Shown: positions 1 to 34,598 of the stretch, piece by piece
Layout: every line of letters begins with the position of its first letter
How positions within the stretch are numbered: position 1 is the first letter of the stretch
Source: a virus
Reading direction: 5' to 3' (one strand)
Virus record (IMG/VR): IMGVR_UViG_3300030107_002569
Span: 1-34,598 of that record
Length of the DNA stretch: 34,598 nucleotides
The notes under the pieces: generated by a model
What the model was told of the DNA's origin: nothing
What the model saw: only the letters and a program-made list of their open reading frames with translations
The model's database searches: none
Position numbers and translations under genes: made by a program

Positions 1-2
1 TT

Positions 3-584
3 TTATCTGATTACAAGACAGCGAAGGAAACAGCAAAAGCGGTTCCTCAAGGTGTTGATGTAAACGAGTTAATTGCTTTTAAACAGAAAAAAGAACAGGA
101 AGAGTTGGAAGCAAAAGGGCAATATGAAGAAGCAAGGGAAAAACTTGCTAGTCAGTACAGACAAGCGGAGGAAGAAAAGAATAAAGAGATTGAAGCTTTA
201 AGAAGTGAGAAAAGAAAGTTAGAAATTGAAGCACCTGCTGTAACTGCTTTGGCTGATGTTGTTCACGATCCTCAATATGTATTGAGCCGCTTGAATAAAG
301 ATCAACTTTCTAGAGACGCAGATGGAACAGTCGTTGTAGTTGATGGATATACAAGAACACCTGTAAAAGAATGGGCGCAACAACAAATGCCAAACTGGGT
401 GCAAAAACATTCCAGACCTCAAGGCGGTGGAGCTTCTACGGTAAAAGCATCTACAACAGAATTTGTTTCAGCAGGTGAAAAGAATCCATTTGCACCTGAT
501 AGTTTTAATTTGACTGAGCAAAGTCGTTTATATCGAACCGATAGAAATAAATATGAAATGTTGAAAAACGCTGTAAAAGGTTAA
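3..584 (+). CDS. Scaffold-like head assembly protein, 5' partial
   Basis: The reading frame is open from the window edge, so the true start lies upstream; the TTG at 105 is an internal Leu. About 193 residues are visible. The first half is a charged, Glu/Lys-rich stretch (for example EELEAKGQYEEAREKLASQY) predicted to be a coiled coil. The C-terminal half is polar and Gly/Asn-rich. The gene sits directly upstream of the major capsid gene, where tailed phages usually encode the internal scaffold that guides procapsid assembly and is then lost. No protease domain is visible in the part seen. The role is inferred from position and composition, not from a recognised motif. Confidence 0.65.
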   Translation, partial: LSDYKTAKETAKAVPQGVDVNELIAFKQKKEQEELEAKGQYEEAREKLASQYRQAEEEKNKEIEALRSEKRKLEIEAPAVTALADVVHDPQYVLSRLNKDQLSRDADGTVVVVDGYTRTPVKEWAQQQMPNWVQKHSRPQGGGASTVKASTTEFVSAGEKNPFAPDSFNLTEQSRLYRTDRNKYEMLKNAVKG

Positions 585-595
585 TATATAAACAT

Positions 596-624
596 CTTGG
601 TCGTGCCAAGTTAGGGTCGTGCCC
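596..624 (+). promoter_or_regulatory. Tandem small hairpins in the capsid gene leader
   Basis: Two back-to-back stem-loops share the same loop. CTTGG(596-600)-TCGTG-CCAAG(606-610) is followed four bases later by GGG(614-616)-TCGTG-CCC(622-624). They lie between the scaffold stop and the capsid ATG, in an otherwise AT-rich leader. No T-tract follows directly, so they are not a clear terminator. They may protect or pace the capsid mRNA. The structure is read directly; the function is inferred. Confidence 0.45.
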
Positions 625-660
625 GAATTTTATAAATAAATCAATTTTTTCGTATTCTCC

Positions 661-1698
661 ATGAGTACACAAAGAAGCGATTTAATTATTCCAGAGGTTT
701 TCACCCCCTATTTAATAGAGGCGACTACTGCATCAGATTCATTCTTGCAGAGTGGAATTGTGACACCTTTGGCAGAATTAAATCTTTCCTCTGATAGAGG
801 AGGGGATTTTGTAAAGATCCCATTTTATGCAGCTAACTTAAGCGGCGACTTTGAAGTTCTAACCGATAGCACTTCATTAACACCTGGCAAAATTACTGCA
901 GATAACCAGATTGGTGTTGTACTTCATAGAGGTAGAGCATTTAGTTCAAGAGACTTAGCAGCATTAGCAGTTGGTGGCGGCCCTGATCCTATGGCTGCTA
1001 TTGGTAATAAGTTGGCAGCTTATGTCAACAATCAAAAGCAAAAAGATTTGTATTCTTGCCTTACAGGTGCTTTTGGTTCTCTTAATGCTAACGATTCAAA
1101 TAGTGCTTTATTTACTCATTGCATAGATTCTGAATCAGGCGATACGCCAACAACTTTAAGCCCTCGCCACGTTGCAAAGGCTCAAAGTATTCTTGGTGAT
1201 CAAGGTCAAAAATTGACCTCTGTTGCTATGCACTCCAAGACTTATTATGACTTGGTAGAGCGTAAGGCAATCGACAGAATTTACGACAACACAGGCGCAC
1301 CTGATACAGGCGCAACTGCTGGTTCTACTGCAAACGCATTTGTTGGTAGCGCACAGGTTGGTTCTTTCATGGGTCTTAATGTAATCGTTTCTGATGACAT
1401 CCCAACAACAGGAAGCGGTGCAAGTACTGAATATGCTTGTTTCTTCTTTGCACAAGGTTCTGTCGTAACAGGTGAGCAAGCTCCTCAGCGTGTTCAAACT
1501 GATAGAGACATCCTTGCATTAGAGGAAGCAATGGCTGTTGATCTTCACTACATTTATCATCCTGTAGGTTTGAAGTACGCAGTCTCTACTGTTAACCCAA
1601 CAAGAACAGTTCTTGAAACTGTAGGCTCTTGGTCGAAAGTCTACGAAACAAAGAACATTGGTATCGTTCGTGCAACTGTTGTTTCTAACAACGACTAG
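661..1698 (+). CDS. Major capsid protein
   Basis: A 345-residue protein that would form the icosahedral head shell. It begins MSTQRSDLIIPEVFTPYL and has an N-terminal Leu/Ile-rich arm, a region rich in strand-like segments (VKIPFYAANLSGDFEVL) and a helix carrying AAIGNKLAAYVNNQKQKDL, resembling the spine region of HK97-fold capsid proteins. Its length and its place after a scaffold-like gene and before the connector genes fit. No Shine-Dalgarno is visible; a T-rich leader ending TATTCTCC precedes the ATG. Assignment to the HK97 fold is inferred from this family pattern in marine siphophages. Confidence 0.85.
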   Translation: MSTQRSDLIIPEVFTPYLIEATTASDSFLQSGIVTPLAELNLSSDRGGDFVKIPFYAANLSGDFEVLTDSTSLTPGKITADNQIGVVLHRGRAFSSRDLAALAVGGGPDPMAAIGNKLAAYVNNQKQKDLYSCLTGAFGSLNANDSNSALFTHCIDSESGDTPTTLSPRHVAKAQSILGDQGQKLTSVAMHSKTYYDLVERKAIDRIYDNTGAPDTGATAGSTANAFVGSAQVGSFMGLNVIVSDDIPTTGSGASTEYACFFFAQGSVVTGEQAPQRVQTDRDILALEEAMAVDLHYIYHPVGLKYAVSTVNPTRTVLETVGSWSKVYETKNIGIVRATVVSNND

Positions 1699-1710
1699 GA
1701 GTAATTAATT

Positions 1711-2076
1711 ATGCCATCAATTTTTGACGTAACTGCTGGAAAAGCCATTGGTTATGTAGACGGCGGAACCGTCACTCAAGCGACTAACAAAGGAACAGCC
1801 GTAACGCTTAACACTTTGTCGGGTCAGATCACAATGAATGATGCAGCGTTAGCAGCAGCAGCCGAGGTAAGTTTCACACTTACTAACAGCAAGATTGCTG
1901 CCACTGATGTTGTTATTGTGAACCACTCTTCTGCTGGTACAGCAGGATCATATTTAGCTCAAGCAAATACACTTGCAGCAGGATCTTGTAAGATTTCTGT
2001 TTCTAACGTATCTGGCGGCTCTTTATCTGAAGCAATTGTTTTGTCTTTTGCTCTTATTAAAGGTGCTTCAAGCTAA
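1711..2076 (+). CDS. Head decoration-like protein
   Basis: 121 residues, small and Ala/Thr/Ser-rich. Alternating hydrophobic strands (VSFTLTNSKIAATDVVIVNHSS) suggest a beta-sandwich. It starts 13 bases after the capsid stop and overlaps the next small gene by one base (TAATG). Similar short beta-rich proteins occur beside capsid genes in many marine phages, and position suggests a decoration or cement protein on the head surface. No catalytic motif is seen. It could instead be a minor virion protein; the family resemblance is from memory. Confidence 0.55.
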   Translation: MPSIFDVTAGKAIGYVDGGTVTQATNKGTAVTLNTLSGQITMNDAALAAAAEVSFTLTNSKIAATDVVIVNHSSAGTAGSYLAQANTLAAGSCKISVSNVSGGSLSEAIVLSFALIKGASS

Positions 2077-2216
2077 TGTCGATGTACGCTTTTAGGCGTA
2101 TGAGGGAGCAAAACGAGGCTGCTGAAAAAGCGGCCTCAGCTCTTTTAGAAAAGCCAAAACCCAAACGCAAGCCAAGAGCAAAAAAACAAGAGGTAGAAAA
2201 TGGCAATCAGTCTTGA
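2076..2216 (+). CDS. Small basic hypothetical protein (46 aa)
   Basis: A 46-residue frame whose ATG overlaps the previous stop (TAATG) and whose end overlaps the next gene by 17 bases, a packing typical of a real translated phage gene. The N-terminal half is helical (YAFRRMREQNEAAEKAASAL). The C-terminal half is very basic (KPKPKRKPRAKKQ), which suggests contact with DNA or an acidic partner. It lies between the decoration-like and connector genes. I do not recognise a family. Confidence 0.5.
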   Translation: MSMYAFRRMREQNEAAEKAASALLEKPKPKRKPRAKKQEVENGNQS

Positions 2217-2766
2217 TGCAACTGTAGGCGGTGCATCCGCCAATACTTACGTCACCCTTTCTGATGCAAACTCTATTGTTGAGGGATTGATTGTTGATGA
2301 TGATGTGCAAGCATGGGAAGCTGGCTCAACAAGTGATGATTATAGAAATCGGGCTTTATATACAGCAGCTCAAAGAATTGATAGAGAAAGATTTTTAGGT
2401 GCAAGGGTAGCTGATACGCAAGCACTTCAATGGCCGAGGTCAGGAGTAAGAAAACCTGATACTTATACCAACCTTTATGGTTTAAGTTTTCCTAATCGTT
2501 TGGTTGCTGATTATTACACTGATACAGAGATTCCAGACAGAGTAAAAAAGGCGCAAGTTGTTTTAGCTGTTTATTTGAATAATAATCGTGATGCTTTGGG
2601 GCTATCAGGACTAGAGAATTTCAATGCGGTTTCTATCGGTTCGATTAATGTAACGCCTCGTTTCTTTGGGGCGGTTGGAGCTGATCAAGTGCCGCCTTTG
2701 TTTCAAGAATACCTGAATGGGATTAGAATCAGCACACCAGCAAACATTTCAATTAAGAGGGCTTAA
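2200..2766 (+). CDS. Head-tail connector (DnaT-like domain family)
   Basis: 188 residues. The start MAISLDATVGGASANTYVTLSD matches the phage family described in databases as 'putative DnaT-like ssDNA-binding', whose members sit in the head-tail connector block. Helical segments follow (RNRALYTAAQRIDRE; VKKAQVVLAVYLNN). From its position after the capsid gene and before two further joining proteins, it most likely forms the first adaptor ring below the portal. DNA binding is not supported by anything specific here. Confidence 0.65.
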   Translation: MAISLDATVGGASANTYVTLSDANSIVEGLIVDDDVQAWEAGSTSDDYRNRALYTAAQRIDRERFLGARVADTQALQWPRSGVRKPDTYTNLYGLSFPNRLVADYYTDTEIPDRVKKAQVVLAVYLNNNRDALGLSGLENFNAVSIGSINVTPRFFGAVGADQVPPLFQEYLNGIRISTPANISIKRA

Positions 2767-2768
2767 TC

Positions 2769-2999
2769 ATGGGCTACGGGTATGACTATCCAGCAGGGAA
2801 AATTATTAATGACACCGCAGCGCATACAGGCAGATTTGGAAAAATCGTTGCTTTAAATGATGCTGTAATTAATACGCTTGTTGCTGAAAATGTAACAGGT
2901 GACTTAACAGGAATCAGCGTTAGTGCATCAGCAGAAGTTTGTGGTGTGATTACTAGTGTCAAGTTAGATAGCGGTTCAATGATCGCTTATTCCTTGTAA
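2769..2999 (+). CDS. Small virion-block protein (76 aa)
   Basis: 76 residues starting MGYGYDYPAGKIINDTAAH, with short alternating strands such as IVALNDAVINTLVAENV. It starts two bases after the connector stop and its own stop overlaps the next start (TAATG), so it is translationally coupled inside the head-tail joining cluster. I recall similar short proteins in marine cyanophage structural blocks, but no function. It may be a small head or neck protein. Confidence 0.55.
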   Translation: MGYGYDYPAGKIINDTAAHTGRFGKIVALNDAVINTLVAENVTGDLTGISVSASAEVCGVITSVKLDSGSMIAYSL

Positions 3000-3355
3000 T
3001 GGGTCTTGCTTCTTCTCTAAAAAAAGCAGCTTCCAAGAGTTTAAAAGCTCTCGGTGGTTCTGTAACAATTAGAAAAGTAACGGCTGGAAGTTATAACACA
3101 ACAACGGGAGCGATCAGCGAAAGCACAGCAGATACAGTTGTTAATGGTGTTCTTTCTGATGTTGGCAATTCTGAGGTTAATGATTTAATTCAGGCACAAG
3201 ATAAAGTTTGTGTCATTTCAGCAGGTGATTTGGATTATGTGCCAACACCTAAAGATCGTGTTGTAATTAGTTCAGTTGTTTATCAGATTGTGCAGATCAA
3301 CACCGAGGAACAAAACAATACGCCAATTGCTTTTACTTTGTTTTTGAGGTCGTAA
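2999..3355 (+). CDS. Head closure / head-tail joining protein
   Basis: 118 residues. A basic N-terminal helix (LASSLKKAASKSLKAL) is followed by strands (SVTIRKVTAGSYN; KDRVVISSVVYQIVQI), the pattern of head-closure (stopper) proteins that plug the portal channel. One-base overlaps with both neighbours place it in a tight connector-completion-terminator series. The call rests on size, strand pattern and gene order. Confidence 0.6.
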   Translation: MGLASSLKKAASKSLKALGGSVTIRKVTAGSYNTTTGAISESTADTVVNGVLSDVGNSEVNDLIQAQDKVCVISAGDLDYVPTPKDRVVISSVVYQIVQINTEEQNNTPIAFTLFLRS

Positions 3356-3708
3356 TGACTAGAAAAATAAGGCTAGATCAAATTGATGATGTAATGGCGG
3401 AGGCCGTACAGAAGTTAGTTAGAGCAACGACATTGGAATGGTCAGCAAGGGTAAAGAAAGCAACTCCAGTTGATACTGGGCGGCTAAGATTGGCATGGCA
3501 GACAGATGTTTCAAAGCCATACACAGGAACGATATTAAATAATATGGAATATGCAGAACCAGTTGCTTATGGTGAAAACTTGCCGCCTTCATGGGGTGGG
3601 CAATATCGAACAAGACAAGCAACAGTGAAAGGTTATCCAGAAATCATTGGAAAAGAATTAGAAAATTGGGCTAGGGGAGAATATGAAAAAATCAAGAGGG
3701 GCATCTAA
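3355..3708 (+). CDS. Tail completion protein, HK97 gp10-like
   Basis: 117 residues. The core VKKATPVDTGRLRLAWQTDV is the signature of the HK97 gp10-like family ('TPVDTGxLRxS/AW'), followed by strand and turn segments with MEYAEPVAYGE. The C-terminus is a charged helix (IIGKELENWARGEYEKIKRG). Family members act at the neck where tail meets head. One-base overlaps with both neighbours support coupled translation. Confidence 0.8.
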   Translation: MTRKIRLDQIDDVMAEAVQKLVRATTLEWSARVKKATPVDTGRLRLAWQTDVSKPYTGTILNNMEYAEPVAYGENLPPSWGGQYRTRQATVKGYPEIIGKELENWARGEYEKIKRGI

Positions 3709-4124
3709 TGGCAGCCGTTGACTTAAACACAATCAGATCAACTATTGAAGGGCGATTAGCAACAGAGCTTGCAAGCAGCCCTGTCATCCCTGTTGTGTTT
3801 AATAATATGGCTTATGACTCAACAGGCGTTGAATCATTTGTCCAGTGTCAAGTTAGTTTTGGTGCAAATGTTTATTTAACTCAATCAAGTGATTCTCATA
3901 ATAATGTTGTTGGTCTAATTCTTCTAAATACTTACACCCCAGAAGCGACAGGGGCAGGAGCAAATTTAACCATTGCAAAAAGGATAAGAGATTTATACAA
4001 CCGCCAAACAGTTTCCAGCGTAATCTTTGATGCACCTGTTGGCCCTGAAACATTAACGGGTGCCCCTGATGGTTTTTATCAAACACAGATTAGAATAACG
4101 TTTGAAGTCTTTGAAAATCTTTAA
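3708..4124 (+). CDS. Tail terminator protein (DUF4128-like)
   Basis: 138 residues starting MAAVDLNTIRSTIEGRL. It alternates helices and strands and ends with TQIRITFEVFENL, as in tail terminators of the lambda gpU/DUF4128 type, which cap the tail tube and help join it to the head. It follows the gp10-like gene and precedes the tail tube gene, the normal place. It overlaps both neighbours by one base. Confidence 0.65.
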   Translation: MAAVDLNTIRSTIEGRLATELASSPVIPVVFNNMAYDSTGVESFVQCQVSFGANVYLTQSSDSHNNVVGLILLNTYTPEATGAGANLTIAKRIRDLYNRQTVSSVIFDAPVGPETLTGAPDGFYQTQIRITFEVFENL

Positions 4125-4270
4125 TGATGGAAATTACAGAAGAGATGCTCGATGCAATCGAAGCGGTGAAGGGTTTTAGAGATCCAGCTTATTGGGATCC
4201 TCGTTGTAAGAGATACATGGAAAAAAACAAAACAGCCGCCAAGAATGTAAAAGATACTAAAAAAGGTTAA
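4124..4270 (+). CDS. Small hypothetical protein (48 aa)
   Basis: A 48-residue frame starting at an ATG that overlaps the terminator stop (TAATGATG). An N-terminal acidic helix (ITEEMLDAIEAVKGF) leads to an aromatic centre (RDPAYWDPRCKRYME) and a lysine-rich tail. Overlap and position between tail terminator and tail tube argue that it is translated. I do not recognise a family. The second ATG at 4127 is an equally possible start. Confidence 0.5.
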   Translation: MMEITEEMLDAIEAVKGFRDPAYWDPRCKRYMEKNKTAAKNVKDTKKG

Positions 4271-4299
4271 TATACCTGTAACAACTTTTTTTTATTCTC
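4261..4299 (+). promoter_or_regulatory. Leader with possible late promoter, shared with capsid gene
   Basis: The 14-base string AAAAGGTTAATATA at 4261-4274 is identical to 575-588 upstream of the capsid gene and contains a -10-like TAATAT. Both leaders then become T-rich and end with TATTCTC just before the ATG (4293-4299 and 653-659). No good -35 box is seen here. Part of the identity comes from both upstream proteins ending Lys-Gly-stop. A shared late promoter or translation enhancer is an inference. Confidence 0.35.
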
Positions 4300-4719
4300 A
4301 TGGCCGTTCTTAAAGGTGATGTTGGTAAAATCATGTTTGAAAATGCTGGCGGTACTGAGGCCGATATTGCAGCAACTAGATCATGGTCTTTATCTGTTAC
4401 TAAAGATTCTCACGAAACAACAAAACAAGGCGACACCTCGAAATCATTTATTGGTGGTTTAATTTCTGGAGAAGGGTCGGTAGAGCTTTTATATGACGAT
4501 GCAGGTAACTCTGATTATCAAGCGTTTATTGATGATGTTCTAGTAACAGGAGATGCAGGAGACGCATTGTTTGAGTTATTCCCTAATTCATCAACTTCAG
4601 CAAAGAAGATTAGTTTTGCTGGCATCATCACAGGTGCAGAATATGGCGCAACGCTTGGTGAAACTCAAGTTATTAATGTTTCGTTTATTACTAACGGTGC
4701 AATTACCTCAGCTATTTAA
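4300..4719 (+). CDS. Major tail tube protein
   Basis: 139 residues. The pattern is that of small siphophage tail tube proteins: strand-rich start (VLKGDVGKIMFEN), a polar loop (KDSHETTKQGDTSKSF), GEGSVELLYDD, and a final strand series (ETQVINVSFITNGAITS). Stacked rings of this protein would build the flexible tube. It lies between the tail terminator and the chaperone pair, exactly where the tube gene is expected. It has a separate leader, consistent with high expression. Confidence 0.8.
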   Translation: MAVLKGDVGKIMFENAGGTEADIAATRSWSLSVTKDSHETTKQGDTSKSFIGGLISGEGSVELLYDDAGNSDYQAFIDDVLVTGDAGDALFELFPNSSTSAKKISFAGIITGAEYGATLGETQVINVSFITNGAITSAI

Positions 4720-4746
4720 TAGCATTAAATAAACAACCCCTAAATT

Positions 4747-5100
4747 ATGTCAACAAAAAGAACAGTCAATTTAATCACTGAAGCATTTAGTGATGAAATG
4801 TCAAGCCGCCGTAAATATGAGTTAAAGAATAGAAACGGTGAAACAATTGTTGATTTGTATTTTCCTCCATTAACAAGGCACGATAGGCAACGGGCGCAAG
4901 TGTCAGCAGGAACAGATGAAGCTTTGACGGTATCAACCCAATTACTTTGTCAGATGGCAGAGTTAGAGGATGGTAAAAAAGCTTTTTCAATGGCAGATGC
5001 ACCAAATTTACAAAGAGAATTACCTGAGAATGTATTAAATGAAATTGAGTTGTTTTTGTTTGATGTTCAGATTGATTTAGATACAGCAAAAAAAAGCTAA
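4747..5100 (+). CDS. Tail assembly chaperone, short product (gpG-like)
   Basis: 117 residues ending in ...DTAKKS. Acidic and helix-rich in the C-terminal half (NVLNEIELFLFDVQID). It sits between the tube and tape-measure genes, where nearly all long-tailed phages encode the G/GT chaperones that coat the tape measure and recruit tube subunits. The last codons run over eight A residues, where part of the ribosomes should shift to give the longer product described separately. The assignment is by position, size and the frameshift. Confidence 0.75.
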   Translation: MSTKRTVNLITEAFSDEMSSRRKYELKNRNGETIVDLYFPPLTRHDRQRAQVSAGTDEALTVSTQLLCQMAELEDGKKAFSMADAPNLQRELPENVLNEIELFLFDVQIDLDTAKKS

Positions 5101-5273
5101 AGGGGAATAATTGGCTTTACTTTGAATTTTTCCTAGCAACAGAATTAGGCCAAACGGTGAGTGCTCTTAGGTCATCAATGACTGAGGAGGAACTTATTTA
5201 TTTTGCTGCTTATTACGAGATAAAAGCGGAGGAAGAAAAAAAGGCAGCTAATCGAAGCAAAAGGAGCTTATGA
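4747..5273 (+). CDS. Tail assembly chaperone, -1 frameshift product (gpGT-like)
   Basis: A -1 shift on A AAA AAA (5088-5094) joins codons 4747-5094 to a frame open from 5094 to the TGA at 5271-5273, giving about 175 residues. The added 59-residue domain reads NWLYFEFFLATELGQTVSAL then TEEELIYFAAYYEIKAEEE and resembles the T domain of other phages (aromatic segment, then an E-rich 'AYY' helix). It has no convincing independent start, which supports expression only as a fusion. Lambda gpGT is the precedent: T binds tail tube, G binds tape measure. Confidence 0.8.
5088..5095 (+). promoter_or_regulatory. Programmed -1 frameshift site
   Basis: Eight consecutive A residues place the slippery heptamer A AAA AAA (5088-5094) in register with codons GCA AAA AAA of the chaperone gene, one codon before its stop region (AGC TAA). 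After slipping, the ribosome enters a 59-codon open frame. No strong downstream pseudoknot is evident by eye. Confidence 0.75.
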
Positions 5274-5304
5274 GGTTAAACTATATAAAAAGGTTGTGTA
5301 AGTA

Positions 5305-7164
5305 GTGGCTCAGTCAAATGTAAAACTTACTGTTGACGGCTCACAGGCAACAAGAGCGTTAAAGAATGTTCAGGGTCAAACAAACGCTTTACAAAAATCT
5401 GTTAAAGGGTTACAGGCGGCTTTTGCAGGGGTTGGGCTAACATTTTTAGCGAAAAAAACAATATTGGCTGCTACTAATTTTGAAAAATTAAATCAAAGAT
5501 TAAAAATATTAACAAAAGAAAATGGTACTTATAGTCAATCTTTGAAGTTAGCAGAAGAAGCACAGACAAAATTTGGTTTAAGTACAACAGATGCTTTGGA
5601 AGGTGTGACCAACCTTCAAGCACGATTAGGCCCATTAGGGTCAACAATGGATGAAATAACAGCAATATTTAATGGCTTTAATACTGCTGCAATTTTGTCT
5701 GGAGCGTCAGCACAAGAACAGGCTGGAGCAATGCGGCAACTGACTCAGGCACTAGGCTCTGGAGTTTTAAGAGGCGATGAATTTAATAGTATTTCTGAAC
5801 AAATGTCAGCAGTTTTAAAACCTATTGCTGATCAATTAGGTGTGAATGTTGGAGCATTAAGAGATATGGCAGCAGAGGGAAAAATCACAAAGGATGTTGT
5901 GGTCGCAGCATTTAAAGAAATAGAGAAAGAAGGCAGTAAAGCATTAAAACAATTGATAAAAAATGACCCCACAATGGTCTTTAAAGTATTGAGTAATGAA
6001 ACAGAAAAATTATCAATTGCTGTTGGTAATTTATTAGCCCCTGCTGTCTTAGATGCAGTTCGTTTGTTGACTCAGTTAACAAAATCAATAACTGATTTTA
6101 TGGCATCACCCATTGTTCAAACTGCTGCAATCTTTGCAGGCATTGCTTTAGCAATTAAGGGTGTGACGGCTGCAAGTGCGTTGCTCTCAGCAGCACAAAC
6201 AATGTTGGTTGCAAAATTTGCACTTACTTCTGCTGGCGCAATAGCTATGGCAAAAGCTCAAGCAACGGCAAGTTTGGCAACAAAGGCTTTGGCTATTTCA
6301 ACAGGTGCTTTAACCATTGCCTTAAATGCTCTTCCTTTAGTTGCTTTGGTTACGTTATTGGGGTTAGCAACTACGGCTGTTATTAAACACAAGAAAGCAC
6401 AGGCAGATTTTAACAAGGTGGTAACAGAAGGATCAGGGCAGCAAGTTAATGAGTTATTGAAAGAACAGAGGACAATTCAAGAGGAGTTAACAAAGAAATT
6501 AGAAAAAGCAAATGGACGGCAAAAACAGGGAATAAAAAACAGGTTGGCAGAAGTGAACGCCGATATTGCTTTACTAGAGGGAAGATCTAAGACGTTAGAG
6601 AAAGAAAAAGAGATTACAGAAGAGAAAAAGAAACAGGAAGAAATAAATAAAAAAATCAAAGAAACTCAAACAGAACAACAAAAACAAGCAGAGGAATTAA
6701 AAGAAGCTTACAAAAGAGTTGGTGATTCTATTGCAACTAATATCCGAGATAGTTTAGTAGAAGCAGTAAAAGGAACAAAAACGCTTGGAGAAATGGCAAC
6801 AAGTATTTTAAATGATATTGCAGATGCTTTCTTAAGAATAGGAATTACTCAAGCTTTAAAAAGTACAGGCTTAGGAATATTCTCAGGGCTTGGTTTTGCA
6901 AATGGAGGGCGGCCACCTGTAGGCAAAGCATCGATTGTTGGAGAGCGTGGCCCTGAACTATTTGTCCCGTCAGTCGGTGGCACCATTGTTCCAAATCATA
7001 ATATTGGCGGCGGTGATAATATTGTTAATATTTCAGTAGATGCAAGGGGGTCACAAGTGGAGGGCAGCGACACAGATGCAAAACAATTAGGTTTGGCAAT
7101 AGCAAATGCAGTACAACAGCAACTAGTAAAAGAACAAAGACCAGGAGGACTTTTGAGCGCATAA
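5305..7164 (+). CDS. Tail tape measure protein
   Basis: 619 residues from a GTG start. The N-terminus (about 1-235) has a tape-measure N-terminal type region with FEKLNQRLKIL and ALGSGVLRGDEFNSISEQM, which matches the 'GxLRGxEFNSxxEQ' motif of phage tape measures. Two hydrophobic segments follow (about 270-295 and 335-360), then a long charged coiled coil (about 385-480). Near the end is a Gly-rich segment (FANGGRPPVGKASIVGERGP), common at tape-measure C-termini. The length implies a fairly short siphovirus tail. It follows the chaperone pair and precedes the tail-tip genes. Confidence 0.9.
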   Translation: MAQSNVKLTVDGSQATRALKNVQGQTNALQKSVKGLQAAFAGVGLTFLAKKTILAATNFEKLNQRLKILTKENGTYSQSLKLAEEAQTKFGLSTTDALEGVTNLQARLGPLGSTMDEITAIFNGFNTAAILSGASAQEQAGAMRQLTQALGSGVLRGDEFNSISEQMSAVLKPIADQLGVNVGALRDMAAEGKITKDVVVAAFKEIEKEGSKALKQLIKNDPTMVFKVLSNETEKLSIAVGNLLAPAVLDAVRLLTQLTKSITDFMASPIVQTAAIFAGIALAIKGVTAASALLSAAQTMLVAKFALTSAGAIAMAKAQATASLATKALAISTGALTIALNALPLVALVTLLGLATTAVIKHKKAQADFNKVVTEGSGQQVNELLKEQRTIQEELTKKLEKANGRQKQGIKNRLAEVNADIALLEGRSKTLEKEKEITEEKKKQEEINKKIKETQTEQQKQAEELKEAYKRVGDSIATNIRDSLVEAVKGTKTLGEMATSILNDIADAFLRIGITQALKSTGLGIFSGLGFANGGRPPVGKASIVGERGPELFVPSVGGTIVPNHNIGGGDNIVNISVDARGSQVEGSDTDAKQLGLAIANAVQQQLVKEQRPGGLLSA

Positions 7165-7167
7165 ATT

Positions 7168-7512
7168 ATGGCTAATTTTCCAACAACTGTTGCCCCCACC
7201 TATGGAACATCAAAAAACAGTGATCCTGTTATTAGAGTTGCACAATTTGGCTCTGGTTACTCTCAGAGAAGTGTTTACGGCATCAACCAAGACTTAAAAG
7301 TTTTTGATCTTACTTGGTCTAATATTTCTGAAACAAACGCCGATGAGATAGAAACCTTCCTTGAGGCTAGAGGAGGGGCAGAGAGTTTTAGCTATCAACC
7401 AGCAGGGGAAGCAGCATCAAAAAAATATATTTGTGTTTCGTGGTCTAAAAGTATTCCATATTTAAACAGAGCAACAATTAACGCCACATTTCAACAGGTA
7501 GCAGAGGCGTAA
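7168..7512 (+). CDS. Minor tail protein, lambda gpM-like
   Basis: 114 residues. RVAQFGSGYSQRSVYGINQD and a following LTWSNISETNADEIETFLEA match the lambda M family, in which 'GY.qr...G' and 'ldF/W' motifs recur. It starts three bases after the tape-measure stop and two bases precede the next gene. In lambda, M is part of the tail-tip initiator complex. Confidence 0.8.
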   Translation: MANFPTTVAPTYGTSKNSDPVIRVAQFGSGYSQRSVYGINQDLKVFDLTWSNISETNADEIETFLEARGGAESFSYQPAGEAASKKYICVSWSKSIPYLNRATINATFQQVAEA

Positions 7513-7514
7513 AA

Positions 7515-8207
7515 ATGCCAACAGTTCCTCAGTCGATACAAGAACAAATTCAAATGCTCGAACCCTCGGCGGTGATCGAGTTATTTCAATTGCATTTAAC
7601 GTTGGCTGTTAATGGAACCGACACTGTTTATTACTACCATGCAGGAACCAATGAGATTTATGGAGATATAGTTTTCAACTCAATTACTTATTCTGCTGTT
7701 CCTTGCGAAATGGACGGCTTCAAACGATCAACAACAGGAACATTACCAAGACCTACTTTTACGATTGCTAATGCTGATAGTGCTATTTCTGTTTTGATGT
7801 CGTCTTATAATCCTTTAAATGCAAAAGTTGTAAGAATTAGAACGTGTAAGAAATTTCTTGATGCTGCAAATTTCAGTTCAGGATCAAACGCAACGGCTGA
7901 TCCGACAGCAATATTTGAGTCAGATGATAATTGGTATATAGACAGAATTGCATCTGAAAACATGAACGCTGTTCAATTTGAATTAGCAACAAAAATGGAT
8001 TTAATAAATATTCCTTTACCACGCCGTCAAGTATTAGAACATTGTCCCTGGAGATTTAACAGCCCAACAAATACTGAAGACACTCCGTGTACTTATCAAG
8101 GCTCTGATACAACTTGTGGTCATAAATATTCAGACTGTGCTGCAAAATTTCCAGGTGATCAAGATTTACCTTTTGGAGGTTTCCCAAGTGCAAGACTTCA
8201 AATGTAA
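7515..8207 (+). CDS. Minor tail protein, lambda gpL-like with four conserved Cys
   Basis: 230 residues. The N-terminus (IQEQIQMLEPSAVIELFQLH) and the body match lambda gpL. The C-terminal domain holds Cys177 (EHCPWRF), Cys192 (TPCTYQG), Cys201 (TTCGHK) and Cys208 (SDCAAKFPG), the layout of the four cysteines that bind a 4Fe-4S cluster in lambda gpL. The end, PFGGFP, is typical. It belongs to the M-L-K-I-J tip series. Cluster binding is inferred from the conserved residues. Confidence 0.85.
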   Translation: MPTVPQSIQEQIQMLEPSAVIELFQLHLTLAVNGTDTVYYYHAGTNEIYGDIVFNSITYSAVPCEMDGFKRSTTGTLPRPTFTIANADSAISVLMSSYNPLNAKVVRIRTCKKFLDAANFSSGSNATADPTAIFESDDNWYIDRIASENMNAVQFELATKMDLINIPLPRRQVLEHCPWRFNSPTNTEDTPCTYQGSDTTCGHKYSDCAAKFPGDQDLPFGGFPSARLQM

Positions 8208-8496
8208 CGCAAAGAAACACGCGCTGGCAGAGGCTCCTAAAGAGGCGTGTGGTGTCTTGGTTAATAACACATATTATCCTTGTCGTAATGTTGCAGATCA
8301 TCCTGATGAAGATTTTGTCTTAGAGCCAAAAGATTATTTAAAAGCAAGAATCAAAGGGAAAATTCAGGCAATTATTCATTCACATCCAAAGGGAGGGAAA
8401 GCAAGTCCAGCAGACCATAAAGCTTGTTCAAGATTAAAATTACCTTGGCATATTTATTTAATACCAGAAGACCAATGGTTAACTATCAAGCCTTAG
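8188..8496 (+). CDS. JAMM/MPN-type metallopeptidase (N-terminal half of lambda gpK)
   Basis: 102 residues. I chose the GTG at 8188 because GGAGG (8175-8179) lies eight bases upstream; longer starts have no such site. The JAMM zinc motif is complete: an upstream Glu in APKEACGVL (Glu19), His64-Ser-His66-Pro in IIHSHPKGG, then Ser73 and Asp76 in ASPADH. Lambda K carries this domain fused to NlpC/P60; here the two are separate overlapping genes. It probably trims peptidoglycan or processes tail proteins during assembly or entry. It overlaps the L-like gene by 20 bases. Confidence 0.85.
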   Translation: MQDFKCNAKKHALAEAPKEACGVLVNNTYYPCRNVADHPDEDFVLEPKDYLKARIKGKIQAIIHSHPKGGKASPADHKACSRLKLPWHIYLIPEDQWLTIKP

Positions 8497-8867
8497 TAGG
8501 ACGTCAATGGAACTATGGCAGTCAAGATTGTTATGGATTAATTAAAGACTATTTTAAACTTTTAGGTGTTCAACTTCCTGAATATGAAAGACCTAAAAAC
8601 TTAGAAACTTGTCAAAGTATCTTTTTAGATCAAATGCCAAAAAAAGGTTTTAAACAAATAGAACTAAATTATCGCCTGCCAAATGATGTTTTAATTATGA
8701 GGTTGGGAACTAAAACACCGATGCATGGTGCAATTTTATTACCTAATGAAATGATCCTGCATCAAAAATTAAAATCTTTATCGTGCGTTGAGCCATTAAG
8801 ATCCTACTATGTAGAAAGTGTAGAGGCTGTTTTTCGATATGATGCAACGAGTCATTCTTCTAGATGA
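8475..8867 (+). CDS. NlpC/P60-type tail peptidase (C-terminal half of lambda gpK)
   Basis: 130 residues from the ATG at 8475; the upstream in-frame ATG at 8424 would add 17 residues lying inside the JAMM gene. The catalytic Cys is in GSQDCYGLIKDYF (Cys19) and the His in PMHGAILL (His85), giving the Cys-His arrangement of NlpC/P60 endopeptidases that cut peptide cross-links in peptidoglycan. It overlaps the JAMM gene by 22 bases and the next gene by 29, so the three are translated as a unit. It likely sits at the tail tip. Confidence 0.8.
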   Translation: MVNYQALVGRQWNYGSQDCYGLIKDYFKLLGVQLPEYERPKNLETCQSIFLDQMPKKGFKQIELNYRLPNDVLIMRLGTKTPMHGAILLPNEMILHQKLKSLSCVEPLRSYYVESVEAVFRYDATSHSSR

Positions 8868-10092
8868 ACTAGGGGAAAAATTTGGCTCAGTGCATGAGTA
8901 CCACAATCTCAGAACGCCTGTTGATGCAATTAGACTTTTAACGATTAATTACCCTCAGTTTGGAAAAGATTTACTTGAGTCAGGTGAAAAGGGTGTTGCT
9001 TATAAAGTTATTCAATCAGAAACAGAATTTGAACTAGAGGATATGTTGCTGCCTTTTGGCAGTAAGGATTTAATCATTACACCCGTTATTGCAGGAAGTG
9101 GTAACGCTGGAAGAATAATTTTAGGTGTTGCCTTAATTGGTTTAGCAATTTATACAGGTGGCTTTTCAGCACTTGGTGCTGGAGGATTTACAAAGGCAGG
9201 AATAGCAGCAGGAGGGATGGTTTCAGGTGCAACAGCTTCAGCAATTGCAATTGGTGGAAATATTGGTATTGCTTTGACTCTTGGTGGTATCTCTCAGATG
9301 TTGTCACCTCAACCTCAAGAAATGCCAAAATTCACGCAAGGATCAAATGTAATGGATAGTGGCGCAGAATCTATTGTTAGAGGTTCAGATGGTCGTCAGT
9401 CTTATGCTTATAGAGGAGCAGTTAATTCTGTTGGAGCTGGTGCAACAATTCCAGTAGCTTTTGGAAAAACTTTAATAGGTTCACATATTATTTCAGCAGA
9501 TATGCAAGTGACAGATGAATCAGACCCTTTAAACGAATGGATTAAAACACCTTCACCTGAGACAATGAGGATTCAAGGCGAAAAATTAGACAGTGTTTTC
9601 AAAGAAACCTCTGGAATGAAATCAAGACGGATAAACGAGCAAGATATTAGTGGCGGTGTTCAATATTTATCCACTGGAGTTGCTGTTGATATAGATAATC
9701 AAAACAGGCAGCAAATAGGAGGCGAATTTAAAGCAGAATTTAGCGGTAGTACTGATGTGACAAAATTTCAGGTAGCTTTTGAAATAGGCAATGGTTTATA
9801 TAAAGAAATTGCAGGCGCAGGTTCTACAAAAGTAGATGGATTTATAACTTATAAAATTATTATTCAAAATACAAATACAGGTAACATTACATCCACAATC
9901 CAAATGACAGCGCAGGGATTGATGTCAGGTTCTCAATCATATTTTTGGGTGAATTGGTTTACTATTGGTAAAATTCAATTTAAAGATGATTACAAGATTT
10001 TTATAGAGCCTGTAGATCATAGTGCTGATCTAAGTGTCAATACTTTGAAAGTGACACAATTTGGATATTACTTTGTCAACCCTAACACTTAA
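8839..10092 (+). CDS. Tail assembly protein, lambda gpI-like, extended
   Basis: 417 residues. The first 85 (MMQRVILLDELGEKFG...FGSKDLIITPV) match the lambda gpI start: strand, then HNLRTPVDAIRLLTINYPQF, a ubiquitin-like region. A Gly/Ala-rich hydrophobic segment (about 90-155) follows, then MLSPQPQ and a long polar, strand-rich region not found in lambda I. That C-terminal extension (about 190-417) may be an added tip or baseplate-like domain. It lies between the K-type peptidases and J. The start could also be the second ATG at 8842. Confidence 0.75.
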   Translation: MMQRVILLDELGEKFGSVHEYHNLRTPVDAIRLLTINYPQFGKDLLESGEKGVAYKVIQSETEFELEDMLLPFGSKDLIITPVIAGSGNAGRIILGVALIGLAIYTGGFSALGAGGFTKAGIAAGGMVSGATASAIAIGGNIGIALTLGGISQMLSPQPQEMPKFTQGSNVMDSGAESIVRGSDGRQSYAYRGAVNSVGAGATIPVAFGKTLIGSHIISADMQVTDESDPLNEWIKTPSPETMRIQGEKLDSVFKETSGMKSRRINEQDISGGVQYLSTGVAVDIDNQNRQQIGGEFKAEFSGSTDVTKFQVAFEIGNGLYKEIAGAGSTKVDGFITYKIIIQNTNTGNITSTIQMTAQGLMSGSQSYFWVNWFTIGKIQFKDDYKIFIEPVDHSADLSVNTLKVTQFGYYFVNPNT

Positions 10093-10097
10093 CAGAA

Positions 10098-13000
10098 ATG
10101 GGCTTAAATTCTACCTCTACAATTAAAATTATTGATCTTCTTTGTGAGGGAACAATAGAGGGGATTGTTGATAGTGAAAAAGGTATTTACTTAGATGAAA
10201 CACCTATTGAAGCATCTGATGGAATAAGAAATTTTGATACAGATTCAGTTAGTTGGGATTTTAGACTTGGAGGAGCAACACAAGCAAGATTAGATAATTA
10301 TTTAGACAATGGAACATCAACAGTGACAACGGTTAATGCAGAAGTAGGTTCAAATTATAGTGAAACTCTAAATGCAAGTAATGAGGTTTCAAATAGAGAT
10401 TATGGTCAAGGTCAAGTTGTTAGACAAATAACAGATACAGACGTTGAGTCGTTTCATGTTTTATTTTCTATTCCTGCATTATTTTCAACGGCTCAAGAAG
10501 GATTAGCAAAAGGTCAGTTATTTAATGCAACCGTTCGTTTATTTGTTTATGTGCAACCTCAAGGGGGCAGTTACCAACAAGTTTTTCATCGTGATGTCAT
10601 AGGAATAAGCACAACAGACTATCAATTAAAAACACCAAAAATTCAATTACCTGGGCAAGGCCCTTGGAATATAAAAGTATTTAAAAAGACAAATGGTGAA
10701 GATGATTTTGAAATTAGTTATACAGATTTTGAAGAAATTTCAGAGACAACTCCTTTGGCAACGAGCCGAGGAAATCGGGTTTTTTGGACAAGCATTATTG
10801 AGAAACAAGAGCTTAGAAGTTCATACCCTAATACTGCTTGTGTTGGTTTAAGTCTTTCGACAAAACAATTTTCATCTCTGCCAACTAGGGCTTATTTAAT
10901 ACGAGGAGTCAAAGTTGAGGTACCACATAATACGCATGTAAGAGAAGATGGAAGCCTTGAATTTATAGAGGATTACGCTTTTGACGGTTCACTTCATACC
11001 CGTTGGACTACGTGCCCCATTTGCATTTTTTATTCGATGCTTACGAATAAAATTTGGGGGGCAGGTGACTTTATTCAATCATCTTCTTTAAATTGGGTTG
11101 ATTTATATCCTTTAGCGCAATATGCAAATCAATTAGTAACAACACCTGATGGAAATCAAGAACCAAGATTTGCAATTAATACAGTCATAGGAGATAGGGC
11201 ACAGGCTTATCAAGTTCTCAGAGATTTAGCAAGTACCTTTAGGGGTATGACCTATTGGGCTAGTAATGCAATACAAGTTACAGGCGACCATGGAAATTTA
11301 GATGGCTCAGATGTTGCACCTGTGCATCTTTATAACAACTCAAATGTCATTGATGGCTTTTTTAATTACACAGGAACATCAATAAAAACTAGAAGTACAT
11401 CAATACGAGTTAGATATAACGACCCTGATAATTTTTATAAATCTAATTTTGTTGTTGTAGAAGATTACGACTTAATTGCCAAATATGGTTATCAAACAAA
11501 AGAGATAGTTGCTTTTGGATGTACTTCAAAATATCAAGCGCAGAGAATGGGTCGTTGGATGATGGCAGCAGAGGAATTAGATCAAAAGGTAATTAGTTTT
11601 TCAACTGGGTTAGAAGGTGTTGCTGTTTTTCCAGGTCAAGTTTTCGCTGTAGCTGATGAAATGGTTGCAGGAGCAAGATTAGCTGGAAGGGTATCAAGTG
11701 CAACGACTACAGCAATTACTTGTGATCAAACTATTTCATTACCTGCTGGCTCTGGCCATCAAATCACTTGCGTTATGCCTGATGGTGATAGAGAAATTAA
11801 AGATATTAGTTCTGTTTCTGGGGCTGTAGTAACTTGTTCAGCTTTTAGTGCAGCACCTCAAGCACAATCAGTATGGTCTATCTCTTCTACTTCAGTCACA
11901 GAGCAAAAGTATAGATGCTTATCTATTGATGAGACCCCTAATGGTACATATTCAATTACAGGAACAGAATTTAATGATTCAATTTATTCAACTGCTGATT
12001 CTGGAACAGCTCTTGAATATGACAGTGTAAACGTATTTGATGAAAATCCAGCTGCAATTACTAATTTAACTTGGTCTTTTGCAGAAGTCAGAATTAACAA
12101 TAATACTGTTAACAGAATCACATGGAATTGGACAAGAGGAACAAATGGGTCAACAATTATTTTTGGCGTTAGATATAAAATAGGCGGTGGTAATTATGTA
12201 GAAACTTTAACAACTAATAGTATTTTTGAGATTGATAGTTTGGCATCTGGTACACAATTAACTTTTGAAGTTAGAGCTGTTGGGCCTGCGCCTGTAAGAA
12301 AAACATCACCGTGGACTGCTCAAACAATTACTGTTCCATCTCCTGATTCTGGCGGAGGCAGTGGCGGTAGTGATCCAACACCTGTTCTTTTACCGCCTGA
12401 TGCTCAACAAGTCAGTATTCACCCAACATCAAACGATGAAGGCAACTTGGAATGGGTTGTTCCAACAACATGGGGCGGTAATGTTTCGGACTTAGTTGTA
12501 ATCATTCGACATTCATCAAAAACAGATGGCACAGGAGCATGGGCTGATTCAACCTTATTAAGAGAGGTTGAGGCTAATACTAACTTTGCTGTTTTACCTT
12601 TAATCAATGGTGAATATCTTGTTAAATTTAAAGATAAAAATGGGAACAAAAGTGAAAATGCTGTTAGTGCAATTATTAATATTGCAGATGCAATTCCAAG
12701 ATTAAGCCAATCTGTTAGAAGAGAAGATTCAGATAGCCCACCATTTCAAGGTCAAAAAGATAAAGTCTTTTATTCTAATGAATATGATGCTTTAGTTTTA
12801 GATGGTACAGATTTATGGGATGACCACTCAGAAAATATAGATGATTGGGGTTCTATTGATTTTCTTGGAACACTTAACAAAACAGGAACTTACTTTTTTA
12901 ATAATTATGTTGATTTAGGCGGCAAATTTAGCGTTGTATTTAAAAGATTATTAACAACAAGGGGTTTACTCCCTAACGATACAATTGATGATCGTGCCGC

Positions 13001-13547
13001 AAATATAGATACATGGTCAGATTTTGATGGAGCATTAGCAGATGAAACCAATGCAGATATTTTCTTTAGAATTAGTGATGTAGCAGCAACCGTTGGTGAT
13101 TTTGAAACAGAAGACGGTGACAACGTTTTATTAGAAGACGGCGATAAGGTAGAGCAAGAATTAAATACTACTTTTGGCGATTGGATCAAAATGGAAACAG
13201 GAAGATATACAGGTCGAGTTTTTCAATTTAAGGCAGATTTATCAAGTACAACTGTTGACCAAACACCTTTGGTTGATGAACTTGGTTACACATTGCTATT
13301 TGATGCTAGAACAGAAAGCTTAACCACAAGCTCTGGGGCAGGTGCTAAAAATGTCACTTATGCAAATGCTTTTTATGAAACTCCTAAATTAACGATTACC
13401 GCTAGCAATATGGAAACAGGCGATTATTATACAATTACAAATGAGGCTCGAACTGGTTTTACTATTACATTCTATAATAGTAGTGATGCGGCTCAAAATC
13501 GAGGTTTTAGCTACACCGCTAATGGTTACGGGGCTGAAGAGTCCTAA
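10098..13547 (+). CDS. Tail tip / central fibre protein, lambda gpJ-like
   Basis: 1149 residues, the largest gene in the window. It starts GLNSTSTIKIIDLLCEGTIEGI, the J-family opening ('...dLlsEGeIeGl'). Typical J segments follow: IGDRAQAYQVLRDLASTFRGM and TKEIVAFGCTSKYQAQRMGRW. A fibronectin-III-like region lies at about 660-740 (NRITWNWTRG...FEVRAVG), then a Ser/Gly linker (PDSGGGSGGSD), a second such region, and repeated acidic C-terminal segments. In lambda, J contacts the outer-membrane receptor and decides host range. Its C-terminus is expected to vary between relatives. Confidence 0.88.
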   Translation: MGLNSTSTIKIIDLLCEGTIEGIVDSEKGIYLDETPIEASDGIRNFDTDSVSWDFRLGGATQARLDNYLDNGTSTVTTVNAEVGSNYSETLNASNEVSNRDYGQGQVVRQITDTDVESFHVLFSIPALFSTAQEGLAKGQLFNATVRLFVYVQPQGGSYQQVFHRDVIGISTTDYQLKTPKIQLPGQGPWNIKVFKKTNGEDDFEISYTDFEEISETTPLATSRGNRVFWTSIIEKQELRSSYPNTACVGLSLSTKQFSSLPTRAYLIRGVKVEVPHNTHVREDGSLEFIEDYAFDGSLHTRWTTCPICIFYSMLTNKIWGAGDFIQSSSLNWVDLYPLAQYANQLVTTPDGNQEPRFAINTVIGDRAQAYQVLRDLASTFRGMTYWASNAIQVTGDHGNLDGSDVAPVHLYNNSNVIDGFFNYTGTSIKTRSTSIRVRYNDPDNFYKSNFVVVEDYDLIAKYGYQTKEIVAFGCTSKYQAQRMGRWMMAAEELDQKVISFSTGLEGVAVFPGQVFAVADEMVAGARLAGRVSSATTTAITCDQTISLPAGSGHQITCVMPDGDREIKDISSVSGAVVTCSAFSAAPQAQSVWSISSTSVTEQKYRCLSIDETPNGTYSITGTEFNDSIYSTADSGTALEYDSVNVFDENPAAITNLTWSFAEVRINNNTVNRITWNWTRGTNGSTIIFGVRYKIGGGNYVETLTTNSIFEIDSLASGTQLTFEVRAVGPAPVRKTSPWTAQTITVPSPDSGGGSGGSDPTPVLLPPDAQQVSIHPTSNDEGNLEWVVPTTWGGNVSDLVVIIRHSSKTDGTGAWADSTLLREVEANTNFAVLPLINGEYLVKFKDKNGNKSENAVSAIINIADAIPRLSQSVRREDSDSPPFQGQKDKVFYSNEYDALVLDGTDLWDDHSENIDDWGSIDFLGTLNKTGTYFFNNYVDLGGKFSVVFKRLLTTRGLLPNDTIDDRAANIDTWSDFDGALADETNADIFFRISDVAATVGDFETEDGDNVLLEDGDKVEQELNTTFGDWIKMETGRYTGRVFQFKADLSSTTVDQTPLVDELGYTLLFDARTESLTTSSGAGAKNVTYANAFYETPKLTITASNMETGDYYTITNEARTGFTITFYNSSDAAQNRGFSYTANGYGAEES

Positions 13548-13581
13548 ATTATTTCTCCAAACCCCTTACAATCACTAGGTT

Positions 13582-15120
13582 ATGGCCACTCACGATTATG
13601 TTTTAGCCAATCAATCAGGCTCAAGTTTTCGTACAGACTTAAATAATGCTTTAGCTGCTGTTGTCTCTAATAATTCAAATTCAAGTGAACCATCGACCAC
13701 CTATGCATATATGCTGTGGGTCGATTCTACAAATAATTTAGTTAAGCTTAGAAACTCCTCAAACAATGGCTGGGTAACTTTGTTTACAACGGCTGGAGGT
13801 CTTGATGTTGATGCAGCATCAAACTTTAATGAGGATGTAACTTTTACGGGTGCTAGTTATAACTTAGTTTGGGATAAATCAGATAATGCTCTTGAATTTG
13901 CTGATAATGCAAAGGCTTTATTTGGGAGTTCGGGAGACGTAGAAATTTTTCACGATGGTAGTAATTCTTGGATCACGAATAGTGCTGGTAATTTATATGT
14001 TAGAGGTAGTGATATTCGTATATTAGGGACTAATAATGACAATATGCTTAAAGCTGTGCATGATGGTACCGTAGAGTTGTATTTTGATGGCACGAAAGTT
14101 TGTTATACAGCTTCAAACTCATTAAAGTTTGATGATAATAAAAAGGCTATCTTTGGCGCACAATTAGAAATTTACCATGACGGATCGAGTAACATTATTT
14201 TAGCGAATAGTGGCGATATAAATATTAGAATGAATAGCTCTGAAAACTCAATAGTTGGAAGACAAAATGGGTCAAGTGAGTTGTACTATGATAACGTTAA
14301 GAAATTAAATTCGGCTAGTTGGGGCATCAATATTGTAGGTCAACTTTCAGCAGATACTTTAAGTTTAGGAGATAGTGAAAAACTTTTACTTGGTGCGTCA
14401 GAGGACCTAAAGATCTATCACGATTCAGCAAATATAATCGAAAGTCATAACGGGTTCACCTTATATCTCAATAAGGGAAGTACTGAGAATATGGCTACAT
14501 TTGCTCCAGATGGCGCAGTGTCTCTCTTTTATGATCATGCAAAAAAGGTTTACACATCAGCAAATGGCTTGCAATTTGATGACAATATTATCGCAGCATT
14601 TGGTAATAGTAACGATATGCAAATATGGCACTCGCCTGGTTCTGGAGGGATAAATTATTTTTATTCCCCATCAATGAGCGTTGTCCATCAGTTCCCTGTT
14701 GGCCAATCTTGGACATTAGAGACAACTGGAGCTGATAAAAGAATCGTTTGCCCTGATAATGGTGATGCTACGAGTGTGCGAATATATCATAATGGATCTC
14801 TTAAGATTGAAACTACTTCTTCGGGATGTACGGTGACTGGTACTGTTACTGAAACTTCCGATATAGCACTTAAAACAAATATCGAACCTCTAGATAATGT
14901 ATTAGAAAAATTAAAACAAATTACTGGTTATAAATATCAATTTAAAGATACTGGACATAATTCAATGGGTGTAACGGCTCAAGACGTAGAAAAAGTTTTT
15001 CCTGAACTTGTACACGGTGAAGAAGGTGAAAAAACTCTTCAATATAGTGGTTTGATAGGTGCGCTTGTAGAATCAGTCAAAGAATTATCAGCAAAAGTTG
15101 CAGCGTTAGAGGCTAAATAA
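13582..15120 (+). CDS. Tail fibre with C-terminal S74 intramolecular chaperone
   Basis: 512 residues. The body carries four to five imperfect repeats of the type FGxxxDxxIxHDG (for example ALFGSSGDVEIFHDG, AQLEIYHDGS, SEDLKIYHDSA), alternating with ELYFDGTKV-like units, which suggests a repeating beta-rich fibre. Residues 426-512 form a peptidase S74 chaperone: SDIALKTNIEPL with Ser426 and Lys431 as the self-cleavage pair, GYKYQFKD, MGVTAQDVEKVFPELV and a final helix. S74 domains trimerise the fibre and are then cut off. It follows J and likely forms side fibres for host attachment. Confidence 0.88.
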   Translation: MATHDYVLANQSGSSFRTDLNNALAAVVSNNSNSSEPSTTYAYMLWVDSTNNLVKLRNSSNNGWVTLFTTAGGLDVDAASNFNEDVTFTGASYNLVWDKSDNALEFADNAKALFGSSGDVEIFHDGSNSWITNSAGNLYVRGSDIRILGTNNDNMLKAVHDGTVELYFDGTKVCYTASNSLKFDDNKKAIFGAQLEIYHDGSSNIILANSGDINIRMNSSENSIVGRQNGSSELYYDNVKKLNSASWGINIVGQLSADTLSLGDSEKLLLGASEDLKIYHDSANIIESHNGFTLYLNKGSTENMATFAPDGAVSLFYDHAKKVYTSANGLQFDDNIIAAFGNSNDMQIWHSPGSGGINYFYSPSMSVVHQFPVGQSWTLETTGADKRIVCPDNGDATSVRIYHNGSLKIETTSSGCTVTGTVTETSDIALKTNIEPLDNVLEKLKQITGYKYQFKDTGHNSMGVTAQDVEKVFPELVHGEEGEKTLQYSGLIGALVESVKELSAKVAALEAK

Positions 15121-15127
15121 ACCGTAC

Positions 15128-15156
15128 TTGCCACCCTAAGCAATCTTTTTTATATT
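15128..15156 (+). promoter_or_regulatory. Predicted sigma70 promoter
   Basis: TTGCCA (15128-15133), a 17-base spacer and TATATT (15151-15156) match the sigma70 consensus well. The site is in the 57-base gap after the S74 fibre and would start transcription a few bases before the ATG at 15178. It may give extra copies of the small proteins and the second fibre. AT-rich sequence raises the chance of a false match. Confidence 0.4.
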
Positions 15157-15177
15157 ACAAAAACATATGCAAAACTA

Positions 15178-15366
15178 ATGACAACCCCACAAGACGAAAA
15201 AACAGAAATCAAAGCAAGGCTTGAATTGAATGTTTCCAAACTTCAAGAAATACAAGCACAAATAAAAAAGCTACAGGAAGAGGGGCAGGCTTTAACGCAA
15301 CCAATTCTTGAAGATCAAGGTGCTTTAAAAGTACTTGAAAAATTAATTGGTGAATCTAACACCTAA
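15178..15366 (+). CDS. Small coiled-coil protein (62 aa)
   Basis: 62 residues, mostly one long helix (KTEIKARLELNVSKLQEIQA then IKKLQEEGQAL) with heptad-like spacing of Leu/Ile, so a dimeric or trimeric coiled coil is likely. It has no signal peptide or membrane segment. It lies in the fibre block between two fibre genes, so a fibre assembly or oligomerisation role is possible. I do not recognise a family. Confidence 0.55.
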   Translation: MTTPQDEKTEIKARLELNVSKLQEIQAQIKKLQEEGQALTQPILEDQGALKVLEKLIGESNT

Positions 15367-15398
15367 AACTATTAAACTATTAACAAAAGGTTTTAACA

Positions 15399-15722
15399 AT
15401 GGCTTACAGCTACACATGGGAAATCAACGAAAAGAACATGGTTTCTGACGTTTCGGACGGTTTTATTAAAACCATTGTATATAGAGTGAAAGGTATGGAT
15501 GGAAGCACAGAAAAGGCAAGGCACACTGGCCAAATTGAATTGACAAAACCCGAATCTTTGCCAAGTGGTTTTATTGCCTTTAATAGCGTAACTAAAGCTA
15601 AATGCTTGGAATGGGTTAAGGCAGATTCATCTGTTGACGTCTCAGCTATCGAAGGCAGTTTAAAATCTCAAATTGATTTAGTAAACACTCCAGCAGAAAA
15701 AATTGGCGCACCTTGGAGCTAA
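15399..15722 (+). CDS. Conserved marine-phage protein of unknown function (107 aa)
   Basis: 107 residues beginning MAYSYTWEINEKNMVSDVSDGFIKTIVYRVKG. The middle is GQIELTKPESLPSGFIAFNSVTKAKCLEWVKA. The pattern 'dGFvktVhyrv.g.dg...a...G.v.l.....fip...lte...l.WV' is one I recall as frequent in marine cyanophage structural regions (a DUF of the DUF7936 kind), with no known function. An AGG-containing purine stretch (AAAAGG) precedes the ATG. Placement between the fibre genes suggests a virion or fibre-linked role. Confidence 0.6.
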   Translation: MAYSYTWEINEKNMVSDVSDGFIKTIVYRVKGMDGSTEKARHTGQIELTKPESLPSGFIAFNSVTKAKCLEWVKADSSVDVSAIEGSLKSQIDLVNTPAEKIGAPWS

Positions 15723-15744
15723 GGCATTAAACTAAAAGTAAAAA

Positions 15745-16989
15745 ATGGCAGATCGAAAAATCAGTGCGTTAACAGAATTAACGGCTCCTGTTGCTGATGA
15801 TGTAATTCAGATTATTGATTCAAGTGAATCTTCTAACTCTGCCAAGAATAAAAAAATACAATATACAACGCTATTAAGAAACCTACCGTCTGGGAGTAAT
15901 ACAACGCCTTCTTTAGGTTGGTTGGCTGATAGTGGAGCAACGGGTCTTTATAGATCGGCGGCTAATACTCTTTCTGTTTCAATTAATCAAACGTTTGTAG
16001 GCTCGTTCCAATCAAGCGGTTTGCAACTAGGAGCAGGGACTCCAGCAGCACAATTTCATTTGTTTAGCACAGATACCACTGATCAAGTCATTATTGAAAA
16101 TAGTGATACGGGAGCAGATACGGCTCCTGACCTTGTCCTTTTTCGTAATTCTGCTAGCCCTGCCAATGCTGATAATTTAGGCAACCTTGTTTATAGAGGC
16201 GAAGATTCAGCAGGGAACACTCACGACTACGCTTCAATCGCCGCATCAATTAAAACCGTAACAAATGGTGGAGAAGATGGCATTTTAGATTTGATGTCAT
16301 CAGCTAGTGGAACCCTTGCAGCAAGAATAAGATTATCAGCAGATAAAGTTGGATTTGGAGAGACAACACCTTTATACCCTGTTCATATAACAGTTTCGGC
16401 TGCTGGTACAGCTTTATGGATTGAATGTAGTGCTAATGATGCAGGGTCAACGGCTGATATAACTTTATTTTCTAGAAGGGGTGCTTCTGGAGCTGGTCAA
16501 GATAATGATATTCTTTCAACTATTTTTTATAGAGGAAAAAATGATGCTGGAACACCTGAACAAATAAATTATGCAGCGATTGAATCAAAAATAATAGATG
16601 CAAGTGACGGGACAGAAGACGGGCAAATAAATTTCAAAGTGCAAGATGCAGGAACATTAACAACACAATTTTCTATTGATGCAAATTTATTAACTGTTGG
16701 TGATGCTGTTGATATTGCAACTAATACAAGCACAGGTACAAAGATAGGAACTGCAACAGGTCAAAAGATTGGGTTCTGGAATACAACCCCAGTTGATCAA
16801 CCTGCTGCTGTTGCTGATTTAGCTCATAGTACAAGCAGTGGTACTCTTCCCACGCCTGATGGGACAGTGAATATAAGTAATGCTGCAAGTCCTACTAATG
16901 CAGAGCTATTGACGTATTGCGTTGAACTTGAAGCGAAACTTGAAGCTGCTCTTGCTCGCCTACGGGAAACTGGTTTAATTGCATCTTAA
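15745..16989 (+). CDS. Second fibre-like virion protein
   Basis: 414 residues. The start MADRKISALTELTAPVADDV followed by IQIIDSSES and NKKIQYTTLL is, from memory, a widespread N-terminal virion-anchoring module in cyanophage fibres and appendages. The body is Asp/Gly/Thr-rich and strand-rich with two similar units (NADNLGNLVYRGEDSAGNTH near 150 and ILSTIFYRGKNDAGTPEQIN near 260), an internal duplication. It ends in a short coiled coil (NAELLTYCVELEAKLEAAL), a typical trimerisation end. No S74 domain is present. Confidence 0.7.
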   Translation: MADRKISALTELTAPVADDVIQIIDSSESSNSAKNKKIQYTTLLRNLPSGSNTTPSLGWLADSGATGLYRSAANTLSVSINQTFVGSFQSSGLQLGAGTPAAQFHLFSTDTTDQVIIENSDTGADTAPDLVLFRNSASPANADNLGNLVYRGEDSAGNTHDYASIAASIKTVTNGGEDGILDLMSSASGTLAARIRLSADKVGFGETTPLYPVHITVSAAGTALWIECSANDAGSTADITLFSRRGASGAGQDNDILSTIFYRGKNDAGTPEQINYAAIESKIIDASDGTEDGQINFKVQDAGTLTTQFSIDANLLTVGDAVDIATNTSTGTKIGTATGQKIGFWNTTPVDQPAAVADLAHSTSSGTLPTPDGTVNISNAASPTNAELLTYCVELEAKLEAALARLRETGLIAS

Positions 16990-17023
16990 GGATTAAGTGC
17001 AAAGGTAAAAGTGCAACTAATCC
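16990..17023 (+). repeat. Interrupted inverted repeat after the fibre block
   Basis: GGATTA (16990-16995) pairs with TAATCC (17018-17023), and an inner TGCA pairs with TGCA, giving a stem-loop right after the fibre stop codon. The sequence after it (CATAAAAACG) has no T-run, so a classic terminator is unlikely. It may stabilise the 3' end of the structural transcript or pause transcription. Confidence 0.4.
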
Positions 17024-17078
17024 CATAAAAACGATTAGGGTAGTATGACTAATAGCTTTTAAAATAGCTTCTTTTACC

Positions 17079-17333
17079 ATGCAACGTATTTTTAACACTA
17101 TTAGTGTACTTGCTTTTGTTCTTGTAGCGGCAATTACAGGAGGTGGAATTTTTGGTTATTTATGGATAACCAATGAAGATAATCAGAAGATGCTTCAAGA
17201 CAAAGCAATGGAAAAGGTAATGGGTGCAATTAAATTGCCTGGTTTGTCTGGCCCTGCCTTACCCACTGGAGCGTTAAGTCCTGCACAGCAAAAGAACGAA
17301 GAAAAGAAAGCATTTGGTTTGCCTAAGTTTTGA
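17079..17333 (+). CDS. Small single-pass membrane protein (84 aa)
   Basis: 84 residues. One membrane segment at about 7-30 (ISVLAFVLVAAITGGGIFGYLWI) is followed by a polar tail rich in Ala, Lys and Pro (IKLPGLSGPALPTGALSPAQ). It is translationally coupled to the next gene: its TGA overlaps the downstream TTG start (TTGA). I recall a matching pair in T4-like cyanophages: a short membrane protein with 'GPALP' followed by a Pro-rich protein. The function is unknown; an envelope or virion role is possible. Confidence 0.6.
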   Translation: MQRIFNTISVLAFVLVAAITGGGIFGYLWITNEDNQKMLQDKAMEKVMGAIKLPGLSGPALPTGALSPAQQKNEEKKAFGLPKF

Positions 17334-18043
17334 TTCCTAAAGTTGAGATTCCTACTATTGGAGTCGAGCCTGTTAATACTTATGTCATCAATGCGCCTGT
17401 TATTAATGCTCCGAACGTACCAATCAATGTGCCCATAGGGTTTCCAATTATTGAAATGCCTTGTGTAAAGGCAAGGCGAAGTATTGAAAATGATGCACTT
17501 ATAGATAACGATCCAAAAGGCAATATGATCTTATGCCCTGGAGGAGTTCCAGCGTATGAGCCAATGAATTATGACCCTTTGCAAATAGTGCCTATAAAAG
17601 ATGAAGAGCCACAACGATACGAAGAGCCAGAAATCCCTCCAGCAGCAGAAGTGCCAGAACAACAGCCAGAAGATTGCCCTCCCGATGGTGCGCCTGAAGT
17701 TGGGACAAAAGTAGAAGAAGGTGCTAAACAGATTATTAAGTATGAATTGGTAGGAAACCGTTGTGTAACTAGATATAAAGAATTAAATGTTCAACAACAG
17801 ATAATTGATGCTATTCCGACAGTTCCACAAATTGTAAAAACTGGTTCAATAACTTTGGTGGCGACTAGCGTTGCATTAAGTTCGCCAATTTTATTGAAGG
17901 CTGTGAAACCGATACTCCAGCAGGTTATTAAGAAGATCAAAAAGATATTAGGCAAGAAAGTAAAACGACCAAACTTATCTGAAAGAAGAACTATTTCTTA
18001 TCGGGAGAAGAGGGGTCTTCCACCTTTAAAGGAGAAGAAATAA
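17330..18043 (+). CDS. Pro-rich cyanophage-type protein (237 aa)
   Basis: 237 residues from a TTG start overlapping the previous stop. An Ile/Val/Pro-rich start (IPKVEIPTIGVEP, VINAPVINAPNVPINVP) leads to IEMPCVKARRS, NDPKGNMILCPGGVPAYEPM, a Pro/Glu-rich linker (about 88-125), a strand (IIKYELVGNRCVTRYKELN), a hydrophobic segment (about 172-190) and a very basic end (VIKKIKKILGKKVKRP). Similar architectures ('DDPKG...C.GG.P.Y.P') are common in cyanophages by my recollection. The last 53 bases overlap the convergent minus-strand gene. The function is unknown. Confidence 0.6.
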   Translation: MIPKVEIPTIGVEPVNTYVINAPVINAPNVPINVPIGFPIIEMPCVKARRSIENDALIDNDPKGNMILCPGGVPAYEPMNYDPLQIVPIKDEEPQRYEEPEIPPAAEVPEQQPEDCPPDGAPEVGTKVEEGAKQIIKYELVGNRCVTRYKELNVQQQIIDAIPTVPQIVKTGSITLVATSVALSSPILLKAVKPILQQVIKKIKKILGKKVKRPNLSERRTISYREKRGLPPLKEKK

Positions 18044-18779
18044 CGTGCCTATGTGGTAAAACTTGACCCATTTTAGGTTTAACAACAACATCTTCACAGA
18101 GATGGAAGTAAGGAGAATCAGCAGCAAATTCAATTCCAGCTAGACGTAATTTTCCACATTCTCTTAATCTTGCTATGTGCCAGTCTAATTTTTTATTCTC
18201 AATTAGTTGTTGTTGATGATCTCCTTGTAACTTTGCATTTTGCAAACAACGCTCTTGAAATCTTCGATCAAGTGGCATTGAAAAAGTTAAACTAGCACCA
18301 ACATTAAGTGAAAAATTATCTTTCTGTCCTGTCCTTACTTGTTGATGGTATAAAATGTCTCCTTCATCGCTATAGACTGGCGAATCATAGAGATATTCTC
18401 TAGGTTTAGAAAACGAATGTGAATCGGTAATGAATGGAGAAAATGTTAACATTGGCCCCTGACAAACAACTCCACCTCCATACTGATTTTGTATAAGATT
18501 TCCCTGTAATGTCTGGATCGCCATATTAGTTAGCGAAGCTGATGTATTGGCAACTGGGGCTGCAGTTTGTGAAGTATTAGCTAATGCACTCGAACCACTA
18601 AATAATATTATTGCGAAAAGACTGAGGTTGTTTCGGTAACACTTTCTAAGACTGTTGTTCGATTTATTGTTGTCATGTTTGATAAACCAGGGCCAATGTA
18701 ACTTTCTGCGTATTGAAATGCTTGACCTGGATTGGCAATCGTGACGTTTGGTTTGGTTGTTAAATCTGCTCCTGTCCAT
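17991..18779 (-). CDS. Secreted cyanophage-type protein with uncertain start
   Basis: Up to 262 residues. A clear signal peptide (NNLSLFAIILFSGSSALA, cut before NTSQ) lies at about residues 50-67, followed by the family motifs QYGGGVVCQGP, SPVYSDEGDILYHQQ, TFSMPLDRRFQERC, LDWHIARLRECGKL and ADSPYFHLCEDV. I recall these motifs in many T4-like cyanophages. The only ATG that keeps the signal peptide is 18779, 172 bases inside the upstream gene; the next ATG (18524) removes it, and no GTG or TTG lies between. Three Cys after the signal peptide could form disulfides. It is the last gene of the leftward envelope series. Confidence 0.6.
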   Translation of the reverse strand: MDRSRFNNQTKRHDCQSRSSISIRRKLHWPWFIKHDNNKSNNSLRKCYRNNLSLFAIILFSGSSALANTSQTAAPVANTSASLTNMAIQTLQGNLIQNQYGGGVVCQGPMLTFSPFITDSHSFSKPREYLYDSPVYSDEGDILYHQQVRTGQKDNFSLNVGASLTFSMPLDRRFQERCLQNAKLQGDHQQQLIENKKLDWHIARLRECGKLRLAGIEFAADSPYFHLCEDVVVKPKMGQVLPHRHVISSPLKVEDPSSPDKK

Positions 18780-19042
18780 GTATAACTTACTCCGTTAATC
18801 GTTTGGCTCGTCTCTGCTGGCGATGGTGAAAGGGTCGCACCATCAATAGACAAATTCGTTCCATTGATCGTATAAGTATGCCCACTGTTGAAATCAGTAG
18901 AGACAATAGTTTCAGTAACATTTTGTGTGGTACGTGTAACGGCGGACATTGTACCACTAGAAAAATTTGGCACAACTGGCACTGCTATGACTGGCTTTTG
19001 CCAGCTATTTAATAATAGAAATAGCAGTAAATAACGCTTCAC
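18608..19042 (-). CDS. Secreted cyanophage-type protein (144 aa)
   Basis: 144 residues from a GTG that overlaps the upstream TGA (GTGA). The signal peptide is MKRYLLLFLLLNSWQKPVIAVP. The mature part carries PVVPNFSSGTMSAVTRTTQN, YTINGTNLSIDG, SYTWTGADLTTKPNVTI and AFQYAESYIGPGLSNMTTI, then a Thr/Val-rich end. This pattern ('PVVPNF.sG...QFtEtY.GPGLsN.T...') is one I recall from many cyanophages, next to the 'YGGGV.CQGP' protein as here. It is rich in Thr and Asn, likely beta-structured and outside the cytoplasm. The role is unknown. Confidence 0.65.
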   Translation of the reverse strand: MKRYLLLFLLLNSWQKPVIAVPVVPNFSSGTMSAVTRTTQNVTETIVSTDFNSGHTYTINGTNLSIDGATLSPSPAETSQTINGVSYTWTGADLTTKPNVTIANPGQAFQYAESYIGPGLSNMTTINRTTVLESVTETTSVFSQ

Positions 19043-19134
19043 TTATGTATATCCATGTAGTGTTTCCACATTAGGAAATTAAATGTAAACACGATCAAGA
19101 TGCCAACAAAGGCGACAATAAGTGGAACGTGCAT
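19039..19134 (-). CDS. Tiny membrane protein (31 aa)
   Basis: A 31-residue frame, almost all one membrane helix (VPLIVAFVGILIVFTFNFLMW) with a charged tail (KHYMDIHK). Its ATG overlaps the upstream stop (TGATG) and its TGA overlaps the downstream GTG (GTGA), so it is tightly coupled on both sides; this packing is the main support that it is real. It may help a lysis or secretion step. Confidence 0.55.
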   Translation of the reverse strand: MHVPLIVAFVGILIVFTFNFLMWKHYMDIHK

Positions 19135-19637
19135 CACTTCACCGTCAGGCTTGTGACCACTGACCCAATAGCGGATGTGTTTGCGCCTCCAGCAGTCAAA
19201 GTAACCACTCCAGCACTGGTAATCGTGCCAGCCAGTGTGCCTGCAACACCTCCAGACATCGTTAAAACTTCACCGTAAGCTGGCATGTCAGCTACCACAC
19301 CTGAAGTTACATCAACACCTGAACCTATGGCATTTACATTATCTCCTGCTGTGAAACTTTCACTAAAACTGAAGGCAGCACCTGTTGTATTTATGTCGTA
19401 TGTACCAACATCAAGTGTTGCTGCTGTAGTTCCAGAAGGTGCTACTAATTTGCCAAAGTGATCGTCTGCTGATGCTACTTTAATATTGGAACCTGAGACT
19501 GCGTAAGTACTACCTATACGGTTTGAATCTGTATAGGCTCCATTAACTGTCAACTGAGTTGAAGTTGTGATGTTATGCGTCATATCTGCGTAAGCAGAAG
19601 GGGCTGCTAGAAAGAACAGCAAGAATAGTTTTTTCAT
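19134..19637 (-). CDS. Secreted cyanophage-type protein (167 aa)
   Basis: 167 residues. The signal peptide is MKKLFLLFFLAAPSAYA, cut before DMTHNITTSTQLTVNGAY. The mature protein is Thr/Ser/Gly/Ala-rich with regular strand-like segments (STYAVSGSNIKVAS; GAAFSFSESFTAGD; AGTITSAGVVTLTAGG) and no Cys. 'ADMTH.iTTSTQLTVd.a' is a start I recall from cyanophage genomes. It overlaps both neighbours by one to four bases. Being secreted and repetitive, it may act at the periplasm or cell surface during late infection. Confidence 0.65.
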   Translation of the reverse strand: MKKLFLLFFLAAPSAYADMTHNITTSTQLTVNGAYTDSNRIGSTYAVSGSNIKVASADDHFGKLVAPSGTTAATLDVGTYDINTTGAAFSFSESFTAGDNVNAIGSGVDVTSGVVADMPAYGEVLTMSGGVAGTLAGTITSAGVVTLTAGGANTSAIGSVVTSLTVK

Positions 19638-19852
19638 AAGTAAGCTTTACTGATTTGTGCTAATAATCCTAATAATGCCAGAGCAGCACTAACAACTGCG
19701 GCAGCTTGGAATACTCTTTTCTCCAATAATCTTACTCTGTCCTCTAAATCACCTATCTTTTCCTCTGCTCGCTTCAATCTCATTTCGGTGCAGACAATTC
19801 TAGTTTCCTGCCTCGCATCGATAGAAAGATCACCTGAAAAATCTCCTGTCAT
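19634..19852 (-). CDS. Coiled-coil plus membrane protein, holin/XhlA-like
   Basis: 72 residues. A charged coiled coil (TEMRLKRAEEKIGDLEDRVR, LLEKRVF) is followed by one C-terminal membrane segment (AAAVVSAALALLGLLAQI). This order is that of XhlA-type proteins and of small spanin or holin helpers. It overlaps the secreted protein gene by four bases and lies five bases from the two-TM gene upstream. With no recognised endolysin, lysis involvement is only a suggestion. Confidence 0.55.
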   Translation of the reverse strand: MTGDFSGDLSIDARQETRIVCTEMRLKRAEEKIGDLEDRVRLLEKRVFQAAAVVSAALALLGLLAQISKAYL

Positions 19853-19856
19853 TATG

Positions 19857-20282
19857 TCAACCTCCCATAGGATCTGTTTTTACAACTTCTGCTCCATTGA
19901 TTTGGATCGGAGTTAAGACTCGAATTGTTTGATAGTTTCCACCGCCTTCAGCCATCATTGTTTGCATTTCTTTCTTGGTCATTGGCTTATCTTCTGGAGG
20001 AACTTCAAACGTGCCATCACCTTTTTTCTTAGCTGACTTCTCCAACCCAAAACTAGCTAAACTTGAAGCCAATAAAGATGCTGGAAAAGTTATATCCTGC
20101 TTCTCTCCACTTGTCAGGCCAGGGATCTTAGGCATGTAGTTTAAAGTGACGAGCGCACCACTCCAAAAAACTACTAAAAGCCTTACTGCAACTGAGATGT
20201 ATTCAAATTGTTCATCTCTGTCAGGAACTTTATCCTGAAGTTTTTGCATCAAACTTTTCTTTTCAGGATTGGGTTCAGGCAT
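19857..20282 (-). CDS. Membrane protein, possible holin (141 aa)
   Basis: 141 residues. The start has KVPDRDEQFEYISVAVRLLVVFWSG, then two hydrophobic stretches (about 27-48, VAVRLLVVFWSGALVTLNYM; about 64-80, ITFPASLLASSLASFGL), a lysine-rich link and a soluble tail (QTMMAEGGGNYQTIRVLTP). 'VPDRDEQFEY(I/V)SVA.RL.VV.WSG' is one I recall from cyanophages, with no assigned role. It is the first gene of the leftward six-gene envelope series and starts 46 bases from the divergent plus-strand gene. Confidence 0.55.
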   Translation of the reverse strand: MPEPNPEKKSLMQKLQDKVPDRDEQFEYISVAVRLLVVFWSGALVTLNYMPKIPGLTSGEKQDITFPASLLASSLASFGLEKSAKKKGDGTFEVPPEDKPMTKKEMQTMMAEGGGNYQTIRVLTPIQINGAEVVKTDPMGG

Positions 20283-20328
20283 AAAAGAATAGAAACAATA
20301 GTCTAAGATTACACAAAAAAGGATAAAA

Positions 20329-20517
20329 ATGCCTCAAGAACTACTAGCAGCACTTGTTGGAGCCGCCATATCTGCGTTGTTAATGGTTTTATCTAATCGA
20401 ACACATAAAAGACAATCTGATATTAGAGAAATATTTCATCGCTTAAATGCACTAGAACGGGAGCAAGCTACGCTGATAGCAACTAAGAGGAATCCAAACG
20501 GATGGAGGAACAGATAG
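20329..20517 (+). CDS. Small membrane protein with coiled coil (62 aa)
   Basis: 62 residues. An N-terminal membrane segment (LLAALVGAAISALLMVL) is followed by a basic loop (SNRTHKRQ) and a helix (IREIFHRLNALEREQATLIA), the layout of inner-membrane spanin or holin-like proteins. A good Shine-Dalgarno (AAGGA) precedes the ATG. It overlaps the next small gene by 16 bases and is divergent from the minus-strand envelope series. Confidence 0.55.
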   Translation: MPQELLAALVGAAISALLMVLSNRTHKRQSDIREIFHRLNALEREQATLIATKRNPNGWRNR

Positions 20518-20597
20518 CAAGGGCTAAAGCCAGAATTAAAGAGTTACAAACTTTGGTAAAACACTGGGAAAACAAAACCCCCTCCCGTCCTAGGTAG
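20502..20597 (+). CDS. Tiny helical protein (31 aa)
   Basis: A 31-residue frame overlapping the previous gene by 16 bases: a charged helix (EEQIARAKARIKELQTLVKH) with leucine spacing, then NKTPSRPR. GGAGG-like purines are absent. An overlapping helical partner to the small membrane protein is plausible (as in overlapping spanin pairs), but there is no lipobox. The stop codon lies inside a minus-strand terminator hairpin. Confidence 0.35.
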   Translation: MEEQIARAKARIKELQTLVKHWENKTPSRPR

Positions 20598-20601
20598 GGG
20601 G
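20571..20601 (-). terminator. Rho-independent terminator, leftward
   Basis: CCCCCT.CC (20578-20586) pairs with GG.AGGGGG (20593-20601) around the loop GTCCTA, one mismatch. On the minus strand the hairpin is followed by TTTTGTTTT. It would end leftward transcripts such as that of the 36-residue gene. On the plus strand no T-run follows. Confidence 0.65.
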
Positions 20602-20660
20602 CTCTGTCTATACCTAATGCTGATGTTTGATACTTAAGCTTGCAGCCTCCTAATAAATTG

Positions 20661-20771
20661 CTATTTAACTTTAGCCAGTTCTTTTTTGTTGTTCAATAGG
20701 TAAGCTCTCTCAATCTGTCTTATCTTTTCTAAGCAGTGTGAACAAAAACATACAATCGTTTTTTGCTCCAT
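20661..20771 (-). CDS. Tiny Cys-rich protein (36 aa)
   Basis: A 36-residue frame reading MEQKTIVCFCSHCLEKIRQ then IERAYLLNNKKELAKVK. Three Cys and one His in CFCSHC look like a small metal-binding knuckle, followed by a basic helix. An AGGG purine stretch lies just upstream of the ATG. It is flanked by two leftward terminator hairpins, which suggests its own transcript, although no clear promoter was seen. I do not recognise a named family. Confidence 0.5.
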   Translation of the reverse strand: MEQKTIVCFCSHCLEKIRQIERAYLLNNKKELAKVK

Positions 20772-20801
20772 AACCCTGCTAAATTGATTAACGGTTGGAA
20801 C

Positions 20802-20839
20802 AGAAAAACCTCCCTTTAAAATGCACTTCTAGGGAGGTT
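20802..20839 (-). terminator. Rho-independent terminator, leftward
   Basis: AACCTCCCT (20807-20815) and AGGGAGGTT (20831-20839) form a perfect nine-pair stem with a 15-base loop; on the minus strand TTTTTCTG follows. It would stop leftward transcription from the right. On the plus strand the sequence after it (CGTCTGGG) has no T-run. Confidence 0.65.
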
Positions 20840-20898
20840 CGTCTGGGTGATGGGGTACACCAAGCCAAATGTAGCGGTTTTATATAGGATTGTGAAGA

Positions 20899-21096
20899 GT
20901 GAGTCTAATTATGCGAAAACTATTCAAGCCTTTCCTTCCTCTTCTTTATGCTTTTTTGCGTAGTGAAGCAGGTAAAAAACTGTTACTTGATCTGTTGAAA
21001 GCAGCATCGAAACAAACTACAAATACACTTGATGATCAAGCTGTAAACTTTTTACAAGCAAGACTATTTCCAAACTCAACAACAACATTGCAATGA
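20899..21096 (+). CDS. Small helical protein (65 aa)
   Basis: 65 residues from a GTG with AGGA nine bases upstream; the ATG at 20911 (four codons later) is an equally possible start. The sequence KLFKPFLPLLYAFLRSEAGK then KLLLDLLKAASKQT is an amphipathic, partly hydrophobic helix pair, and the end (DDQAVNFLQARLFP) is another helix. I recall similar short proteins in cyanophages without a role. Its stop overlaps the next ATG (ATGA). Confidence 0.55.
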   Translation: MSLIMRKLFKPFLPLLYAFLRSEAGKKLLLDLLKAASKQTTNTLDDQAVNFLQARLFPNSTTTLQ

Positions 21097-21257
21097 GCTT
21101 TTATAAAACAGAATGGCTAGAGGAAGACAAAAAAAGAGTCTTAGATCTTGAACGCTGGTACGTTTTAGACGGCAGGCACTTACCTGACAATAAGCTTCAT
21201 GGTGTTTACACTGGGTTAGCAGCCAAAGGTAAAGAACTAGATGGAGAACTTGGATGA
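21093..21257 (+). CDS. Small hypothetical protein (54 aa)
   Basis: A 54-residue frame whose ATG overlaps the previous stop (ATGA) and whose end overlaps the next gene by 17 bases. It reads SFYKTEWLEEDKKRVLDLER then WYVLDGRHLPDNKLHGVYTG and LAAKGKELD. The 'TEWLEeDK.RVLdLER.YVL.GR..PdH..hg.yTGL' pattern seems, from memory, conserved among cyanophage small proteins. The function is unknown. Confidence 0.6.
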   Translation: MSFYKTEWLEEDKKRVLDLERWYVLDGRHLPDNKLHGVYTGLAAKGKELDGELG

Positions 21258-21531
21258 GCAATTTATTCTATTAGATCAACTCATGGAACCTCCTACTGTT
21301 GAACAAGAATTAGAGTTAGAAAAGAAAATTAGATGGTTTTCTGAAGGAGCAACAAGAGAACAATTGATAAGGCATTGCGAAGCAATAGAAAGACAACACT
21401 TTCATCAATCACAATTTATTGCTAATTGTTTAAAAGAAATAGCAAGATGTAAAGCCAAAATTGCTTGCTTACAAAATCCTGTAAGACAACCTACGTTTAA
21501 AAATTTTTTGAGAAAGATATTTGACTTGTAA
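21241..21531 (+). CDS. Hypothetical helical protein (96 aa)
   Basis: 96 residues, almost all helical: an acidic start (ENLDEQFILLDQLMEPPTVE), then SEGATREQLIRHCEAIERQH and IANCLKEIARCKAKIACL, ending in a basic tail. It is the last of three overlapping plus-strand genes (20899-21531). No motif was recognised. Four Cys are present (Cys46, 63, 69 and 75), without a metal-site spacing. Confidence 0.55.
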   Translation: MENLDEQFILLDQLMEPPTVEQELELEKKIRWFSEGATREQLIRHCEAIERQHFHQSQFIANCLKEIARCKAKIACLQNPVRQPTFKNFLRKIFDL

Positions 21532-21554
21532 TCATACAAATTGTAGTTAGTGTT

Positions 21555-22184
21555 TTATCTGTTCTTTGTAGAGCAAAATTCTGTTGCTTTTATTCTTTTG
21601 CATTGAAAAACAAAACGCCAAATTGGTTTTATTTTTACAAGGTCAATTAGTTTAGAAAGATACCAATACTTTAAGCCATAATCTGTTACAGCTCCAACAA
21701 CATCTCCAGTACTGGGTCTTGCTGATTTCCAGAAATTTATAAAGTGCTGCTCTACTATGCCATTGATACACTGAACGCCCATTACTGGGAAAGTAATAAT
21801 TAAAGTGCTTGTAGGCTTCATAACGTGCCATACATTATCCATAAATTGGCTTGGGTACCCATAAGAATCAATATCTATTACATCAAAATGTTTTTTATTG
21901 TTTATTAATTCAAATAAATGTTGAAAACTATCTCCTGTAGTTTCTTTTGTGCATTGATATAAATTCCCTTTTTGTTTGTAATATTCAGATAAATTTCCTT
22001 GACCTGCGAATAATTCTAAAATTTCTCCATAAATATAATTATCAACTTTATTTAATTGTTTTAATTTTTCTTGTGGGTGATGATGGCTATCAAGATAATC
22101 ATTTTGTTTAGACCTTAAACGATCATGCTTTTCAGCATTTTTAGTTTTAAAGCCTTCATTAAATAAGTCATATTGAAAATTCAT
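21555..22184 (-). CDS. SAM-dependent methyltransferase-like protein
   Basis: 209 residues. Motif I is present as EILELFAGQGNLSEYY (about 54-69) and an acidic motif IV-like VIDIDSYGYPSQF at about 101-113. The latter resembles the 'D.D.(F/Y)G.P' signature of Trm1-type guanine-N2 methyltransferases more than the DPPY/NPPY of DNA N6-adenine enzymes. Two hydrophobic strands (LIITFPVM) follow. Substrate unknown: RNA, DNA or protein all remain possible. It is the last gene of the leftward series and is visibly more AT-rich than the tail genes. The first ~35 residues are polar and may be a separate arm. Confidence 0.6.
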   Translation of the reverse strand: MNFQYDLFNEGFKTKNAEKHDRLRSKQNDYLDSHHHPQEKLKQLNKVDNYIYGEILELFAGQGNLSEYYKQKGNLYQCTKETTGDSFQHLFELINNKKHFDVIDIDSYGYPSQFMDNVWHVMKPTSTLIITFPVMGVQCINGIVEQHFINFWKSARPSTGDVVGAVTDYGLKYWYLSKLIDLVKIKPIWRFVFQCKRIKATEFCSTKNR

Positions 22185-22193
22185 TTTCTGTAT

Positions 22194-22403
22194 TCATGGA
22201 GATGGAACGAGGATGTGTTGTGCGTGTTCTGAGCTTCTACCATCAGGCCATTTAACACCGTAGTAATAACAAATTCGACCTCTTACATTGAACTTCTCTT
22301 TAACTTCTGTGATTGTTCCAGTTGTAGTTCCTAAAGATAAGCAAATACCTTTTACATTTTTTTTGATGACTTGATCTTGTAGTTTAAATTTTGGGGTTGG
22401 CAT
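22194..22403 (-). CDS. Small SH3/KOW-like protein (69 aa)
   Basis: 69 residues reading FKLQDQVIKKNVKGICLSLG then TTTGTITEVKEKF, RICYYYGVKWPDGRSSEHAQ and HILVPSP. Alternating strands with 'GTITEV' and 'YYGVKWPDGR' resemble small SH3-barrel (KOW/tudor-like) proteins. It overlaps the upstream gene by 20 bases. A role in binding nucleic acid or protein is possible but not shown. Confidence 0.5.
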   Translation of the reverse strand: MPTPKFKLQDQVIKKNVKGICLSLGTTTGTITEVKEKFNVRGRICYYYGVKWPDGRSSEHAQHILVPSP

Positions 22404-22572
22404 TGTTTTTTAAATAAATTTCAACAAGTTTTTTTTTGCTGTAGTGCGTTGTGGTTCCAGCTAATGCACGAAGTTTTTTAGCTGACAAGGTTAATAAAAA
22501 TCTTTTAAAGCCTTCTCCTTCTTTTGGGCTTTTATAAACAAAAAAAGATCCTAACCAGTCTAAAAAATTCAT
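22384..22572 (-). CDS. SAP/Rho-N-like small protein (62 aa)
   Basis: 62 residues. The part LLTLSAKKLRALAGTTTHYS then KKKLVEIYL matches the two-helix SAP/Rho N-terminal pattern ('L..LSv.kLR.LA......SK.kLI'), often used for DNA or RNA binding. The start MNFLDWLGSFFVYKSPKEGE is hydrophobic. Its ATG comes just after a terminator T-run with no Shine-Dalgarno, so expression depends on read-through or a hidden promoter. Confidence 0.55.
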   Translation of the reverse strand: MNFLDWLGSFFVYKSPKEGEGFKRFLLTLSAKKLRALAGTTTHYSKKKLVEIYLKNNANPKI

Positions 22573-22574
22573 AA

Positions 22575-22600
22575 GAAAAAACCCCTTAGTTAAAAGGGGT
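22575..22600 (-). terminator. Rho-independent terminator / attenuator, leftward
   Basis: ACCCCTT (22581-22587) pairs with AAGGGGT (22594-22600) around a six-base loop; on the minus strand TTTTT then CTT follows (22580-22573). It ends the transcript after the 101-residue gene, and the next ATG (22572) is two to three bases past the T-run. It therefore probably limits expression of the three distal genes. Confidence 0.7.
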
Positions 22601-22608
22601 ATATAAGT

Positions 22609-22914
22609 TTAAGCTCTTGGCGCAATCGTGCCTCGGCCATCAGTCCATTCTGATTGATCATCAGGATTAACTGACCACTGGCTGCCAAACATTGTAAACC
22701 CTGGAACTTCTTCATAATCAGTTCTGGAGCTATATATTCTAATTGTGGAACCGCCTGGCATTTCACAAGCATCAGCTTGATCTACTAACCATTTTGCTGC
22801 TTTTCTTGCTTCCTCTGGCTTCCAATCTGTAATTAAATACCGATCACAATCATTGCCACTTTTCTTTTTCTTATTTTGAATAAGACGGAATTTGGCGGTA
22901 AATGCTGAGTCCAT
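22609..22914 (-). CDS. Hypothetical protein (101 aa)
   Basis: 101 residues reading FTAKFRLIQNKKKKSGNDCD, RYLITDWKPEEARKAAKWLV, ADACEMPGGSTIRIYSSRTD and FTMFGSQWSVNPDDQSEW. The helix WKPEEARKAAKWLVD and several strands suggest a compact mixed fold. It follows the HTH gene and precedes the terminator, so it is the end of the recombination operon. I do not recognise a family; a role in replication or recombination is only suggested by neighbours. Confidence 0.55.
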   Translation of the reverse strand: MDSAFTAKFRLIQNKKKKSGNDCDRYLITDWKPEEARKAAKWLVDQADACEMPGGSTIRIYSSRTDYEEVPGFTMFGSQWSVNPDDQSEWTDGRGTIAPRA

Positions 22915-22918
22915 GAAA

Positions 22919-23134
22919 TTAATTAATGGGGTTGTTTAAAGTGTTTTGCCATTCTTCAATATCGCTACGGTGATACCGCACAAAACGAGAATGGTTATTT
23001 GGTTTACGAATGACTCGCCATTTGGGGCCACTCGGTCTCCCATTGCGGCTTTTGGTACGCCACAGCCTTAGAGTCTGGGGTTTTATTCCAAGCTCAAGGG
23101 CAAGTTCATCAGTCGTAAGTAGTTCATTAGTCAT
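22919..23134 (-). CDS. Winged HTH DNA-binding protein (excisionase/MerR-like)
   Basis: 71 residues. LLTTDELALELGIKPQTLRL then WRTKSRNGRPSGPKWRVIRK and RFVRYHRSDIEEWQ is the full helix-turn-helix plus wing pattern of the HTH_17/excisionase group, with basic residues in the recognition helix. Such proteins regulate transcription or act as Xis. No integrase is present here, so a regulatory role is more likely. It overlaps the ERF gene by eight bases and sits inside the recombination operon. Confidence 0.75.
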   Translation of the reverse strand: MTNELLTTDELALELGIKPQTLRLWRTKSRNGRPSGPKWRVIRKPNNHSRFVRYHRSDIEEWQNTLNNPIN

Positions 23135-23723
23135 CTTTTTGAAGGATTAAAGAAAGTAAATTGTCCCTATCTTTCTCTGTGATTTTTTCTTCTTTATAGC
23201 GTTTTGAGATATTAGTTTTAAGAACTTTTAATTTATCTGGATCAGATGTTTTTTTAATAAATGCCTCACATTCTCTAATAAATTTATCGTCATTTGTTCG
23301 TTCAATCGGTTTATTCTGAGGCTTGTTTTTCTTTGCAATCACCTCTGGCTCTTCAGTATTCGTATCCATATCAGGTTCAATGCCTAACAGCATCTTGATG
23401 GCATATCTGCGCCCGTAGGTCAAACTTCCACCCCATGTAAACATTGGCTTGTTGCCCATATTCTCAGGTAGGAAGATAGGAAGTTCGCTTGTTATTTCTT
23501 GTCCTGTTTCGACATGAATTAAACGAGTCAAAATAATAGAAACACCATCACAAGTTGTAGTAGGTGGTTGAATTAATATCAATCCGTTTTGATGCAATAC
23601 AGGTTGAACCACTGAAATCATTTCTTCCAGTGGGGTGTATTGATAATTAAACCCTTCTTTGCTCCTCGTTAAACTGGGGCATTGTTGCTGAAATTTTTGC
23701 AACGCTTGATAAAGTTCTTTCAT
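23127..23723 (-). CDS. erf: ERF-family single-strand annealing protein
   Basis: 198 residues from the ATG at 23723, chosen because it forms an ATGA overlap with the upstream stop and matches the usual ERF start (MKELYQALQKFQ); an ATG at 23747 would add eight residues. Family features: FNYQYTPLEEMISVVQPVLH, HQNGLILIQPP, the mid-domain TWGGSLTYGRRYAIKMLLGI and an acidic EPDMDTN. The C-terminus is Lys/Asp-rich and variable. ERF proteins anneal complementary single strands in phage recombination and replication. The neighbouring exonuclease would supply the single strands. Confidence 0.88.
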   Translation of the reverse strand: MKELYQALQKFQQQCPSLTRSKEGFNYQYTPLEEMISVVQPVLHQNGLILIQPPTTTCDGVSIILTRLIHVETGQEITSELPIFLPENMGNKPMFTWGGSLTYGRRYAIKMLLGIEPDMDTNTEEPEVIAKKNKPQNKPIERTNDDKFIRECEAFIKKTSDPDKLKVLKTNISKRYKEEKITEKDRDNLLSLILQKDD

Positions 23724-24520
23724 TGTTTTGGGGTTGTAAATGCCCATCGGGGCAAGGTTAATGATTGTACGCCAGATTCACACCAACTAGGATATGAATC
23801 CAATAGTCGGCACTCTGCAATCTTGTCTAGAGCATCCCTAGACAACTTCTGGCCTTCTTCTAAACTCAATTCGTCAAGCTCCCATAATCCAACATCAAAT
23901 GGATACTCTGATTGCACAACAAGAAATACAAACCTTTTAGATTCAGAAACGCCGTTTAAATAGTGCGCCGCCTGCAGATGGTATTTGAAATTAGCAACAG
24001 CCTTTGCAAAGTCATTGGGGTTGGCTCCTGATCGACTCGTTTTAAGATCAACAATCGTTTCTTTATTAATCCAATCAGGTCTACATTTACAAGTTAAACC
24101 GCTTTGCTCGTCATCCCACCAATAAGATTTCTCAGCAATACCAAAACTCAATAACTCTTTTGCTGCTGGTTCTGCAAAAACAGCATCACGCATATTAAGA
24201 GCTAAATCCCAATCTGTTTTGGTGCAAGGTTCTAAGCCTTTTTCTTTTGCTTCCTTTGCTTCTTCTTTTCCCTTCTTAGTAGTCCTAGAAGAAACAACAA
24301 CGAAACGCTTTTCTAATTCGTCTGGTTCTAATACAGCACAATGGGTAAGGGTTCCCAATGCCATTGCAGCCGTTGGTTTTCTTTCTGGTCTGTTTGGATT
24401 TAAAAAACTATTCCAATAAGCTCTAGGGCCATGAGCTGCCATTACTTTCTGCATTGATGCTGATATTGCAGAATCCTTGTGATAATGAGCGTTAGAGATT
24501 TGAACCGTTCCTTTTGTCAT
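23720..24520 (-). CDS. PDDEXK exonuclease (RecE/YqaJ-like)
   Basis: 266 residues. The nuclease core is visible: an early GTLTHCAVLEPDE (His60), Glu130 in EKSYWW, Asp149 in CRPDW, Asp158-Leu-Lys160 in IVDLKTSRS and the Gln/Tyr motif in HLQAAHYLNG (Gln183, Tyr187). This is the layout of the RecE-type/PDDEXK-like phage exonucleases that trim dsDNA ends to make 3' single strands. It overlaps the ERF gene (ATGA) and the small gene upstream (ATGA), forming a Red-like recombination module. Confidence 0.88.
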   Translation of the reverse strand: MTKGTVQISNAHYHKDSAISASMQKVMAAHGPRAYWNSFLNPNRPERKPTAAMALGTLTHCAVLEPDELEKRFVVVSSRTTKKGKEEAKEAKEKGLEPCTKTDWDLALNMRDAVFAEPAAKELLSFGIAEKSYWWDDEQSGLTCKCRPDWINKETIVDLKTSRSGANPNDFAKAVANFKYHLQAAHYLNGVSESKRFVFLVVQSEYPFDVGLWELDELSLEEGQKLSRDALDKIAECRLLDSYPSWCESGVQSLTLPRWAFTTPKQ

Positions 24521-24708
24521 GCTGCCTCCTTATAAAAAGAAGATCCTGGGCCATAGTTCTGCACAAACTTCGGCCAGTTACGCATGATTAAAGCCTTATC
24601 ATCAGGCGTTGCAACTAAAGCTGCTTTTGCTAGTTGCTTAAGGAAAGGACTGCTTTCAGTGGTTTCAAGCACAGAATTAAAGGTATTAAAAACTTCTTCA
24701 GAAGTCAT
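24517..24708 (-). CDS. Small hypothetical protein (63 aa)
   Basis: 63 residues, mostly helical (EEVFNTFNSVLETTESSPFL, KQLAKAALVATPDDKALIMR, NWPKFVQNYG). Its stop overlaps the exonuclease ATG (ATGA), so it leads the recombination operon and may assist it. A perfect inverted repeat lies upstream of its start. I do not recognise a family. Confidence 0.55.
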   Translation of the reverse strand: MTSEEVFNTFNSVLETTESSPFLKQLAKAALVATPDDKALIMRNWPKFVQNYGPGSSFYKEAA

Positions 24709-24733
24709 AGTGAAAAATTAGTAAACTACAAAT

Positions 24734-24755
24734 GTTACTAACGTGAGCTAGTAAC
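24734..24755. promoter_or_regulatory. Inverted repeat, likely operator of recombination operon
   Basis: GTTACTA (24734-24740) and TAGTAAC (24749-24755) are perfect 7-base arms separated by eight bases; an imperfect third copy (TAGTAAAC) lies at 24719-24726. The element is 26 bases upstream of the minus-strand start at 24708. No T-run follows on either strand, so an operator fits better than a terminator. Confidence 0.5.
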
Positions 24756-24798
24756 GGGATGTTTTGGCGGCTTGCAGGGGTTGTTGGCCGCCTTACTC

Positions 24799-25059
24799 CT
24801 ATGTCAAAATTTCCTCGCAAGATTCAAGGTCATATAAAACATGGGAGGTTTCTTTTGTTGGGGTTTTTCTTACCCAATGCTTGCCCTCTTCAAGAGTGCC
24901 GTTTTGCCTCAAACTTAATAAAGTACGTTCTGAACGACCTAAATGTTCAGCAGCTTTCTTTTGAGAAACATATTTAGATCCTTCAAGTTTTTTCAAACTT
25001 TTACTAATAGAATCCAAAGATTTTGCAATGCTGCGTAAATATGGATCAGTAGGACTCAT
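24799..25059 (-). CDS. HTH DNA-binding protein (86 aa)
   Basis: 86 residues from the ATG at 25059, which overlaps the upstream stop (ATGA); a GTG at 25077 would add six. An N-terminal helix (YLRSIAKSLDSISKSLKKLE) is followed by a helix-turn-helix reading KYVSQKKAAEHLGRSERTLL and SLRQNGTLEEGKHWVRKTPT, then a final helix (DLESCEEIL). The pattern resembles excisionase-like or MerR-like HTH domains with 'W.RK...'. Probably a regulator of nearby phage promoters. It is co-transcribed with the small secreted protein from promoter P1. Confidence 0.7.
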   Translation of the reverse strand: MSPTDPYLRSIAKSLDSISKSLKKLEGSKYVSQKKAAEHLGRSERTLLSLRQNGTLEEGKHWVRKTPTKETSHVLYDLESCEEILT

Positions 25060-25190
25060 TTTTTGAGTGCCAAACACGCCGCTTGGATATTATTAACCTC
25101 GCAATCTTGACGGGTCATATCTTCCAATGCGGAAGTGGTAACTGCAAAAAATAAAAGGCTGGCAGTAATGCCGAAAATAAAAAGCTTCAT
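25056..25190 (-). CDS. Tiny secreted protein (44 aa)
   Basis: A 44-residue frame with a signal peptide (KLFIFGITASLLFFAVTTSA) and a 22-24-residue mature part holding two Cys (RQDCEVNNIQAACLALKK), which could form one disulfide in the periplasm. A consensus promoter lies 23 bases upstream and the stop overlaps the next ATG (ATGA), so it is well supported despite its size. Such small secreted proteins recur in cyanophages; no function is known. Confidence 0.65.
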   Translation of the reverse strand: MKLFIFGITASLLFFAVTTSALEDMTRQDCEVNNIQAACLALKK

Positions 25191-25212
25191 GGGGTTGTTT
25201 GCTTATACATTA

Positions 25213-25241
25213 ATGATAAAACCAATATCAACAGTTGTCAA
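25213..25241 (-). promoter_or_regulatory. Promoter P1 with direct-repeat operator
   Basis: On the minus strand TTGACA (25241-25236), 17 bases and TATCAT (25218-25213); the start at 25190 follows about 23 bases later. The -35 box lies in TGTTGACAACTGTTGAT, two TGTTGA copies ten bases apart. The same element occurs at P2 and P3. Confidence 0.7.
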
Positions 25242-25250
25242 CACTTAGGC

Positions 25251-25277
25251 AAAAAAAGAGAGGGTTATTCACCCTCT
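25251..25277 (-). terminator. Terminator of the 50-residue gene
   Basis: AGAGGGT (25259-25265) pairs with ACCCTCT (25271-25277), loop TATTC; on the minus strand CTTTTTTT follows. The stop codon of the 50-residue gene (25267-25265) sits in and beside the loop. It lies ten bases before promoter P1. Confidence 0.75.
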
Positions 25278-25417
25278 GTTCTGTCAAACTCGCCGTCTTC
25301 GATGAAATCGGCTAAGTGTTCGACTATGTTGCCGTACTGGTTGGCTTCCTCAGATTCACCGTGTTTGATGATTGATTGAGCCAACGTCTTTGCGGCGGCT
25401 AGTGTGTCGTCGTGCAT
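25265..25417 (-). CDS. Small acidic protein (50 aa)
   Basis: A 50-residue frame reading HDDTLAAAKTLAQSIIKHGE, SEEANQYGNIVEHLADFIED and GEFDRTEGE. It is strongly acidic and helical, with neither signal nor membrane segment. A consensus promoter (P2) and a terminator bracket it exactly, so it forms a one-gene unit. Small acidic early phage proteins often bind host enzymes or mimic DNA; that is a suggestion only. No family recognised. Confidence 0.65.
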   Translation of the reverse strand: MHDDTLAAAKTLAQSIIKHGESEEANQYGNIVEHLADFIEDGEFDRTEGE

Positions 25418-25440
25418 GAAACAAAAGCGTGGACATATCT

Positions 25441-25469
25441 TTTATACAGGAGAGATCAACACCTGTCAA
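25441..25469 (-). promoter_or_regulatory. Promoter P2 with direct-repeat operator
   Basis: TTGACA (25469-25464), 17 bases and TATAAA (25446-25441) on the minus strand, close to full consensus. The -35 lies in TGTTGACAGGTGTTGAT. The start codon at 25417 follows about 24 bases after the -10. Confidence 0.75.
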
Positions 25470-25475
25470 CAAGGC

Positions 25476-25500
25476 AATAAAAAGCCCCGACTAGCGGGGC
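25476..25500 (-). terminator. Terminator of the 54-residue gene
   Basis: GCCCCG (25484-25489) pairs with CGGGGC (25495-25500), loop ACTAG; on the minus strand TTTTTATTG follows. It lies six bases before the P2 -35 box, a tight terminator-promoter junction. Confidence 0.75.
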
Positions 25501-25507
25501 GGTTGAG

Positions 25508-25672
25508 TTAAAAAACTGAAAGATTCATGTTTGAAATAAATACTGCAAAGAGGCTTGATCCTGTAGCGATAAATAAAACTTGGTTGAATCTATCAAGTCT
25601 GTTTAATCTTGCTTTCATTGAACGTGCCCTTTTTAGTAGAGGTGCTTTGTTCAGAGAAGAAAGAGAAGTCAT
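25508..25672 (-). CDS. Small membrane protein with basic N-terminus (54 aa)
   Basis: A 54-residue frame: a basic, Arg/Lys-rich start (LNKAPLLKRARSMKARLNRL) followed by one membrane segment (QVLFIATGSSLFAVFISNM) and a short end. It could sit in the inner membrane with a basic cytoplasmic arm. It is a one-gene unit between promoter P3 and the terminator at 25476-25500. No family recognised. Confidence 0.65.
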   Translation of the reverse strand: MTSLSSLNKAPLLKRARSMKARLNRLDRFNQVLFIATGSSLFAVFISNMNLSVF

Positions 25673-25699
25673 AAAAGAATAGGGGTTGTTGACTTATTT

Positions 25700-25728
25700 A
25701 ATATACATACATCATCAACAGGTGTCAA
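25700..25728 (-). promoter_or_regulatory. Promoter P3 with direct-repeat operator
   Basis: TTGACA (25728-25723), 17 bases and TATATT (25705-25700) on the minus strand. The -35 lies in TGTTGACACCTGTTGAT. It begins right after the stop of the ribbon-helix-helix gene. A further inverted half-site (TGTTGAC on the plus strand, 25687-25693) lies between promoter and gene. Confidence 0.7.
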
Positions 25729-25736
25729 CAAGGGGC

Positions 25737-25967
25737 TTACAATAGAACTTTTTCATCTTTTATTGATTCTTTTTGTAGCCTGTCTAAATCTTTGATCATC
25801 TCTTTTACAAAATCGTTTCTTTCGACTTTCCATTCTTCTTTTAAATATTTATTAATAGCTTTTCTAATTAAACTTGATATAGAGACTCCTGGCTTGACAC
25901 TTGATTTTAATAATTTGTATTGACTTTGAGTAATTTGTATTGAAATTCTATGTAGTTTTTCACTCAT
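25737..25967 (-). CDS. Ribbon-helix-helix DNA-binding protein (76 aa)
   Basis: 76 residues. The ribbon-helix-helix pattern is clear: a strand (HRISIQIT), helix 1 (QSQYKLLKSSV) and a turn, then helix 2 (SISSLIRKAINKYLKEE), followed by a charged helical tail. These proteins bind DNA as dimers on repeated half-sites. It overlaps the ParB-like gene by eight bases and its stop is directly beside promoter P3, whose repeated TGTTGA half-sites ten bases apart suit this fold. That it controls P1-P3 is inferred. Confidence 0.75.
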   Translation of the reverse strand: MSEKLHRISIQITQSQYKLLKSSVKPGVSISSLIRKAINKYLKEEWKVERNDFVKEMIKDLDRLQKESIKDEKVLL

Positions 25968-26943
25968 AAGAAAAAACCTCTGTTGATTTCATTTTAACAA
26001 TATTTGACTGGTCATAATAATCATTGGTATTTTTTATCGTTTGAAAATCAGTGAATGGATCAATATCGGTTTTTTGTATTCTTTGGGGGGATTCACCTTT
26101 TAAAAATTGATAGCCAGCTTTTACACAAAGTCTTAAAGTATCTATTTCCCAAGTTGCCTCTCTTTTTTCTCTCTTTTCTGAAATAATCTTTCTTAAAACA
26201 AGAGGTGCTAAGTCAGTTGAATTATTTGTTTGGAATCTTTGAGAATACCCATTACGACATAAATCAAGCCAAAAAACACTTCTATCAAAAGGACTCATCT
26301 CATGTCTAAATGATTTTTGAGAGTGACAAAGTTCAACATAAATTTTCAAAGCAACAGCAGAAAAAAATGTAGTGTATCCATTAGATAAATATCCTAAAGA
26401 ATCTAATTTTTGAAAATACTTTTGATGTTTTTTATAAATTTCAGAAATCAATTTGTCATATCTACTATTGCCATAGAGATAAGTACCCACATAGGGAGTA
26501 TTTAATTTACACATTGCATTTTTTATCATTCCACATTCTTTTTGTTTCATCAATAGTCCACCGACTGTGATTCTTTCTGATTGCGTTCTTTTTTTACCAT
26601 TGTCGAGAAGTTTTGCAACTTTATGAGGCATATTCCTTACAACACAAAAAGCAACTGTTTGATTTGATTCAATGACTGCGTGTAATCTGTGTTGTCCATT
26701 TATTAAAATTCCATTTTCATTAAAACAAAGACAATCCCAACTTAAGTAAAATTCTTTTTTTCTCATTAAAGTAGCTAATTCTTTTATCCACATTTTTTTT
26801 ATAATCCTGTTGTTTTTAAAATTACAAGTTAAATAATTTTTTGCTTTTTCAGGGCTTATTAATTCAACTTGAAAGTCAATTAAATCTAAATTTAATTTTA
26901 AATCTTTGTATTCAAAAAGTTTTGACTGGGCTTGCACCGTCAT
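25960..26943 (-). CDS. ParB/sulfiredoxin-fold-like protein
   Basis: 327 residues. The key stretch DCLCFNENGILINGQHRLHA at about 68-87 has the 'xxGQHRLxA' motif of the ParB/DGQHR fold; a helix-rich region follows, then a polar C-terminus. Upstream, residues 35-60 (KNYLTCNFKNNRIIKKMWIK) also fit. The protein is Cys-rich and more AT-rich than the tail genes, suggesting later acquisition. No ParA is present, so plasmid-type partition is unlikely. A role in DNA binding, nucleotide hydrolysis or anti-host defence is possible. It overlaps the RHH gene, forming a two-gene unit. Confidence 0.65.
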   Translation of the reverse strand: MTVQAQSKLFEYKDLKLNLDLIDFQVELISPEKAKNYLTCNFKNNRIIKKMWIKELATLMRKKEFYLSWDCLCFNENGILINGQHRLHAVIESNQTVAFCVVRNMPHKVAKLLDNGKKRTQSERITVGGLLMKQKECGMIKNAMCKLNTPYVGTYLYGNSRYDKLISEIYKKHQKYFQKLDSLGYLSNGYTTFFSAVALKIYVELCHSQKSFRHEMSPFDRSVFWLDLCRNGYSQRFQTNNSTDLAPLVLRKIISEKREKREATWEIDTLRLCVKAGYQFLKGESPQRIQKTDIDPFTDFQTIKNTNDYYDQSNIVKMKSTEVFSYE

Positions 26944-26999
26944 AGTTTGAAGTCAATGTGCTATCACTATAGCTGCAGAATGATGCCAGTTTGTTCTTG

Positions 27000-27236
27000 T
27001 TAAGGTTTCTTAACTTCAACCTCAAAACCTTTTCCCCTCAATTCTTCAATTCGATATTCTTGTATTTTACTCAACCTTCCATTCTTTGCCTTGACCTCTA
27101 CAAATTTACATTCATCAGGTTTACATAAAATCAAATCAGGTAAGCCAGTTTTGTTGCTCATAATAATCTTGATCACTGTCCACCCTTTCTTTTCGTACTC
27201 CTTTATCAATTTCGCTTGATAGACCTGTTCTCTCAT
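27000..27236 (-). CDS. VRR-NUC nuclease
   Basis: 78 residues, a stand-alone VRR-NUC domain. The PD-(D/E)xK core is present: Asp34 in TGLPDLILC, Glu47-Val-Lys49 in FVEVKAKNG and Gln59 in SKIQEYRIEEL. Such small phage enzymes cut branched DNA (Holliday junction or flap). The first 33 codons overlap the helicase 3' end in another frame by 101 bases; they match the domain start, so the overlap is probably real. It is likely to work with the helicase. Confidence 0.88.
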   Translation of the reverse strand: MREQVYQAKLIKEYEKKGWTVIKIIMSNKTGLPDLILCKPDECKFVEVKAKNGRLSKIQEYRIEELRGKGFEVEVKKP

Positions 27237-28455
27237 AGCGGTAATGTTTAACGGTGAAATTTTCTTTATTTTGAACAGTTTTAAATACTTTAGGTTCTAG
27301 CGTTTTTTCTGCAAATACATAATGGATCTTTGGCGGATTCTTACGACCTAAAAAGCTTAACCTTTCCCTACTTTGTAAATAAGACAAAGCGGAATAATCA
27401 ATCCCAACAAATACCAAATCATCAGCAGCCGATAAGTTAACCCCTTCTCTAGAGCTTCTTACCTGACCAATAAAAACCTTACTCTCATCCTCGTTAAAAA
27501 TCTCTGGGTTATCCGTTGCACTATCTCCAAACACCTTTTTTAACATCACTCCCTCGGCTTTAAAGCAATACAAAATGGCTAACCGATTCTTAAATGTTTT
27601 TTTTATATATTCAATTTTTGTATAGTCAAAAATAACAGTGCCATGGTTCTCTGTGATCACATGGCCATTTGAAAGCTGCCTTAATTTACTCATAACCTTA
27701 CTTCCACTATCAGCTAAAACGCTCCTACACCTCGGACTACCAATAACCCCATCTTTAATAATTCTCAAAATCATTCTATAAGTTTTTTTCTTCATCTTTA
27801 CCAGATGCACCTGCTCAACAATTTCAACCTGAAATCCTGCATCCCTCTGGGTCATCTCAACTACATAAGGTTTAATTGCTTTTAATACTTTGTCTTCGAT
27901 CACCTCTGAATAATCATTAACCTCTATCCCAGTTCCTACTTTTTTCTTTTTGACGTTCACATAATTATCAGCCCATCTATAAAAATTTTGGTACTGACTC
28001 CATAAATGCTGCGTACAAGAATATTGATGATACAACTGGCTAAAACTTTCAGGTGATGGCGTTCCACTCATCAAAATTACATTCTTGCAAACTAAATTCA
28101 ATATTTGCTGTTGCCTTTGGCTTGCTTTTGGAAAGGCACCAATACTATGAGCCTCGTCAACAACGACACAATCCCATGTTTGCCCTACAAACTTTTTTAC
28201 CTGTTCAAAATTAGTTACCGTTACAAAATCCTTTAATCCCATTGCTCTCACATCTTTTTCAATGCTTGGTATTGCCTTTTTCTTAGTCACAAATAAAACA
28301 TTCTCTTTTGCCAAATCTCCTATCACTTTCAAAACTGTGATTGTTTTACCTGTTCGACATTCTCCACATAAATAACCAAAACCAAACTCTGCTACTAATC
28401 GTGTTAGCTTGGCAGCCGCTTCAATTTGATACTTTCTAAATTCAATCATTGACAT
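27136..28455 (-). CDS. SF2 DNA/RNA helicase
   Basis: 439 residues from the ATG at 28455; longer starts at 28482 and 28539 would run into the divergent promoter and gene. Motifs: Q-like EFRKYQIEAA, Walker A GECRTGKT (31-38), Walker B DEAH (100-103), motif III MSGTP, then IGQVRSSREGVNLSAADDLV (motif V) and YLQSRERLSFLGR (motif VI with its Arg finger). The family covers SNF2/ERCC3-like phage helicases used in replication or recombination. It overlaps the VRR-NUC gene by 101 bases. Confidence 0.88.
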   Translation of the reverse strand: MSMIEFRKYQIEAAAKLTRLVAEFGFGYLCGECRTGKTITVLKVIGDLAKENVLFVTKKKAIPSIEKDVRAMGLKDFVTVTNFEQVKKFVGQTWDCVVVDEAHSIGAFPKASQRQQQILNLVCKNVILMSGTPSPESFSQLYHQYSCTQHLWSQYQNFYRWADNYVNVKKKKVGTGIEVNDYSEVIEDKVLKAIKPYVVEMTQRDAGFQVEIVEQVHLVKMKKKTYRMILRIIKDGVIGSPRCRSVLADSGSKVMSKLRQLSNGHVITENHGTVIFDYTKIEYIKKTFKNRLAILYCFKAEGVMLKKVFGDSATDNPEIFNEDESKVFIGQVRSSREGVNLSAADDLVFVGIDYSALSYLQSRERLSFLGRKNPPKIHYVFAEKTLEPKVFKTVQNKENFTVKHYRYERTGLSSEIDKGVRKERVDSDQDYYEQQNWLT

Positions 28456-28476
28456 GGGGTTAGTTGGTGTTATCTT
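28449..28476 (+). promoter_or_regulatory. Rightward promoter
   Basis: TTGACA (28449-28454), 16 bases, TATCTT (28471-28476). Transcription would begin about 28483, so the GTG at 28505 rather than the ATG at 28454 is the start of the next gene. It overlaps the start of the leftward helicase gene and shares its -10 position with the opposed promoter. Confidence 0.6.
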
Positions 28477-28499
28477 ACCCATATCTAATACAAAAACAA
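28472..28499 (-). promoter_or_regulatory. Leftward promoter, face to face
   Basis: On the minus strand TTGTTT (28499-28494), 16 bases and TAAGAT (28477-28472), a weaker match. Its -10 coincides with the -10 of the rightward promoter, so the two cannot be occupied at once. It would drive the helicase gene. Confidence 0.4.
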
Positions 28500-28504
28500 C
28501 CCCA

Positions 28505-28684
28505 GTGGATTTAGACACAGAGTTAAAGACAATCAACACTCAGCTAACAACATCCCAAATAATATGGCTTGATGAAAATAAACCTCCTGAACTTTCTAGG
28601 GCTGGTTTTATTAGAACAATTATTCGTCATGCAATGACGAAACAAAAGCTTGATGCTTACGAATCACAGATAAACAGATCATAA
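28505..28684 (+). CDS. Ribbon-helix-helix DNA-binding protein (59 aa)
   Basis: 59 residues from a GTG at 28505; an ATG at 28454 would start upstream of the predicted transcript. A strand region (ELKTINTQLTTSQIIWLDEN) leads to a turn and helix (SRAGFIRTIIRHAMTKQKLD), the ribbon-helix-helix pattern. It stands at the divergence point and just before the primase-helicase gene, so it probably represses or switches the opposed promoters. Confidence 0.65.
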   Translation: MDLDTELKTINTQLTTSQIIWLDENKPPELSRAGFIRTIIRHAMTKQKLDAYESQINRS

Positions 28685-28685
28685 A

Positions 28686-30731
28686 ATGGATCTAATTGAA
28701 GAGCTTTCACGCTTGCCTGCTGGCTGGCGATACTGTGCCGTCAATGCCAATAAACAGCCCTATCAAAAAAATTGGCAACACAATCCCTTAAAAAGATCTG
28801 AATTATTTACAGAAATAAAATCAGGCAGAGCAAAAGCAATTGGTGTTGTGGCAGGTGAAAAGTCGGGCGTTATGTTCCTTGACCATGATGGCCAATCTGC
28901 TTCAGATGTTTTAACCTCTTGGGGTCTTAGTGTTTCCTCTCTCCCTCCTTCTTGGATGGTGACTTCAGGAAGAGTTGGCCGCTTCCAATTGATTTACAAA
29001 GTTCCTGAAAAATATTGGTCGAAAATAAAAACTAAAAAATATAAATCAGGTGTCATTACAGAAGATGGATCACATGAGCAGGTCGAATTGAGGTGGGATC
29101 GGTGTCAAAGCGTTGTAGCAGGAGCGCACCCAACCACAAGTGGTTATTCATGGATGAACAACAGATCACCTGATGACCTCCCACTAGCAACAGCACCAAT
29201 AGAACTGCTGAAAAAAATGATGGATACAAAAAAACCATCAATTAAACCTGAAATCATTAACTCAGATATAGATAAAGCTCGTTCCTTACTTCAGTCAATT
29301 AATCCATCTCGCCTTGATGATTACGACACTTGGATACAAATAGGAATGAGTCTCCATAGTTGTTCTGACTCTTTACTAACAGACTGGATTCATATTTCAG
29401 CCGCCGCTTCAAATTTTAATCAAGGTGAATGTGAAAAAAAATGGCAGTCCTTTGGTAAGCGTTCAGGGGTTTCACTTGGAACCCTAGTTAAGTATGCTAA
29501 AGAAGACGGCTGGACTCCTCCACCCAAAACTTTTCCTACTTCCCTAGTTCCGCAAAAGAAAGAAGATAACGACACTTCAGTTATTCCAAAAAAATTAGAA
29601 CAACTAACCCCTACAGAATTAGTTGAACTCTTAAGGCAACAACAAGACAAAATTCAATTCAACATCTTCACTCAAAATGTTGAGATGAATAACCAATCAA
29701 TGAAAAACATTGAATTGTTTTATCTCACACTCGCAGAACTAGGTTTCAAAGTTTCAAAAGAATTAGCTGTCGATTGCGTTCAGAAAGTGGCTTATGAAAA
29801 CCAATTTGACCCAGTTAGAAACTACCTTGAAGCTGTCTCACAAAATGTTGAACCAACTTTCATCGACCGACTTGCATCAACTTACTTACGACCATCAGAT
29901 CAAACATTGCAAGAACCCACGATTTATGACCAGATGATGAAAGCCACCTTGATTGGTGCTGTTAGGCGCGTAATGGAACCAGGTTGTAAACATGATTATG
30001 CAACAGTATTAAAAGGAAAACAGGGCGGCGGTAAATCAACTTTCTGGCAAATCTTGGGCGGTCAATTCTTTAATGATTCCCTCGGTGATCTTTCCTCTAA
30101 AGATGATGTTCTTTGTCTACACAGAAGCTTTATTTGCGAATGGGGAGAAATTGACAGAATTACAACTAAAAAAGAAGCAGGCTCAATTAAGTCTTTTCTT
30201 TCAAGATCGACTGATCATTTTAGAGTCCCTTATGGTCGGGCAATTGAAGAGCATCCAAGACGTGGCATTATTGTTGGCTCAACAAATCGTGATGGTTTTT
30301 TAATTGATGAAACAGGCAACCGCCGCTTTTTGGTGATTCCCTGTGAAACTGATCTCCATAATCAAGTTGATTTTCATTCCTTAGAAATTGAAAGAGACTC
30401 AATTTGGTCAGCCGCTTTTAAAGCTTATAAAAACAAAGAGCCGCATTACTTAACATCTGATCAAGAACAACAAGTCGCAGAAGATAATCTTTCTTACCTC
30501 ATTGAGTCACCTTGGACACAACCAATAATTTCCTACCTACAAACTCCAAACAATAAATTTAAAGATATTACGATTGAACTTTTACTTACTGAAGCAATTG
30601 AAAAACCAAAAGCTCAACAAAAAAAATCTGACACAATGCAAATCTCATCCATTCTCAAAACGCTCGGATATGAGAGAAAACGGAAAAGAATTGATGGGAA
30701 CCCAAAATGGGTGTGGGAACACCTCACTTAA
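28686..30731 (+). CDS. Primase-helicase (prim-pol / PriCT / VirE type)
   Basis: 681 residues, three modules. At 1-175: prim-pol-like, with the metal site Asp66-His-Asp68 in VMFLDHDGQ and VELRWDRCQSVVAGAHPTTS. At about 195-280: PriCT-like (LDDYDTWIQIGMSLHSCSDS, WQSFGKRSGVSLGTLVKYAK). At about 420-560: VirE-type SF3-like ATPase with Walker A GKQGGGKST (near 444-452), Walker B-like ICEWGEID (near 482) and GSTNRDGFLIDETGNRRFLV. It probably makes primers and unwinds the origin. The start is one base after the previous stop. Confidence 0.88.
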   Translation: MDLIEELSRLPAGWRYCAVNANKQPYQKNWQHNPLKRSELFTEIKSGRAKAIGVVAGEKSGVMFLDHDGQSASDVLTSWGLSVSSLPPSWMVTSGRVGRFQLIYKVPEKYWSKIKTKKYKSGVITEDGSHEQVELRWDRCQSVVAGAHPTTSGYSWMNNRSPDDLPLATAPIELLKKMMDTKKPSIKPEIINSDIDKARSLLQSINPSRLDDYDTWIQIGMSLHSCSDSLLTDWIHISAAASNFNQGECEKKWQSFGKRSGVSLGTLVKYAKEDGWTPPPKTFPTSLVPQKKEDNDTSVIPKKLEQLTPTELVELLRQQQDKIQFNIFTQNVEMNNQSMKNIELFYLTLAELGFKVSKELAVDCVQKVAYENQFDPVRNYLEAVSQNVEPTFIDRLASTYLRPSDQTLQEPTIYDQMMKATLIGAVRRVMEPGCKHDYATVLKGKQGGGKSTFWQILGGQFFNDSLGDLSSKDDVLCLHRSFICEWGEIDRITTKKEAGSIKSFLSRSTDHFRVPYGRAIEEHPRRGIIVGSTNRDGFLIDETGNRRFLVIPCETDLHNQVDFHSLEIERDSIWSAAFKAYKNKEPHYLTSDQEQQVAEDNLSYLIESPWTQPIISYLQTPNNKFKDITIELLLTEAIEKPKAQQKKSDTMQISSILKTLGYERKRKRIDGNPKWVWEHLT

Positions 30732-30822
30732 TTTTGTTCTCACCTTGTTCTCTTCCTGGGAACGCTGAAACCCCTTTATTTTCCAATGCTTGTGCTTGCC
30801 TGTTCTCTGTTCCTATAAAACC

Positions 30823-30844
30823 ATATAATATATATATATTATAT
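30823..30844. repeat. 22-base perfect AT palindrome, possible origin element
   Basis: A run of only A and T from 30823 to 30850 contains a perfect palindrome, 30823-30844, that could unwind or extrude a cruciform. It lies in the 206-base gap between primase-helicase and the packaging genes. Just downstream TGGGATC occurs twice (30878-30884, 30897-30903), 19 bases apart, as iterons might. This could be an origin or packaging site; no functional proof exists here. Confidence 0.45.
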
Positions 30845-30937
30845 ATATATAGGTATATAGGGGTAATAGGAGCTATATGGGATCGGTAGGCACAGGTGGG
30901 ATCACCGAGAACACTTTACTAATCTTATTTCTGTCTC

Positions 30938-31156
30938 ATGCCTGTCTCAACCAAGAATGAACCCGTTGTGGATCGTCTTATTCTTCTCCTTAATCAATCT
31001 GAATATGTTGCAGATGCAATCCTTGATAATGCCTTAGAAGAAAAAAAACGTCTTGATCCTAAAGTTGTTGCTGCCCTAACTCAAAACTTGGTAAGAATTG
31101 CTGATATATTATCGGCAGCAGAGGAAGCTGATTTAAAACCTTTATCCAATGAATAA
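30938..31156 (+). CDS. Small protein upstream of terminase (72 aa)
   Basis: 72 residues, acidic and helical (PVVDRLILLLNQSEYVADAI, LDNALEEKKRLDPKVVAALT, QNLVRIADILSAAEEADL). It begins 206 bases after the primase-helicase gene and 14 bases before the small terminase start. It might assist terminase or capsid assembly. I do not recognise a family. Confidence 0.55.
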   Translation: MPVSTKNEPVVDRLILLLNQSEYVADAILDNALEEKKRLDPKVVAALTQNLVRIADILSAAEEADLKPLSNE

Positions 31157-31170
31157 GCTATATTTTGCTT

Positions 31171-31494
31171 ATGGCTAATAAATCAACCAAAATTGAAGTT
31201 AATAATCGGGTAAATGATATTTATCAATTGCTCTTAGATGGAAACTCACGCACTCAAATAGCTCTATATGCAGCAGAAAAATGGGGCGTAAAGATGAGGA
31301 CAGTAGACGAGTATTTATCAAAAGCCCGTGAATTGCAACAGATGGATGCTCAGGTTGAAAGGCCAACCTGGCTCCTAGCTGCTATATCTCGTTTGCAAAA
31401 TTATGAAAGTAAGGCAGCAAAGAGTGGACAATTTCAAGCAGCTAACAGAGCAATTGAACTTCAAGCACGACTTTTAAGGTTTGAATTAAGTTGA
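31171..31494 (+). CDS. terS: Terminase small subunit
   Basis: 107 residues from the ATG at 31171 (a TTG at 31165 would add two). An N-terminal helix-turn-helix (VNDIYQLLLDGNSRTQIALY, AAEKWGVKMRTVDEYLSKAR) leads to a helical oligomerisation part (KAAKSGQFQAANRAIELQAR). This is the shape of small terminases that bind the packaging site. The stop (TGA) overlaps the large-subunit TTG start. Confidence 0.8.
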   Translation: MANKSTKIEVNNRVNDIYQLLLDGNSRTQIALYAAEKWGVKMRTVDEYLSKARELQQMDAQVERPTWLLAAISRLQNYESKAAKSGQFQAANRAIELQARLLRFELS

Positions 31495-32852
31495 GCAATC
31501 TTCTTACAGGTATTTGTGAAAATGAGCCATTGATGGCTTTTGCTGAAAGAGATGTTTTTTATTCTCCACCAACAGCCGAGGAAGTAACTAATACGGTTTA
31601 TGAGTCTTTGCTACCTCATCAAAAAGAGTTTTGTGATGATATGGAGCATAGAAAATTAGCTTTAGTTTGTGGATTTGGTGCAGGTAAGACTTTTTCTTTA
31701 ATCGCTAAAAGTGTGATTCTTGCAGCAAAAAATATTGGCTTTGTATCTGCATTGTTTGAGCCTACAAATGTGATGCTTAGAGATATTCTTCATAGGTCAA
31801 TGCTTGAAATGTTAGACGAATGGAAAGTCCCTTTTACTTATAGAGCCTCACCAATGCCAGAGCTAACAATTCAATTCAAAGAAGGCAGCCATACAATTTT
31901 ATTCAGAACCATTTTGAATTATCAAAGATTGAGGGGACAGAATCTTTCAAATATAGGATTTGATGAGGCAGACATTGTTGGATCTTCAGATGCAGAAGCG
32001 GCCATGAATATGGCACTTGCTCGTTTACGTTCTGGCAATGTTCGTCAATTTTTTGTCACTACAACTCCAGAGGGTTTTGGCTTTGCTCATAAAACATTTA
32101 AGAAAGAAGCAAAAGAAGACACAAGATTGATTCAAGCAAAATCAACTGATAATCCTTTTTTACCACCTGACTTCATTGAAAATCTATATTTGAATTACGA
32201 TAAAAATTTAATAGAAGCCTATCTCAACGGAAATTTTGTAAATCTAAATACGGGTTCTGTCTATACAAGATTTAGTAGAGCCAAGCACGTTATTGATGAA
32301 TTACCTTTTGTCATTCAGGGTGAACCGTTAAAAATTGGAATTGATTTTAACGTTGGAAATATGAACGCTGTTGTAGGTGTAACAGAGGGAGATAAGCTTT
32401 ATGTGTTTGATGAAATATGTAAAGAACAGGACACCGATTCTTTGGCAAAAGAAATTAAACGCCGCTATCCTACAAACAAGATTTATGTTTATCCAGATGC
32501 TAGTGGGGCAGCACGAAATACAACTAATGCGTCAAGGACAGATATATCAATCTTGGAAGGTTATGGATTCACTTCAATGGCTCTTAAGAGTAACCCACCG
32601 ATCAAGGACAGGGTTCAGACCTTACAAGCACTCTTGGAAAACTCAAAAGGACGGGTGCGAATGGCGGTTCATGCCCGTTGCAAATCACTGATTGAAAGTT
32701 TGGAATTACAAAGTTATGACGAGAAAACAGGTTTACCAGATAAGCAAAATAATTTTGATCACTTAAATGATTGTTTAGGTTATCTTGTGTATCGTGAGTT
32801 CAATATGATTTACAGTAAGGCAGGAGCAAGAACAGGCTTTAGAATCTACTAA
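31491..32852 (+). CDS. terL: Terminase large subunit
   Basis: 453 residues from a TTG overlapping the small-subunit stop (TTGA). ATPase: Walker A GFGAGKT (61-67), Walker B IGFDEAD (155-161), and a coupling TTTP motif (near 189). Nuclease: Asp in IGIDFNVG (near 284), Asp in YPDASG (near 337) and Asp in HLNDCLGY (near 425), an RNase-H-like metal site. It pumps DNA into the procapsid and cuts it. The length is typical. Confidence 0.95.
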   Translation: MSNLLTGICENEPLMAFAERDVFYSPPTAEEVTNTVYESLLPHQKEFCDDMEHRKLALVCGFGAGKTFSLIAKSVILAAKNIGFVSALFEPTNVMLRDILHRSMLEMLDEWKVPFTYRASPMPELTIQFKEGSHTILFRTILNYQRLRGQNLSNIGFDEADIVGSSDAEAAMNMALARLRSGNVRQFFVTTTPEGFGFAHKTFKKEAKEDTRLIQAKSTDNPFLPPDFIENLYLNYDKNLIEAYLNGNFVNLNTGSVYTRFSRAKHVIDELPFVIQGEPLKIGIDFNVGNMNAVVGVTEGDKLYVFDEICKEQDTDSLAKEIKRRYPTNKIYVYPDASGAARNTTNASRTDISILEGYGFTSMALKSNPPIKDRVQTLQALLENSKGRVRMAVHARCKSLIESLELQSYDEKTGLPDKQNNFDHLNDCLGYLVYREFNMIYSKAGARTGFRIY

Positions 32853-32877
32853 AAGCTTGATACTATGAGGAAAAAAA

Positions 32878-34272
32878 GTGTACGGAACTCTTGACGGAAT
32901 CTACAACCCCATTACAACCGTTGCAGCCACTACGGTTGCAAGTCCTAATGCTGCCTATCAGCGCATGGCAAACTTCTGGGGATTGATTACCGATCTAAGA
33001 GAAGGCACATATAAGATCAGGAGTGAACATAGGAAATATCTTCCACAACAACCTAGAGAACAAGATGATTCTTATGATGTTCGATTAAGTCGTTCAACCG
33101 TTGTCCCATTTGTGCAGCGAATTGAAAAAATGTTGTCGGGGATGCTGGTAAGAAAACCAATAAGGCTTGATGATGTTTCTGATTTAGTACGTGAGCAATT
33201 ATTTGATGTAGATCTTGATGGCAATGATTTAAATGTTTGGTTATATCAAACAGCAAGGCAAGCAATAAGTTTTGGTCATGTTGGTGTTTTAGTTGATGCA
33301 CCAAAAGAAGGAGAAAAGGCAAGACCGTACTGGGTGACATATCAACCTTCAGATATTCTTGGATGGAGAACAGAGATTAGAGAAGGTGTAAGGAAATTAT
33401 CTCAACTTAGATTATTAGAAAGAGTTGTTGAAGCTGACGGAAAGTATGGAGAGAAAACAGTCGAACAAATTAGAGTTTTAGAGCCTGGTAGTTTTGAAAT
33501 TCACAGAAAAAAAGATAAAGGTGATTTTTATATCCATGACTCTGGAACCATGAGCTTGGATGAAATTCCATTTTCTATTGCTTATGCAAATAGAGTTGGC
33601 CCTTATGAATCTAGAAGTCCGTTGTATGACATCGCAGAATTAAATTTAAAGCATTATCAAATTCAATCTGATCTTGATAATATTCTTTCTGTTTCTGCTG
33701 TTCCCTTATTAGCTTTTTATGGTTTCCCTGCTAGTGCAGATGAGATTTCAGCAGGGCCAGGTGAGGCGTTAAGTTTACCGCAAGAATCAAGAGCAGAATA
33801 TATAAGCCCCTCTGGAGATAGTTTTGACAGTCAATTTAGAAGGTTGAACGATATTGAAAAGCAAATTAATACGCTTTCACTAGCAGCAGTGATGGGTTCC
33901 AAGTTGGTTGGTGAAACAGCAGAGGCAAAGCGAATTGATAGAAGCCAAAGTGATGCAACGCTCATGGTCTTGGCTCAACAGATGCAGGATTTAGTTGATA
34001 ACTGTTTGAGGTTTCATTCCATGTATTTGAATGAGCCTAACGCTGGCAGTAGTTTTGTTAATCGTGATTTCGTTAGTGCAAGATTAGAGCCGCAAGAAAT
34101 CCAGAGCTTGTTGCAACTTTATACTGCTGGAACTATTTCACAGAAAACATTGCTTGATCAACTTTCCTCTGGGGAAGTCTTAGCAGATGATTTTGACGTT
34201 GAGGAAGAGTTAGAAAGTACGCAATCGGGCGGGTTGATTGAAATGGATTCAGCACCAACTGAAGCGGCTTAA
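32878..34272 (+). CDS. Portal protein (DUF4055-like)
   Basis: 464 residues from a GTG start with AGG four bases upstream. It has the DUF4055-type portal pattern: YQRMANFWGLITDLREGTYK, RSTVVPFVQRIEKMLSGMLV, VRKPIRLDD, QTARQAISFGHVGVLVDAPK and EIPFSIAYANRVGPY, then ELNLKHYQIQSDLDNILSVS, which form the stem-like helices. The dodecameric portal is the DNA entry channel. It directly follows the large terminase, as in most tailed phages. Confidence 0.88.
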   Translation: MYGTLDGIYNPITTVAATTVASPNAAYQRMANFWGLITDLREGTYKIRSEHRKYLPQQPREQDDSYDVRLSRSTVVPFVQRIEKMLSGMLVRKPIRLDDVSDLVREQLFDVDLDGNDLNVWLYQTARQAISFGHVGVLVDAPKEGEKARPYWVTYQPSDILGWRTEIREGVRKLSQLRLLERVVEADGKYGEKTVEQIRVLEPGSFEIHRKKDKGDFYIHDSGTMSLDEIPFSIAYANRVGPYESRSPLYDIAELNLKHYQIQSDLDNILSVSAVPLLAFYGFPASADEISAGPGEALSLPQESRAEYISPSGDSFDSQFRRLNDIEKQINTLSLAAVMGSKLVGETAEAKRIDRSQSDATLMVLAQQMQDLVDNCLRFHSMYLNEPNAGSSFVNRDFVSARLEPQEIQSLLQLYTAGTISQKTLLDQLSSGEVLADDFDVEEELESTQSGGLIEMDSAPTEAA

Positions 34273-34275
34273 TGA

Positions 34276-34598
34276 ATGTCAACTCCTGAAGCGTTTTATA
34301 GAGAGGTTATTGATTTAAACCGTTATAGCAATTCTGTTGCTGGTAAATATGCAAGAGCTTATAACGACATTATTGCAAGAGCAGCAGAAAGACTTGTTGA
34401 TATTGAATTTAGGCAGCAGGGAACGATTAACGCTGTTGCACCTGAAACGAGGAAAAGACTAAGAGCAATTATCAAACAATCGAAAGATAGTTTAAATACA
34501 TGGTCAGGTGAATCTGCTAGAGCATTTAAAAAAGAACTTCAAGGGTTAGCAGTATTACAAACTGAATTTATAGAAAATGAATTAAAGAAAGTTGTAGC
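34276..34598 (+). CDS. SPP1 gp7/MuF-like head morphogenesis protein, 3' partial
   Basis: About 107 residues are visible before the window ends; the frame is still open. The start MSTPEAFYREVIDLNRYSNS and the helix series (KYARAYNDIIARAAERLVDI, PETRKRLRAIIKQSKDSLNT) match the N-terminus of minor head proteins after the portal. It starts four bases past the portal stop. On a circular map the rest would be followed by the scaffold gene at the window start. Confidence 0.65.
   Translation, partial: MSTPEAFYREVIDLNRYSNSVAGKYARAYNDIIARAAERLVDIEFRQQGTINAVAPETRKRLRAIIKQSKDSLNTWSGESARAFKKELQGLAVLQTEFIENELKKVV

Follow-up and report, generated by a model that had tools for sequence, protein, structure and literature searches.

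A tandem direct repeat marks the promoters of a variable gene cassette array at a fixed locus in related phages

Three small transcription units in a phage genome record belong, judged by comparison with related sequences, to an array of accessory-gene cassettes at a fixed locus, and the array promoters are mostly strong sigma-70 cores overlapped by a tandem direct repeat that resembles an operator. The window analysed is the whole IMG/VR record IMGVR_UViG_3300030107_002569, a stretch of 34,598 bases carrying siphovirus-type genes. The explanation that we consider best combines the cassette array with a single phage-encoded reader of the repeat and a joint shut-off of the cassettes, and taken as a whole we give it about an even chance. 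One operator delimits about 70 families of array proteins, mostly small ORFans that are hard to assign, in an abundant marine phage group. These ORFans are tied to one locus and one candidate regulator, beside DNA methyltransferases, which allows candidates to be ranked in screens for anti-defence and takeover functions, and the shared tag offers a handle on how marine phages control and use unknown small genes.

The window contains exactly three copies of TGTTGACAnnTGTTGAT, all on the minus strand, at 25227-25243 (P1), 25455-25471 (P2) and 25714-25730 (P3), and at zero mismatches the element had no match in 100 dinucleotide shuffles. A first-pass annotation of this DNA had described the triple element, with a half-site period of 10 bases, and it proved exact in sequence and position; each promoter carries TTGACA, a 17-bp spacer and a -10 box, again as described. 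P3 (operator TGTTGACACCTGTTGAT; -35 TTGACA at 25728-25723, -10 TATATT at 25705-25700) and its CAACCCC leader (25682-25688) precede the gene of a 54-residue basic protein with a hydrophobic C-terminal stretch (25508-25672), which is matched at 100% in the related locus L017. The P3 promoter and leader are common to loci L001, L097, L183 and L192, and in L001 and L097 a different gene, of family F29, stands behind them. An intrinsic terminator, GCCCCGCTAGTCGGGGC-TTTTTATTGC (25484-25500), adjoins P2 and occurs in near-identical form in L001, L097 and L186. P2 (operator TGTTGACAGGTGTTGAT; -35 at 25469-25464, -10 TATAAA at 25446-25441), which was missing from a program-made promoter list, its -10 box lacking the final T, precedes a gene for a 50-residue acidic protein (25265-25417) with homologues at 73% in L017 and at 53% in L186 and L265, in the last two behind a different operator (type II, below). 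A second intrinsic terminator, AGAGGGTGAATAACCCTCT-CTTTTTTTGC (25259-25277), adjoins P1 (operator TGTTGACAACTGTTGAT; -35 at 25241-25236, -10 TATCAT at 25218-25213), and here the CAACCCC leader (25191-25197) lies immediately 5' of the ATG of a 44-residue gene with a hydrophobic N-terminus and two cysteines (family F0; 25056-25190). This gene overlaps by ATGA, at 25056-25059, the gene of an 86-residue HTH/Xis-like protein (24799-25059), an optional cargo gene which is the second on the P1 transcript; the P1 unit is bicistronic and P1 therefore drives at least two genes. All these units lie on the minus strand, and neither the P1 nor the P3 gene has a Shine-Dalgarno sequence, CAACCCC preceding the ATG instead.

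The three reading frames, of 44, 50 and 54 residues, and both terminators are present as sequence features, as had been reported from the first reading. The accompanying picture of a terminator abutting the next promoter holds for the sub-clade of the window, where it is typical, but not overall, since only 16 of 129 array promoters show it.

Relatives were collected by a pattern scan of IMG/VR, yielding at least 120 stretches, and by a second scan which added the -10 box. Across IMG/VR the pattern lacks specificity on its own, many of the stretches being single chance matches with neither -10 box nor leader, and it becomes specific once combined with a -10 box, a second copy or a CAACCC leader. 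The matches listed in the two scans included over 60 related loci, of which many have two to four copies of the element, and in these loci its site is constant, between a VRR-NUC gene and a 63-residue gene followed by a DUF3799 nuclease gene. In the window the upstream border is formed by the VRR-NUC gene (27000-27236) and a SNF2-like helicase gene (27136-28455), and the downstream border by the 63-residue gene (24517-24708) and the DUF3799 nuclease gene (23720-24520), all on the minus strand. An ERF annealing gene, together with the DUF3799 nuclease gene, adjoins the array.

Between these borders the content is hypervariable. The complete arrays (n = 44) range from 602 to 4019 bp, carry one to four promoters and have 44 different gene contents. 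Their named cargo comprises C5 and N4/N6 DNA methyltransferases, an HNH endonuclease, and RHH, ParB-like and HTH proteins, and the remainder are mostly without assigned function. Family F0 has 51 members and is nearly universal as the final promoter-led cassette, so that the promoter-led gene at the array end is nearly always a relative of the 44-residue P1 gene. The first array genes of several phages lack an operator of their own, as does the optional RHH (25737-25967) and ParB-like (25960-26943) pair of the window, also on the minus strand. From this cargo we consider it reasonably probable that the array serves counter-defence. The proposal that P1 to P3 drive a 'host-takeover' set is supported in spirit, in that a variable accessory cargo with DNA methyltransferase families in 20 of the 44 complete arrays would fit counter-defence or host takeover.

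Loci found by a pattern necessarily show it, and 80 loci were fetched instead by means of the DUF3799 nuclease protein. Of the 56 unique regions upstream of F0 family genes in these loci, 55 contain GTTGACAnnTGTTGA. Other cassette promoters in the protein-fetched loci were chosen solely for a hexamer resembling the -35 box, one resembling the -10 box, CAACCC and an ATG, and TGTTGA occurs at position +2 of the spacer in 38 of 39 of them, one of the 38 belonging to an F0 gene. None of 11 divergent RHH/primase promoters carries TGTTGA at that position. In the accessory cassettes, a set which was partly selected by pattern, the TGTTGA bases carry 1.9-2.0 bits each as against mostly 0.2-1.1 for the other bases of the spacer, and about 40 cassette families that are unrelated and differ in their flanks retain the second half-site. 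Promoter-like copies (zero or one mismatch, followed by a -10 box) are confined to the array in near-complete relatives; genome G004 has one extra one-mismatch match, without a -10 box. This repeat, termed type I, consists of tandem TGTTGA with a 10-bp period and overlaps the -35 box. The motif search over relatives which the first-pass annotation had advocated bears out the shared operator-like repeat at P1 to P3, and because the repeat marks the cassette promoters of relatives, co-regulation of the three units is very likely, as read from these sequences.

That annotation had also held that absence of the repeat from relatives with conserved small genes would speak against it. The repeat is indeed literally absent from L186, the sole exception among the F0 upstream regions, and from its relative L265, which have the same small genes and the CAACCCC leader but carry instead two to three tandem AGAGGTGTA repeats every 10 bp. 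The operator sequence there differs, and the idea of an operator is strengthened by it. Further phages of this clade II were found by a protein-based scan with the L265 helicase; they share the array layout, cassettes and leader of the type I phages. Their type II repeat, AGRGGTGTA, is tandem with a 10-bp period, non-palindromic, and overlaps the -10 box. Counting overlapping matches separately, clade II gave 60 matches to tandem AGRGGTGTA against 0.8 in shuffles, and none was found in the type I genomes.

The operator repeat is thus uniform within a phage and changes as a set between lineages. Such a whole-array switch in an otherwise conserved array points to a change in the specificity of a trans-acting factor, and we hold it highly probable, from these comparisons, that the operator is common to the array and read by such a factor. 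Since both operator types overlap core promoter elements, repression fits better than activation, and the factor is quite probably a repressor. Owing to the switch, a few proteins and reporters would also suffice for a direct test of whether regulator and site co-evolve.

In the mechanism that we propose, one phage-encoded factor would recognise the tandem repeat of the array promoters. Its protomers would sit side by side, head to tail, on a single face of the helix and keep RNA polymerase out. On entry, the host RNA polymerase would fire all the cassettes together, to be followed later by their joint shut-off, and the cassettes, to judge by their cargo, would serve early host takeover and counter-defence.

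The best candidate for the reader is a 71-residue core wHTH protein (22919-23134, minus strand) of the HTH_17 family, RdfS/BldC/Xis-like (Pfam HTH_17, E=1.4e-7, over the cut-off); L302 and L311 carry clade II counterparts. Its AF2 model (pLDDT 81.6) gave its best match to RdfS (8dgl; Z 8.1, rmsd 2.2, 56 aligned), followed by the GIsul2 excisionase (Z 7.7), BldC (7.1), the DNA-binding protein 4lhf of phage P2 (6.8) and Xis of phage Pukovnik (6.7). The Foldseek E-values were weak, and Foldseek alone produced no significant match for either this protein or the RHH core protein discussed below; the modelled fold is of the RdfS/BldC/Xis group, and a Z of about 8 lends it support but, in a domain of this small size, does not settle the matter. 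The main mechanistic argument is that the 10-bp repeat matches the binding mode of the RdfS/BldC/Apl group, whose members assemble head-to-tail on direct repeats one helical turn apart (PMC7498355, PMC11963761): RdfS places a protomer on every 10 bp (PMC11963761), and Apl of phage 186 acts as a repressor at direct repeats spaced by a single turn of the helix (PMC7498355). Moreover, all 76 of the type I locus records have the predicted recognition helix [KR][PT]QT[LV]RLWR. Of the eight type II records, seven have either SLFTLQQWR or SSHTLVLWR, the exception being L186 with a type I wHTH, and these counts are non-independent because there are several locus records per contig. The covariation amounts to about two lineage changes and follows phylogeny, and the wHTH gene lies outside the array, with no operator linkage of its own. 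The candidate was at first discarded because the protein is common to L001 (type I) and L186 (type II), and it was reinstated when the seven other type II records showed a different helix. That the wHTH protein reads the tandem repeat has, in our estimate, a little less than an even chance.

In L186 (IMGVR_UViG_3300030107_004041) the right arm is that of clade II and the array is of type II, whereas the left arm is of type I; the contig also has an N-gap upstream of SNF2. It is either a natural recombinant or a chimeric metagenomic contig, with its junction near the 44-residue F0 gene.

Tentatively, and with more doubt than confidence, one may go further and regard the operator as an admission tag, such that any gene recombining in behind it would gain control by the phage wHTH. 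Types I, II and perhaps III would then form compatibility groups which co-evolve with the wHTH helix and limit the trade in cassettes, and non-temperate phages would have kept an RDF-type protein as the master regulator that governs an island of counter-defence genes. The possible third type occurs in L303 and L313, where two CCTTCATAAGG-like boxes lie 20 bp apart and the wHTH recognition helix is SIDTLRMWR; it is seen at one promoter in two related contigs and we do not claim it. Besides these two loci, array promoters without a type I or type II repeat occur in L299 (family F29) and L309, and in the distant relative L315 no array promoter could be recognised by eye.

The first-pass annotation had named the RHH protein at 25737-25967 and the HTH protein at 24799-25059 as regulators to be examined. 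Both are optional and missing from most element-bearing genomes, and their presence in few of these marks them as cargo and not as a general reader; among the relatives examined, the HTH protein was found only in L017 and L301, the latter having a clade II array. Some relatives, namely L265 (at 3635-4188) and L186 (at its start), have two small genes with weak similarity to a DnaA N-terminal-like domain, placed between SNF2 and the RHH core gene. As readers of the type II repeat they were rejected as weak candidates, since no copy was detected in several type II phages and, judged by eye, apparently similar genes precede SNF2 in part of the type I phages.

A different phage protein could read the repeat under the same co-repression logic, either one that has escaped recognition or the 59-residue RHH-like core protein at 28505-28684 (plus strand), which has a GTG start after CAACCCC at 28497-28503 and is divergent from SNF2. 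This gene is regulator-like and is found wherever a contig covers its position, and L186, which joins clade II right-arm genes to type II operators, would place the reader gene on the RHH side. The protein has no Pfam match; its AF2 model (pLDDT 79.6) shows two helices and matches ParD2 (Z 4.7) and Reg576 (Z 3.2). However, its contact strand KTINTQL is identical in the window, a type I phage, and in type II phages, whereas more than 10 type I phages have KAIQIYL, so that the strand does not track the operator. The type II repeats are also non-palindromic, unlike typical RHH half-sites. The allele goes instead with the gene's own divergent promoter: the SNF2/RHH intergenic promoter (28449-28684) comes in two types, paired with two RHH alleles (KTINIQL and KAIQIYL). 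On these patterns the RHH core gene is likely to be autoregulated, with a specificity switch of its own, and its product probably reads that promoter and not the array operator. That another phage protein of this kind is the reader we regard as unlikely.

Alternatively, the repeat may be mainly an anchor for recombination, promoter homology allowing a phage annealing protein to shuffle the cassettes, as proposed for PeSL. Such a role would account for the extreme shuffling, in which 44 of 44 arrays differ, and would suit both the nearby ERF annealing and DUF3799 nuclease genes and the terminator and promoter modules common to the sub-clade of the window. It leaves unexplained the fixed TGTTGA beside a variable spacer, and the switch of whole arrays to another repeat of the same 10-bp period. 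As the main function it is decidedly unlikely, and it may well be an additional role of the repeat.

Tandem direct repeats of 10-11 bp are typical of response regulators of the OmpR/PhoB type, and a host regulator of this kind reading the operator would couple the cassettes to the state of the host. Such an array occurs in a marine alphaproteobacterial single-cell genome, AG-426-I04 (uncultured marine Alphaproteobacteria), on an 8.4-kb contig (L282, CACGZD010000016.1). The remainder of this 1.5-Mb genome, outside the array contig, contains no site at zero or one mismatch and gives no sign of a host regulon, which disfavours host control if the AG-426-I04 cell is the host. Different operators also occur on contigs that share a metagenome and have flanking genes which are nearly identical. 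We consider this reading very unlikely. Hardly credible is the notion that the promoters are strong by common descent only, with a spacer TGTTGA that is intrinsic and has no trans-acting reader: TTGACA and a near-consensus -10 box do occur throughout and the F0 promoters are orthologous, but the second half-site is kept in the unrelated families with their diverged flanks, is missing from the divergent promoter of the same phages and is replaced as a set in clade II.

The single-cell genome is the only host lead; the cultured relatives of the terminase infect picocyanobacteria. The TerL of the window shares about 52% identity with its counterparts in Synechococcus phage KBS-S-2A and Prochlorococcus phage MED4-184, and the tail genes include the minor tail protein L/GpJ type. 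A homologue of F0 occurs in MED4-184, with no operator element in the stretch read. The window had no nucleotide match in the phage collection, the HTH protein at 24799 had no protein match in the search for cultured relatives, and no tRNAs were found. No tyrosine or serine integrase or CI-like gene was seen among the Pfam and PHROG matches of the window proteins, in a record that may be incomplete, and a repressor of the lysogeny type is therefore not expected. With the same reservation about completeness, the system looks like a switch for early genes in a phage that is not temperate.

Several known systems resemble the array in part, and by the tests made it belongs to none of them. T4-type phages have PeSL (promoter early stem-loop) cassettes (Arbiol 2010; Comeau 2014; summarised in PMC4503421), in which promoter-terminator units recur between small variable ORFans. 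A part in gene shuffling has been attributed to them, and they lie in a hyperplastic region with shuffled content, comparable with the 44 contents of the 44 complete arrays. On that summary PeSL belongs to T4-type myoviruses, whereas the present record is siphovirus-like and of 34.6 kb. The pairing of promoter and terminator is seen here at P1, P2 and in L001 and L097, but overall only in the small share of array promoters given above; most cassettes lack a terminator, and the tandem operator switches as a set between lineages, both unlike PeSL as there described. The start-associated sequences (SAS) of cluster K mycobacteriophages (PMC3203893) likewise recur 5' of many small-gene start codons and are accompanied by an additional upstream repeat, the extended SAS (ESAS), which may be promoter or operator (PMC3203893). 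ESAS are imperfect inverted repeats of 17 bp, whereas the present repeats are direct, with a 10-bp period, and lie on the -35 or -10 box; the leader is CAACCCC and not the SAS motif, and the phage group is another.

Apl of phage 186, the wHTH recombination directionality factors and BldC (PMC7498355, PMC11963761) share the direct repeats one helical turn apart and are cooperative wHTH proteins, with repression of early promoters, for which the predicted reader here is a candidate; in our case no attachment site or integrase was seen in the window, and the sites lie at several separate promoters. The stoperators of cluster A mycobacteriophages (PMC6550527) provide a parallel in that many asymmetric sites are served by one repressor and consensus and repressor change together between lineages. 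They are scattered over the genome and for the most part lie at a distance from promoters, whereas the present sites are tandem and restricted to the array promoters of one locus, and no lysogeny genes were found among the window's annotated proteins. Finally, a conserved early promoter of archaeal viruses marks anti-defence genes (PMC11065993), and is similarly a common regulatory sequence before many unrelated small early genes; here the phages are bacterial, the signal is a predicted operator and the cassette functions are putative.

The CAACCCC motif occurs 13 times in the window, against 2.4 expected, and CAACCC leads most cassette ATGs in relatives. Copies just 5' of the start codons of promoter-proximal genes, in place of a Shine-Dalgarno sequence, were noted, besides those of P1, P3 and the RHH core gene, at 22928-22934 and 4734-4740. 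Being retained with both operator types, the leader is independent of the operator, and it is possibly a translation or RNA-level signal. A hairpin, GGCGGC-CAACAACCCCTGCAA-GCCGCC, at about 24770-24790 on the minus strand, 3' of the array, displays CAACCCC in its loop and is kept in relatives, including L186 and L303. At the opposite end, in many relatives (for example L160 and L107), the VRR-NUC stop codon (CCT TGT TGA) appears to form part of the TGTTGA operator at the first array promoter and, judged by reading frame, the border gene would overlap the array.
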